Assembly (NCBI GenBank): GCA_026210745.1
Contig: CP110630.1
Span: 6,820,001-6,884,000 of the forward strand
Length of the DNA stretch: 64,000 bases
Source: Exobasidium rhododendri
Lineage: Eukaryota > Basidiomycota > Exobasidiomycetes > Exobasidiales > Exobasidiaceae
Direction: 5' to 3'
Below the pieces are notes generated by a model. The model saw only the letters and a program-made list of their open reading frames with translations, ran no database searches and was not told where the DNA came from. Both the position numbers and the translations under genes were made by a program. Positions 1 to 64,000 of the stretch are shown here, piece after piece; position 1 is the first letter of the stretch; the number at the start of each line of letters is the position of its first letter.

Positions 1-272
1 TTCATACCTTCACTTTCATCACTGCTTACTAGTTTGCGCACGATACATTAATCACTCATCTCTTGCATTATCCATTTTCATTAATCTCAATTAGAGGACA
101 CACAGATGGGTTTCGTGAGGGGGAGGGGGTGAAAGAGTGTATGTGAGGGGAGGTGAGGGTGCTTTCGTTAGGTGAGACGTGTATAATACAAGAAGTACAT
201 GGAGAAAGAGAGAGGGATTAAAGACAGTAGGAAAAAAATGGCGTTGGAGGGAAAGAGATACAAGAAAATCAC
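1..272. other. 3' flank of the kinase gene, no gene seen
   Basis: This stretch lies downstream of the stop codon of the minus-strand kinase gene. It is purine-rich on the plus strand and contains no convincing open frame, so it probably holds the 3' UTR of that gene. Confidence 0.5.
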
Positions 273-2036
273 TCAACGAAAGGCAGGGGTGCCGTGGCCG
301 CGAGCGTTGAGATGATCCTGGTAAGCTTGTTCGTCGTCTGGGTTGACAGGGGACGCGTCAGCAGCAGCAGCCAGGTGCGAAAAGGGCGGGAGTATCGGCT
401 GTTGCTGGATCTTGCCGCCGCCGCCACCTTGCACTTCATTCAGGATGGTCGAGGGAAGCTGGTGATGAAGAATCGGCTTGGGAAGCCCAGATGAGACATG
501 AAACATGGGATTAATTGCTTGTTGATGATGTTGATGTTTTTGTTGATGTTGTTGTTGTTGTTGTTGTTGTTGTTGGTGCTGCTGTTGCAGTTGTTGTCTT
601 GGTAGCGGCGGGGGTGGGCCTTCGCGACTTGGCAAGCTTCCGCGACTGATGGATGGACCTCGATGAGCGCTCTGACTAAGTCTTCTCGTCAAGGATCTAG
701 GTCTGGCTCCTGCAACAGCTCCCTTCCCACCAGTGCCGCTTCGTCGAGTGTCGTTGTAGTCTGTGTCGCTTTCGCCCTCGGCGATGGAAGCAAAGGACGG
801 CAGCGTGTACGATCCATGCGCAGACGACGGTAGAGGAGGAATTGCACCGTTCGAAGCAGTCGATCCGCTTCCCGGTCCTACAGTGTAAGGATGAAAACGT
901 GGGGGAGCCTGATGATGAAGAGGAGAGGCTGAACCTTGTCGATGGGCCGACGACGTTCGACTTCCGTGGCTTTGCCGACTATACGAAGGCCGTGGACCGA
1001 TCAAGTGCACCGGTCCTGGACTGGTGCTGCCTGTTCGATGTCTCACCACTTCGGCCGCCGTCATGTTTTCCATGTTTTGAATGAGCTGGTGATCGAGGGA
1101 GCTTGTCATTGAACGGGTGTCAAACGAGTTTCGATCGACTCTCTTACTTCTGAGCGACGACGAGGAAGCGCCGTCGATGAGCGCTGGAGCAGAACTCAAG
1201 CTGACATTAGACCCATGTCGATGTATCGCTTGAAGCTGTGATCCCGGGAACGTCGCTCGAGCAGGGCCAGGGTCACTGTCCCCTGTTTGAAAGGACTGCA
1301 TCGACTGCCTGCGCGGATCTTCCATCGCGAGCTGGTGATGCATGAGCCTACCCACGTCATCTTCGTACTCTCGCATCTGAGCCTGTCCTCTTGATGACGA
1401 TCGAGGTGCTTGCCATGCAGGATTACTGGACGTGCCGCTACTGACTTGACCGCCATACGGACCATAGGGCGAGTATGGGCTTGTGGAGGCGTTGTTGGAA
1501 TAGTGCGGAAGGAAGGACTCTGACATGGGATTGTGTGACATGATCGGCTGCTTTCCCCGTGACGTCTCACTGGGGAAGATGGAGGAGGCAGAGGCGCTGA
1601 CTCCTGCATTCAATGCTGCCTTTTTCGTATCACTGTTGTCTGCCAGCGTCAGCCATTCCACCTGATCTCGACTGTTGGAGTCGGCCAGGATCTGATTCCT
1701 CTTCTGCATGACCGCTCTCGCCCTCTCTCGCGCAATCTTTTCCTGTGCAGCTCGCTTTGCCTTTTCTGCCTCTCGAGCGGCCTTTTCTGCCAGCTTTTTT
1801 GCTTTCTTGGCGTCGAGAGGAGGTGGAGCAGGTGCAGAAGCAGCACGGGCAGCGGCATCTGCTGCAGCCTGTTGAGAGAAGAGTCTTCCACTGTGCTCCG
1901 CTGCGAGTCGTTGCGCAGGTGTGGAAAGGATCTTTGACTCTCCGTTGCCGGTCTGTGTCCCGTTTGCAAGATGAGCCTGTTGCGGTCTACTTTGATTGTC
2001 GACCACGCCTGCTCCCTGAACTCCTTGCCCTGCTGC

Positions 2037-2069
<33 letters not shown>

Positions 2070-4721
2070 TCCTCCTCCACCCAGCACAGAAGACATCCAT
2101 CCCTTGCTCTTCTTGAGCTCTCTGCCATTCGCACGATCTACCTCGTCGTTCCTCTTTTCTGCAGTGTCGCCCACAGTCAGGTCTAGCATGGACTGAGACA
2201 TCGTACTCTGGTTTTCCGGTCGGCGATGTCTGTACATCTGATGGGCGTGGTCATATTCGCGGATCGGCAAGCCTGACTGTTGCTGTTGCTGTAGGTGCTG
2301 CTGCTGCTGGTGGTAGTAAGGATCGTAGTTGTTCTGATGCTGCTGTTGCTGCTGTTCCAGGTACTCTTGATGCGATATTCGCTGTGAATGGAACGAGCTG
2401 GATCGACTGTAGTCCACTGGATCTTGCGAGTGCGTCAATTCCATCTCGTCTCCTTGCATTCGACTCTGCGTGCGGGACATGTACTGCTGTCGACTGGCAT
2501 CGTTGATACCTTGCATCTGCGCAGTGTTGTGCCGGGTACTCTGCGCACTCGAGGATGCAAATGGTGGCGCTTCTGATCCTTCGCTTTCTTGGTGGGAAGG
2601 ACTGTTCATCTCGTCGGATCGTATGGAATTGTGACTGCCAGCAAGTACGGAAACAGAGTCAGGAAAAGCCGGATAGTGTGAAATGGCTGCAATGTCTCGT
2701 GCGGAACCATCAGGAGTAGTTGACCACTGTTGTGTCTCTTCCGATCTAACTGCTCCGTATCGTCCTCCCCTCCCTTCGCCGCCAGTAGACGGATCGGAGT
2801 TGGACAGAGTGACTTCCATCGGCACATCGGCGTCGTGAGTGGGCGCGTGCCTGGGCCTACCGGATGCACCGGAAAAGGACACCTCCATCGGTGTCGCTTT
2901 GCTTGACGACGTCGTCGTCGTGGAAGATGATGAGTGAGACGGTGGCATGACTGCATTTCGATGAGCAGTCTGGTCTATGATCGAAGCCATGGAACTCATC
3001 TGCGCAGTCTTGGGCACCCTCTTGGCCAGTGTTGCCTGCTGTTCGACCGTCGTAGCGGCGACCACTGCTCGAGCTTGAGGAGGCTGCAGTCGAGGTGCTA
3101 CCTTTTCAAAATAGACGTGCTTCAGGCAGTCGTGCGTGGTCAATCGAGCCTCTGGATCATATCGAAGTAGGTCTTGTATGCAGTCGATCAACGATACTGG
3201 CACCTTGGAGCTGAACAGGGACGAGAACGTGATGGGAAGAGACTGGTCGAGAGAGAGGTGGGGAGAGAGAAAACGGTGGTTTCAGATATCATGATCGACC
3301 TTACAGGTTCCAGGGCGCCCCATCCCATTTCTACACTACTCACTGCTGGAAAGACGAAGCCTACATTCTTGCCCATCTGTATTCCTTTACTCCATACACC
3401 TCCTCCTATCAGTCTCCCGCGCACATCCCTCCCATGGTCTGTTGCAGGGTTGCCGAGTACTTCACAGATTTGTAAGATCTGGTCTACCTCGCTCTGACCC
3501 GGAAAGAGAGGCTTCAAATTGACGAGTTCTGCCAAGATTGTGCCCAGAGCCCACATGTCGACAGGATTCGAGTACTCCCTGGAGCGCAGCAAAACTTCTG
3601 GTGCGCGATACCACCTCGTGGAGACGTACTCTGTGTAGGGCGGCCTGCTATCTGTCTCTCTAGCCAAGCCAAAGTCGGCCAATTTCACTATGACCAAGAC
3701 GTCCTTTTCCGGAGGTGCCCCAACGGAGGGAAGCGATGCGGATGATGGATAATCTGCCAATCCCGTCGTTGTGATCAAGAGATTCTCCGGCTTCATGTCA
3801 CGATGAAAGTAGCCCTGTTGATGAATATGATGAAGTCCTTTGACGATTTGTTGGAAAATGGAAGCAACAAGACCGCCTGCCAAAGCCCTCCCTTTCCTCG
3901 ACTTTGTCAGTTGGTAGAGGTTGCCCTCCATGCACTCAAAGACAAAATGAAGCTCTTTTGACACTGGCATCAAGAATGCATCGTAGAGTGGAATGATATT
4001 GGGATGATGAGGTATCGCCAGAAGGCACTGCAGCAAGGGGAAAGGGGGAGGGAAGAGAAAAGGGGGAGGCGTCAAAATTGTTGCGATACTCCTCACCTCG
4101 CTGCGCGCTCGCACGACTCACCTTCAATTCCTTCAATTTGATGCACTCTTCCCAGCTCGGAAATGGCTTCTTCATCTTCTTGATCGCAACGAGGCGCTTC
4201 CCAAGGTATTCTGGTCTGGTGGTGGGGTGTTGCATTGGACTGAGAAGCGTTCCACTGGGCAGCGGGCTCCTCCAATCAGCTAAGCAGACCGTTCCAAAGG
4301 ACCCATCCCCTACATCTTTGATGACAGTGAAATCTCTAGGCCCTTCCCGCATCAGTGTAGCGGCCGTTGTTGGCATCGAAGAAGGCGAGACAATATTGAA
4401 GGAAGGAGAGGTAGTTGGAGAAGCAAAAGAGCGAGCCGGTTGCTTTTGCACATTGCTCGTTGATGAATCGCTGTTCTCATATTTGGGGAGGGATGAGGTT
4501 GATGCTACTGCTGATGTCGCTTGTTGTTCTGCCGGCCATGACCTCCCATTTGTGTTATTAGGAAGCTGGCGTAGACGGATCTGAGCTTGGTCTAAGGGTA
4601 ATAGATGCTTCGTCTCTCTCGCTTGAGTCTGGTAGTGCTGCTGCGACGAAGCCGTTGCTCTGTCGTCACGAACACCAGCTACAGGTGAAGTAGAGCCGCT
4701 AGGGACATACAGCGTCGACAT
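273..4721 (-). CDS. crk1: Ime2/Crk1-like serine/threonine kinase
   Basis: Three exons are inferred, complement(join(273..3242,3305..4027,4122..4721)), giving 1,430 residues. A degenerate glycine loop ([15 protein letters not shown]) and an AIKK lysine are in exon 1. Exon 2 carries the catalytic loop ([10 protein letters not shown], near residue 275), DFGLARE, and a TEY activation motif before [15 protein letters not shown], as in MAK/Ime2/RCK kinases and Ustilago Crk1. Exon 3 closes the catalytic domain ([11 protein letters not shown]) and then runs about 900 residues of low-complexity tail with glutamine, alanine, serine and histidine runs and a lysine/arginine-rich coiled stretch. In the family this kinase links nutrient and morphogenesis signals to meiosis or dimorphism; that role is inferred here. 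The last intron uses acceptor CCAG at 3243-3244, which restores phase and the expected segment before VPVSLID. The name is by family resemblance. Confidence 0.85.
535..600 (-). repeat. CAA/CAG-rich trinucleotide tract (polyQ/H)
   Basis: A TTG/TGT-rich run on the plus strand encodes an almost pure glutamine tract with histidines in the kinase tail. Similar glutamine-coding runs lie near 2280-2360, and an alanine-coding GCT/GCC run lies near 2035-2080. They are candidates for length polymorphism. Confidence 0.8.
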
Positions 4722-5908
4722 CTCTTACCCACGAGTGAGCGAAGTAGCCGCTCCTACTCGCCCAGATCTCTTCAACGAAGGCAGCGATGATTGAGAGAGA
4801 GAACTGTTGAACGTTTCGAAGAATTGTTTTGTTCTTGAGGTAGTCGAGAGATGTGTTGTCGTGAATATTCCTTGGATTGACGTGGCGGTGTCGTCTTCGA
4901 GTTTCATGAGCGGTGAGTGATGGGCCTTTGCAACTGGGAACACAGAGGATTAGCCTGAATCTGGAGAGGCAAAGGAGGCTCTGCGAAAGGCGTCAGAGTC
5001 GAGCGGCGGCTGCTGATGGGATTTGGATGAGTCGTATGACTGAGGGAGAGGATTGACAGGAAGAAAGTAAGAGACACAGTTAGCCTGTTAATAAGATCTC
5101 GGATTCAAAAGTAATGGCATGTCCTCTCGAAGAAGGCAGAAACGACGATCTTCCGCCGCCGAGGCAATGTACAACGACAACCACCAACGAACGTGAAGAA
5201 AAGTTGTGACAGGAATCGTGCTGAATGCGGTCAAGTTCCAACACCAGGGATCTCATACACTCACTGTCTGCTGCTGATACCGATGGTCTTTCTGAAGAAA
5301 GGGAAGGTACTCCCAGAGGAAGCCTCTTTCGTGCAGAATTATTCAGATGAGAGACGAGAGAATATCGAGACGAGAAAGAGATTCGGCCTAGCTCTACCTA
5401 TCCGAATGCGAAGAAATGAACCGCCCAGAGGAGACACCGGACACCAGGATCAGGGCTGTTCAGAGATTTGATTGGTGATGTGTCCAAAAGTCGAACAGTG
5501 GGCGGGCCTCGGCTACAGATGCCGGGGACTGCGCCTGGCGACGGAGAATATAATCGTCAGGAAGATGTCGTTGCGTCTCTTCTCTTCCTCTCCGGTAGAA
5601 GCAGGTCGTGCTGAGACTAAAACAGCGAAGGGGAGGGGGGAACAAAGGATAAGAGAACCCTGCGTTCGAGAGGTGCAGTGGATGACAGGTGTGCTACAAT
5701 TCTCGTATTGACCTGACGATTGCCGAATAAAAGTGTGTCCCAGTTGGCTTCTATGTAATCAATAAAGCACAATCAAATCCGAATCGTGGAAGTCTCCGAT
5801 AATCCACTAGAGAGGCATGTCGAACTTCAAAGTGGACGCGTCCTACCATTTTTCTATTTCTCCTTTCGCCCAGCTATGACCAAGACAGTAAAACCTAAAA
5901 TGTAGATA
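4722..5908. other. Upstream region of the kinase gene, no gene supported
   Basis: About 1.2 kb between the kinase start and the transposon remnant. Only short open frames without recognisable protein character are present. It probably holds the promoter and 5' leader of the minus-strand kinase gene. Confidence 0.5.
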
Positions 5909-5936
5909 CAGTAGAACCTCCCAGTTCTAATACGAA
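5909..5936 (+). repeat. Left terminal inverted repeat
   Basis: It starts CAGTAGAACCTCCCAGTT and continues to TAATACGA. It matches the reverse complement of 6591-6618 with a few substitutions. Confidence 0.8.
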
Positions 5937-6392
5937 CGGGACCAGCCCTTTTTTATTAACTATGGGGGGTTATTAGGTGTGAAAGTTGAATTGAAAATTT
6001 CACGATTCCTCTATTCTGACCACCATTTGTTAGGCATTATGCCCCATCTTTCTAAGAGCCTACGTCGGGCTCCATGCCAGCATAATATTGAGCATGCCGG
6101 GCAGACTCAGAAAGAGCTTGCTTTCTGGCTAAAGATGCAGCATAGCATAGTAGTGTTGCAAGGCACACTCTCTAAAACCCTTGCCGCCTCTGACAAGTGG
6201 CTCAATACAAAAATACACAAGAAATACAAAAGATTTTTGAAGTAAATTGCCTTGTTTAGTATGAAGCAATACACATTGCTATTGACAGCTGGGATACAAC
6301 ATTTGAAGATACAATAGTGCATTGCAGGAGCCATTGTGGTATTTGGTCAATACAAGACGCGTCAGCTCCAAAAAGTAAGCAGAAAAAGATTA

Positions 6393-6456
6393 CAAGTTAC
6401 TTCCACGTGTAACCAAGTTACTTCCACGTGTAACCAAGTTACTCCCACGTGTGACC
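6393..6456 (+). repeat. 21-bp tandem repeat, three copies, each with CACGTG
   Basis: Copies begin at 6393, 6414 and 6435, each starting CAAGTTACT and containing CACGTG. The first two are nearly identical and the third has substitutions. The array lies inside the transposon remnant. Confidence 0.9.
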
Positions 6457-6590
6457 TCCCAGTCTTAATATCAGGCTTAAAAATTCTTCGAATTGCATTA
6501 GGAATTAGGTCTGAGAGGTTCTTAGTATTTCCATAGGTCCCAATCGGGGACCGGGCTGTTTTCATTAACATTGGGGGGTTATTAAGACAA

Positions 6591-6618
6591 ATCGTATTAA
6601 AACTCGGAGGTTCTACTG
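6591..6618 (-). repeat. Right terminal inverted repeat
   Basis: Reading inward on the minus strand it begins CAGTAGAACCTCCGAGTT and continues to TAATACGA. It pairs with the left end at 5909-5936 and is followed outside by the TA duplication. Confidence 0.8.
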
Positions 6619-7154
6619 TAGTCACCGTTTCTCATACTATTCGGGAAGGGCCAGCATGGGGGAGTATGAAGGGGGGAGGGGATTAGCGGTGATGAGGTCA
6701 AGACGGCGATGTAGCTGAGCTTCTACATTTCGTCTAGCATTCGGCTCTAGTATTGAGGGTGCTCACGGTAAACAAAATCCACAACGAATGGAAAGTAGTG
6801 TATCTAGGCAATTTGTGAAGCACTTGTCGCAGTCTCTCTTCTGGAGCCGGGAGAGGGACAAATCAGACAGCTTTGCCACCAAAAACCACACACTCACGAG
6901 CTGATGAGCTACCCCTGTAAGTGAGATGATCTTCACTGTACGCAGTGTCATCTCAGGACCTCTTTTCTCACGGTCCAAGCCACTGTGAACGGTGACAGGT
7001 CCACCACTCATGATCACGTAATCAGATTTCCTAATAATTGCGTTCGGTGTGGAGCTTCTCGCGATGCTTGTGTCCACTTACTCATACCAATCGTCTACTT
7101 CCTTATTTGCGATCCTCTCTTGAACCGTTTCCACCTTTTGGGCCATACACAAGA
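6619..7154. other. Intergenic, no gene supported
   Basis: About 530 bp between the transposon remnant and the next gene. One minus-strand open frame of about 100 codons (6763-7077) has no recognisable features and is treated as chance. The last part is pyrimidine-rich and is probably promoter and 5' leader of the plus-strand gene at 7155. Confidence 0.45.
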
Positions 7155-8274
7155 ATGAATGGCGGTCAGCCAACCAGTGATGGGGACGCCTATGCGTCAT
7201 CGTCACCATCGTCGTCATCATCACAGCAAGGAAACAACCGGCAGCAAAGGACACCGACCGGCTTGCCTCCGCCGATGCAGCAGCAACTGACTCGCCAGGA
7301 ATGTGAGTGTTGATACCTTTGTAATTGGAGCACGTAGAGCTTAGAGGTCTCGTCTACGCTCTCTTCTGGCTCCAGATGAAGCCATGTCAAAGATTAACGA
7401 GAGGGTGCAAAAGGTGCGGTCAGTAGGGTTCTTCGCCGGGGCTGCCTCAACGTACCTGTTCCTCCACTACCGAAAGAGGACGAATGGATATCTGAGGACC
7501 TTTGGTTACTGCACAATGGGCGCAATTGTTCTCTCTACCATCCTACAGCCCATCGCAATCTTGGCAAGTTCGGGGGACTTGAAAAAGGTGGAGAACCCTC
7601 AACATCTGGCGGAAGTCTTAAAGTCTGCAAAGGAAGCGAGAGAGACTCGAAGATCGGGAATTCCTCCACCAGGCCAGATGCAACCAGGACAAATGCCGCC
7701 AAGCCAGATGCAACCAGGACAAATGCCGCCAAGCCAGATGCCACCAATGCAGAGACCACAGCAGCCAAGGACTGACTTTCCGAGAGCTCCGAGTGGCAGT
7801 GAAGGCAGTGCCCGTATCAATCAATGGGGTGATGAAGTGGGAAGTGCACCGTCGAACGACTTTGCCAGTGCACCCTCCTCTGATCAATTGCCACAAGCAG
7901 GCTCTTCACAGGGACCTTCGCAAGGAGGCTCATCATCGTACAACTCCAATCCACCTCCTCAGCAAGCGAGTCAGAGTCGCTGGGGCCAGCTACGAGGCGA
8001 ACGCAACGTCCAAGAGAGCAGCTGGGACAAGATTCGACAACAGAACGCTCGCGAAGCCTACAATAGACAATCGAACAACGGACAGGGTCAATCCGCATAC
8101 TCTCAAGAAGGAGGAATCAGGAGTGGAGGGGAATATGGGGGACAGCAGGATGGCGGGCTAGCAGATCCCAGCTTTGGAAAGGGCATGTCCGCTTCTCGAT
8201 CTCAGGCTCAGGAGGAGTACGAAAAGAGTTTTGAGAGGGAGAGGAGAGGCATAGACGGCCGTGGCACATTTTGA
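7155..8274 (+). CDS. Uncharacterised small membrane protein with proline/methionine-rich repeats
   Basis: Two exons, join(7155..7302,7376..8274), give 348 residues. The first exon is serine/glutamine-rich. After the junction comes a conserved-looking segment (YEAMSKINERVQKVR) and then two closely spaced hydrophobic stretches, near residues 67-80 and 90-110, with basic residues (HYRKR) between them, so a two-pass membrane topology is likely. The rest is hydrophilic and Q/S/P-rich, includes a tandem PGQMPPSQMQ repeat and ends with a charged helix (EEYEKSFERERRG). I do not recognise the family. The layout is reminiscent of small organellar inner-membrane proteins, but that is only an impression. 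The donor (GTGAGT) and acceptor (CCAG) keep phase, and the start is the first in-frame ATG. Confidence 0.65.
7675..7745 (+). repeat. 30-bp in-frame tandem repeat (two and a half copies)
   Basis: Two identical 30-bp units begin at 7675 and 7705, and a partial third at 7735. They encode QMQPGQMPPS repeats in the preceding protein. Unit identity suggests recent slippage. Confidence 0.9.
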
Positions 8275-8550
8275 TCCATGTCTTTCTCTTGCTGGAATTG
8301 AGATGACATGACTTCATACTGGGGGAAAGTGATGATTGGGCGATCCTGAAGGGTGCATGTGGGGCGGTGAGTTTCCGCCTTGCATGCTAGTCACTTAGGA
8401 CATGAGTGACTACCCGTATGCTCCTGGTGATCTATGATCCAGGCTCTTGGCTCTCGTCTAACTCTCCAGAGTCGTATACGCACAGGACTTCGCTTCCAGG
8501 CGGTGGAAACTGTCGAGATTGTGTAGCCTGTCGGTGCTAGCTAGACGATT

Positions 8551-9256
8551 TCACGGCAAGCTGGGGAACAAGATTCGGTATAGCCAAAGCCGAGTCGACA
8601 AAACCCCCTCTACTGCAGCTTGAGCTTCGTCTTGTTCCGTCAGTGGAGTACAAGTGCCACGGTCAGAACTGGACTTCTCTTGATGTTTAAGTCGCTGCAA
8701 TTCACCGTACTCCTCGTGCGATAGAGGAGACGAAGAGTTTATATGTTTGAGTAAGTCGGCTTCCGGCTCGCTGGGTGATAGAGAGCTCGAAGAGGTAGTA
8801 GTATCTGGTCCTGAAGTGATTCCCTTGACACTGCTACTAGCGAAGAAGCGATGACGCTCAAGATTTCCGCCGACATCGTCTTTCTCTTGTAAAAGTTCCA
8901 TCGTCGTGTTCGTTGTTGCAGCATCAATATCAATCCAATTGGGACAGCTCAAGATCCTCATTCTGTACGCTCCAGTATCTAAGCTCTCTTCCTGCTCGCA
9001 ATGAGAAACATTCAAGTAGGAACTAATGTCATCGTCTGATCGCATGCACAGCTGCTCCCATGTCTCTACACCGTCTGCAAACGGAGTCGTTTCTCTGCCA
9101 AGAGCGTGCCGAAGGGGAGTTCTCTTACGAAACGGATGGTGGAGATACTCTGGCAAGTGTCTTACGCATGGTCACTTATCAATAGGCAGCTCGAAAGCAA
9201 TCCCTCGACCCTGACTCCATGACTCACTTCCTGCCACCCGTCCAATTGACCGCCAT
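8551..9256 (-). CDS. Uncharacterised hydrophilic protein
   Basis: The long open frame to 8551 has no good start of its own, so an upstream exon is needed. The best model is complement(join(8551..9160,9228..9256)), 212 residues. The first exon gives MAVNWTGGR, and an AAG acceptor leads into KHLPEYLHHPFRKRTPLRHA. The N-terminal 40 residues are basic and look conserved. The remainder is acidic and serine-rich and ends in a short hydrophobic stretch (TRLWLYRILFPSLP). I do not recognise a family and assign no function. A competing model joins a longer upstream exon (ATG at 9362) through a CAGAG acceptor. The gene is divergent from ribosomal protein S8, about 330 bp away. Confidence 0.45.
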
Positions 9257-9588
9257 CACCTCGCGCCTCTTCTTCCCTTCTCCTTGGGGTCGCGCGCAAC
9301 TCTGACTGCCACTGTGTGCCGCGGGCTGACACAATACAGGATGCAGGAGAACGCGTCGCCATGTGTCGTCTCCAACATTTATTTTCAAGAAGCTTTATGA
9401 CATGCAACGGAGAATGCTGCGGATACAAAGGCAGGGCCACTCACGTGTTTTTCTATCATGGACGTACTTCTCGCGCGCCTAAATGATTTGTGCGGGCCTA
9501 GAGAGAGAGAGAGAAATCGAGAGAAGGCATTGCCTGCCAGAGTTGAAGATTTCCTACTAACCACCGACAATCATCCTCACACGTCAAG

Positions 9589-10485
9589 ATGGGTATTACT
9601 CGTGATTCTCGTCACAAGAGGTCGCCTTCCGGAGCACGACCAAAGGACTACAAGAAGAAGAGAGCTCACGAAAAGGGACGACAACCAGCAAACACCCGTA
9701 TCGGCCCAAAGAGAATCCACACTGTACGAGTCCGAGGAGGAAACCTCAAATTCCGTGCTCTTCGTCTTGAGAGGTGAGTTTTTGTGATGGCTCGGAAAGG
9801 GACTCAAGGGGGTTAGAAGAGATTAGCAATGGCGTATGAGATGACAGAGTGAGGGTTGGAAAAGGGGTGGGAGAAGGGGAACAGCTTGTGAAACGGAAAA
9901 ATGAACACCTGCTAATGCCGCTTTCCTTCTCGTTTGGATCTGCAGCGGTAACTTCGCATGGGGATCAGAGCACATCACTGCCAAGACTCGTGTTTTGGGA
10001 GTAGTATTCAATGCCTCAAATAACGAGTTGGTGCGAACAAACACACTGGTAAAGGGAGCCATCATCCAAGTCGACGCAACCCCCTTCCGAATGGCCTACG
10101 AGAAGCACTACGGTAAGCCCGTCACTACCAAGCGACGAGCTGCCGGTGCCGGAGGACTTGACGAAAGCGCTGATGTCAAGAAGTCGAAGAAGGTAGAGAA
10201 GAAGTTGGCTGGACGACAGGAAGACGCTACCCTTGATGCTCTTGTTGAGCAGCAATTCGGAAGTGGTAGACTGTACGCCTGCATTAGTGAGTGGGAGCGG
10301 AGAGGGAATGATCCGTGACCATCTTTGACTCTGACTCTGATTTCATCCCCCTGTGTGTTTTATCTCTACCACCAGGCTCTCGACCCGGTCAGAGTGGACG
10401 ATGCGATGGATATATCCTAGAAGGACCTGAGTTGGAGCACTACGTCCGACGTCTTCGATCTCGTGGATCTTCCAAGCACGGTTAA
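9589..10485 (+). CDS. RPS8: 40S ribosomal protein S8 (eS8)
   Basis: Three exons, join(9589..9773,9946..10286,10376..10485), encode 211 residues, normal for eukaryotic eS8. The start [12 protein letters not shown] is diagnostic, followed by [18 protein letters not shown], the [10 protein letters not shown] motif and the C-terminal [18 protein letters not shown]. It is a structural component of the cytoplasmic small subunit and binds 18S rRNA. A longer-than-core insertion rich in lysine and alanine follows HYGKPVTTK, as in other fungi. All junctions are GT-AG. The start is fixed by the universal MGI N terminus. Confidence 0.97.
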
Positions 10486-10760
10486 AGGTCTGTACTACAT
10501 TCACACGCTTGCAATCACAATCTTTCTCTTGTATTCAGATTCTGTGTTTCGATTTTATTAATCGAATAGTTACAATATCACTTGGACGAGTGGTGGGGGA
10601 GGAAGTCTTAGTCTATGGTGGGGGGGGGGGGTGGATTACTGTATGGGTCAAGGGGATCGTTACTGTATACATGGATGTCGGTGCCAAGAGTTTGAGGTGG
10701 TCTTATTGGGTGTGAAGAGGGTTGGTTGGAGAGTTCTTGGAACAATTGTGCGTCTTCAAT

Positions 10761-13700
10761 CTACTCGTCCTGCCGGAGTGGAAGGAGCTGTGCGTCCATG
10801 TCGGCGCTCATGACTGCGAGCCTTTCCTTGCTCACTCCTGCTGCGACGGCTAATTCATAAGATGTTGCGAGGAACTGGCTTCCCAGGTCCTGCATATGAA
10901 GACTGCGTCGGAGAGTGAAGAGGGAAGGGGGAGAAGGAAAGATCAGACCACGTCCGAGAGTCCCATCGATGCCCCACTCCTTTGCCTAAGCTTTTCTCAC
11001 TTCACGAGGTATTGGCCGATCTGCCGCTGTGATTTACATCGTGAAAGGGGGGGGGGCGAAAGTGAGCAGCATATACACGCCCCTACACAACCAACGAACA
11101 CTCACTGCAGTGGTGTACATCCAGGACAAGTTGTCCTTTGGCCAGATTCTTCTCACATCTTCGTGCGTTTTCATAGTGTTAAGGACTGCTTGAAAGGCTG
11201 GTAGTGTGTCGTGCTCCCATTCACCTTCTTGAGCTTGCATGTAGGATTTTATCAGCTGTTGCACCCAGCTTGCCACTCTGATGACGTCCTTTGGCTTTTG
11301 CTGTTCACGATCCCAGAATGCATCAGTGGCCAATTTGATGAATGCCACTCTGATCGACAAGGGAACTTCCACTTGATTTGTCACCATGTCTGCCATTGCC
11401 TCAATGGCATCACTGGTACTACATTCCTTGCTATACTCGATACAATCTTCCATGTCTTGCCACCGCTTCACCCGCACCAGGGCGTTCACATAGATCACAT
11501 CGAGAGCCGTGTCAATTCCTTTCAGAGAGGTGGCTGCACTAGTGTTGTGCGCAGCTGCGCCTCTCAGACCTTCGAATGAACAGCGGCTGGCAGTCGCTAC
11601 CTTCCACCAAGTGTTTTCATATTCCTCCTGTTCTGCACTCGCATCGAGTCCTTCGGTGCACTTGAGCGCGCTTGTGAGGATCTGGAGGCTGAGCCAGAGC
11701 TTTACGTGGTAACTCTCGTCATCCAACGGCTTGCTGAACTCGGTTCGATGGAAGAGTATGTCGAGAGCATGTTCACTGAGTGTGGCACGCTGCACCGGAC
11801 TGATAGAGTGTTTGTCTTCATGAGAGATGTTGTAGACGACCTTGAAGATCCAAGTGGCCACGTCTGCTTCTTGACTGTTGTCTTTGTCTGTGGCAGCTGA
11901 GACCTCGACTGCCTTTATTGCTGCTTTGACTACGTCTAAAATGGCGTCACAGGTCTTCTTCGTGAAGCCGCCTTTCTTCTCGGCAGCGTCAATGTGCAGC
12001 TTGAGGATCGTTCGTATGATCAAGAGCTGATGCAGGCTTGCTTCGCCGTCCTCTCGACTGCCGATCTTCATCAATGCTTCCAACGCAAGTGTCGCGAACT
12101 GTATCATCCTGGCTTCTTGAGCTTCCTTGATGAGAAGTGGAAGCATCTGACCGTCATAGTCGTTTGCGTTGATCAATGCCTCCAGACTTGCCTTTGCACT
12201 TTCCTCATCCTTCAGACGCAGGAAAATTATACACTTTGCCGTGTACGTTGCACTCATCTCGACGGAATTCAAGGGCACATTCTCGAGCATTTGAAGCGCC
12301 TCCTTGTAATCTTTGGTCTTGATCTTACACCAAGCTGCTTTTCTGTTCGGGGGCGGTGGTGGAGGAGGTCGTATTGGTCATGTGCAAAAGAGGTAAGAGA
12401 GAACGGAACTCACCGCCAAGCTTTTGTGATATTCATCGGTTGAGCATGAAAGACATGGTGACCGGCGAGTGAATAGAAGCCTGTATAGCCATTCAGGTCG
12501 CCTAGTCTGAATAGCTCTTTTTGACAAGCGAAAGAAATGTCTTCGTTGAGGTTCAGTTCGTTCGCATCGATTACTGACAAGGAAGTAAGAAGATAAGCCA
12601 ACGTGTAGTCAAGTCTCGCGGCACCTCCATTCGCCATCCTCCGGACTCACGATCGAGAACATTCCTGGCTTCCTCGCATCGTGCAGAGTTGGTGAGACTG
12701 TCAAAGTAACACAAGAGGAGAATGCCAATCATCTTTTGCGTGTCGCCGCTTGGTCGAGATAGTATGGCTTCTAAGATCAGCATGCAGACTGAATAGTTGT
12801 AGCTATGCTCAAGTATGGACGGATGTTCCTTGGCTCCCAAAAGACGGACGATTTGATTCACATCAGACAAGCGAACGTCTCCGAGTTTCGCATAAGCTTC
12901 CCACACAGTCATGATTGCTCCGACGTCCGCTTCTCTTTGCTCCATGATCTCCAGTCGAAGTAGCAGAGCTCGCTATCATCAAGAGCATGATCAATCATTC
13001 CGCAAACCCTTCTATGTATCCCACTAACATTCATCAAAGTCACTCACGGAAAGAGTAGTCTCACTCCCCTCACCCTGGCAACTCTCTCCAAATTCAGCCA
13101 GGAGCTTTTCAGCTTTGTTGTAATGATCAACGTCATTGTTCGCGATGGCTAGCTGATAGTGGTATTGAGCTGTAATTGCAGACGGTCAGGTAGCCTGAAG
13201 ACTGACATTCGATCCACACTACTCACCCAAATCTTTCGTAGCTTTGAAACGAGCAGCCTTATACTGAGGATAATCTCCCATGAGCTGAATGGCGCTCTCG
13301 AGCAAGGGAATGGCCAAATGATAAGATTTGCGACGAGCGTCATCGGAACTACCTAATTCGATCAGCCTTGAACAATACTGAAGGCCATTGTAGACAGTCT
13401 CATTGTAGGCCCAGCTTCCGGGGTTTGCATCAGCGCAGTGTCCTTGAGGTACAGAAGAGACAAGATCAGTAAAATGCACTTAGATACTGGGGCACCCAAC
13501 TCACTGAAAGCCTTCTCCAATTCGTTTCCCGGAAGCCCGGTATTGATCGCTTGTGCCTGCGGATGGTGTAACGTGTGCTTGAGCTCAGCAAAGGTCAGCG
13601 GCTAGGACTGATTATTAACTCACCAAAGCAAACATGGCACAGTGATGGGTAGTCAACGCTTCTGCAGCAATGACTTTGGCTTCTGAGTCATCGTCTGCGA

Positions 13701-14704
13701 TCTTGTGCAGACTTGGGAGGTACTTGAGAGAAGTACAGAGTTCCAAATCATATGTCGTGAGCAGGTTGAATACTTTGACAGCCAACTCACCCGTGAACAT
13801 TCTTGCAGAAGAGCTTGAGCTTCCGAGTCGTCAACATTCAGCAGATTGAGAGCCGTGTGTGATAAGACATTGACGAGGCGAGAGGCGGCTGAGCAGATGA
13901 TGTGATCAATTCGGTCGTGTCATACACTGTTTATCAAGCAACCGATAGAAGACTCACTTCTATAGTCAACAGGACCCAGACCCAATGCTGCCACCCGAAG
14001 TTGCATGACAGCAATACCGCGAACTAAAGGTATAGTTGTCAGCAAACGGCAGTTGAATCGAGGCGTGGTGACCCTCAAAGTTTCTTACTGGATGTCACAA
14101 AGCGCAGTACGTCATCTTTCAGTTCATCTCCTGCCGTTTGCAGAATCTCGATGGTGATGTTCCACAAGTGAGTACCTTTCAGGTATAAAGACATGAGAGG
14201 TAATGCTTTTAGCAATATCTCGTGCTTCTCGCCCCGCATTCATCCTTACCAAAGGCATCCATCTTGGCTCGATCTTCGTCTTTGTCCACTTCCTTTATCA
14301 AATCACACAGCTCACGAGTAGCATCATGAAACTGTTTTATCTTCTCCATCACTTCTTTGTCGCATGCTCGATCCTTAGTCAAGACTGCTTCAAGGCGAGA
14401 AAAGAAATCTGCAATGGTAGAATATTTAGTAGGGAAGTTCGCCTTCTTGCTCTTTCACAGCAATGCCGAAGTCGAAGCACTTACGGTCATACCTCGCCCT
14501 TTTCTTACTCAAAATGGCGATGGGATCATCTTTTGGCTTCTCAGTTCTCACAGTGGGAATAGGAGTGAAGGCAGGGCGAGGACGGACCGTGTGACGGCGA
14601 GGTGGAAGACCGCTGCGGTCTGATTGCTGTTCTGGAGGCCGATCATCTCGATTCTTAAACGGCGGAACGAACTTAGGGGGGGCAGGGCGATGATAGGATG
14701 CCAT
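10761..14704 (-). CDS. SPO22: Meiosis protein SPO22/ZIP4-like TPR protein
   Basis: Thirteen exons were resolved, complement(join(10761..10889,11106..12342,12414..12573,12651..12972,13048..13169,13227..13442,13505..13556,13624..13722,13791..13888,13958..14023,14089..14175,14250..14408,14485..14704)), summing to 988 residues in frame. The N terminus is proline/arginine-rich. The rest is all-helical TPR-like sequence, including LWNITIEILQTAGDELKDD, AYNETVYNGLQYCSRLIELG and the signature region AAWCKIKTKDYKEALQMLE followed by TAKCIIFLRLKDEES. SPO22/ZIP4 scaffolds the ZMM crossover machinery on meiotic chromosomes; that function is known for the family. Two acceptors are CAAG rather than C/TAG, which is the least certain part. 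The last 42-residue exon ends at 10761. The gene is divergent from the ASNSD1-like gene, 418 bp away. Confidence 0.8.
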
Positions 14705-15122
14705 GTCTGGACTGTCTCGGATCGTCAGACTATCGTTCTGCTGTGGGAAAGAGGCGTGGGTACTAAAGGTGAGGACTGCGAGGAAAGCTGGACCCGGAAA
14801 GGCTCTTCGTATACCTATTCTTTACTAGCTAAGTGTCAGCTACTACGAGGTAAGATAGAGTCAGAGTCCGCGAGAGAAGCCCAGGCTCGACTTGCAACTG
14901 GAACGTTAAAAAGAGACTGTAGAGCTTTGAAAGTCACGACAACGAATTGGATCAGAGATGGTGGTAGCGAGGAGAAGAGCAAGTCGAGGGATGAGACGCG
15001 CTTTACACGAAATGGCGTCCGGAACTTTTTTTTGTCTAAAGACCTTTGCATATTGAGAATGTCGTAGGCAAGGCTGGAGTGTACAGCGCCGAGCAACCTC
15101 CCCCAAGCTCTTGTCACGCTGA

Positions 15123-16884
15123 ATGTGCGGGATATTGTTTCATGTGAGCCCGCATGGTAAAGATACGCCTTCATGGTGGAGCTCACTGGTAGCAACAAAC
15201 GAGGCGAGAGGTGAGTGCTAGCTTGTGTCTACACTGCTTTCTCTAGCAAGGTCTGATCTAAATGCCCCTCCTCATCAGGGCCAGATGCCTCTCAACAAAG
15301 CACTATCAGGATTGGGTACAACCAGGCAAAAATACATAGCAGTGTGCTGGCCCTCCAGGGCGTCGAGATCACAAGGCAACCAATCTTCACCCAAGATGAT
15401 CGCCTGCAATTGTTGTGGAACGGAGAAGTGTTCGAGAGTCAATTCGAAATGGACCCATCCATCAATGATGGCCAGCAGCTGTTGAGTCGCATTGAACAGC
15501 TTTCTGGCATCGCTGACGAACCAAGATCAGTCGAAGATGCATTCGTCGAGGTGCTTAGTAGCATAGAGGGTCCTTATGCAGCCCTTCTCTATGACGTGAG
15601 CTTTCTGTAGGACGATGCCGATGCAAAGCAAGAAGACTGATCTTTCCCTCTTAGTCTCTCTCTTCTACACTCTACTTTGGCAGAGATCCTCTTGGACGAC
15701 GCTCTCTACTTCAGGGGTCCAGTGATGGTACAAACTTTTGCCTGTGCTCTGCTGCAAGCCTTGAAACTATTCAAGAGGGTGTCCGCTTCTCTGAGCTAGA
15801 CTGCTCTTCTCTCTGGAAGGTGAAGTTGAATGAAACGAACTTTGAAGTCGAAGCTGTCCCGAGACAAATCACACAACATACAAAGCCCTTCAAGCTATAC
15901 GAACTACAAGAACTACAAGGTAACGGAGCGCCATACACATTGAAGGGTGCTGAACAAGAGGTTGTTCTGCAATTTCTCTCCATCTTGTCCGACAGTGTTC
16001 GTAGACGAGTCTGCCACATCAGGCCTCATGGTAGTAGCAAAGAGGCGCAGGTCGCCGTTCTATTCTCAGGGGGACTAGATTGTTGTACTCTGGCGATGCT
16101 GGCTCATATGCATCTCGACCCAGCGCAACCGATCGACCTCCTCAACGTCGCTTTCGAAAATCCCAGAGTGCTACATGCCAACTCTAAAGCGGGCAGTCTC
16201 ACTGCCGAATCAAAGACATTCGACGTTCCCGACCGCAAGACTGGCCATCAGAGCTTTGAAGAACTCAAGCGATTGTCACCAAATCGGCAGTGGAACATGG
16301 TGGAGGTCAATGTGCGTCACACAGACTATCTCGCCGAGAAGAGCAAGATCGAGAGCCTAATGGAGCCATGTATGAGCGTGATGGATCTGAGTATCGCTGC
16401 AGCTCTCTATTTTGCCTGTCGTGGAAAGGGAAGTGAAGGCTATACTAGCTCGGCCAAGGTGTTATTGTCGGGTCTAGGAGCAGATGAATTGCTTGGCGGC
16501 TACACTCGACATCGGAAGATGTTCATCCTGAAAGGAAAGCAAGGACTCATAGAGGAGCTTCAGATGGATCTTGATCGACTTGCTAGTAGAAATCTGGGCA
16601 GAGATGATCGCATTCTATCCTCCAGTGGAAAGGAAGCTCGCTACCCATACTTGTCCCACTCTGTCATCACCTTCTTGGCAAACTTACCCATTGAAGCCAA
16701 ATTGGACTACGACACTCTACCGGCAGGTCAAGGTGATAAAAAGCTGCTGCGAGACGTTGCTCGACACTTGGGATTGCAGCAGACGAGTACGCTGGTGAAG
16801 AGGGCGATTCAATTTGGTGCTAGAAGTGCAAAGATGGAGATGGGTGCTGGCAGGATCCTTGGTCATGAGAAACTCAAAAGCTGA
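15123..16884 (+). CDS. Asparagine synthetase domain-containing protein (ASNSD1-like)
   Basis: Three exons, join(15123..15210,15279..15595,15655..16884), encode 544 residues. The protein begins MCGILFHVS, so Cys2 would be the N-terminal nucleophile of a class II glutamine amidotransferase domain after methionine removal. This domain continues to LYFGRDPLGRRSLL. A PP-loop ATP pyrophosphatase motif (LFSGGLDCCTLA, near residue 273) and LLSGLGADELLGGYTRHR define the synthetase half. The overall shape matches the eukaryotic ASNSD1 family rather than true asparagine synthetase, judging by the long linker and divergent N domain. The substrate is not established for the family. The start is fixed by the MCG motif. 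A 15-nt alternative intron at 15596 was dismissed in favour of the 59-nt one. Confidence 0.88.
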
Positions 16885-17148
16885 GCTGCGAAGTCCTCCC
16901 AAAGATCCCAAAGATCCCAAAGATGCTGAGGTGTTATGAGGTAAAGAAGACGGCACCTCGCGCACACAACACAAAATCGTCTAAAGCTGGGTCTCGTCAG
17001 GTCCTTCGGAGGCCATTCCCGCACTGATACCACTCTCTTTAGCATCACCATCATCTACTAGATTAGACTAAAACCTTTCTTGATGTATCTACAAGTGTTC
17101 ACGCCGTTTAAAGTCTATGCTGTTCCTTGCTCTGCATGTGACAATACT

Positions 17149-17989
17149 TTATCTGAGCTTGCGGAATACCTTTGGTGCAGTGCACGTACTAGCACAGTGA
17201 GCGAGGTGGACTGTTTGGGGAAGAGCAGATGGGTCAGTATGAGATGGGCAGAACCTTCTTTGCCTCGAAAGCAGGCACACTCACAGCTAGGTGAAGGGAA
17301 GGGTTCGGCCAATTGAGCAGCATAAGCGCCGTTAGTATCTCGCCCTCTTTGATCTTTCACGCTTATTGCAGTACTCACAACTCTTCTACGCAATTCTCAT
17401 CCTTGAACCCATTTCCAGCTTCGACTCTTTCTTGACATTCGAGGAAGTGGTGCTTTGCAGGTGAGCACTCTTTTGAGTTTTCGCAATCTGTGTGTAGATG
17501 CATCAGGGAGAGGTTAGCGCAAAGCTTTTGACGAAAAGAACATTGTACGTTACTATGGCTCACCTTCGTAAATGCCGGGCATGATCTGCAATGAGACGAA
17601 GCAAACACCAGAGGTCAGCCTGCACTTCTTCTATCGCTTGCTACCTATCAAAAAGCACTCACGTCTTCGGGCTCGTCGTCGTCCTCCTCTTCCTCTTCGC
17701 CTCCAGCATCACCACCCTCCTCTTCCTTGTCGTCACCACCTTCTTCCTTCTCGCCACCCTCGTCCTTTCCATCATCACCACCTTCATCGTCCTTTCAAGT
17801 AAAAAGAAAGGAAAGCAAGGTCAGACAATCTCGAGAGGTACCTCGTCGTCCTACTACCTCACTCACCTCGCCTTCGTCAGCGTGTGCTACTGGGAAGAAT
17901 GATGAAAAGGCGGAAGAAATTGAATCGAAAAGTGACGACGAAGGCGCGGTGGCCTCATCAGCTCTTGAAGCGCTTATCGAAGATGACAT
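17149..17989 (-). CDS. QCR6: Cytochrome bc1 complex subunit 6 (hinge protein) with a 2-nt microexon
   Basis: Six exons, complement(join(17149..17210,17285..17286,17379..17487,17564..17585,17663..17791,17867..17989)), give 148 residues. The N terminus (FDSISSAFSSFFPVAHADEGE) leads into a long acidic tract (DDEGGDDGKDEGGEK and onward), typical of the hinge protein that helps dock cytochrome c to complex III in the intermembrane space. The cysteine-rich core is intact: DCENSKECSPAKHHFLEC, then ENCVEEFFHLAHC, ending APKVFRKLR. Exon 3 is only 22 nt. The join from ENCVEE to the C terminus needs a 2-nt exon (CT, 17285-17286). Both flanking introns start GTGAGT, end TAG or CAG, and contain branch sites (TACTAAC near 17336, ATACTGAC near 17238). 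Without it the frame shifts and stops within 10 codons. Confidence 0.88.
17285..17286 (-). other. Predicted 2-nt microexon of QCR6
   Basis: The dinucleotide CT (minus strand) sits between an intron ending CACCTAG (17287..17378, 92 nt) and one starting GTGAGTGTG (17211..17284, 74 nt). It completes two TTC codons and so yields EEFFHLAHC, the family consensus. Expression evidence is not available here. Confidence 0.75.
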
Positions 17990-18469
17990 GTCTGTGTATC
18001 AGAGGAGACTTTGTATGTGTAGTCGATATCCTTCCGATGCGATGCAGCGAGAGACGCTTTGGCAGACAAGAAGAGATTGAAATGAGAGTTGTATACTTTG
18101 CAACTTCCCTAAGCAACGGCTATTTGACTCGCGCTTTTTGTCTGTTTGCCTCTCCCTCTACCTTCCCAGTCGACTTCAGAGGGCCAATCCGACCTATCCG
18201 AAAGGACAGAAAGGAAATCAGCTCCCGCGTGGCCAGCGATTCGCTTTCTTTTCCCTCGATCGCGTGAAGCAAGTCTTGTAACATCAGTCCAAGGCTTTGG
18301 CTCTTATAAAAGTGGAGAGAGAGGGAAGCGCACGGCCCACAGAAGTGAGGGTCAAATGACGCTAACAACAAAGAAGTTGTGTGCAGGTATCTAAGATAGT
18401 GAGTGGTAGGTGCTTATGGCACCGTACGTTATCGTCAGCTCACACCCCCAACCCACAAGCGATACAGCC
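17990..18469. other. Divergent promoter region QCR6/DJ-1
   Basis: 480 bp between the divergent starts of QCR6 and the DJ-1-like gene. No convincing coding sequence is present. A short open frame near 18120-18371 overlaps both directions and shows no protein character. Confidence 0.5.
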
Positions 18470-19373
18470 ATGCCCAGCGTACTGATCCTCATCGCAGAAG
18501 GGACCGAGGAGATGGAGGTGAGGAGAAATTGGTCGTGATCGTGCTGCGAGTGATCAGCGTCCGCTCATGTGTGAAAGGCTGCCGTTCAATTGCCGGTAGT
18601 TTACCATCACCTATGACATCCTGGTTCGTGGAGGTCTGAATGTAAAGAGTGCATACGTTGGATCTTCCGCTCACTCTGGAGAGGAAGACCCTCATGGCGT
18701 CCCATTTGTGACCTGCTCTCGAGGTGTCAAGATTGTGCCTGACTTGCGACTGCCTGATCTGGCCGGAGGAAAGGCACTCGAGGAATATGACGCCATTGTC
18801 GTTCCGGGAGGGAACAAGGGAGCGGAGATCATCAGCTCGAATGAAGATGTCGCTGCTCTACTCGCTGCATTCTATGGAAAGGGCAAAATTGTTGCCTGTA
18901 TCTGTGCAGGTGAGACAGACACGCAAGGGGGAGGGTGAACATTGTGACCCATAGACTTATGCTGCTTGCCCTCCTCCTCTAGGAACACTGGCAATCAAGG
19001 CGGCAAATGTAGGAAAGGACACTGCTGTTACAAGCCATCCTTCTGTGAAGGCAGAGCTAGAGAAGGGTGAGTTCCACGCTTCTTCTCTTTGAAGGCGATC
19101 GCATACTAATGCCGCCCTGTTCAGATTATACCTACAAGGAGGAGCGAGTCGTCGTGGCGGAGAATCTTATCACGAGGTAAGGAGTGAAATGGTTGACATT
19201 TTCTTGGTTGGCGGCTAACAATGCATACACAAACGTCTTTCTATGCACATGCAATCTTCAGTCGAGGTCCTGGAACGACATTTGGCTTTGCATTGGCAAT
19301 TGTAGAAGCTCTAGCGGGTAAGGAGAAGAGGGAGGAGATTGAAGAACCAATGGTTCTTCCTCCGACGCTTTAG
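18470..19373 (+). CDS. DJ-1/PARK7-like protein (DJ-1/PfpI superfamily)
   Basis: Five exons, join(18470..18517,18600..18909,18983..19066,19125..19176,19262..19373), encode 201 residues, close to the normal length. The start [17 protein letters not shown] contains the conserved glutamate (E near residue 15) used by DJ-1 to polarise the catalytic cysteine. [14 protein letters not shown] and the nucleophile elbow ACICAGTLA (Cys near residue 118) follow, then [15 protein letters not shown] and the closing [18 protein letters not shown]. Known activities of the family are redox protection and glyoxalase or deglycase-like chemistry; which applies here cannot be read from sequence. All introns are GT-AG with consistent phase. 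Confidence 0.92.
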
Positions 19374-19830
19374 AGCGAATAGTGCTCTGTCATGGCAGTA
19401 TACAAGGGGGCAAGAGTAGTGTTTCACAGGAGTGCAGTGAAAGAGGGGTGCTCTCATCGACTGCAATGTCACAATTAAGCAGATATAGCAATCAATCGAC
19501 AGGCGTGCATTGTATTGACCTCTGTGTGTACATCCATATCTGTCGTAGATGTGCCGATAGATGGTAAGAGTGACGCAGAGTAGGAGGGTGCCATCTTTTG
19601 GTCTGATCTTGTCTGTTTCCAGTGAGGAAGGAAGAGAGGGACCTAAAGATCTTTCGCTGTCTCCCAATATTCACTAAGTACCCTTGAAGCCCCGCGCGGT
19701 GAAGTATGGGGAGAGGGGGGGAGTTTGAATATATTGTCCATGTTGGCGCTCCCTATTCTTGTTTTGTCCCTCCCCAAGCTCGAGAGGCGAAGGGATGATC
19801 TATACACATCTCGTCTTAAGATTGTGTAGG
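19374..19830. other. Intergenic, no gene supported
   Basis: 3' flank of the DJ-1-like gene and upstream region of the first expansin-like gene. Minus-strand open frames of 60-118 codons here show no conserved character. Confidence 0.5.
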
Positions 19831-19840
19831 ATATATATAC
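19831..19840 (+). promoter_or_regulatory. TATA-box-like element of the first expansin-like gene
   Basis: ATATATATAC lies about 80 bp upstream of the ATG at 19916, a plausible core promoter for a strongly regulated secreted-protein gene. Confidence 0.55.
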
Positions 19841-19915
19841 ACACCGTCCACCCCTTCCTCCTTCCTTTTTAGCTTGACCATATCCCAACTCCTCATATAA
19901 CAGTCACTCCTCCCG

Positions 19916-21281
19916 ATGAAGATCATTGTCCTTCTTTCATTCTTATCCACTCTTGCCATCTTCGCTGCTCCTAGTGATCAGAAGCTCGTAGCTCGTCGTG
20001 ATCATCATCTTGGCGCAGTGAAGGCCTACAACACCGTATACATAAGAGACGAACACACACAGGACGATCGTGATGCTGACACCTGCGATCACAATCATGA
20101 GAGCAGGACAGAAGATAAGGGTGAGCGTCTCTTGCTTTACTTGCGCACTCGAGGTGGTTGCTCACCCTCCGTCTTCGCCTTATACTCACAGATAAAGAAT
20201 ACGGTGGCCATGCCCAACAGTCAAGCAAGGGAAGCACGAACAACGATCAAGTCACAAGCCTTTCCCCTCCTCCCTCTAGCAATTCTGCCCAGTCCTCCAA
20301 CTCTAATTCAAATCAAGCCCCTGCTACTAAGCCCGTCCAGCTGAAGCCGCCCACGGTGAACGTGCCTGCTGACGGTGGGGTTCCATCGATCCTTCCACAA
20401 CTTGCTTTTGGATCCAACGTCACTGGTCATATCACAATGTATGGAAACGGAGATGGCAATGCATGCGGCTACCCCGTACCCGATGAGAGCAGCGACATCT
20501 TCCCTATTGCCATCGGAGCATCGATATTCGGCAAGGGGGAAGCCTGCGGTGCTTGTCTAGAAGTGAATCCCGGTCCATATGGGATAAGAACAAAGGTCCA
20601 CGGTGAGTCGCGATATTTCCTTCCCTGAAGAAAGTAGATAGCTAAGTGCCACCTTACTTTTACTGCAGTCGCTGATGACTGCCCTGAGTGCGACAAGAGT
20701 GTGGACGGTGAGTAGTTGAAGTTCTCACTTCACTATTACCTCTTCCGAATTACCAACGTTCCTTCTCCCGCTTTCAGCCACCATCAAGACGTGGCATCAC
20801 ATGTTCACGAATGTTCCTCCGGGGAAAGTGAACAGTGAGTAGACCTGAGTTTCACAGCGCTTGTATTTAGAGGTACACTGACACGACATTCCTCTCTTCT
20901 TCTTGGTCATCCCTCGGTGCAGTCACCTGGGCATTCGTACCATGCGCCTTCACTCAACCTGCTCAGATCAAGTTCATCTCCGTCGGCAACTTGTATGATG
21001 CCCGCTTTAATTTCTTGCAAGTCTCCGGTGCCATCACGCTTGCCAGGATTAGCCATCAAGATACTTGGGTGAACTTGGTCAAGACAGAGACTAACGGCTA
21101 CACACTTGATACGACCGACAAATCAGGCATGTCCAATCAGATCTTGACCCAGAAGTCCTTTACAATTCAGCTTTGGAACGCTAGAGGGGAGAAAATCGAG
21201 CAGAGTGGACTGACGCCGGCGTCCTTCCAAGAGGGCGGGATTCTGACTGGCGATCCAAGCTTCCAATTCAAACGTTCCTAG
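19916..21281 (+). CDS. Secreted expansin-like protein (double-psi beta-barrel)
   Basis: Five exons, join(19916..20120,20192..20602,20669..20707,20778..20834,20923..21281), encode 356 residues. A signal peptide (MKIIVLLSFLSTLAIFAAPS) is followed by a histidine/aspartate-rich and then serine/asparagine/proline-rich linker. The expansin-type domain starts near residue 150 with TGHITMYGNGDGNACGYP, then GEACGACLEVN, a DDCPECDKSVD motif and the C-terminal beta-sandwich-like part (WAFVPCAFTQPAQIKF). Expansin-like proteins loosen cell-wall polysaccharide without hydrolysis; fungal members are secreted and sometimes plant-associated. The protein is paralogous to the gene 1.1 kb downstream: both have a final exon of exactly 359 nt in the same phase. 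The aspartate of DDCPEC matches the catalytic-site Asp of the fold. Confidence 0.88.
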
Positions 21282-22363
21282 ACGGTTTCAAAAGAAGATA
21301 TATCTCTCTTTTCCCTACTTTGTATTCTCAGACTGGCTTCTGGGTTTGCTGGCTGCTTGATGTAATGCCAGCCCTTTTCCTCTTACTCGCGAAAGAGAGG
21401 AATCCTTTGTAGGGGTCCTAAGGGTGTGATACGCGAGAGTACGGCGGGTATGTACTGACCTTGAATCTGTGGAGCGAAGAGTGTTGAAGGAGCAGGAGGC
21501 GGTTGTGTACGCTCGGAGAGTGGGAAGAAGGACCGGTGAGATGAAGTCCTTCCCATTGGGCTGCGGCGGAAGGACGTGGATGCCTGCTTAGTCTGCGCTT
21601 GTCGTCGCAGGTTGTCGGGCCAGATCGAAGTTCCAGTGGCGAAATGAGATCCGCTTTTGGGCGTATCATTCCTTTCTCGAACGACTTAAAACGCCTCAGG
21701 AACAGGAAAGAGGGGCAATAAATCAGGTAAGGTACGTAGCGATCCAAACAGAGGATACAGAGTATGGGTGAGAGAGAGAGAACAGTCGAGCGGTGTTCTA
21801 TCTTCCCTAACCCCTACTTCACTCACGTCTCCTGCGGGATCGGCAATTCAAAGACGATAAGCTGGACGGAAACGTATGCAGCCTTTGTCCATAGATTCAG
21901 ACAAATTTACAGCATCTGTTGACATTCAAGGGCGGATCGAGCAGCTTTTCTTTCCAACTACGCCTATCCTGGTGTCCGCATAACGGTGGCTTGTTTAGTT
22001 GGGCGGAATTGCACCAAGGGGGTGTTAGAGGGTGAGGAATTCGCACTCCTACTGAAAATTACAAACTGATCTTCAGCCAGGCCCCGCTTTTTGAGCTAAC
22101 ATCGCATGCAAGGGAGACCGCAGTGTCCGGAGCCTGGTGATCGGTAGGAGGTACCAGAGAAGAGTCCTGCGCCAGACGGGCATTCCGCATTGGTCGCCGC
22201 TCCTCCTCTGAAGCAATCTAAGTTGCTCATGACAACATATATAGAGCAGCTGGCCTTATCTATCCCCCGCCCATCTCCAGTACCTTTTCCCCCCTCTCTC
22301 TACCCTTCCTGCCCTCCTCCTTCGCATTCATTTTTTGCCTCCTCCCTCCTTCTTCCAGCCACC
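21282..22363. other. Intergenic between the two expansin-like genes
   Basis: About 1.1 kb. A minus-strand open frame of 109 codons (21418-21747) looks like chance. The last 150 bp contain TATATA at 22238-22243 and a CT-rich stretch before the ATG, consistent with a promoter. Confidence 0.5.
22238..22243 (+). promoter_or_regulatory. TATA-box-like element of the second expansin-like gene
   Basis: TATATA lies about 120 bp before the ATG at 22364 and is followed by a pyrimidine-rich leader. Confidence 0.5.
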
Positions 22364-23436
22364 ATGAAATCCTTCTTCCGCTTCATCATTCTTGCTCTCG
22401 TGGTCCTCGTGGTTGAACAGACGCAAGCTCGTCGCCACCACGTCGTCCGTCGGGCTGAAGTAACATCACATGAAGACCTACCTACCGAAGAACACTACAA
22501 CTCGACTTTGCTTGCACGACAGAACGGCGGAGGAGTACTACGAATGGGACAGAGCGGGTTCGTGGATCTTGCTACCAGCTATATCGTCGAGGACTCTAGC
22601 TCGAATGCCGGTTCCTCTAACACTCCCGCTTCCAATCTTTTGGGCGGTGCTTGCGGCTGGGCCGGCATGCCAAAGAACGGCGCTGTAGTGTGGGGAGCAG
22701 CTATCCAAACAAAGTACTTTGGGAAAGGGTTGTCTTGCGGTATGTGCGTTCTCATCAAGCAAGATGGTACGCCGCAACCAGCTAGACAGGGCGGAGCCAG
22801 CAGTCAAAGTAAGCAGAGCGAAGCTGAGAGTTCGAGGCGATGTGCTGACTCATTTACCTTGATGATTACGTATCGTGCCAACAGGAAGCATCAAGGTCGC
22901 CATCGTCGATGAATGCCCCAACACGCCTGGCGACTGCAAGAGCATTGATATGCAGCTCGACGGGATGCTAGCGTTCCAGGGCCAACCTCGAGTCGGTCAG
23001 ATGCCAAGTACGTGCAGCATTGTGTCGTTGCAATGAATGCTCTTCGACTGAACGCTCTTACCCTGATGCCCTGACAGTCGTCCCTACTGTTGTCCCTTGC
23101 AACTACAAGGCCGCAGGTATCCACATCCAAGTAAAGCAAATCACCGCCAGCCCCTACGACTTCCGAATCGGCTTGAGAGGGAACAGTGGAGCTATTGCAA
23201 AGGCGTACGTCCGAGGTCCCCGCAAAGAGCTGATTGAATTAGTCAAGTCGGAAAGCAACCAGTACACCTTACCAGATCAATCCATGGCTAAAGTGATCCT
23301 CGGTGGTCCAACGTTCAGCCTCGATTTGGTCAGCAATGAAGGTGAGAGACTCTACCTTCCCAAAATCAAGCACAACATTGGAACATCTAGCTTCGGCCAA
23401 TGGCAGGACACTGCCAACAATTTCGAGAAGTCGTAA
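22364..23436 (+). CDS. Secreted expansin-like protein, second copy
   Basis: Three exons, join(22364..22808,22885..23007,23078..23436), encode 308 residues. A signal peptide (MKSFFRFIILALVVLVVEQT) is followed by an arginine/histidine-rich stretch with dibasic sites (RR, near residues 23-35) that may be processed. The barrel domain contains GACGWAGMPKNGAVVWGAA, GLSCGMCVLIK and VAIVDECPNTPGDC; the C-terminal half contains VPCNYKAAGIHIQVKQI and ends with QWQDTANNFEKS. The family role is non-hydrolytic wall loosening outside the cell. The protein is a divergent tandem paralogue of the upstream gene, with fewer introns in the barrel part but the same final exon length. The ATG chosen immediately precedes the signal peptide; an in-frame upstream extension to 22190 is leader sequence. 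Confidence 0.85.
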
Positions 23437-24027
23437 AGTGGTGCTGCTGTTTATAAATAAAAAAAAAGTCAGCGTGACTGGTCCTAATGCGGTTTCCAGA
23501 TCTGGCTATCTGAATCCGCAGTAGCAAGGCAGTCACTGTCAGAAAATATGTGCTTGTTGTAACAGTGATTGTGTAGGACTGGTCCAAGAATAGTAGCAAA
23601 TCATTTGTATTGGTAGAAGTGATAGTGGTCGTCGTCGCCGTCGTAAGAGTCTTTAGTGAAATTCGATATGAAATCAGCAGTTGCTCGATGCAATTCACTT
23701 TAGCAATCACACTGCACGCAAGAAGCATCAATGCATTTCCACACTAAGCCAGACATCGCAAGGCGTCGGTCAGACAGCTGAGCTTCGTTCGTACGTCCAT
23801 GGGAGTCGCCGCTGCCTTCGTGATTTCGTGATGAGGACGGGAGAGACGCTTTAGCCCGGCGGACATTCTGTAGCTTAAAAGTTGACAGTAAAGCCACGCG
23901 GCAAAGATCGAAGAAGTGCAACGACATGACTCGAGAAGAAAGCCTTTCTTGCCGGAAAGTCCTGCTACGAGAGTTAGAGAAGTTACACACACACTCTCAC
24001 CATCTCTATACAGTACAATAGCCACCC
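23437..24027. other. Intergenic, no gene supported
   Basis: About 590 bp between the second expansin-like gene and HOM2. Minus-strand open frames of up to 114 codons overlap each other in different frames and show low-complexity threonine runs, so they are not credited. Confidence 0.5.
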
Positions 24028-25193
24028 ATGGCGAGCAAGCTGAAAGTAGGCCTGCTCGGCGCTACCGGCACTGTCGGACAGCGATTCATCCTACTGCTCG
24101 ACAATCATCCCAACTTTGAACTATACGCCCTAGGAGCATCATCGTCCAGTGTCGGAAAGACGTACAAGGAGGCAGTTCAAGGTCGATGGAAGCAATCGAA
24201 GCCGATTCCAGCTTTCGTCTCTTCGATTAAAGTACAGGAATGTACGGTGGAGAATTTCAAAGACTGCAGCCTCGTTTTCAGTGGACTAGATAGTGGACCG
24301 GCCAGCACAGTAGAGCCAGCATTTCGATCTGCGAATCTGTGTGTCTTCTCCAATGCAAAGAATTACAGAATGGACCCACTGTGTCCACTCGTAGTACCAC
24401 TAGCAAATACCTCCCACCTGGACATGATCCCATATCAGCAAGCAAGTCAGTCACCGAAGCTTTCCAGAGGGTTCATCGTCACGAATGCCAACTGCAGCAC
24501 GACTGGAATTATACCTCCTCTTCAAGCGCTACAGGACGCCTTTGGACCCCTAGATAAAGTTCTCGTGCAGACGATGCAGGCCATCAGTGGAGCAGGCTAC
24601 CCCGGTGTCTCTTCGTTTGACATACACGATAACGTCGTTCCATACATTGGTGAAGAAGAGGAAAAGATTGAGAGGGAAACGTGCAAGATGTTGGGAAAGT
24701 GTATCAAGAGTGGAGACATCACGTCGTTTGAGGCGGATCCAGTCATCGTTAGTGCACACTGCAATAGAGTGCCAGTCTTGGATGGTCACACGGAGTGCGT
24801 CAGTGTAAGCTTCAAGAACCATCCACCTCCTACACCAGAACAAGTAAAGGAGTGTTTCCGCAATTACACCTGTGAAGCGCAAAAGCTGAAGTGCCACAGT
24901 GCGCCCGAAGTGGTAATCACTGTGCATGAAGAGCCTGATCGACCTCAACCTCGACTCGATCGAGATCATCAAAATGGTGCAGGAGTCAACGTCGGTAGGA
25001 TAAGGAAATGCCCAGTCTTAGACATCAAGGTGAGACGTTTGAAGAGTGATGCGCTTTATTGCCCTCCTTACTGAGCCTCCTCTCCTTCCCTCTCTCTCAG
25101 TTTGTCGTCCTGTCCAACAATGTGATGATCGGAGCAGCTACTTCGTCCGTCATGAATGCAGAAGTCGCACTAGCGAAAGGGTATCTCATGTGA
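24028..25193 (+). CDS. HOM2: Aspartate-semialdehyde dehydrogenase
   Basis: Two exons, join(24028..25029,25101..25193), encode 364 residues, the usual fungal length. The enzyme reduces aspartyl-4-phosphate to aspartate semialdehyde with NADPH, the second step towards threonine, methionine and, where present, lysine. Visible are the NADP-binding GLLGATGTVGQRF (residues 8-20), a SGLDSG turn, the catalytic cysteine in TNANCSTTG (near residue 155), and the acid/base histidine region SAHCNRVPVLDGH. The C terminus (FVVLSNNVMIGAATSSVMNA) sits in the second exon. The enzyme is absent from animals. The intron is 71 nt. Confidence 0.97.
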
Positions 25194-25316
25194 AGTAATA
25201 GTATAAATTCAGAGATAAGATATCATGATAGTCTTTTAGGTCGTGAAAAGTGACGATCGGGAGGGAGGGGACACTTCCCACCTCACCCCGAGTGATGAGA
25301 TTGATCACCTTTGACC

Positions 25317-28312
25317 CTATTTAGTCTCCTCGTCTGCTTCATGCCATCCAACCTCGACCCACTCAAACTCTACTGTGATGTTTCGAATCTCACCACCGCC
25401 CAGCAGAGATGCTGCCCTTCCCTTCTTTCGAAAGTCAATCTCCCCTATTCCAAATTGGCATTGAACAGTCTGTCCTCGACTTGGTTGCGTTTCACCATTT
25501 CTCAGCGGTGTCTCAAAGGCCGGTATGAACCACAAGTACCCAGCCGACGTCATGTCGGGCAGAGCAGAGTGAGTAGCACCGGTTCTGCCCGAGAGCACCT
25601 TGAAGAGCACTTCTCGATCGGCATCAATGACGAGTCCCCTCTCTCCGCCGTCTGCGGATTTGTTGATAGGTGATTGTGGCGTACTGTCGTCGTCCAGATG
25701 CTGAGGAGTACTTGCAGCAGCAGGAGCAGAAGCAGCAGGCTCGGCACCTTTTTGTGATTTTATTCCCCGGAAGATCTTGGTGATGCCACTCGTTGCTGCT
25801 GAAGGCTTTGTCCAAGTAGGCCTGGGTGCTTTACTTCCGAAGTGCGTCGTCGATCCTTTGCCAGGCTCAAACACATACCGCAGAGTCAAGGGCTTTGGTG
25901 GTGGTTTTGCCGTAGCTGATGTGGCATGCAAGCCTGGACTACCCGTCGCACTTGCCGCTTTCTGGTTCGACAGCATACTCCTGCCACTCTCACCTACCAG
26001 AGCCAGTGTCTCCATCTGATCGAGGACTGTTCTGTCCTTGCCGTCATTCCAGTCAAACCCTCGAAGAGCATCCTTCTCTGCCAAGACATTGATGCCCCAT
26101 TGTCCTACACCTGTGTCATTGCCGTGCTGTCGTAGCTTCAGGTCGTACTCCCGTCGATGATCCTTGTTTCTCTTTTCACAATCTCGCCATCGACGTTCGT
26201 GATCTTTCCTCCGCAGCTCCTTCCTCGCCTTCTTGTCTTCCTGGCTGATGCTTTCGTCATTCTCGTCGTACTCCGGGGGTAACAAGTCAGGAGCAGACTC
26301 TCGAGGGTCCAACGCTCCAAACGCCCGCTGCCTTCTCCTTGCTCTCCTTTCCCAGTCCTCCACCCTTTCTACGAGATCCGAATCATACCGCGCTATCTGC
26401 ACACTCAGATTGCCTTCCTCACCACTCTTCTTGTCACCATCCACCCCCTTGTTGGCCTTTCGATCAATAAGAATTCGATTGATTCGGACTGTTCTTCTCT
26501 TTGGCTGGATCAGCGAGGAGTCGAGTGCTGCTCTTGGATCGACTCCCGCCAAGATCCTTGACCAATAGCCGACCCACCTCCTCTGGGAAGGGATAGACAC
26601 CGCGAGCCTAGGAATGGCTGGATCTTGCCCTTCCACTTCATCGTTCTCCTCCTCCTCGTCACCTGCAAATTCATCACCACTGTCAATCTGGCTCGGACTG
26701 CCTATGACCACCACCTGTTTTTCTGGAATCAATAAGCTTTCCTCCATACTCGTCGGCGATATGACGACTGCAGATTGTTGTGGTGAGTGTGCATCACGGC
26801 CAGGCAGGCTCAGGTCAACCGCACTCGATGGTGGTTCGATTTGATGAAGGTCTGATGTAGACCTGCCTGCTGGACTGGCTCCCAAGGCCCTCAAATTTGT
26901 TCCGCTCTTGCTTCCCAGTCGCTTGGCCGGGTGATCCAAGGCTGGGATAGAGTGACTCTTCACATCACCACTCCCCTTTGCCGCACTAAGATTGGCGTGC
27001 GATGCGGTCCGATTGAACGACTCGAGCAGGTTTGACATACTTCTCTGTCGCAAGTTCGGCTTATCAGATTGACTCCCAACGTTGGATAGACTCCGCTCCC
27101 TACCAGCAGCAGGAACTGCACTGTCATCTAATTGCGCTAGATTCAAGTCTGACTTTCCACTCTTTATCGATGTTGATGAGGAGGACGAGCTCGGCGTGCT
27201 TTTTGGCTTTGCTGGCTTGAGTCTACGAGAAGTGTGAAATTCAAAGACAGCATTCAGCCGCTCTGTCATCTCAGCCAGCTTTTCAGCTTGCAGATCGGAG
27301 GCATGCGCTCTGCGACTGCTCTCCAACGAAGCCTGTCCACTTGCCGATGTGGGCGATTGAGATTCTTCCGAAAGCAACGAAGGGTCTCGAGACCTTGAAG
27401 AGCGCCGTGAGCCAGCCTGATCTGGGTGTAGGAAGCCGCCATGACTGGAAGGTATAGCAACCTCATTGGCGACCAGATCCTGGTCTATCCCTTGAGGAAC
27501 CGCGTTCGTACTATCTCTTTTTACCGTCACCTGCGATTCTGCTCTCCGCTCGGCTATTTCTACTTTACGCTGCTTCCTGTCGTGCTTGCTTCCTAGATTC
27601 CTTGGATTCTGTGGCGGCAGAGGTAAGACCGGCAACGAAAGAAGGTAAGAACACGCCATAGTTCCAGATCGTCCCTTTCCAGCTGCCAAGGGTGAGAGAG
27701 TGATCGAGAAATTAGTCAGCCTTCTGATCTATACCCTCGTCGGAAATGGAAGGCCTACCCACCTTTGCAGTGAATGACGGCGACATTCTCTAGATCCTCC
27801 GCGAGCCACGCAGTCAAGTCTGCGACAAACATCGGGATCATACTAAGAGGCGGAGGATGGTGATCTGGGAAGGGGTAGCGTGAGACCGATCCATGGAATT
27901 CCTCGGCGTCGTCTGTAGAGGAAGATAGCGAATGATTGAGTATGCAGGTGACACCAGATTCACTGGAGTCCTCGCCCGACAAACTCACAAGTGTTTTCGC
28001 TGCAAGGACATCTACGTCGGAGTAAGTGGTGGCAGAGTAGGTGTGAGTCAATTGGGCGTGTATGCCCCAGTCTCCCGAGTAGGTCTACCAAACTTACAGA
28101 TTGTATATCCTGTACTTTCCATTATGTTTGGCATCGAGGAATTTTCTCACATCCTTCCTTCGATTTCGATAGAGGGCTTCCAAGTTGGACGCAGGCCAGC
28201 CCATGATGAGGAGGCGATCGGTGACATAGACCAAGTCCAGGTCGAGTCCCAATTTTGAGTCAACGTATCTTGCCTTTGGGCCAGACACGATCCTTCTAAC
28301 AAAGTCGGACAT
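25317..28312 (-). CDS. PTEN-like phosphoinositide 3-phosphatase
   Basis: Four exons, complement(join(25317..27682,27763..27912,27989..28011,28098..28312)), encode 917 residues. The start MSDFVRRIVSGPKARYVD and LVYVTDRLLIMGWPAS match PTEN/TEP1 phosphatases. A 23-nt exon supplies CPCSENT, giving YNLCPCSENTYDD before the conserved SRYPFPDHHPPPL. The catalytic P-loop is HCKAGKGRSG near residues 127-136, and an intron splits it after HCK. The basic residues of this loop mark phosphatidylinositol-3,4,5-trisphosphate specificity in PTEN. The remaining 780 residues contain a long serine-rich disordered insertion and then a probable C2-like part (PPKPLTLRYVFEPGKG, EVLFKVLSGRTG, NITVEFEWVEVGWH). The protein is expected at the plasma membrane as antagonist of PI3-kinase signalling. 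It is much longer than human PTEN, mainly through the insertion. Confidence 0.88.
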
Positions 28313-28922
28313 TGTGTCGATGCTCCTAATAAGACTGGAAAGCTGCTGTCAAACTTGCTCGCTTCGACTACCTGTGTGCTTTGAGTCTTTGTGCGTTAAG
28401 TGGTGCAATAGCCACAGTGCCAAAGATCCACGTCGATGCACTAGAGGCAGGGTCGCCTTTCTAAGTTGCGGCTGACAGCGATTCGTCGAAGAGACTTGCT
28501 TGTAATGAGATATATACTTTCTCGGTCAGATTGCTTTATCTCACCTCCTTGAGGATGTTAGTCCGTCAGGCCAAGAGGAGTATGAGGCTTGCAGGAGGAC
28601 TTCTTGGCCTTCTCGGTGTCGAAGCATATTTCCACTGCTTCACGAAAAGGGACTCGAAGTAGACACTCCAAGTGGAGGACGTCATCAAATTACTGCTGGA
28701 CCTTCTTCTTAAACTTGCGACACCAAAAATGGTCTTATTCTTTTACGGCTTGGCATATTAAAATTGCTCGGCGCGCTACGTGAAATAACAAAAAGGCATG
28801 CGTGCTTTTCCACCTCACCAAGTACCTGAGTCCTTGCTGGTATTGTCCATCGAAGCCACACCTTGAAGGAGCTGCTCCCCTCTTTGGCACATCAGAGTGA
28901 CAGCATCGTGGGTCGTCATCAG
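28313..28922. other. Divergent intergenic region
   Basis: 610 bp between the divergent PTEN-like gene and the methyltransferase. No coding sequence is supported. The in-frame extension of the methyltransferase upstream to 28863 begins at TTG and is not used. Confidence 0.5.
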
Positions 28923-30014
28923 ATGGTGGCAGACCAGGCAGATGATCCCAATTTCCCTGAAGGAGGTTTAGCCATAACACCCTCGTTTGTGAAGTATGCA
29001 GTGTACGACAAAGACGGTGACCATGGCTGGCAACAAGACACGCAGGAAGACATTGAAAGTTTCGGCATCGCTGGGAGGGTATGGGAAGCCGCCTATGTCT
29101 TGACAAAGTATCTGAGCTTCCCAGGTACTGTCAATGGTGGCTCTTCCTTTGACCCGCCTTGCTCGCTCTTTGACACGACAGATTACGGCCGACAACAACA
29201 CAACGTCCTTGAGCTTGGTGCAGGTGTCGGCGTAGCTGGGATCCATCTTGCTCTGGAGGTAGGGAAGAGAGCTAAAGCAGCATTGGAGAGAGGCGAGACA
29301 GTGGACAGCTCGACTCGTCTTATTCTCACCGATCTTGAAAATGTTCTGCCGCTATTGAGTCGTAACGTGAAGCGAGCCAAGCTCGACGATGACACGAAAT
29401 CGACCAGTCAATACGTCAATGTCGACGTTCGAGAGCTCGCATGGGGCTCAAGAGCAAACGTTGACTCAATAGAGAACGAATTACGACTTTCTCCTTCTCC
29501 ATCGTCATCATCATCATCATCAACAACAACAACAACAACACCACCACAGGCAATAACGCACATCGTATGCTCTGATCTCGTCTACTTTCCAGAGCTCCTC
29601 GCACCTCTACTTCAGACGCTCCTCTATCTTACCCGAGGTCAGGAAGCGATCGAGGTCATCATTGGGTACAAGCTACGATCTTACTCCAAGGAAGAACCTT
29701 TCTGGAAAGCATTCGGAGTCTGGTTTGACTTTGCGCCGGTACTGTTCAAGGAGGACAAGACTGAGTGGAGACGCTTCGGGAGTAGAGCTGTCGATTGTAA
29801 TCAGCACCTCCCTGGTAATGAAGATGGAGAAGCTGCGGCAGAAGATGAGATGTTTGTATTTGTAGCACAAAGAAAAGCATCTACGTTCGACTGCGTGGCA
29901 CCGATAGAGGATGAGCGACTCCTTGGAGGATGGCTAGACAAAGCAGGCGCACTAGTGCAGGGCAGCGGAGCCGAGACGTTCGAATTGATGCTTATGAACG
30001 CAATTCAAGGGTAG
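28923..30014 (+). CDS. METTL21-family (Methyltransf_16) protein methyltransferase
   Basis: Single exon, 363 residues from the first in-frame ATG. It is a seven-beta-strand SAM-dependent methyltransferase: the region GIAGRVWEAAYVLTKYL precedes motif I, VLELGAGVGVAGIHLA, then ILTDLENVLPLLSRNV (acidic loop binding SAM) and the post-motif HIVCSDLVYFPELLAPLLQT. Related fungal and human enzymes (METTL21/22, EFM proteins) methylate lysines of translation factors and chaperones; the substrate here is unknown. A low-complexity serine/threonine stretch (about 215-230) interrupts the domain and is encoded by TCA/ACA repeats near 29506-29545. The gene is convergent with phosphofructokinase, only 114 bp between stops. 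Confidence 0.8.
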   Translation: MVADQADDPNFPEGGLAITPSFVKYAVYDKDGDHGWQQDTQEDIESFGIAGRVWEAAYVLTKYLSFPGTVNGGSSFDPPCSLFDTTDYGRQQHNVLELGAGVGVAGIHLALEVGKRAKAALERGETVDSSTRLILTDLENVLPLLSRNVKRAKLDDDTKSTSQYVNVDVRELAWGSRANVDSIENELRLSPSPSSSSSSSTTTTTTPPQAITHIVCSDLVYFPELLAPLLQTLLYLTRGQEAIEVIIGYKLRSYSKEEPFWKAFGVWFDFAPVLFKEDKTEWRRFGSRAVDCNQHLPGNEDGEAAAEDEMFVFVAQRKASTFDCVAPIEDERLLGGWLDKAGALVQGSGAETFELMLMNAIQG

Positions 30015-30128
30015 ACAACTACCAACACAACATTCTTTCACACAACCTCCTTCATATGTACACTACTCAAGCATCGTTGCATGGAAATAGTATTCACTTC
30101 TCACTGATCTCATTACACCCCGCAAGTC

Positions 30129-32865
30129 CTACTTATCAGCCAGACCCGTTCTCCCGCCCATCAATTCTGCCAAGTCTTTGAGCTCATGCCACCAAGCGTT
30201 CTTCGCTCTTCTGTTCTTCATATCCGCTTCCTTTGCCATATCTTGAGCACTCGTGAAGACGACCTTGCTACCGATGATCGTGATGATGACTGCAGTATCA
30301 TGGTTGTACGATTGCATGGTCTGATCCAGCTTACCACTGCTCGTCTTGACCTTGATGGCCTGCTCCTCGAGGAACTCGCAACACCGAAGCGCCAATCGAG
30401 TGGCCCTCGCTCGATCCAAGGGACTAGGTACTCCTCCTTGCAGCGTGTGTCCCAATGAGGCACTTCGAGCGTCGAACAGATTTCTGCCTTCTTCCTTGAG
30501 AATCTTCGTGATGACTTCGGTAGTGTACACACTCGATGACTTCTCATTCCGAATCACCAGTCTTCCTTCACTCTTTCCCTTGACATCCAGGCTGAAACGC
30601 TTTCTCAAAAAGGAAACATCTGCACTCAACTGCTGTAATCCGATCCCCACTTCTGGAGTGTAGACGAGGACGGCACCTGCTGCCAAGGCACCCAGTGTAG
30701 CAATGTAGCCGCAATTTCCTCCCTGTGTCTCTACGACAAAGACACGGTTTCGACTGGCACTGGCACTCTGTTTGATGGTGTCGCAAGCATCGACGAGTGC
30801 ATTCAAGCTTGTATCGGCTCCCAAACTGAACTGACTGACGGGGACGTTGTTGGAGATCGTGGCAGGAATGGCGGCAATGGGAATGCGGAAAGCAGGGTAC
30901 CCCTTTCGATTGTCATCCATAATCTTCACCGACAGGAAAGCTTCAAATCCTCCAATGACAAGGAGGGCCTGGATATTGTGCTTCTGCAGCGAGGCGGCTA
31001 CTCCACCCAAATCTTCATCTGGTAGCGTTCGATTTGTTCCTAGCTCTGAACCTCCTCGTACTGCCCATCCATCCACTCGAAGCCAATTGAGAGACTGAAT
31101 GTGGTCATCCAAGAGGCCGTTGAATCCGTTGTAAATGATGAGAGGCTCATGTCCCTTGGCTATACAGTATCGGACTGCCGTTCTTGTGGCTGCATTCATC
31201 CCTCCAGCTGGCGCTCCAATGTGAATGATGCCCATTCTGATCCTCTGGTTCTTAGGCAGTCTGGTACTCTCGTCTATTCTGGAAGTCAAGTCGAATGCTT
31301 TGAGACCCTCTTCGAACTCAGGATCTCGTAACGCCAACGCCTCTGCGAATCGCTTCGTCTCGATGCACTTTGCTACCTTTTGCGTCTGCTCAACGGCGTA
31401 CATCAAGGGGATCCGCTTGATCTTGTTTTCTCGAATGCCAATCACGTAGGAGGGAGTGTCGGGCTTCGCTTCTAGCAGTGCTTCTACTGCTTCGACACCC
31501 TGCAAAGTAGCTAGGATACGATCTTGTGCTACCGGCTTTCCTCCCCTCTGCGTGTGGCCCAAGGTGGTAACTCGAGTGTCGAGGCCTAGTTTATCAGAAA
31601 GGCAGTTCTTGATGTCGTCTGCCTTGATTGGATTCAAGTATTTATCCAATGCGCCTTCTGCCACAATTACAATCGTCTTCCTCTTTCCCACTTCTCTGTG
31701 TTTCTGAAGCACGCTGCACATCTCGTCCTCCCAGTTGTCTGATTGAGGAGGTCTTTCAGGCACGAAAATGTAGTCTGCGCCTGTCGCTACACCGGCCATG
31801 AGAGCCAGCCAGCCACAGTGTCGACCCATGACTTCTACTACGAACGCTCTTGAATGAGAAGCAGCCGTTGAGGAGATACTGTCGATAGATTCACAGATCC
31901 TCGCGAGTGCAGTCGAGGCACCGATCGTCAAGTCAGTCGTAGCCATGTCGTTGTCAATGGAGCCCACCAAACCGACGATCTTTAGATGTGCATAGCGCTT
32001 TGCTTGTGCTGCCGTGATCTTGCCTGATTATAGTGAAGGGGAACAGGCGAAAGTATTTAGCAACTTCGATGAGGCTCTCTGCGTGACACTATCGCTTACC
32101 TGTCTCTTGCAGCTCTTCCACCAGTCCAGGCCATTCAGCTCTCAGCTTGTCGGCTCCTGTCAGACTACCGTCTCCGCCACAGACGGCTAATGCGTCTATG
32201 CCACACGCGACCAAATTACGAGCAGCCTTCAAGCGACCCGATCTCTCGCGGAAAGCAGCGCATCGAGCTGTCCCGATAAGAGTCCCTCCTTGGTCCATCC
32301 ACCCTCGAACATCGTCCCAGCCGACTCGAACGATGTATCGACCACGTAGGCCTTGTTCCTCTGCTTCCCCGACTCCTTCTCGTAGTACCTCTCCCTCCCC
32401 ATACGTGGGCACAAAGGTCATTCCGTCAGACATAGTCGAATCATCGTTCAATGTAGGAACATCTTCACCACCATGTTTCGATTTTACTGAATTGTGATCA
32501 TCTCTCGAGGGAGCGCCAGGAAGCTTCCCAGAGCTCTCCCTTGCAGTCTCCTTTTCGGCCAATTTGGCCTTTGCGCCCTCTTCTTGCAGACCTTCAACGG
32601 CTTCTTGATCGTCTTCCCCGCCATCGTTTCCGCGTACGAGACCTTCCCAGCCTTCACGAATCACATAGGCGTGACATTTTCGAAAGATGGCCATCTTGAC
32701 TACACTTCGAACAGCAGCATTCATTCCGGCCGAGTCACCTCCTGAAGTCATCACGGCAATCTTCGTCGGTGATGAGCTGACGGCCTCATCGTTTGGGGCG
32801 ACATCGGCGGCAGAGGAAGTCATGCTGTCCTGAGCAGCTGTGCCATTCTCTTCAGGCTCAGTCAT
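30129..32865 (-). CDS. PFK1: ATP-dependent 6-phosphofructokinase
   Basis: Two exons, complement(join(30129..32023,32100..32865)), encode 886 residues, a eukaryotic duplicated PFK. The enzyme phosphorylates fructose-6-phosphate, the committed step of glycolysis, in the cytosol. The catalytic N half shows MTSGGDSAGMNAAVRS, GTLIGTARC, CGGDGSLTGAD, VGSIDNDM and EVMGRHCGWLALMAG. The regulatory C half begins near IGIREN and shows GAPAGGMNAATRT, a degenerate IGGFEAFLS and VETQGGNCGYIATLG. Between REGWEGLVRG and RYIVRVGWDDVRGW lies a hydrophilic insertion of roughly 90 residues rich in E, K, S and D that is not needed for the fold. No intron other than the 76-nt one was found. Confidence 0.95.
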
Positions 32866-33901
32866 GACTCGTTCGGTAATAGTGCCACTCCAACGACCAG
32901 CCTGATCAGATGATAAGCTTGCAAAGTTGAGCAGAAGAGCAGATCGGCTGGGCGGCAGGAGAAAAGTGATGCCAAGAAGGTGTGGTGAAATTGGAGAGAG
33001 GAAGAAGGACTGTATCAGTTGTCGTCTTTTCTTTGCCCGTGCTTAATCTTTCCCTACGCACACGAACGATAGCTAAGTTCTGTTCTATCTCTTTTGAGGC
33101 AGCAGAGCAGGAACTCGCTACTGAACCGTGCGAAGACAAAGTACCAGAAGAAGAAGAAAGAAAGGCCAGGACACAAAATCTCCTTATCTTGTCTGCTGGG
33201 GTGGACCACATTTTTACACGACGCGTGGGCCTCTTTCCTTCTCGTCTGCTCCAAAAGTTGACGCCCACGCTAGCCGGTCCCCCCTTGGCTGCCTATGTCT
33301 GGCGGCATCACCATCAAGAATCATTGTACACGAGACTTGCCTCTTCGTCTGCAATTCAGTAGAAGCCATAAAAGGCTGATGTGTGTGCTCTCTTGCTACG
33401 ACTCACGAAAAATTCGAACACTTTGCATTGAAACTGGGGTCCCACATGCTTGCAGGCATTTGACGCCACGCGAAGTGGCTTGGCATGCAGACGAAGGTGT
33501 CATACTTGCACGTCTAAAGCAGCCCGCGAAAGGGCTGCCACTTCTTTTCCTTTTCCTTCCAAAAGCATCTTTGATGGTGGCATGTGCGCTTAATCTAGTC
33601 GGAGCTGCTGAAGGCATCTGTACATCGCTCCTTTGTAATAGTGTCACATCGCACTACTAAGCACCGTTAGTGCTTGAGAAGCAACGAAAATAAACCTCGG
33701 AAAATATCAACCACCTCCACTTGATCCATTCGATTCAGCATAGTCTCTAAGCAAGCGTCCGTAATATCAATAACTTCCAGAATAGAGATATCAGCATACC
33801 CTCTTCAATACCTCGCCAAGCCAACTTCATGTCATCTGCGCTACTTGAAAGCAAAAGTTTAGTCTCTCTTCCATGCTACACACCCACATAATTGGCTCTA
33901 A
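32866..33901. other. Divergent intergenic region PFK1/OGT
   Basis: About 1 kb. Several short open frames on both strands have no recognisable character. It probably contains both promoters. A GC-poor stretch precedes the OGT start at 33902. Confidence 0.5.
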
Positions 33902-36900
33902 ATGCAGCATACTAATGTAGATTCGCGGGCGAGAAAAAAGGAAGCATCACCCCACACATCACCAATGAGAGGCGTACTCCCCGACTCATCAATAGAGACA
34001 TCTGAGCAAGGGGAACAAGGCCAGGCTGCAAATGTTGAAGCGCAACTCTTCGAGTCAGGTGGAGAAGCCAAGTCGCACTCAATAGACTTCCACACACAAG
34101 ATGATCGGTCGACTGACACGTCCTACAGCAGTCGAGAGATCACTCGCAGCTCTGGCACGGCAGCGACACTCCTATCGGCAGTCAACATACTAGCTCAAAC
34201 ATCTGCACAGACTGTGAGTGACGCACTGCTAGGACAAGCCCACATGGTGGCAGCAGCAGCAGAAGAACAGTATCGTCGCAACAGCCTACCCAAAAATCAA
34301 AGCTCGAGCGAGGGCGAGAAATTTCACACCGACACTCGAAGGCCATCCTTTGCAGGGTCTCGATTTGCTTGCTCTTCGAACGGTGCTCTGTATGGAATCG
34401 AAGATCGAAATGAGTCCCCCTATCCAGTCCTTTCTGCAACGCCAAAGTCACCAAGATCTGCTGCCATCCTCCAAGTGGACAGTATAGCGACAAAGACAGC
34501 TGCTCACGAATATCTTGAACAAGGGTCGTCCTTGGACAACAACTCTGCTAAACCGCCTCGAGCATTCCCTTTTCTAACAAAGGGTAAGCAAGACTATAGC
34601 AGCTCATCGCTTTCTTTACCTCTACCCAAGTGGGATAACAGCAATCCCTTCCAAGGTGTTCCAAGTCTGCCTTTGACACCTTCGGCTTCTCTGGCTATGT
34701 TACCACCTACAAACGTGACACAAGGAATGAGGAATCCATTCACACCTAACGACGTACAAAGCGACTTCTACTTCCAGCCCACCTATCGGCTAGGCCAAGG
34801 AGAATACGAAATTATTGCTTCCGCCGCTGCTGTCGCTACAGTGGCATTCACTACAGTCAGCTCTGAAGCAAGCGGCAGAACGAATCGCAAGCCTCTCCCT
34901 TCAGTGGGCGAGGAGCTCGATACCACCTTCAGCGACAGTCAGGGTAGATACAGTCGAGCGCTCACACTGAAAGAGCAAGAAGAGATTGCCTCCATCTTGC
35001 GAGCTTGGGCTGGTCTTGAAGGTGTAGAAAAACAGCAAGAAGCACGAGAAAGACTGCAACAACGCCAAGCAGAGCTCAATGAGGATGCAAACGAGATGCA
35101 AACGCAGTTCTTTCCTCCTGACTTTGCACGACACTACTCTTCTCAGTTGACGGCCTTGGCAGCTGGCTATTACCAGAACATTCACTCAGATGGCCTTGCT
35201 GAAGTACAGAGCGATGCTATTTCAAATACTGCCTCTAACGAGAGACAAAAAGAGCAACAGCAGCAGCAAGCACTGGGGGAAGCATTCAGGCAAGAATTGC
35301 GTGGTTCTGGAGCAATGACGACTAATTCCATAGCGGCTCTGGCAGCAGAGAATTCGGCTGCCTTTCAGGAACAGCAAAATAGCGCCACTGGTTCGAGCTC
35401 CACCGCCGAAGCAGCGGTAGCAGCAGCAGCAGCACAAGCAGAGAAGACCGAACCAGACTCCGCGAGTAGAAAAGACAAGGTTGAAAATGGCAGTCTGGCA
35501 GAGCAGAAGGAGCTTCAACAACAGTACCAGCAGCGACAAAGCGAGCAGCAGCAAGCGCAGCGCAGTCAGGACGCCCCAAATGGCGAGACTGCATCGCGAG
35601 ATCTGAACGAGCTCATAAATAAAGCTTCTTTAGACGCTGCTGGAGTCGGCATATCATCCGCTCCCGTTCGTGATCATCTCTTGCAGTATGCTCACAGCCT
35701 GTACTCTACTGGGAGAACAGTCAAACCAGTCCCACAGAGCGAGGAAAAAGGGAGGGCAGCTAATGCAACCGCCACGAATACGACCGCCAAGAATGCGACA
35801 GAATTACATCCTACTTTGCTGCCTCTTCTTCATACTATCTATAACAGGCACCAAGATCATCTTCCAACATTGCTGCTCCTTAGTTGCGCTTACTATAGCA
35901 GTGGTGATCTACCTGCCAGCTTATGGTACAACAACCTAATCCTTCGAATCGACCCCAATTATGTCGAAAGCATGAGCAACATCGGAACAACCTTGCGTGC
36001 ATTAGGGAGATGGAAAGAGGCAGAGGAATGGTGGTGGCGGGCGATCAAGCTTCGACCTGGCTATTGGGATGCTTATGAGAATTTGCTTGGGGTGCTGTGC
36101 TCCTCTCAGCAAGCTCCGCCTGAGCAAGTCGACGGATCTGATGCCGCAACCAATACAAGTAACCCTCGATTTGTGGAAGCACTGAAGCTCTGCGATCTGG
36201 TGGAGACGCACGTCATGGCAAGAGCCAACAGCACAGGTGGTACAGAAGAGGAAAGGCCGCGGAAGGTGGCCGGCGGAGGGGATCGCCCCATTTGCTTGCC
36301 GACTCATCTGCCGTTCACTCAAGCACCCCGGTTGCAGAATCTGTTCTACGCTAAAGGGAACTTGAAGTACGTCCTGCAAGAACACGGCGTCATTCCAGCG
36401 GCAAGAGAGTACCAAAAGGCGATTGAGATTATGCTGTCACCTTCCGAGCAGAGTGCCTACAGCCTGCGAGATCTCGTTGCAGCCACAGTGGTAGTTGGCA
36501 TCTTGACGTTGGGCGTTCGAATACCCGGTGCAGCTGGGAAGGATGCTTCACACGACATTGTTCAAGCACTAGGACTTGATCCAAGCAACCCGCGGCATGC
36601 TCAACTAGTGGCATCTGCTCAGTTCAACAGCTTGAGCTCCGGTGGTGTGCTAAGGCTAGTACGAGATGCGGGTGAAACGATGATCAGTACTCTCTTACGA
36701 CTGGGCGGCGGACAATTGCCCATGCTGATGTTGCCTCCCGAGTCAATCGCTCGATTGAATCAAATCTTGTTCGCAGAGACTAGTGGCGCCTTGCCCGCCA
36801 TCATCATTAGCGCCCACTCGCAACGCTCTTCCAGCAACATCTCCGTCACTCAACAGACACTCCAACAGGCCTCTTCGATGACGAGCACCATTCTCTTGAC

Positions 36901-39709
36901 GATCTCCAAGCTTTTTCAAGACTCTATTGGCAATGCCGCGACAAGACGCCTTACGCTTGGTGGTGTCCCTGCCTCGGTCTCGCTGCTTTTACCTCTGTAC
37001 TATCTCTCTCTCACACTCCAACCATCCGCTTCTACGGCCAACAATCTTGGCATACTGTACACTTCCATACCGGCCGTCGGCAGCAATCTCAACGGTGCCG
37101 GACAAGTGCAACAGGTGAACGGACAGGCAATGGCACTGCAGTACTACACATACGGTCTACAGTTGGACGCTAAGCACCCGCACTTATACACCAATTTTGG
37201 ATCTCTCTTGAAAGATCTAGGTCATCTGCCGGAAGCTGTGCAGATGTACGAAAAGGCGATCGAATGCAACCCAAACTTTGACGTCGCTTTGACCAACCTG
37301 GGGAATGCAATTAAAGATCAAGGAAAGACGCAGGAATCTGTGCAGTACTATCGACGGGCGGTCAAGGTGAACCCGAACTTTCCAGAGGCCTTGTCCGGGC
37401 TTGTCAATGCACTGCTGGCAGTGTGTGATTGGAAGGAAGTGTATGGAGAAGGAAACGGGGAGGAGGGCGAAGGAGAAAGCAGCGGTACCCTGTTGAAGAG
37501 CGTGAGAAGCTTGCTGGAAAAGCAGCTAGACGATGGGACTCTCTATGGGGCGATGTCATTATCAAACGAAGGGACGGTGGAAGACTGGCTTGAAGTGGTC
37601 GTTAAGGCGACGGGAGACGACCGACCAGAGTTCCGGCAGTACCTTTACTCGAAGTTCAGCGCCTTCTACGATGGGCACCTCGATCGGAAGAAGATGAAGA
37701 TCAATGAAGGATCCTTTGTCATCCGTCTGATTGAGCGGCTGTCGAGGAGATGCCAGAGGAGGTGGTACGTGGATGAATATGTTGCTGGTACGGCCACATC
37801 GCGCATTCAGCCGAGTGCAGAGGACGCGGAAAGGTATCGCAGAGTGCGACTACCTTCTTGCCTGCTCATTCCATCTGTGCCGACTGTTCTGCCTTTTCAC
37901 ACCTTCACCCTAAAGATTCCACCTCGTCACATTCGTCTGATATCCCATCGAAACGCGCTCCGTATCTCCCACTCTGCGCTCACTCAGCTCTGGCTTCCTC
38001 CGCATGTTTATCCACCTCCGCCACCGCCCTCTCCTAAGATCAAGGTGGGCTACGTCTCTTCCGACTTCAACAACCACCCTCTCGCTCATCTGATGCAGTC
38101 CGTCTTTGGCTTTCACAACTTGGACGAGTTTGAAATCCACCTCTACGCCACGACCGAGTCTGATCAGTCGCCGTATCGCAACAAGATCGAGAGTGAGGCG
38201 CAATACTTCACCAACGTCACTTCCTGGTCGAATCAGATGCTGATCAAGAAGATTCTCGAAGATGGTATCCACATACTGATGAATTTGAACGGGTACACAA
38301 AGGGAGCTAGAAATGAAGTGTTCGCTGCTAGACCCTGTCCTGTTCAGATGGAATTTATGGGTTTCGCTGGTGGTCTAGCGAGTGGCTGGACAGACTGGAT
38401 TGTGGTAGATCCTATCGTCTGTCCGCCTGAAGTGACGTCGACGGACCACTGGAGAAACAAACTTCACAGGAAGTCGAATAGGGTGACCGACTGGAAAGGT
38501 GACCTGGACCCAGAAGACGGTAGCAATGACTGGGTCTATACGGACAAGTTCATCTACATGCCTGATTCGTACTTTGTCAACGATCATCGACAAGGCTTCC
38601 GCGAGTCGAAAGATCGTGAGACTGAACACGGGGACCAGACAAGCAATGACGACGAAGCATGGCAAGAGGAAGAGGAAAGGAGATGGAAGGCACGCAAGGA
38701 GATGTGGCCGACGTTGCCAGATGATTACGTTATCTTCAGCGACTTTAATCAGCTTTACAAGGTGGAGCCTACCTTGTATATGCTGTGGCTGAGGATATTG
38801 AAGAGAGTGCCTAACAGCATCCTTTGGCTTTTGCGTTTTCCTGCGGCGGGAGAAGCGCATCTGCTTGACTACGCCCATCGAATGTTTGGACCTCAAGTCG
38901 CTTCTAGGATCATCTTCACGGAAGTGGCACCAAAGGGCGTTCATATCCACCGTGGTCGAATAGCTGACTTGTTCCTGGATACGCTGGAATGTGGCGCTCA
39001 TACGACGAGCGCTGACATTCTTTGGAGTGCAACACCCGTCTTGACGTGGCCTAAACACAAGCACAAGATGGCAAGTAGAGTGGCGGCAAGCATTGTGAAT
39101 GCCACTGGGGTAGGGACAAAGATGATCGTAGATTCGGAGCAGGCCTACGAGGATCGAGCGGTAGAACTAGCAAACGGCGTAAAGTACGTGTACGTCGATG
39201 CGCAGGGAAGAAAGCTGCAGCCGTTTGTGCGAAGGGGATCGATACAAGCCGATGCACTGGAGATTAACACGGAGAGTACTTCTGCTATGCCTCATAGTCG
39301 ACAACTTCTCTCTTCTAATCGTGAGACTGCACAGCCGATCAATCAGGCTCAAGATCCGGCGCCGGCCAACGTCGAGCAAGCCGCAGCAGTCTCAGAAGCC
39401 TCTAGTGCTGTTTCTGATCATCGAAAGCGGGGTGTCCTACTACCGTCGAACGGCGAACAAGCTCCCAGTGAGACGGCATCACGCAGAGGACTGGGTGAAT
39501 TGGCTGAACTACGTAGATCACTCTTCCTGACAAGAGACAAGAATCGACTCTTTGATACGAGACGATGGGTCGCCAACCTGGAAAAGGGGTACAAGGAGGC
39601 TTGGAGCAGGTTTGTCGACGGCACAGACACGGAAGAGAGTCGAGAGTGGGAAACGCTGCCGGAAGACGATGTGAGAAAGAAGAGTGGGCACATTTGGTTA
39701 CACGATTGA
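33902..39709 (+). CDS. UDP-GlcNAc:protein O-GlcNAc transferase (GT41)
   Basis: Single exon of 1,935 codons. The first 630 residues are disordered, with glutamine and alanine runs. A first TPR block spans roughly 640-730 (YYSSGDLPASLWYNNLILRI and following) and a second lies near 1075-1165 (HLYTNFGSLLKDLGHLPEAV, then PNFDVALTNLGNAIKDQGK). The GT41 catalytic region has two lobes: KVGYVSSDFNNHPLAHLMQ near 1380, which includes the conserved histidine, and DFNQLYKVEPTLY near 1613 with the UDP-contacting lysine, followed by IADLFLDTLECGAHTTSADILW. The enzyme attaches single GlcNAc to serine/threonine of nuclear and cytosolic proteins. It is larger than animal OGT because of the N-terminal tail and a charged insertion near 1570-1595. 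O-fucosyltransferase SPY-like activity is an alternative for this fold. Confidence 0.9.
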   Translation: MQHTNVDSRARKKEASPHTSPMRGVLPDSSIETSEQGEQGQAANVEAQLFESGGEAKSHSIDFHTQDDRSTDTSYSSREITRSSGTAATLLSAVNILAQTSAQTVSDALLGQAHMVAAAAEEQYRRNSLPKNQSSSEGEKFHTDTRRPSFAGSRFACSSNGALYGIEDRNESPYPVLSATPKSPRSAAILQVDSIATKTAAHEYLEQGSSLDNNSAKPPRAFPFLTKGKQDYSSSSLSLPLPKWDNSNPFQGVPSLPLTPSASLAMLPPTNVTQGMRNPFTPNDVQSDFYFQPTYRLGQGEYEIIASAAAVATVAFTTVSSEASGRTNRKPLPSVGEELDTTFSDSQGRYSRALTLKEQEEIASILRAWAGLEGVEKQQEARERLQQRQAELNEDANEMQTQFFPPDFARHYSSQLTALAAGYYQNIHSDGLAEVQSDAISNTASNERQKEQQQQQALGEAFRQELRGSGAMTTNSIAALAAENSAAFQEQQNSATGSSSTAEAAVAAAAAQAEKTEPDSASRKDKVENGSLAEQKELQQQYQQRQSEQQQAQRSQDAPNGETASRDLNELINKASLDAAGVGISSAPVRDHLLQYAHSLYSTGRTVKPVPQSEEKGRAANATATNTTAKNATELHPTLLPLLHTIYNRHQDHLPTLLLLSCAYYSSGDLPASLWYNNLILRIDPNYVESMSNIGTTLRALGRWKEAEEWWWRAIKLRPGYWDAYENLLGVLCSSQQAPPEQVDGSDAATNTSNPRFVEALKLCDLVETHVMARANSTGGTEEERPRKVAGGGDRPICLPTHLPFTQAPRLQNLFYAKGNLKYVLQEHGVIPAAREYQKAIEIMLSPSEQSAYSLRDLVAATVVVGILTLGVRIPGAAGKDASHDIVQALGLDPSNPRHAQLVASAQFNSLSSGGVLRLVRDAGETMISTLLRLGGGQLPMLMLPPESIARLNQILFAETSGALPAIIISAHSQRSSSNISVTQQTLQQASSMTSTILLTISKLFQDSIGNAATRRLTLGGVPASVSLLLPLYYLSLTLQPSASTANNLGILYTSIPAVGSNLNGAGQVQQVNGQAMALQYYTYGLQLDAKHPHLYTNFGSLLKDLGHLPEAVQMYEKAIECNPNFDVALTNLGNAIKDQGKTQESVQYYRRAVKVNPNFPEALSGLVNALLAVCDWKEVYGEGNGEEGEGESSGTLLKSVRSLLEKQLDDGTLYGAMSLSNEGTVEDWLEVVVKATGDDRPEFRQYLYSKFSAFYDGHLDRKKMKINEGSFVIRLIERLSRRCQRRWYVDEYVAGTATSRIQPSAEDAERYRRVRLPSCLLIPSVPTVLPFHTFTLKIPPRHIRLISHRNALRISHSALTQLWLPPHVYPPPPPPSPKIKVGYVSSDFNNHPLAHLMQSVFGFHNLDEFEIHLYATTESDQSPYRNKIESEAQYFTNVTSWSNQMLIKKILEDGIHILMNLNGYTKGARNEVFAARPCPVQMEFMGFAGGLASGWTDWIVVDPIVCPPEVTSTDHWRNKLHRKSNRVTDWKGDLDPEDGSNDWVYTDKFIYMPDSYFVNDHRQGFRESKDRETEHGDQTSNDDEAWQEEEERRWKARKEMWPTLPDDYVIFSDFNQLYKVEPTLYMLWLRILKRVPNSILWLLRFPAAGEAHLLDYAHRMFGPQVASRIIFTEVAPKGVHIHRGRIADLFLDTLECGAHTTSADILWSATPVLTWPKHKHKMASRVAASIVNATGVGTKMIVDSEQAYEDRAVELANGVKYVYVDAQGRKLQPFVRRGSIQADALEINTESTSAMPHSRQLLSSNRETAQPINQAQDPAPANVEQAAAVSEASSAVSDHRKRGVLLPSNGEQAPSETASRRGLGELAELRRSLFLTRDKNRLFDTRRWVANLEKGYKEAWSRFVDGTDTEESREWETLPEDDVRKKSGHIWLHD

Positions 39710-40049
39710 GAGGGGAGAAAAGACGCTCGAAAGCAATCGTCGACGCCTCACTTTGTTATAAAGGCACGCTCTCCACACGTACGCTCTGCTTCGATGTCAT
39801 GAAAGTTTGGTGCTATTAGCACACCTCCCCGTCAAAGCAATACATATATTACATAATGTCTTCCCTGCGACCAAACACATGGCCTGTTCAATGATAATCC
39901 TTTACACGTACTCGGCCTCATAATCTGCTAGAGGCTTCTTTCTGCTCCCTCTACTTGTTCTCTGCATCTTGTTGAATCGTTGTGGGTTAGAATTTGAATT
40001 CCGGGAATATTTCCACCCATGGCCTTGCCGATGAGGGTCAACAGCATCT
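39710..40049. other. Convergent intergenic region
   Basis: 340 bp between the convergent stops of the O-GlcNAc transferase and the zinc-cluster factor. It is AT-rich near 39838-39856 and holds 3' ends only. Confidence 0.5.
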
Positions 40050-42113
40050 TCAATTTGAGAAAAAGGTGTCCTGGCTGTCTTCGCTACTGTCGAATCCGTT
40101 ACTCATCGCTCTAGTCGCCATTGCATGTCCCAGACTGGATGGATGGCTGTTTACAGTATTGTAATTACTGAGTCGTAAGTTGGTAGCTCGATCGTGTCGC
40201 CTCATTCTCATACCCAAATCTTGCACAGTCTTGTGCAGCAGTTGAGCGACTTGATCTTCCTTGTGATCCATTCCGGCTAGTTGCAATGACTTCTTCACCC
40301 CTCGATAGAAGCTCTGCGTACCCAGCCAATACAATCGAATCACATCAGACTGAAACTTGGTAATCTGCAGTAGATGCCCTTGTCCGTTGGCGGCAATGTG
40401 GTCCAAGTCCATCTCCGTCATGTAAATCTGCTGCACTCGACACCAGCCACGGAAAATCGATGACTCAAATTCGAGTTTCCTCGGTGTCGTGTTGTTGTTG
40501 TGATTGTCCTCCTTTCCGTCGAGCTTGTCCACAATCGTCTTTCGAAGGGCGTCGCAGTGTGCAAATCCGATCCTTCGAATAATGGCGCCATGCAAGTAGC
40601 ACACACTCGTGCAGAACCGCATCATCATCATTCGAAAGAACGAAGGTTCCAACCAGTCGACTACCTCGGACATCATCTGAAACATGAATTCCAGGTCATC
40701 CAGATTGTGTAGCGTCTTCTTGAACAGGACGGAAGGATCCGTGTACTTAATATCATAGGGCAAACTTCTCACCAAGAAGTTTGTATACATGACGTTCAGT
40801 CCGAGTATCTTTGCACGTAGATTGCTTGACATCTCCTCTCTTTCCAGTGTACCTGCCGTGCTTACGTCGGACGATTTCTTTTGACTTTCTTCCGATTGTC
40901 CATCCGACCAGGGCGCAAAAACGTAAGAATCTGCCATATCCTCCGGGACGAACCTGTTCTGATTGATCTCCACATTGAAGTACGCCATTCCTGTCCTTGT
41001 CCCCAGCCACAAAGGAAGCAGTGCTAATCTGGCGGCTTCTTCTCTCTCGATACTAGATCGAGGGACGTCTGGCGTGACACGATTCTGGATCGGTGAGTCT
41101 TGGAATCGATTGGCAGTCGTTATTTCTGCTTCTGCGTGAAGAATTTGCTTGAGGTTCGTCGTCCTTAACACAGAGGCGGCGATCCCTAGCAGGTAGAGGT
41201 ACCGAGGCGACAATTCGTTCTCGAGCTGCATCAGCATTAGAGCTGCCTTTGCTGTGTCTAACCATGATCTTGAGTCTCGTTCAGGCGAAGCTAGATCTTG
41301 CTCCAAGAAGGTATGTGCAGCCTCTTTGATCTTCTCCGACAGATCGTCCGGTCCTAGAGGTGGTGGCATGACTTCATCGGGTATCATCGTCTCTCCCACA
41401 CCCATGCCGTACGACCGCCTCCTAGACTGACGCTGTCGTAGGCCGACGGCAACCATACCATACACAAGAGCAGGATGTATATGCTCCCTCTCCCGTTCCG
41501 AGTAGCCCGCTCTACGGATAGTCGGCAGATGCCACATGTCGAACCAGTAGTAGTGAGAGTGGGTGAATGCACTGTTGAGTAGGAAAGTCACTATACGCTG
41601 GCTCGACTGTCGATTGTTGCCGAAGAAGGAGAGGAGGTGATCGAACCAGAGTTTGATTGAGTCGGAGAAATTAGGAGAGATGGGTAGAGAGACGAATGAT
41701 GAAGTAGCTATTGGGATGGACAAGTCCGAAGATCGCATAGCAAAATAATCGTGCAAGCTTGCTGAAGATGATGTCTTAGTATAAAGGCTTTGCTGCTGCC
41801 GCCAGTCGTCTTCGGAGGTCGTAGTCGAGGAGGAGGACGACGCTATCCTGTTCTGCTGCTGATAGTCTCGCCTCTGTATCGCAGTACTGGGTCGACTTGA
41901 TTCGTCTTTGTTCTCGTAGTAGCACTTGACCCCACGTCGTTGGCAATGAGCGCAAGGATTGTCGCTCTTGTTGCATCGCAGCTTTTGAATGCGACAAGGC
42001 ACGCAAGCTTTGAGTGCTGGCCCTGGTCTTCTCCGGCGCTTCGAGGATGAATTGCCCTTGTCTGAGCTGGAAGAGTTCTCGCCGCTGCCTGAAGGCACGG
42101 CAGACGACATCAT
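40050..42113 (-). CDS. Zn(II)2Cys6 fungal transcription factor
   Basis: Single exon, 687 residues from the ATG at 42113; the open frame continues upstream without an ATG. After a serine-rich start, a basic stretch (SKRRRRPGPALK) precedes the binuclear zinc cluster CVPCRIQKLRCNKSDNPCAHCQRRGVKC, which fits the C-x2-C-x6-C-x6-C-x2-C-x6-C pattern. The middle carries a fungal-specific transcription factor domain: FFGNNRQSSQRIVTFLLNSA, HPALVYGMVAVGLR, DTAKAALMLMQLENELSPRY and LGTRTGMAYFNVE. It is expected to bind DNA in the nucleus. The target genes are unknown. The lipase B-like gene follows about 330 bp upstream on the same strand, but nothing in the sequence links them. Confidence 0.9.
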   Translation of the reverse strand: MMSSAVPSGSGENSSSSDKGNSSSKRRRRPGPALKACVPCRIQKLRCNKSDNPCAHCQRRGVKCYYENKDESSRPSTAIQRRDYQQQNRIASSSSSTTTSEDDWRQQQSLYTKTSSSASLHDYFAMRSSDLSIPIATSSFVSLPISPNFSDSIKLWFDHLLSFFGNNRQSSQRIVTFLLNSAFTHSHYYWFDMWHLPTIRRAGYSEREREHIHPALVYGMVAVGLRQRQSRRRSYGMGVGETMIPDEVMPPPLGPDDLSEKIKEAAHTFLEQDLASPERDSRSWLDTAKAALMLMQLENELSPRYLYLLGIAASVLRTTNLKQILHAEAEITTANRFQDSPIQNRVTPDVPRSSIEREEAARLALLPLWLGTRTGMAYFNVEINQNRFVPEDMADSYVFAPWSDGQSEESQKKSSDVSTAGTLEREEMSSNLRAKILGLNVMYTNFLVRSLPYDIKYTDPSVLFKKTLHNLDDLEFMFQMMSEVVDWLEPSFFRMMMMRFCTSVCYLHGAIIRRIGFAHCDALRKTIVDKLDGKEDNHNNNTTPRKLEFESSIFRGWCRVQQIYMTEMDLDHIAANGQGHLLQITKFQSDVIRLYWLGTQSFYRGVKKSLQLAGMDHKEDQVAQLLHKTVQDLGMRMRRHDRATNLRLSNYNTVNSHPSSLGHAMATRAMSNGFDSSEDSQDTFFSN

Positions 42114-42443
42114 GATGCTTGTTGGGGCTAAGAAGATTAGATTACTTTTGCGCAGCGAGCAAGTCCAAGATACGACAGACGTGGGGCGGCCCGTTGAAGA
42201 TCCTTCCTCCACTCTGAGATTCTTCTGAACTAGAAAGTATGCCTGTCTCAATGAACGGGTAAATTATAATGATATCCATCACGTCTGATTGTTGTTATTA
42301 GGGTGTTAAAGATTAGATAGTATCGATTAGTAAGGAAGCGGAAATGAGGTATATATTAAGTACAGTAAGAGAGTATCCGGGGGGATCTCATTCATAAGTA
42401 GAGCAGTCTCTTTTTCTCGTCCCAGTACGTGTCCTCGTGCTCT

Positions 42444-43573
42444 CTACTCCAGAGCGTAGGACTTCAATGCAGGCTCTACTGCCGCGCGTTGGCTCAGAAG
42501 ACCTCCTGACGTTCCAAGACCTTCCGTAACTGTTGCGACCGCTTCGTAAAATGCCTCTGAAACAGTCTGGGGAATGGCAAAGTCGGAAACGTTGGGTGCA
42601 AAGGGTTGCAAGCAGATTGATGGCGAAATCGCCTTCACTCTGGCCAGTGAAGCGACGCCTCCATGCTCAAAGGCATCTAGGGCTAGATAGAATGCGACCG
42701 TGTTGATGAGGATCTCGAAATGGTCAGCGACCATGAGGGGGCACACGTCCTGGACGGAGATATGAGCGAAGGCAGCACCGTTGCTTCCTAATGCCGAGTC
42801 CGATACGACTGGCTGGATGACTTCGTCTTCGATGCCATAGGTACTAGTCGTGGGCACGAGGGCTAGATTGCCTCTCTTGTTCAGTGCCTTTAAGAAGTTC
42901 GATTGAACACCGAGGAGGACGGATTGTTGAATGACACTTGGTGTGGCACCTTTCACGACCAGATCTTGCAGTGCTTCGACGATGGGACCTTCAGCAGTTC
43001 CTTGGAAGTCACCAGACAAGGACACGTAGTTGGCAACCTTTGATCTAGTGGAAGGCCAGTAATTGAGGGCCCACTGAATGTTGAGATTTCCTTGCGAATG
43101 ACCAATGAGCAGGATCTGCTTGTTGCCAGTCATGGAGTACATCCTCTCGATCGCTGAGACGACATATTCACCGCTGACTTGAGCATCGCCGAGCGTTCTG
43201 TTGGGCAAGTTGACATAGCATCCGTTGTAGCTGAAAAGTAGAGGAAGCGAATGGATCAGCATGGACAGGTCTTTGATTGCGGTGTATGTAAGTATAGATC
43301 GACTCACCCCTTTGCGTAGAAAGCGGGAATGAGACCGCCCACCCAGGATTCATCACCCGTACCTCCTGTTCCATGGATGAAGAGAATGTTCTTGGATGCG
43401 GCCTGCTGTACTCCATTGGGGCACTCGATTCCCATGGTCAGCAATTGAGCCTGTGATTCAGAGAATTTGGCATCTTTGGTGATTCCATTGTTGACCGCCC
43501 TGGCAACGAGAGACAGGGGAGACGCAACACATGACAGTGCGAGCAGCGGCAGTATAGCGAGTTGTGGAAGCAT
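42444..43573 (-). CDS. Secreted lipase similar to Candida antarctica lipase B
   Basis: Two exons, complement(join(42444..43230,43308..43573)), encode 350 residues. A signal peptide (MLPQLAILPLLALSCVASPL) is followed by the alpha/beta hydrolase. NILFIHGTGGTGDESW holds the oxyanion region, the nucleophile serine is in LLIGHSQGNLNIQWALN, then RSKVANYVSLSGDFQGT, the acid in YGIEDEVIQPVVSDS, and the histidine in VADHFEIL. Order and spacing follow lipase B (CALB) of Moesziomyces, but the elbow is GHSQG rather than CALB's TWSQG, so it is closer to a classical GxSxG lipase. It probably hydrolyses extracellular esters. The intron donor falls after AAGGG at 43308, giving FYAKGYNGCYVNLP. A TATA-like element lies about 75 bp upstream. 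Confidence 0.9.
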
Positions 43574-43648
43574 ATTTGATCAGGTCGAGTGAAGAGGGGG
43601 GGATGATATCGATACAATTTGGGAGACTGAAGATGTAACACGGGACAA

Positions 43649-43654
43649 TATATA
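43649..43654 (-). promoter_or_regulatory. TATA-box-like element of the lipase gene
   Basis: TATATA, read on the minus strand about 75 bp upstream of the ATG at 43573. Confidence 0.55.
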
Positions 43655-43659
43655 GAGAA

Positions 43660-45600
43660 GTGGCAGAATTTCCAAAGCTACATAGGCATGCCACGGAAGG
43701 GCTCGACCACTACTCTAAGTCACAAGCGGGAAACGAGCACCAAATTCGTCGCTGCTACCGAAGTATTAGACAGGCACGATCTTACTGCCCCCTCTTGGTA
43801 ATTACGTACGTACGTGTTACTAGTCTCGAGACGTAGATTTGTACTGCTAAAGAACTTTCGATCATGGGAAATTAGATCTTGCTTGCCTTGTTGGTTTCGG
43901 GCCCTCGAGCGTATTCCGGCGCGGGTGGAGGACTAGCGCTTCAAAAAATGATGCCACTTGTGCCAACGGTGACTTAAAGAGGGCATGCAGTCATCCTGTT
44001 GATTTTCAGTAAGGAGATGCCATTTGCGAGCGAGGACGTTTGTAAAATGGAGGTTGGATCTCGGAGAATGTGACGTTTCATCATAGTGCATCGAGATCGA
44101 ATCATCAGCAGTTTGGGTATTAGAGTGATCGAGAGAGAGAGAGAGATCTTCGGCAAAGACGCTAGAGTGTTCCCCCTTAACGAGAATTAAGACATACAGT
44201 CGCGTTCCTTTAAAACCTACAGTCGCGTTTCAATTGTGTTAGGGTGTAAAAATGGAAACAAATATGAAAAGAGAACGAGAGAATTAACGGTGGCGATTAA
44301 AATTTCGAGCACGATCGAAATTCTCCGTCCCCTGAAACACTTCTTACTTGATTTGCTCCAGCGACGGGTAAACAAGATCTTGAACCAATAAGAAAGAAGG
44401 AGGTGGACACACAAGAATTGATTATCGCATGACTTAAGGAGGGGGACCATCAACGCGGGTACACAGAATATTTGCCGCTGCACGATAGACCACGGGTGCC
44501 GTCATAACAGTCCTTCGGTACAATAATCTTCGGACGGGCGAAGAGGCCAAATATCGAGCGTGAAAGCACAATCTTCCTGTCTGCAAGGCTTGATCATGAT
44601 CCAAGTCACCTTGCAAATGACACTGTGCTCATCTTCAGATGCGCCTTGACGATCAGTGATGAAATTATGAGAACTTCGCATCAATGCATCGGCGTTGTTA
44701 GTGTTCTGTGCTTTGACTTCGACGAGTGAGCTCCAGCTGAGCGTTCTGCTGTGGAGATATTCTTCAGGCTGCTTGCTGCTGCGGCTCTTCTCCACCATCC
44801 ATGACTAGAAAGGACATCAAATGCGCGAGAGACGACATTGTGCTGATGCCGCGTTACGTGCGAATTTGAAAGTAACGATCTTTCTTCCCGGGACCCTATT
44901 CTTCAAAACGCGCTAAAAGTTGTGTGTCGCTTCATGGCAATTTAGTCGGCGACTTTTTCGAAGCGGTGGAGGATCTTCGGACCGAGAACCCCTCTTGCCC
45001 ACATATCAGCCATTGCACTAAGAATAAATTGACCCGCACCTGCTAAGATGGCCACTACTCTAGCTTTGTTTCCAAGGTAAGAAGCTCGCTGCATCGAGGT
45101 TTGAGAAAGGTATCAATGACGATATGCTGCTTCCACACTAAATGCGCTAGCCTTTGAACCTTGCTCGGATCGACCAGACCAATTTCATTGACCCGCTCTT
45201 TCGTTCTTGCTCCACTTTTTTGATGGTTCTCATGTGATTTTTACTGCCTTGCCCTGTCCTCAAGGAGGAAAAAATCGTGCGATGGTCTTTTTTTCTTTCA
45301 CAGAACGAATCGTTCAAGCTGCATCATGATTCAATGCACACCATCGTTAGGCACTTTGTTCCACGGTGTTTCAGAATCGTGTGAATCCGCTGAAAGGTGT
45401 CTTCTTGCCTTGTACAAGTATTGCATCGACGTCATACACATACGATCGAGGCGGGAACCGATTGAGTCTTGGGTGTCCTGCCTCTAGGGATACATCCCGG
45501 ACGACGTCATTTCGCGAAGATATTTTCAAGACATGAAGGCGTGTCTGCGTTTGACCATTATCTCTCTTTCCTCAGAAGAAGACACCGCAAGCAGAGAAGT
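43660..45600. other. Long gene-poor interval
   Basis: About 2 kb without a gene I can support. Minus-strand open frames at 44434-44616 and 44502-44798 (up to 98 codons) have mixed hydrophilic composition but no recognisable motif or splice partners. A near-direct repeat CTACAGTCGCGTT / CATACAGTCGCGTT occurs at about 44193-44230. GA-rich (44131-44146) and T-rich (45288-45297) runs are present. Confidence 0.45.
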
Positions 45601-45609
45601 GAGAAGGCA

Positions 45610-45615
45610 TATAAG
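45610..45615 (+). promoter_or_regulatory. TATA-box-like element of the repeat-protein gene
   Basis: TATAAG about 120 bp upstream of the ATG at 45732, followed by a pyrimidine-rich leader. Confidence 0.5.
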
Positions 45616-45731
45616 ATCGCTTGCTGTGCCGTTCACTCAGATTCTCTTTCTTCCCCAACCCAGCTACTTCTCTTCGCCTCTCACACCAGCACTTCACATA
45701 CTTTTAATTCTACACACATACATACATCGAA

Positions 45732-47135
45732 ATGGTGAAGCTAAATATTCTTTTGATCTTGGCTGTTGCTCTCGCAGTAGCATCCGCTGCCCCCATCCCT
45801 TGCCCTACCACCACAAGCTCTGGCTCAGCTGTCGACCTATCACTCCTCTCAAATAACGAGAACATTGGAGCAGGCAACGGAAACTCAGACAACGGAAATG
45901 GCAACTCGGTAGGCAACGGCAACACAGGTGCAAAGGATAATGGAGACGGAAATACAGGAGCTAAGAGCAACGGGAACGGTAACGAGGGAGCCTCAGGCAA
46001 CGGTAACAGCAACCAAGCAACTGGTAACTCAGCATCCAAAGGTTCCCAGAACGCAGGAACGTCCGGAAAAGTAGGCAACTACAAGAGATTAGCTGCTGGC
46101 GTATTGTCGAACAACGAGAACGTCGGTGCTGGTAATGGCAACTCTGGAAACGGCGACAGTAACTCGGTGGGAAATGGAAACACGGGTGCCTCTGGAAACG
46201 GCAACAGCAATACCGGAGCTGCTGGAAATGGAGACTCCAACACCGGCGCCAAGGGCAATGGAGACAGTAACAATGCAACCGGAAACAGTGCCTCCAAAGG
46301 CTCCCAGAACGCGGGAACATCCGGATCAGTGGGTAACTACAAGCGACTAGTCGACGCTCTTTCCAACAATGAAAACGTTGGCGCTGGCAATGGCAACTCT
46401 GACAATGGAAACGGCAATTCTGTAGGCAATGGCAACACTGGAGCCGCAGGAAATGGTGACGGAAACGAAGGTGCAGCAGGAAACGGTAACTCTAACACCG
46501 GCGCCAAGGGCAATGGAGACAGCAATGAGGCGACAGGAAACAGTGCTTCAAAGGGTGCACAGAACGCAGGTACTTCTGGGTCAGTCGGTAACAGCGAGTG
46601 GAGAAGAGAACTTCCATCCGTTCTCTCCAACAATGAGAATGTTGGTGCAGGAAATGGCAACTCTGATAATGGAAACGGAAATTCAGTGGGCAATGGCAAT
46701 ACTGGAGCGGCAGGAAATGGCGATGGAAACGAAGGTGCAAAGGACAATGGTGACGGAAACACAGGTGCTAAGAGCAACGGGGATGGTAACGAAGCAACAG
46801 GAAACTCTGCCACTAAGGGTGCTCAAAACGCCGGAACCTCGGGCTCGGTAGGCAACAGTGCATGGCGACGAGAACTTCCATCTATCCTGTCCAACAATGA
46901 AAATGTTGGCGCCGGAAATGGTAATTCAGACAACGGCAACAGTAACTCTGTGGGCAACGGTAACACAGGTGCCACTGGTAATGGTAATTCTAATACCGGT
47001 GCGGCTGGTAATGGTAATTCCAACACTGGAGCGAAAAGTAATGGAAATGGTAATGAAGCAACAGGAAACTCTGCATCAAGCGGTGCTCAGAACGCTGGAA
47101 CTTCAGGTCCAGTCGGAAATAGCGCCTCTTGGTAG
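45732..47135 (+). CDS. Secreted Asn/Gly-rich repeat protein with dibasic processing sites
   Basis: Single exon, 467 residues. A signal peptide (MVKLNILLILAVALAVASAAP) is followed by five repeats of 86-88 residues, each opening with LSNNENxGAGNGNS and closing with SxGxQNAGTSGxVGN. Inside each repeat is a roughly 10-residue periodicity of the form GNGxxNxGAx. Four dibasic pairs sit at the repeat junctions: KR at residues 118-119 and 204-205, RR at 291-292 and 379-380. Cleavage there by a Kex2-type protease would give fragments of nearly constant size. This layout is known in fungal Kex2-processed repeat proteins, including the Ustilago repellent Rep1; similarity is in architecture only, as the repeat sequence itself is one I do not recognise. 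Cysteine is nearly absent. Function is unknown; surface or aerial-growth roles are possible. Confidence 0.85.
   Translation: MVKLNILLILAVALAVASAAPIPCPTTTSSGSAVDLSLLSNNENIGAGNGNSDNGNGNSVGNGNTGAKDNGDGNTGAKSNGNGNEGASGNGNSNQATGNSASKGSQNAGTSGKVGNYKRLAAGVLSNNENVGAGNGNSGNGDSNSVGNGNTGASGNGNSNTGAAGNGDSNTGAKGNGDSNNATGNSASKGSQNAGTSGSVGNYKRLVDALSNNENVGAGNGNSDNGNGNSVGNGNTGAAGNGDGNEGAAGNGNSNTGAKGNGDSNEATGNSASKGAQNAGTSGSVGNSEWRRELPSVLSNNENVGAGNGNSDNGNGNSVGNGNTGAAGNGDGNEGAKDNGDGNTGAKSNGDGNEATGNSATKGAQNAGTSGSVGNSAWRRELPSILSNNENVGAGNGNSDNGNSNSVGNGNTGATGNGNSNTGAAGNGNSNTGAKSNGNGNEATGNSASSGAQNAGTSGPVGNSASW
45847..47135 (+). repeat. Five tandem repeats of about 255-264 bp
   Basis: Units start near 45843, 46105, 46360, 46624 and 46888, judged by the SNNEN codons. 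Synonymous differences between units are common, so the protein repeat is conserved more tightly than the DNA. The third and fourth units are most alike. Confidence 0.85.
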
Positions 47136-47461
47136 ATACGAAAAAAAAATCTTCTTACAATTGTACATTACATCATATTCTCTAATTAGCTTTTTGGAGT
47201 TCTTTGCTTCTAATAATCTCAGATTTTAATTATCCATCTTTACGTTCGAAATACAGCACTGAAAGGCTAATGGACGAAAAATGCTCTATCAAGAGGCTCC
47301 TTTTTTTTACTCAACACAGGAGACCTTCCTGACTCTTCCTCTCTGTTGATTGAATTTAAGATGTTGTGTACAGATGTATAGATCGTCTTTTCGAGAACAT
47401 CGAAGAGACACAGGCCGCGACATGCGTAGCAATCTAAAAGTAGCATAACTCGTCCACCTTC
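47136..47461. other. Convergent intergenic region
   Basis: 325 bp between the convergent stops of the repeat protein and the tRNase Z gene. It is AT-rich with A and T homopolymers (47141-47149, 47300-47308) and holds 3' ends only. Confidence 0.5.
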
Positions 47462-50400
47462 CTAGCTCCCAACGATCGAGTCGAACCACTCCCGACTTTT
47501 GTCCGTCTCCAGTGCCACCAAATCCAAGCTGGAGAATGTACGATCAACGCTAGCTGAAAATGAAGTCTTGTCACTCGATTGCACGACTAGACCCGTGCTG
47601 ATCGTTGCTCGTAAGGTGTGAAGATGATCAAAAGGAACCTTGACGAGAACGCGAATAGCTCTGTTCTCTTGGACGGGGAGGATGTGGAGTAGGTCCCAGT
47701 TGAAGCTGCCATTGACGAGGCCGTTCAAGTCGACCAGTGCCGTTTCCACCGCTTTCGCAATGGTGAGCCGTGAGGGAATGCTCGACGTTTCAATGACCTT
47801 CGTCTTGCTCTGCGTCGGTTTCAGATCAAAGCTGAGGTACTGAAACTCGTGCGTCTTGACGAACTTGCGCTGCAACGATGAAGTGCGTGTGACCTCTCCA
47901 TTTGCGTCTTTTGAGTTCTCACTCGGCGCTGCGTTGAGGAATAAGAGGTGACAGGGTCGCCGTTGAGCGCACGTCGATGATAGTTAGATCACCTCTTTCT
48001 CACCTTGATCAACGGCCATTGGAGTGTCCTTCTGAGTGGAGGGTTGTATCTTGGATGCACTCGCTTTGTTTGTTGATGATGGTGGGGCTCGCGACTTCTC
48101 CTTTGTGCTCTTGGCTGTCGTACTAACTGTCCCCTTCCCTTTCTCTGCCTCTCCCTCGCCCTCGCCCTCTTCCTCCTTGCCTTCCATATCGAAGAGCAAC
48201 TCGAGCGAGTCTTTGTACTTCATCAACTTCTGCAGATCGCTCATCTCCACAGTCAGCAGATCAAACGCTATGCCGACCTTCATTTTTCCCAGCTCTCCTG
48301 TCGCGCTAAACCTGGGCAGCTTTGGATACCTCTGACTGAAGTGCGTCAACATGAGGTATTTCACCTTCATCGCCTTTGCCACCTCGATCGCTTGTCCAAA
48401 CGTGCTGTGTCCTTTGTAGTCGGCCATGTCCGGCTTGGAATCTTCTATAGTGGCTTCATGCACCAAAAAGTCAACGCCGCTTCCCGCTTTGATTAGCTTC
48501 TGTGTCGGTCTGGTGTCGCCAGAGTATGCCCCGCTCCACTTCTTCCCACGAAAGACGATACCATAGCAATGCATGGCTCGATGATCCACTTCCGTGGTAA
48601 AGACTTCAGTGCCGTGTAAGTGATCTACTAGCTGAGCTCGAAGCTTCCTGATCTCCTCTGATTTGGCCTCGCCTGCAGCACTCGACTTTGAATCGCGACT
48701 TCCATTTGGGTCCTGCACATATTGCTCTTGCCCACTGATCTCTTCCGAGGACTCTTTGACTTCGGGATATACTGCCACATCAGGCACGACCCCGTGTCTG
48801 GAGTCCAGCAGGTGGCTCTGGATGAACACTACGCCGTTGCTCACAGCATTCTCCTGAATGTCCATGGAAAAGACCTCGTTTGCCTCTTTCAGATACTGTC
48901 TGATGAAGCTTGGTGCAACAACAAAGAGCGGTCGCTGCACATTCAACTTAGACCTCTCCACCAGTATTCGACTGACTCCCATATGATGATCTCCGTGAAT
49001 GTGACTGAGGAAGATCATTCGGATGTTCGCTATCACATCATCTGCACCACTGTGAAACTTCCTCTTCAGCTGTCCATACGTACTTTCCCCAGCATCAAGC
49101 AGCACATATCCGGCATTCTCCCCCGGCAAGTGAATAAGCGTGCCACTGACATTTCGATACTTGCTCGGCATCGCGCTGCCGGTACCGAGCGTAGTCAGTT
49201 TCAAAGGATGTAGGTCCTTTGCACCGTCTTGATCACTCTGGGTGGCCTCCGTCGCCGACACTGACTTTGCCAAGTCGACGTACGATCTCCAGGCTTCCTG
49301 CTTCGCCTTCTTGCTTTCCTCCGTCACTTGCTTCCTTCCGGGCGTCTCCTCAAAAGACTCCAATCGCTGCGCTTTCTCCGATGCCAAGGGGAAGTTGAAG
49401 TCCAGCTGAACCTCGTCTGTGACGTGTGGCGGACCTCGAGGGTGCAGAACAATGCTGGTGTCGAGCCCTGCCAGAAACATGTTCTCGCCTTCGAGACCTA
49501 CACTTGACAGCTTCATTTCGGGTTCGAGATTATACGCTGGAACTTGAAAAAGCTTCTTGTCCAGTCTGCTCATTCGCAGGGTGGCAAGAGCAGAGGACGG
49601 ATAGGACAGTCTATCGGGCAAGAAGGATTGACTGGTGATGATATGATGAACGCCATTGAAAGATTTGATGAACGTCTGGTATCGACGATCCTGCAAGACA
49701 TCTGGATGGACAGCGTGAACAATAGCATGCAATTCTCCCTCCTCGAACTTCAATCGCGACTGCGTGTCTTCAGCTAAGAAAGAATCCAAGTACTCGATCG
49801 AAGGAAGGTAGACTTGGAAGAAGGATGCGCCAGGTCGAGTTGCTCCGAGAACGTCAGTACTCTTTATGAGCACCTCTTCCGTCTCGACAGCAGGCGACTG
49901 ATCCGATGGCCTCTCCTTGACTATCTTGCCTCTCTTTCTCAGTTGCTCATCTTGAAACTCTCTTCTCACTCGTGCAAACCAGGCATCTCTTTGCGGGTTT
50001 TGATAGGTAGCCCATGCCTTTGGTCTGTTAATCTTGACTTCACTCCCACTTGTCAGAATCCCTAATTGAGCGCCTTGAGGGACACCTAGCTCTCTCGCCC
50101 TTTCCACATCGACCTTTCCTCGAATCGGCCTTCCACGGATGATGAAGAGCAGTACTGGCGCTTGTTTGGTCGTCGATGAATCTGCCTGGTACGGCGGCAT
50201 TGGTGGGGCTCCCAAAGATCTCCTGCTGGCAGCTGCTCTAGCTGCCAGCTTGTTCCGTAATGCCGCATCACCAGCTGCATCTCCTTCCTCCGGTCGTTGA
50301 TCCGCCTCGCCAAATTGATGCCGAGGATCATTGGGAAACATTAGCTGGAGGAATTGTTGAGCATTCCCGGAAGAGCTCCTCCTCCTCTTCGAAGGTCTTT

Positions 50401-50914
50401 GATCGCCATTCGATTCTGCATTGACGGGAAGTGAATACCCACTTGGAAGGAGGGGTAGAGCTTGGACTGTGATATACTGGTCCTTGAAAATGACTGATTG
50501 TAACTCTTCCTCCTTGACAGCTGGCTCGACTTGCCTAGACGCTTCACCTTTTCCAGGGAGTGGCGCTTCTTTGACTTGCACGTTGATGGCATCACGCCGA
50601 AGATATGATCGAGTAGTCGCCAAATAGTGTGTCAATACGGGAGGACCATGGATTGTCAGCTCAGTGTGACCTGCGTCTGCTGCTCCCATCACCAAGCCTG
50701 GTAAGCCACCACACTCCTCGATTCCGACTCTAGGGAGGAAGATGTTCCCTAATCCTTTTCCTAGACCACCAACACTTTGTTGAACAAAGGCTCGGGTGGT
50801 GCCTTCCGGACAATTGAAAATGTACCGCTGCGATTCTATGCTGAAGAGCAGTACGGCCAAATTCGTCTTGTTGTCCGAGGACGGAGGATGAATGATCCTC
50901 ACGTTGGAGAGCAT
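47462..50914 (-). CDS. TRZ1: tRNase Z (long form) spliced in frame to an Rpp14-like RNase P/MRP subunit
   Basis: Model complement(join(47462..47928,48004..50914)), 1,125 residues. The long exon is a complete eukaryotic tRNase Z: a degenerate N half (SIESQRYIFNCPEGTTRAF), then the catalytic half with TTLGTGSAMPSKYRNVSG, the zinc motif LSHIHGDHHMG and YKGHSTFGQA, LTHFSQRYPKLP. It removes 3' trailers from pre-tRNA in nucleus and mitochondria. If the exon is read on, it stops at 47984 (TAA). Splicing a 75-nt intron (GTGAGA...CTAAC...CGCAG, 47929..48003) skips this stop and joins, in frame, 155 residues resembling Rpp14/Pop5 (KFVKTHEFQYLSFDL, TIAKAVETALVDLNGLVNGS, RAIRVLVKVPFDHLHTLRAT). That segment has no usable ATG of its own. 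The start was set at the first ATG (50914); an open extension upstream looks like a mitochondrial presequence but begins at TTG. Confidence 0.8.
47929..48003 (-). other. 75-nt intron joining the tRNase Z and Rpp14-like parts
   Basis: It begins GTGAGAAAG, has a CTAAC branch-like motif soon after the donor, and ends CTCAACGCAG. Retention gives a tRNase Z ending GEKEVI at the in-intron stop; removal gives the fusion. Reading phase matches exactly (phase 1 to phase 1). Confidence 0.75.
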
Positions 50915-51097
50915 CCTGACCCAAGCACTATGAAGAAAGACCGAATTGTTTTGATGCAGTAATTGGAAATGACATTGGCGAGCTGCTGCTCTCCTCCAAG
51001 TGGTCAAGCCAAGCGTGACGGGCAATCTCGAACGGAAAGCGGCGCAATGGGTAGGGGCGAGGGCGGACACAGGCGGATAGAAAGGATGGGTGAGCAA

Positions 51098-51480
51098 TGA
51101 ATACGTAAAATAGAAAAAGTAACACCAATTAAACTTCTCCCAAAAAAGTCCTTGCTTCTTCTCGTCTCCTCGAATCCAGTAGCTACTGCTTACGTACGCG
51201 CGCGCTGATGAGGGTGAGTAGGTTTAGACGCTTTGGGATTAAACTATACACATACTTGGACTCAGGCGTTGACTTGTGAACGCTACTTGGTCCTACCATT
51301 TCAACATACTTGCTACGACGATCTGTGCGGATACTACATCTTCTCAAGGGCCAAAGAATAGGCTCAGAACGACCGCCAACCACACTTGCATCGCCATCGA
51401 ATTAAATCATGTCTAGTCCTCTCCATTCTCCAAGCTTCCCGCATCACTAACAGAAACAGCGCACAATCGCACTTCCGAAA
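51098..51480. other. Divergent intergenic region tRNase Z/ClC
   Basis: About 380 bp beyond the open extension of the tRNase Z frame. It contains a TACGTACGCGCGCG alternation at about 51193. No gene is supported. Confidence 0.45.
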
Positions 51481-54400
51481 ATGCCGACAGATGGCGCATC
51501 CTACGACACAGGCTCGACTTCAAGCTCGGCCGCTCTTGGCGTCGGTCGACCGTTGGAACGAAGACCTTCTGCTGTGAGAGGATCCGTCGGCATGACAGGA
51601 GGGCAAGGGGTATCGCAAGCGAACCACATCGACGACGAAGCGCTAGACAATATTCGTAGATATGAGACTGTCAGTCTTCGCAGTGTGTGTCGATTGCGTA
51701 GAGTAGCTTACATCGGAGTCCTTCTGTACAGTTCTCCACAGTAGATTGGATCGCTGACAGTACAAGAGAAAGGGCAAGAGCAGCCCGAGAGAGCACACAA
51801 AAGGCACAGAACCTGTCTTCGAACTCGCATTTGGCGAATGGGAATGGAGTCTCCTCAGCATTTCAGACTGACTCAGCCTGGGGCAGGGCAAGGTACGGAC
51901 CGGGAGACAAACCACCTCGATGGTGGCCTATTCGTAATCCATGGGGTAGGAGGGCCTGGTGGTTCTGGAGATTTATGTGCCGAGCAACAGGAGCAGTAAC
52001 AGACAGCGGAGTGGTAGTTCTTGTTGGTGAGTGAATGCGACTGTAGTTGACGCTACGAGCGGAAACCTCACTACTGTATCTGTCTTGTCGCTGTCAGGTC
52101 TACTGATTGGCATGAATATGGCGGTGATAAGTATTGCTACCGAGTGGGCTTCAGACATCAAGCAGGGGTACTGCTCGGCGGGCTGGTGGCTCAATCAAAA
52201 GTTCTGCTGTGGGGGAATGGAGGAATCTGGACCTGGAGGAGCTGCCGTGCCTCCTGCTGCCATAGTTGCAGCCATAGCAGGTGCAGCCTCCAGCATCTCT
52301 TCCAACACTACGTCTACTTCAACATCACTGTCTTCCACTACGACTTCGGTTGCTAGTAAGATCATTGACACAGCAGCCGGACCTGTCATTACAGCTGCAG
52401 CCCAATTGGGATCTAGAGCTGTGCCGTACATGACCAGTGCCATCAATCAGCTGTATGCTAGAGCGGAGACCAGCCAGGGCACACCGGCTGGGACTGCCGA
52501 CATCTGTGAAGATTGGGTGTCCTGGAGTACATGGACTTTACCTTCCTGGATCATCTACATTTTCTTTGCAGTTGTCCTGTCAGCACTGTGCGCTCACTTG
52601 GTCAAAGTCTTTGCGCCCTACGCTGCTGGCAGTGGTATCAGTGAGATCAAATGCATTTTGGCTGGCTTCGTCATTAATGGCTACCTCGGTGTCTGGACTT
52701 TTGCTCTGAAGAGCTTGACATTGGTGAGAAGAGTGTGCTAAAGCAACCAGTGTCAAGTGTCTTTGCCATGTTTCTGACTTTCTTTTGTCTTTCTGCATCA
52801 GCCCCTCGCAATCTCTTCTGGCTTGAGCGTAGGAAAAGAAGGACCAGCAGTACACATTGCATGCTGCATCGGGAACATAGTCGGTCAACTCTTTCGTAGC
52901 TTTGAGAGAAGTCAAGCTCGAATGAGAGAGTTGCTGACGGCTGCTAGTGCGGCAGGAGTGGCTGTTGCTTTTGGGTCGCCGATCGGTGGAGTGCTTTTCT
53001 CTCTCGAGGTGGGTGATCGAACCTTGAGCCGGCCCCTACGTCTTGGCATCATGTTCTGATCGCATCGATCTGACCTCCACCCCTCTCCACAGGAGATGGC
53101 ATACAACTTTCCTTCGTCTACCATGTGGAGAAGCTTTCTGTGCGCTCTGGCTGCTACAGTCGCCCTTTCTTTTATGAACCCGTTCAGGACAGGAAAGCTG
53201 GTTCTCTTCCAAGTCTCTTACGATCGAGATTGGCACTACTTTGAGATTGTGTTTTACGTCATCATCGGAATCTTTGGAGGCTTGTATGGCGCCTTTGTGA
53301 TTCGCTACAATCTGCAAGTACAAAAGTTCAGGAGGGAGAATCTGGCGTCGCATGGAGTGGCTGAAGCGGCGGTCTTGGCCGGCATCACTGCTTTTATCGG
53401 GTACTGGAACATGTTCCTTCGAATCGACATGACGGAATCGCTCGAAATACTGTTTCGAGAGTGTGAAGGGGGAGGCGACTACGATAATCTTTGTCAATCG
53501 TCGACACAGTGGCAGATGATCAATTCACTGCTCTTGGCCACAGTGCTACGGGTCGTCTTTGTCATCCTATCGTATGGTTGCAAGGTGCCTGCTGGAATTT
53601 TCGTTCCTTCCATGGCGGTGGGAGCGACGTTTGGGCGAATGGTCGGTATCCTCGTCAAGGCCTTGTACAATGCGTACCCTCATGCAGCCTTCTTCTCGGC
53701 TTGTCAGCCAGATGTACCTTGCATCACGCCGGGGACATACGCTTTCCTGGGAGCGGCTGCTGCGTTGGCCGGCGTCACGCGAATCACCGTAGCGGTCGTC
53801 GTCATCATGTTTGAATTGACTGGAGCTCTGACTTACATTCTGCCGACAATGCTTGTCGTCATGATCACAAAGGGCGTGGGTGATTGGTTCGGCAAAGGGG
53901 GCATCTCGGAGCAGACGATCAAGTTCCAAGGCTACCCCTTCTTGGACAAGGATGACCACATCTTCAACTTGACAGTCGGCAATGTCATGACAAGGGATGT
54001 AGTCGTTCTGTTTGCCAATGGCATGGAGCTTCAAGAAGTCGAGAGCAGATTAGCAGCAGGAATCTACAAAGGGTTCCCGATTGTCGCCGGCGAAAACGAC
54101 ATGACGCTGCTGGGATACGCTGGAAAGACGGAAGTGCGATATGCGATCGGAAAGGCGAGGCGAGTGAGGAGCAGCTTAAGCCCAAAGATGATCTGTTACT
54201 TTACCCTTGACGGGCACGCCGCCCGAGGACTTCCTCCAACGCCCCTTTTGAACACGTTTGACGACGCACAAGAGGCGAGACGACAACGGCAGCAGGCGAA
54301 TGAGGATGACGAGAGGCAGGGCTTGATGAACAAAACCTTACTTGGAGGTGACGATGACGTCGAGGAAGAAGTACAGGATGAGGACGACGCACTAGAGGGG

Positions 54401-55072
54401 GGTGACGACGAGTTGCTGGGCAATGCTGGTGGTGGAGTCGATGGAGAAGGAGAAGAGGATACACTGGAGTTGGGTGGCTGGGTCGAAGCAAATCCGCTAC
54501 ATGTGCAACCGACAATGCCGTTGGAAGTCGTCATGGATCTGTTCAAGAAGATGGGACCAAGAGTGATTCTAGTTTCAAAGTTTGGCAAATTGGAGGGCAT
54601 GGTGACTGTCAAGGATCTGCTGAAAGTCATAGCGACGCAGGAAAGAGCAGAATTGCTAGCTCATGAAGCGGCGAGAGATGCTCGATCATCTCAACCAGGA
54701 TCATCACTGCCTACCAATGCGACAAATGCACAGCGCCTCAACAGTATGCGCGGCATGAGGGCTGCTTCCCTGCATGAATTCGGAGTAGGCGACTTTGGCG
54801 GAGAGCTGGAAATACTGCTGAAGGATGCTTGGCAGTGGACAAAGGTCAGGACAGATAGGATAGGTGTCAGCCTGAGACCCTTCTCGGGACGTTTTCAAAG
54901 AAGGACAGCGGGTGACGCCAATCCAAGGCGCAATATGGCTGCCACCGAGATGAGTGCTCGCGGCGAGGCAGACGCTGGTGAGACTTCCTACTTTGTGCTG
55001 GAGGAAGAGGAGACAGAGGAGGACATCACGGGCAACCGTGCTGAACGATCAGCAGAAACTATCAGCAAATGA
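51481..55072 (+). CDS. ClC-family chloride channel/antiporter (GEF1-like)
   Basis: Five exons, join(51481..51673,51742..52026,52098..52723,52802..53008,53093..55072), encode 1,096 residues. The serine-rich N terminus leads to [17 protein letters not shown], then the multi-pass ClC fold. Selectivity motifs are [28 protein letters not shown] (near 379-386, gating glutamate present) and [30 protein letters not shown] spans the exon 4/5 junction. Two CBS domains follow, near 735 ([17 protein letters not shown]) and 900 ([20 protein letters not shown]), separated by an acidic insertion. Eukaryotic members of this type work in Golgi and vacuole-related membranes, exchanging chloride for protons and supporting copper/iron loading. 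A serine/threonine-rich luminal loop (about 225-300) is long for the family. The first donor (GTCTTC) is weak but gives the expected VIDW. Confidence 0.93.
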
Positions 55073-55226
55073 GGAAGACGATCTTCTTTCCAGTAGTTTT
55101 TCAATGCCTCCCTCTCGCCGCCATGTCACTACGACTGTACCCGATATGTAGTGTAGAGCTTTGATTCGCTATCTTTGTGGTTGTCTCGACTGTAGTATAC
55201 ATTTTGTTGTAGTGGGGTAATAGTCA

Positions 55227-55693
55227 TTATTTTGCAGTAATGTACAGAACTGAGGGTGATTGAATGGATGTCAGTGGCTGGTCAGCGATTGTCAACAGCC
55301 CGCACAAACGATCACGGCCCTCACCATTGTTTCCTCGGATGAACGTGTCGCCGTACTTTCCCCTCTGCACGCCTTCGACGACCTCTTGTGTTTCCTCCAG
55401 CGCAATGTTCATGAAGCCGTCCAGGCAGCTTAATGTGCCTAGTGAGATAGCAATACCGTTTCAGACACAAATCTTGATCTCGCGTCTGTCCACCTGCGGA
55501 ACCCTCACTCACCATGATAATCGACACCACTATTCAGACGGACGATGACCTGCTTGCCGATGACTGTCTTGAGAAAGTCGTTGGGTGATCCCTTGACAGG
55601 TGCTGCTGAGACGCCGTTCTTGGCAGTAACAGTCGGTGCGACCTCGTTTGGTGTCGGTGATGATGCCGAAGGAGTAGGCTCAGCGTCCGACAT
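55227..55693 (-). CDS. LSM6: U6 snRNA-associated Sm-like protein LSm6
   Basis: Three exons, complement(join(55227..55249,55325..55438,55513..55693)), encode 105 residues. The Sm fold is complete: SPNDFLKTVIGKQVIVRLNS and GVDYHGTLSCLDGFMNIALE form Sm1, and KYGDTFIRGNNVLYITAK the Sm2 motif at the C terminus. LSm6 is part of the LSm2-8 ring on U6 snRNA and the LSm1-7 ring in mRNA decay. The N-terminal extension of about 37 residues, rich in serine, proline and threonine, is longer than usual. The last exon is 23 nt. It converges on the ClC gene, about 154 bp between stops. Confidence 0.95.
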
Positions 55694-56290
55694 GGTTGCT
55701 GGGTGTTCGAGTTGATGAGGACAGACGATGGGCAAGCTTCCTCTCCACGCAATGCAAGGCCGTTGAAAGTGAAATGGGGCCCAAGGATGGTTTATTAACG
55801 CGCCAAAACGTGACTAAGTGATCATCGAGGCTCTGACATTTCCAGACGTGCAAATTAATTCTGAATCCTTCTTCTTCCTCCCTCGTTTTCCAAATTACAT
55901 CCTCCAGTCTAGCCAGATCCGCCAAAGGTGAGTCTACGAGCGTCCGTGAACAGTTAGCCTCGTGTTCTTCTCCGGATGAAATGTACACCACTTTAGCATA
56001 GTTCACTCTTATCAGAGGACTTTACCGTTCTCTATGCTGACAGCCTGTATTTTTCAATACAAAATGTCTTTCGCTCCTATCTGATTCTTCTCTCTTTTCT
56101 CTGCCTTTTCGGACAAGTTGATTGGGGGACACGAGACTGACAATAGTTCCTTCCTTGGACAGGAACACTCCGTACCACAGTGATGGCAAAGCATGTAAAT
56201 TGATGGCGAAGCAATGGTATACAATTTTTATGTGAGAAGAGGCGTCGGTGAGAGAAAAAAATGGGAGAGACAGGTGAGGGGATGGATGCA
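55694..56290. other. Intergenic between LSM6 and the redoxin gene
   Basis: About 600 bp, both neighbours on the minus strand. Open frames of 75-115 codons here are not convincing. It should contain the LSM6 promoter and the 3' end of the redoxin transcript. Confidence 0.5.
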
Positions 56291-57070
56291 TTACAATTCG
56301 ACATACTTTGCGAGGTCTGCCGCTTCGATGTGGTCCATCGTGTCCTTCATTCTGTGAGCAAAGATGCACTTTGTTGCTGAAAGTAGATCAAGGTGGATGT
56401 CAGCCTCGACGCCAGACGTCATTCCTTGACTACTGATAATCACTCACCGCCCTCGAACACGAATTCGCCTCCGAGAAGGGAAATGTCGCCGCCTTTGAAG
56501 GCTAACAGCCCTGACCCCATTGCTTCGCCAATCGATTTGGCCGCGAGTGAGAGAGAGCTCTGACCATTGAAGTATGATGGCTGACAGGTTGATGGACCAT
56601 GGTGTCATCAGCAGGTAAGTTTCCTCACACACCACCAAGCTGTTATTATTTCGACTCACCTCTTTCGACTCTTCCGTCTTTCCCAAGAAGCGTCTAGTCA
56701 GACCCAAGGCAGTGTATACTCCCTTTTTACTATCGACGTACATCTCAAAAGGGCAGTCGCTCACTTCTTTGTACCTGTTGATTCCTTCGTAGCTGCCATG
56801 ACCAATCACAATGGCCTTGGTCTTGGACATTTCGGTCGAAGTTGTAACTTTGAGTTTCTCCTCATTCGCACAAGCTCGAACGTACTCGACGCAGAATCCA
56901 CAATGGTGATGACGCACAAAGATGACAAGTGTTCGCATTTGTGTGTCTAGCAGTGAAGATAGGGTGTGCTCCTTGCCATCGGCGTCTTGTACAGAGGACG
57001 ACCCGGCCTTTGCAAGGGCATCAGCTGTGGGGAGCACATCATCGACGGGCGTAGGCGAAGAGAAGAGCAT
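56291..57070 (-). CDS. AhpC/TSA-type redoxin (PRXL2/FAM213-like)
   Basis: Three exons, complement(join(56291..56376,56448..56580,56660..57070)), encode 209 residues. The thioredoxin-fold domain has SLLDTQMRTLVIFVRHHHCGFC, with Cys57 and Cys60 as a CxxC redox pair, a TKAIVIGHGSYEGINRYKE segment, and YVDSKKGVYTALGLTRRFLG. The last exons give LLAFKGGDISLLGGEFVFEG and CIFAHRMKDTMDHIE, typical of the AhpC-TSA_2 family. It probably acts in peroxide or thiol-disulfide homeostasis. The substrate is not evident. Phases 0 and 1 at the two junctions are consistent. Confidence 0.88.
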
Positions 57071-57477
57071 CTTGTACAGGCTGGTAACAGATCACACGAT
57101 CTTACAGGCGCTTACGATGGCGATACGAGTCGACCTGAGGACTGCAGTTGTAGTGGCAACAGCACTTAGTATCACTCACTTCCTCGCGGTGTCGGCCGTT
57201 CACGTCAATTAAAAGAACAACCCTACCCTCTCTTTGAGCAGTGTGACACGGCTTGTGCGCGCGCGGTTGCAAGAAGGCACTGAGAGAAGAGACACAAGAA
57301 AGTGTTTATTGGAAGGGGCGGAAATTAAGGTCGATCCGCGACCTGTCAGTTCATGCGTGTTCGAGCGACGACCAGGCATACCTCCCTTCACCTCTTTTCA
57401 TACACTCTCCTCTGCTCATCTCGTCATTGACATCGAAACGGAAGTGGATTGTGGCTGCTGGCGGATAGCGTGCAAAG
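57071..57477. other. Divergent promoter region redoxin/ARP1
   Basis: About 400 bp between divergent starts. No gene is supported. Confidence 0.5.
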
Positions 57478-59162
<1,685 letters not shown>

Positions 59163-59166
<4 letters not shown>

Positions 59167-60892
59167 TCGACAATCAAATCGCCCTGCATGCTACCACTAT
59201 TACGAATTCCATTCGAACTGTACTTCTTATCATTACCGAAAATACCATCAGTTCCAATCTTGAGGATCTTTTCGACTGGTTGCAAGACGTAATACTGTCA
59301 GCATTCCCCTGTCGAGCTACCTCATTGTTTCCTTGCCTCAAGTCCCACTCACTCTGCTGCACCACGCTGGTCCTTGGTCTCTGGAGTTCGGACTGCAGAT
59401 AAGGTCTATCGCACACCTGTCGAAGGCTGAGAGGTGCATGCGATTAGTGTGTATCTACCAGGGCTACTCCGTAGTGCCAGTGCTAAAGGGCTCCCCCCCG
59501 ACACTCACTGTGCGACGATGATCGCATTCTCCTCGTGCGAGAACGGTTGCACTTCTCTTCCAAAGCTAAGGAGGTGAGGAGAGCATGAGAAGTGAGCATA
59601 CTACCGCAGTGTGAAGCTTTTTTTTTCCTTTCTCTCTCGATACTCACGCCATCATCTTGGACTTTTTTGTGGGTGAAGACTCAGCAGAGAGAGAGCCTTT
59701 CATCTTTGCAGGACCTCGCTTCTTTCCTCGATCCGATTGCTCTCCCAGCTTCACTGTCTTGGCAATGCGAAGACCTTCAAGCTCCTTTTCTACATCGTCT
59801 TCTTCTTCTTCTCGTTCCCCGTCCTGGCTATCGCTGTCGTCATCGTCATCCAAGACAATACAAATACTGTCCTTCTTCGCGGAGGGAGGTGTTTCCTTCT
59901 TCTTGAAAGGGGGGATGGGTCCCACGGCAAATGAGTAGGCGGTCATTTTAGAGGGGCAGTAGACTTTGTGCAAAAATTGAGGTGAGGGGGAAGGGTAGAG
60001 AGCCTTGGAGGGTGCAGGAGCCGCTAGCTGTAATCTCTCAGGAAAGTCAGGGTAGAATTCGACGCAGTGTGTCCTTAGCTCGCTCCTTACTCGTTTTCAC
60101 TCCGACTCATTTAGTCTCGTTGATGAGCCAAATGACAGGAGAGTATCAACTCTACCGAACTGAAAAGCAATATTCCTTCGAGAAGTCTGCAGGGTGTCAT
60201 TGCACAGCATCAGAGCGAAGGTCTACAATCTTGATTATTTTGATTCACGGCTCTCGATCATTACGTTGGTTCATATTTTACAAAGCAGAGACAGGGTATT
60301 GGTATGAAAGGCGGCAGATCAACGTCCGACTTGAGCGAAGTGCTTCTTACTGGACGACTTGCTTGCTGCAGAAGGCTGGCCAAAGAAGGTATCGATGGCA
60401 CTTTCTAGCTCTCGAGCTGTGCATCTTGGCATTTGTTGTCCCTCTTGTAGGACGTCTAGTCCTACCTCTCTCCAGCTCGTTATGATACGATGCAATCTCG
60501 CGGAACGCTTCCCTTGTCTGCGCTCCTTTGGCATTGAATTGGAGATCATGAATTCTTCTACCGACACATCGAACTGACGATCAAGAAGAGGCACAATCGA
60601 CGTCAGCCCAAAATCTCTAAGTAATTCTCTCTCTCGAAAGGACACTCACCTCTTCGTTTGACTTTCGTCTCTTCTCTGCCCTCTTAGCCTTTATGTTTAG
60701 GTCGAGGAGTGAGTTTGTATCGATCTGAAAGGACAGTCGAGCCATGAACTTCTCTCTTCGCTTCTGATTGACCTCTGTTGCGCTAGGTGGTGAAGAGAGG
60801 TAGATCGGGGCGTCGTAGGACTGTGTGACCGGCGAGCTGAGTGTCACGGAAGACACGCTGGCGTGGGGGGAATAGAGGAGCGCTTGAGTCAT
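59163..60892 (-). CDS. Uncharacterised hydrophilic protein
   Basis: Tentative six-exon model, complement(join(59163..59267,59353..59392,59509..59565,59648..59963,60351..60573,60650..60892)), 327 residues in frame. The N terminus is serine/valine-rich, followed by a basic helix (NQKRREKFMARLSFQ, AKRAEKRRK). The second exon has FDVSVEEFMISNSMPKERR and RIITSWREVGLDVL. The third has an acidic run (LDDDDDSDSQDGEREEEEDD) and a lysine-rich part. Then come EVQPFSHEENAIIVAHPNS and ILKIGTDGIFGNDKKYSSNG. I do not recognise the family. The 386-nt intron 2 is long for this genome, so this could be two genes, the second starting at the ATG at 59946. Exons 1-3 are the firmer part; the last acceptor (AAAAG) is weak. 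Confidence 0.45.
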
Positions 60893-61561
60893 GGTGTATC
60901 TGGATCACAACGGGGATGGGAAGAAGAAGTGATGTGTGCAGGTGGTAATGAAGAAGATGAAGAAGGGGGCCTGGAATCGTCAAGAAACGGCATTCTTATG
61001 TACATTTCAGAATTACCAGCAGTCATACAGCACTATCAGTCGCGCTCAATCGGGACGCTCCTCTCGATGATACTTCTGATGGAGGCGCAGCAATGATTAG
61101 ATGCATGATTCAATACGCCTCACCGTATGTATTCGCGGTCCGCCCAGTTTCACGGATCTTGTGCCCTGATCAGGCGCCCGATCGTGGGTCCCGGCGCGCT
61201 GCATTCTAGTAAAACAGACCAGAGAGCTTGAGCTTAATCGATTGCTGTGCTGATGGAGGCGCTCTTCCCTCAGACTGATCGCGATCATGACAGTGATCGC
61301 TTAGAATTTGTTGATTCCACCGTCAAACAGTCCCGATGACAGCGCACCTGTATCTCTGTATCAGACTGGCAAGGGGGGAGTAAGGTGGTGGCTGCAGTAC
61401 GGGGCACCACCGCCTTGTCTAGAAGAAAGTCTGGCCAGTCGGCCACGTGGATTACGCCAGTCGTTGACACTACATATTTTGCATTCTACGACTTCCGATC
61501 ATCAGATTGCGTGCTCCTCCTACTCCTACTAGACATACACACACACACACTCCCGAGCACC
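60893..61561. other. Divergent promoter region
   Basis: About 670 bp upstream of AUR1 and of the minus-strand uncharacterised gene. The open frame of AUR1 runs upstream to 61385 but has no protein character before the ATG at 61562. A CA-rich run (61540-61550) lies just before that ATG. Confidence 0.5.
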
Positions 61562-62958
61562 ATGGCCGAGACGGGCTTTCGCTACCTCTTTGCTCGGATC
61601 TTTTCCGCAGCAACGCGACTGGAGACCTCAACATCAATACAGCTGACCCTATCCAGATTGCGACAATGGCAGCCAACTAGAGGGGAAAAGTTCAAGTTTA
61701 GCTTCATGACAGTTTTGGCACTCTCGTCCATGTACGTCATGGCAGTACCTGGCTTCCCCTTCAAGCTGGCCATTCCAGCCTTATGGCTCCTGTCTGTCCT
61801 GTTGCCTATCACATCACAATTTTTTTTGCCTGCCTCACCGATCTTCCTGTGGCTGCTCGTCTTCTACTCCTCGCAATTCATACCAGCGACCAGCCGACCA
61901 CACATCTGGGTCAGCGTGCTACCGACCTTGGAAACAGTCTGGTTCGGTGCTTCCATCTCCGACATTCTCACTAGGGTCGGCAACCCCTTTCTCGACATTC
62001 TCGCCTGGATACCCTACGGTGTTGTGCATTTCGCTGCTCCCTTTGTCGTAGCCGCCTGCCTCTTTGTTTTTGCTCCCCCGGGTGCGACAAAGTTTTTTGG
62101 AACAGCGTTCGGATTCATGAACTTGTTCGGCGTCATGCTTCAGGTTGGTTTTCCCTGTGCGCCACCATGGTACGAACTTCGAGAAGGTCTCACACCGGCC
62201 GACTACTCGATGAAAGGGTCGCCGGCCGGTCTGGCACGTATCGATGAGCTATTTCACTCTCATGGCTACACGATTGGATTCACCAATGCACCAGTACCCT
62301 TTGGTGCCTTTCCCAGTCTTCATGCTGGCTGTGCAACAATCGAAGCTCTCTTCTGCAGCTATTTCTTTCCCATCGCTCTCGAGATGGGTCTCCCTTTCGT
62401 CAAGAGTCGAGTCAGATTTGATGCAAGAGTGCTCTACTGGATATACGCATTCTGGCTATACTGGTGCACCATGTATCTCATGCATCACTTTCTCGTAGAT
62501 CTTGTGGGCGGGGGATGTCTGGCGACTGCTTGCTTCTACTGTGAGTTGGAATTTGCAACGAGGCGTAAGGTCTTAGCATGTCGAATTTTGGCCCCTGCTG
62601 ACTGTTGTGACTTCTTCTTGCAGATTTCCTTCCCGACGAGCTTCGCACAGTGATGGAACAAGGATACGCATTCAAGCCATCAGCTCCAGCCCCTCTCTCT
62701 GCGGCACCACCTTCTGAATACCCTCGCGAAGGATTTGGAACTCGATCGAGCCTTGATCTGTCTAGTACAGCGAGGGCCACGCATCGCATGGAAGCAGGTC
62801 ACGGCAGTGCTACCGCCGCCGACGGAAAAGTAGATGCGCAAGTCTTGTTCGATTTGCAGGAAGCGAGAGAAGGAGACGAGAGTACTGCCAACGACTGGGA
62901 GGCAGAGGATGAAGAGAGTGGTACGAAGAGGCCGCTGGCTGAAACGAGCTCGAAATGA
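61562..62958 (+). CDS. AUR1: Inositol phosphorylceramide synthase
   Basis: Two exons, join(61562..62540,62624..62958), encode 437 residues. The enzyme transfers phosphoinositol from phosphatidylinositol to ceramide in the Golgi, is essential in fungi and is the target of aureobasidin A. Several hydrophobic membrane segments are visible (LALSSMYVMAVPGF, LAIPALWLLSVLLP, IPYGVVHFAAPFVVAACLFV). The catalytic motifs of the PAP2-type family are FGAFPSLHAGCAT (near residue 249) and LMHHFLVDLVGGG (near 307), with two histidines and an aspartate forming the site. The C-terminal cytosolic tail after the intron is acidic and serine-rich. The start is the ATG in CACCATGG. Confidence 0.95.
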
Positions 62959-63255
62959 AGTACTTGCAAGAAACACCACTCCCCCTCACTTAGACCCGTC
63001 TTGCGTCCCATTGTAATACTACATTGCACCCATGTAACAAGCATCTTCGCATCAAAAGCATTTCTCTTAATAAGCTAAGTATTGTCACACACAACTCCCT
63101 CGCTCCCCCTTTTGAAGACGTGACAGACATCGACTCATTCTATTGATCGTAGGACTGTATGTGTTGGAGGAGAGGTGCATGATGACATACTAGAGGGACA
63201 TGATGAGGGGCGACAGGTGGAGGGGGGATTAAATGCTTGTAGTACTCTTACACGA
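62959..63255. other. Convergent intergenic region
   Basis: About 300 bp between the convergent stops of AUR1 and PEX5; 3' ends only. Confidence 0.5.
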
Positions 63256-64000
63256 CTAGAACTCGAAGCCTTCTTTTCGGAACTGATTCAGATCAGAGCC
63301 TACATGGGCATGCTGAGCGAGGTCCATTCGATCCAAGCAGAGAAAGATCCTTCGCAACGTAGACCAGAGATTCGAGCTTTCTTGTGCTTCGGCGAGAGGT
63401 GCTACTTTAGGCTGTCCTGTGTTCAGTTCAGAAGGAACATCAGGTAGGGCGTGAGTTTGTTGAAGAGACAAGGCAGCCAAGAGATGTTCGGCAGCTTCAT
63501 GATGCGCTCCTAGACTAAGACATGAGACACTTAGATTATAGATTGCTCGAGTGAACGTTGGTCGAAGCTCCAAAGCTTTGTGATAAGCTTCAATGGCATC
63601 TTCCGGTTTCCCTCCATTAGCGAGAGTGGCTCCCAGTCGATTCCAAAGTAGGAAATCATTCGGTCGAGCTTGTAGAGCGGCTTCGAAGCAGTCTTTTGCT
63701 TGATCGTAGCTCGAATTACTGTAGAACAACACACCCAGACCGACTTGAACCTCTGGATCGATGCGACCGGTGGCGTTTCCTTCCCTTGCTGCTTGTAAGA
63801 AGAGCGAAGTGACTCGATTGAGCGACGCCCATGGATTGTCGTCGTGACCAGTCAAGGTGCCTTCGATTGGATTTCTTCCTCCCACAATCGAAGCGGGGAG
63901 TGGTTCTGGTTTGAGATGTGGATACGCTCTTTGCATGTATCTTTCTAGAGTAGAATGCGCAGCCGAGTCATACCCTTCATTGGTATAGGAGATAGCCAAG
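63256..64000 (-). CDS. PEX5: Peroxisomal targeting signal 1 receptor PEX5, C-terminal part (cut by window)
   Basis: The frame is open from the window edge and reads in a single exon to its stop at 63256, about 248 residues. It contains the C-terminal TPR bundle of PEX5: LAISYTNEGYDSAAHSTLERY, DPEVQVGLGVLFYSNSSYDQ, ALQARPNDFLLWNRLGATLA, KPEDAIEAYHKALELRPTFT and AIYNLSVSCLSLGAHHEAAEH. The TPRs bind the C-terminal SKL-type signal of matrix proteins in the cytosol and carry them to the peroxisome. The asparagines of the NRLGATLANG and YNLSVSC turns, used for signal binding, are present. The N-terminal half with the WxxxF motifs lies beyond 64000. No true start is in the window. Confidence 0.93.
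   Translation of the reverse strand, partial: LAISYTNEGYDSAAHSTLERYMQRAYPHLKPEPLPASIVGGRNPIEGTLTGHDDNPWASLNRVTSLFLQAAREGNATGRIDPEVQVGLGVLFYSNSSYDQAKDCFEAALQARPNDFLLWNRLGATLANGGKPEDAIEAYHKALELRPTFTRAIYNLSVSCLSLGAHHEAAEHLLAALSLQQTHALPDVPSELNTGQPKVAPLAEAQESSNLWSTLRRIFLCLDRMDLAQHAHVGSDLNQFRKEGFEF

Follow-up and report, generated by a model that had tools for sequence, protein, structure and literature searches.

Ultra-short exons are rare but already known elsewhere. In plants, exons of 1 nt occur in APC11 and VPS55 (PMC4674806, PMC8831610), among them that of Arabidopsis APC11, and the available text of PMC4674806 considers exon definition very unlikely for APC11, considers simultaneous removal of both introns very unlikely as well, and judges intron definition with recursive splicing, in which the introns are removed one after the other, to be applicable. 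In fungi, Nelson and Syed described in 2026 (PMC12940212) a 1-nt exon in the Fusarium gene CYP621A, which they called the first for a fungal gene; in its available text the same report also refers to a basidiomycete exon of 8 nt, in Phanerochaete, and cites, from an earlier study, exons of 2 to 5 nt in Arabidopsis, Drosophila, and human. Two related systems depend on unusual juxtapositions of splice sites, as far as the available texts describe them: stwintrons (PMC9024468, PMC12403724, PMC5639578), in which a splice element of the outer intron is interrupted by an inner one, with no exon between them, and zero-nucleotide recursive splice sites or ratchet points (PMC13149111, PMC4674806), in which a 3′ splice site is followed almost immediately by a 5′ splice site.

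The QCR6 gene of Exobasidium rhododendri appears to contain a coding exon of 2 nt, CT, which joins the published 1-nt exons of APC11, VPS55, and CYP621A. Like the CYP621A exon, in the available account of the latter, it belongs to a fungal gene, falls in a conserved motif between two short introns, was missed by public gene models, and was deduced from reading frame and protein alignment; the CYP621A exon differs in being 1 nt long, in being found in Ascomycota, and in being backed by 20 orthologues and RNA reads, whereas CT is predicted here from the sequence of one genome. The APC11 and VPS55 exons are likewise frame-critical, located in conserved genes, and misannotated, with stepwise intron-defined splicing proposed for APC11, but according to the available texts they are 1 nt long, have RNA and RT-PCR evidence behind them, and are widely conserved across land plants. 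The cited microexons of 2 to 5 nt are of the same size class as CT but come from lineages other than fungi. An earlier note on this locus had placed an exon of 2 nt at the physical limit of exon definition, which does not hold because 1-nt exons are reported as validated in Arabidopsis and Fusarium in the available texts (PMC4674806, PMC8831610, PMC12940212). As with stwintrons, the interval around CT would undergo two consecutive spliceosomal excisions in a fungal gene, but QCR6 introns 4 and 5 are each complete, and the 12 in-frame GT-AG net excisions in the range that we enumerated (see below) all give the wrong protein tail. As at ratchet points, a 5′ site lies close behind a 3′ splice site, but QCR6 has TAG-CT-GTGAGT rather than a YAG directly joined to GT, would leave 2 nt in the mRNA, and has an interval of 168 nt in all instead of a very long intron. 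In the literature on fungal and ultra-short exons that was searched, with most subscription journals outside it, we found neither the QCR6 exon nor any basidiomycete 2-nt exon.

Exobasidium rhododendri is a plant-gall fungus; it belongs to the Exobasidiomycetes and thus to the Ustilaginomycotina, the group in which the earlier note had placed the gene. The window, meaning the whole stretch of 64,000 nucleotides that was analyzed, comprises bases 6,820,001 to 6,884,000 of contig C1 (7,127,044 bases) in an assembly of 17.65 Mb and 4 contigs. QCR6 lies on the minus strand at 17989-17149 and encodes the hinge subunit of mitochondrial complex III (UCR_hinge, PF02320). Its identification as QCR6 is borne out by a full-length UCR_hinge match of the spliced protein, and a PF02320 profile search of the assembly returned QCR6 as the sole match (one of two candidates scored). 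The six coding exons, obtained by conceptual splicing, join into a single open frame, 148 codons long before the stop, and the layout is as follows.

17867..17989, minus strand: exon 1, with the ATG at 17989; conceptual splicing, single open frame
17792..17866, minus strand: intron 1, 75 nt, GTGAGT...CTGAC...AAG
17663..17791, minus strand: exon 2, encoding an acidic stretch; conceptual splicing
17586..17662, minus strand: intron 2, 77 nt, GTGAGT...CTGAC...CAG
17564..17585, minus strand: exon 3, 22 nt; conceptual splicing
17488..17563, minus strand: intron 3, 76 nt, GTGAGC...CTAAC...CAG
17379..17487, minus strand: exon 4, ending ...GAA GAG TT and encoding most of the UCR_hinge core (Pfam, on the genome and on the spliced protein)
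17287..17378, minus strand: intron 4, 92 nt, GTGAGT...TACTAAC...CCTAG, branch to acceptor 44 nt, acceptor the first AG
17285..17286, minus strand: putative exon 5, the 2-nt microexon CT, with TT + CT + TC giving TTC-TTC (Phe-Phe)
17211..17284, minus strand: intron 5, 74 nt, GTGAGT...ATACTGAC...AAACAG, branch to acceptor 22 nt, acceptor the first AG
17149..17210, minus strand: last coding exon, TC-CAC...AGA-TAA, encoding HLAHCASTCTAPKVFRKLR

An asparagine synthase domain gene (15820-16884, plus strand; PF00733, 77.6 bits) is the tail-to-tail neighbor of QCR6, and a DJ-1/PfpI family exon (18708-18935, plus strand; 50.2 bits) lies past its 5′ end on the opposite strand. An Rfam search of the whole window gave no match.

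The two introns of 92 and 74 nt that had been proposed on either side of CT, each complete with GTGAGT, a branch motif, and a terminal AG, are present as described on the minus strand. Donors of the form GTGAG[TC] occur in all five QCR6 introns, as does a CTRAC motif after which the acceptor is the first AG, so that CT is bounded on both sides by complete canonical introns (GTGAGT, CTRAC, first AG) and the other three introns (75-77 nt) display the same signals. Branch-to-acceptor distances are 28, 28, 25, 44, and 22 nt for introns 1 to 5, respectively, which makes intron 4, at 44 nt as against 22-28 nt in the four others, the least typical intron of the gene; its branch motif is the yeast-type TACTAAC, the ideal form of the motif, and its acceptor is still the first AG after it. 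As a control for chance, the interior of the 168-nt interval was dinucleotide-shuffled 100,000 times while 6 bases at its start and 3 at its end stayed fixed, and a shuffle was scored as a success if it held an internal exon of at most 8 nt that restored the frame and was flanked by two introns, each with all motifs and at least 45 nt long. None of the 100,000 shuffles succeeded with strict motifs (GTRAGT/CTRAC); with loose motifs (GTRNG/YTNAY) 60 did, 19 of them with an exon of exactly 2 nt. Folding of the RNA across intron 4, CT, and intron 5 gave nothing unusual (z = 0.38). An origin of introns 4 and 5 by duplication was rejected, their likeness being at the shuffled level (local score 13; median 14 in 500 shuffles).

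With CT included, the predicted protein has 148 aa, ends in EEFFHLAHCASTCTAPKVFRKLR, and matches UCR_hinge over positions 1-65 of 65 at 84.7 bits (cut-off 27.2). With CT skipped, exon 4 ending GAG-TT meets TC-CAC of the last exon directly, and a base-by-base check agrees with the earlier note that the frame then shifts: the product has 134 aa, reads ...EEFPPRSLC before the stop, and scores 50.6 bits. The tail obtained with CT is EEFFHLAHC-ASTCT-APKVFRKLR; the outer two segments had been given in the earlier note as if contiguous, and both are there, with the intervening ASTCT left out of that account. In the five best solved-structure matches, all read as yeasts or other fungi, the alignment passes EEFFHL and reaches the query C terminus or stops within one residue of it. 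In GenBank, this gene is represented by the 134-aa form without CT, ending ...EEFPPRSLC (CBS101457_002854, P0001; Exobasidium rhododendri CBS101457), and the gene model behind it, which joins exon 4 straight to the last exon, is very probably misannotated. Frame, family length, and splice signals lend good support to the earlier claim that QCR6 requires CT for its conserved C terminus.

The virtue of CT inclusion can be gauged against the other ways of splicing the same DNA. Single excisions were enumerated over a donor range running from 45 nt upstream to 60 nt downstream of the end of exon 4 and an acceptor range running from 74 nt upstream to 45 nt downstream of the start of the last exon. 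This range holds 1,732 in-frame single excisions, 12 of them GT-AG, 2 GC-AG, and 0 AT-AC, and a family-length tail resulted from none of the 14 in-frame GT-AG or GC-AG introns. Excisions of any kind that give the right tail length number 8, and the sole AG-ending one is a GA-AG intron producing EELFHL. Among two-intron models with GT or GC donors, 152 are in frame and 2 have a tail of the right length: the CT model, and one that has a 5-nt exon and two weak donors, GTTGTG and GCCCAT. UCR_hinge scores of other rival proteins were 74.9 bits for a TG-AG excision (one residue short) and 53.3 bits for a GT-AG intron ending GCTAG. Both the frame and the conserved protein therefore call for CT among the alternatives enumerated (84.7 vs 50.6 bits), with the GA-AG product close behind at 83.8 bits.

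Relatives' proteins were compared at the same site in a set of 127, for which one listing gave 120 of 261 matches. Phe-Phe stands at the CT site in 121 of the 127, a count that somewhat overstates conservation because the query itself contained FF and the matches were gathered by shared short words. The six others are P0001 (the skip form), P0011 and P0125 (which end at the intron), P0012 (MF), P0017 (IH), and P0041 (LF). In 122 of the 127 proteins, 12 residues separate EE from the AP-type tail, the pattern being unmatched in the other 5, and EEFFHLAHCA is found in all eight other matches recognized by genus as Ustilaginomycotina (P0002, P0004-P0009, P0121). P0011 (2.3-kb contig) and P0125 (41-kb contig) both end NCVEEL, as GAG TTG TRA would yield, and on the assumption that stop codons stand there the intron-4 donor is likely to be at the same place in both. 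P0003 (2.1-kb contig, Meira-type tail) has EEFFHLAHC unbroken in one ORF, in which intron 3 apparently still stands; a Meira-like lineage may thus lack introns 4 and 5, or that contig may derive from partly spliced RNA. A scan of bacterial and archaeal genomes for relatives' DNA gave one match, L076, judged to be coincidental and to lie within a bacterial frame, and a scan of viral contigs for relatives' DNA over the QCR6 site gave none.

The closest competitor is one non-canonical GA-AG intron (17376-17211, 166 nt), which would yield ...EELFHLAHC... with no microexon. Its product has the right length as well as the high score already given, LF occurs in one of the 127 relatives (P0041), and animal hinge proteins have EELF; yet such an intron would ignore a perfect GTGAGT two bases upstream and leave unexplained the complete second intron inside it, an arrangement absent from all of the strict shuffles, and FF rather than LF is the rule among relatives, including the 8 of 8 other Ustilaginomycotina matches recognized by genus. 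We regard it as unlikely. The interval 17378-17211 could instead be removed usually or often as one 168-nt GT-AG intron, so that QCR6 would yield the 134-aa product, or a regulated mixture of the two. The public gene model (P0001) is built in this way, and both outer splice sites are strong, but the product would lack the conserved C-terminal helix and end in an unrelated frame, with the drop in score noted above, and the PF02320 search found no second QCR6 match in the assembly. We consider such skipping very improbable.

A single canonical GT-AG intron of 124 nt (17378-17255, acceptor AGAAG) would also be in frame and free of a microexon, with the rest of intron 5 becoming coding sequence (EELFCPSHTDPSALPQTVHLAHC...). 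It would add 14 residues to a segment that keeps one length in 122 of 127 relatives, lower the UCR_hinge score to 66.0 bits, and bypass four earlier AGs after the branch motif for an acceptor that is purine-rich, and we consider it highly improbable. The QCR6 sequence rests on a single assembly, in which a 2-nt error at the junction might mask an ordinary single intron; such an error would need to have hit the splice junction exactly and would turn AG-CT-GTGAGT and two branch motifs into coincidence, which the shuffles show to be rare, leaving this explanation with next to no credibility.

We therefore consider it very likely, from the sequence, that QCR6 has six coding exons, the fifth being the 2-nt CT, probably constitutive, and that it is spliced through two successive intron-defined excisions. 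The spliceosome would take each short intron (92 nt and 74 nt) as its own unit, that is, by intron definition, and would remove introns 4 and 5 one after the other, since U1 and the 3′ splice-site machinery could hardly fit on both sides of 2 nt simultaneously. Either order would serve: removal of intron 4 first would leave TTCT/GTGAGT, and removal of intron 5 first would leave CCTAG/CTTCCAC, with the sites for the second step intact in each case. The earlier note had taken the exon to imply recursive or intron-defined splicing; intron definition with two successive events suffices, and recursive splicing, though it may occur, does not follow from the exon. Inclusion of CT is probably constitutive: the hinge protein would be truncated if CT were skipped or intron 4 retained, and retention of intron 5 would replace the conserved tail. 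A regulated switch, in which inclusion gives the full hinge protein and skipping the 134-aa form so as to tune complex III assembly, perhaps across Exobasidium, seems improbable to us.

CT thus presents itself, on sequence evidence, as a real, well-supported ultra-short exon that public annotation has missed. Confirmation by RNA would establish a coding exon of 2 nt in a basidiomycete, and in a respiratory gene with a housekeeping role; since QCR6 is expected to be well expressed, the order and fidelity of splicing around an exon below exon-definition size should be measurable in ordinary cultures. As it stands, the GenBank QCR6 protein of the species ends in what is very probably the wrong frame, and the same misannotation can be expected wherever exons of such size are beyond what gene finders can model.

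The rarity of the arrangement within the genome was gauged with the narrow pattern GTGAGT-N42..103-YAG-N1..8-GTRAGT, which gave 16 + 60 = 76 matches genome-wide against 72 + 99 in backward controls; patterns with the branch motif gave 24 (CTAAC) and 138 (CTGAC) matches against 293 and 285. With fewer matches than in the backward controls, microexon-type patterns show no genome-wide excess. Of the 76 matches, 2, QCR6 and L128, have a branch motif in each intron (CTRAY, first-AG rule), with ∼160 nt on each side examined for 59 of the 76. Among first donors of the form GTGAGT and at the spacings of that pattern, QCR6 stands as the one convincing case. L128 (G000:C3:2487167-2487592) has a possible 1-nt exon, G, with long branch distances of 47 and 56 nt and no protein recognized in its frames. 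An intron model trained on genomic DNA was noisy (57 motif-defined introns vs 71 in reversed sequence), and its branch-distance figures were left unused.

A separate scan for exons of 1-12 nt over 75 loci and the window returned 19 entries, QCR6 being counted three times, and eight other places were examined. The candidates at L015 and L034 were rejected, as they look like coding sequence read as intron, and five more of the eight count as candidates. Pfam support was found at L058, where a G-alpha gene ∼30 kb from QCR6 (L058:6994 onwards, plus strand; G000:C1 ∼6,806,995) probably includes a microexon of 9 nt (TATGACATA), flanked by introns of 75 nt and 69 nt, with a Pfam G-alpha score of 207.3 bits with the microexon and 191.9 bits without it.
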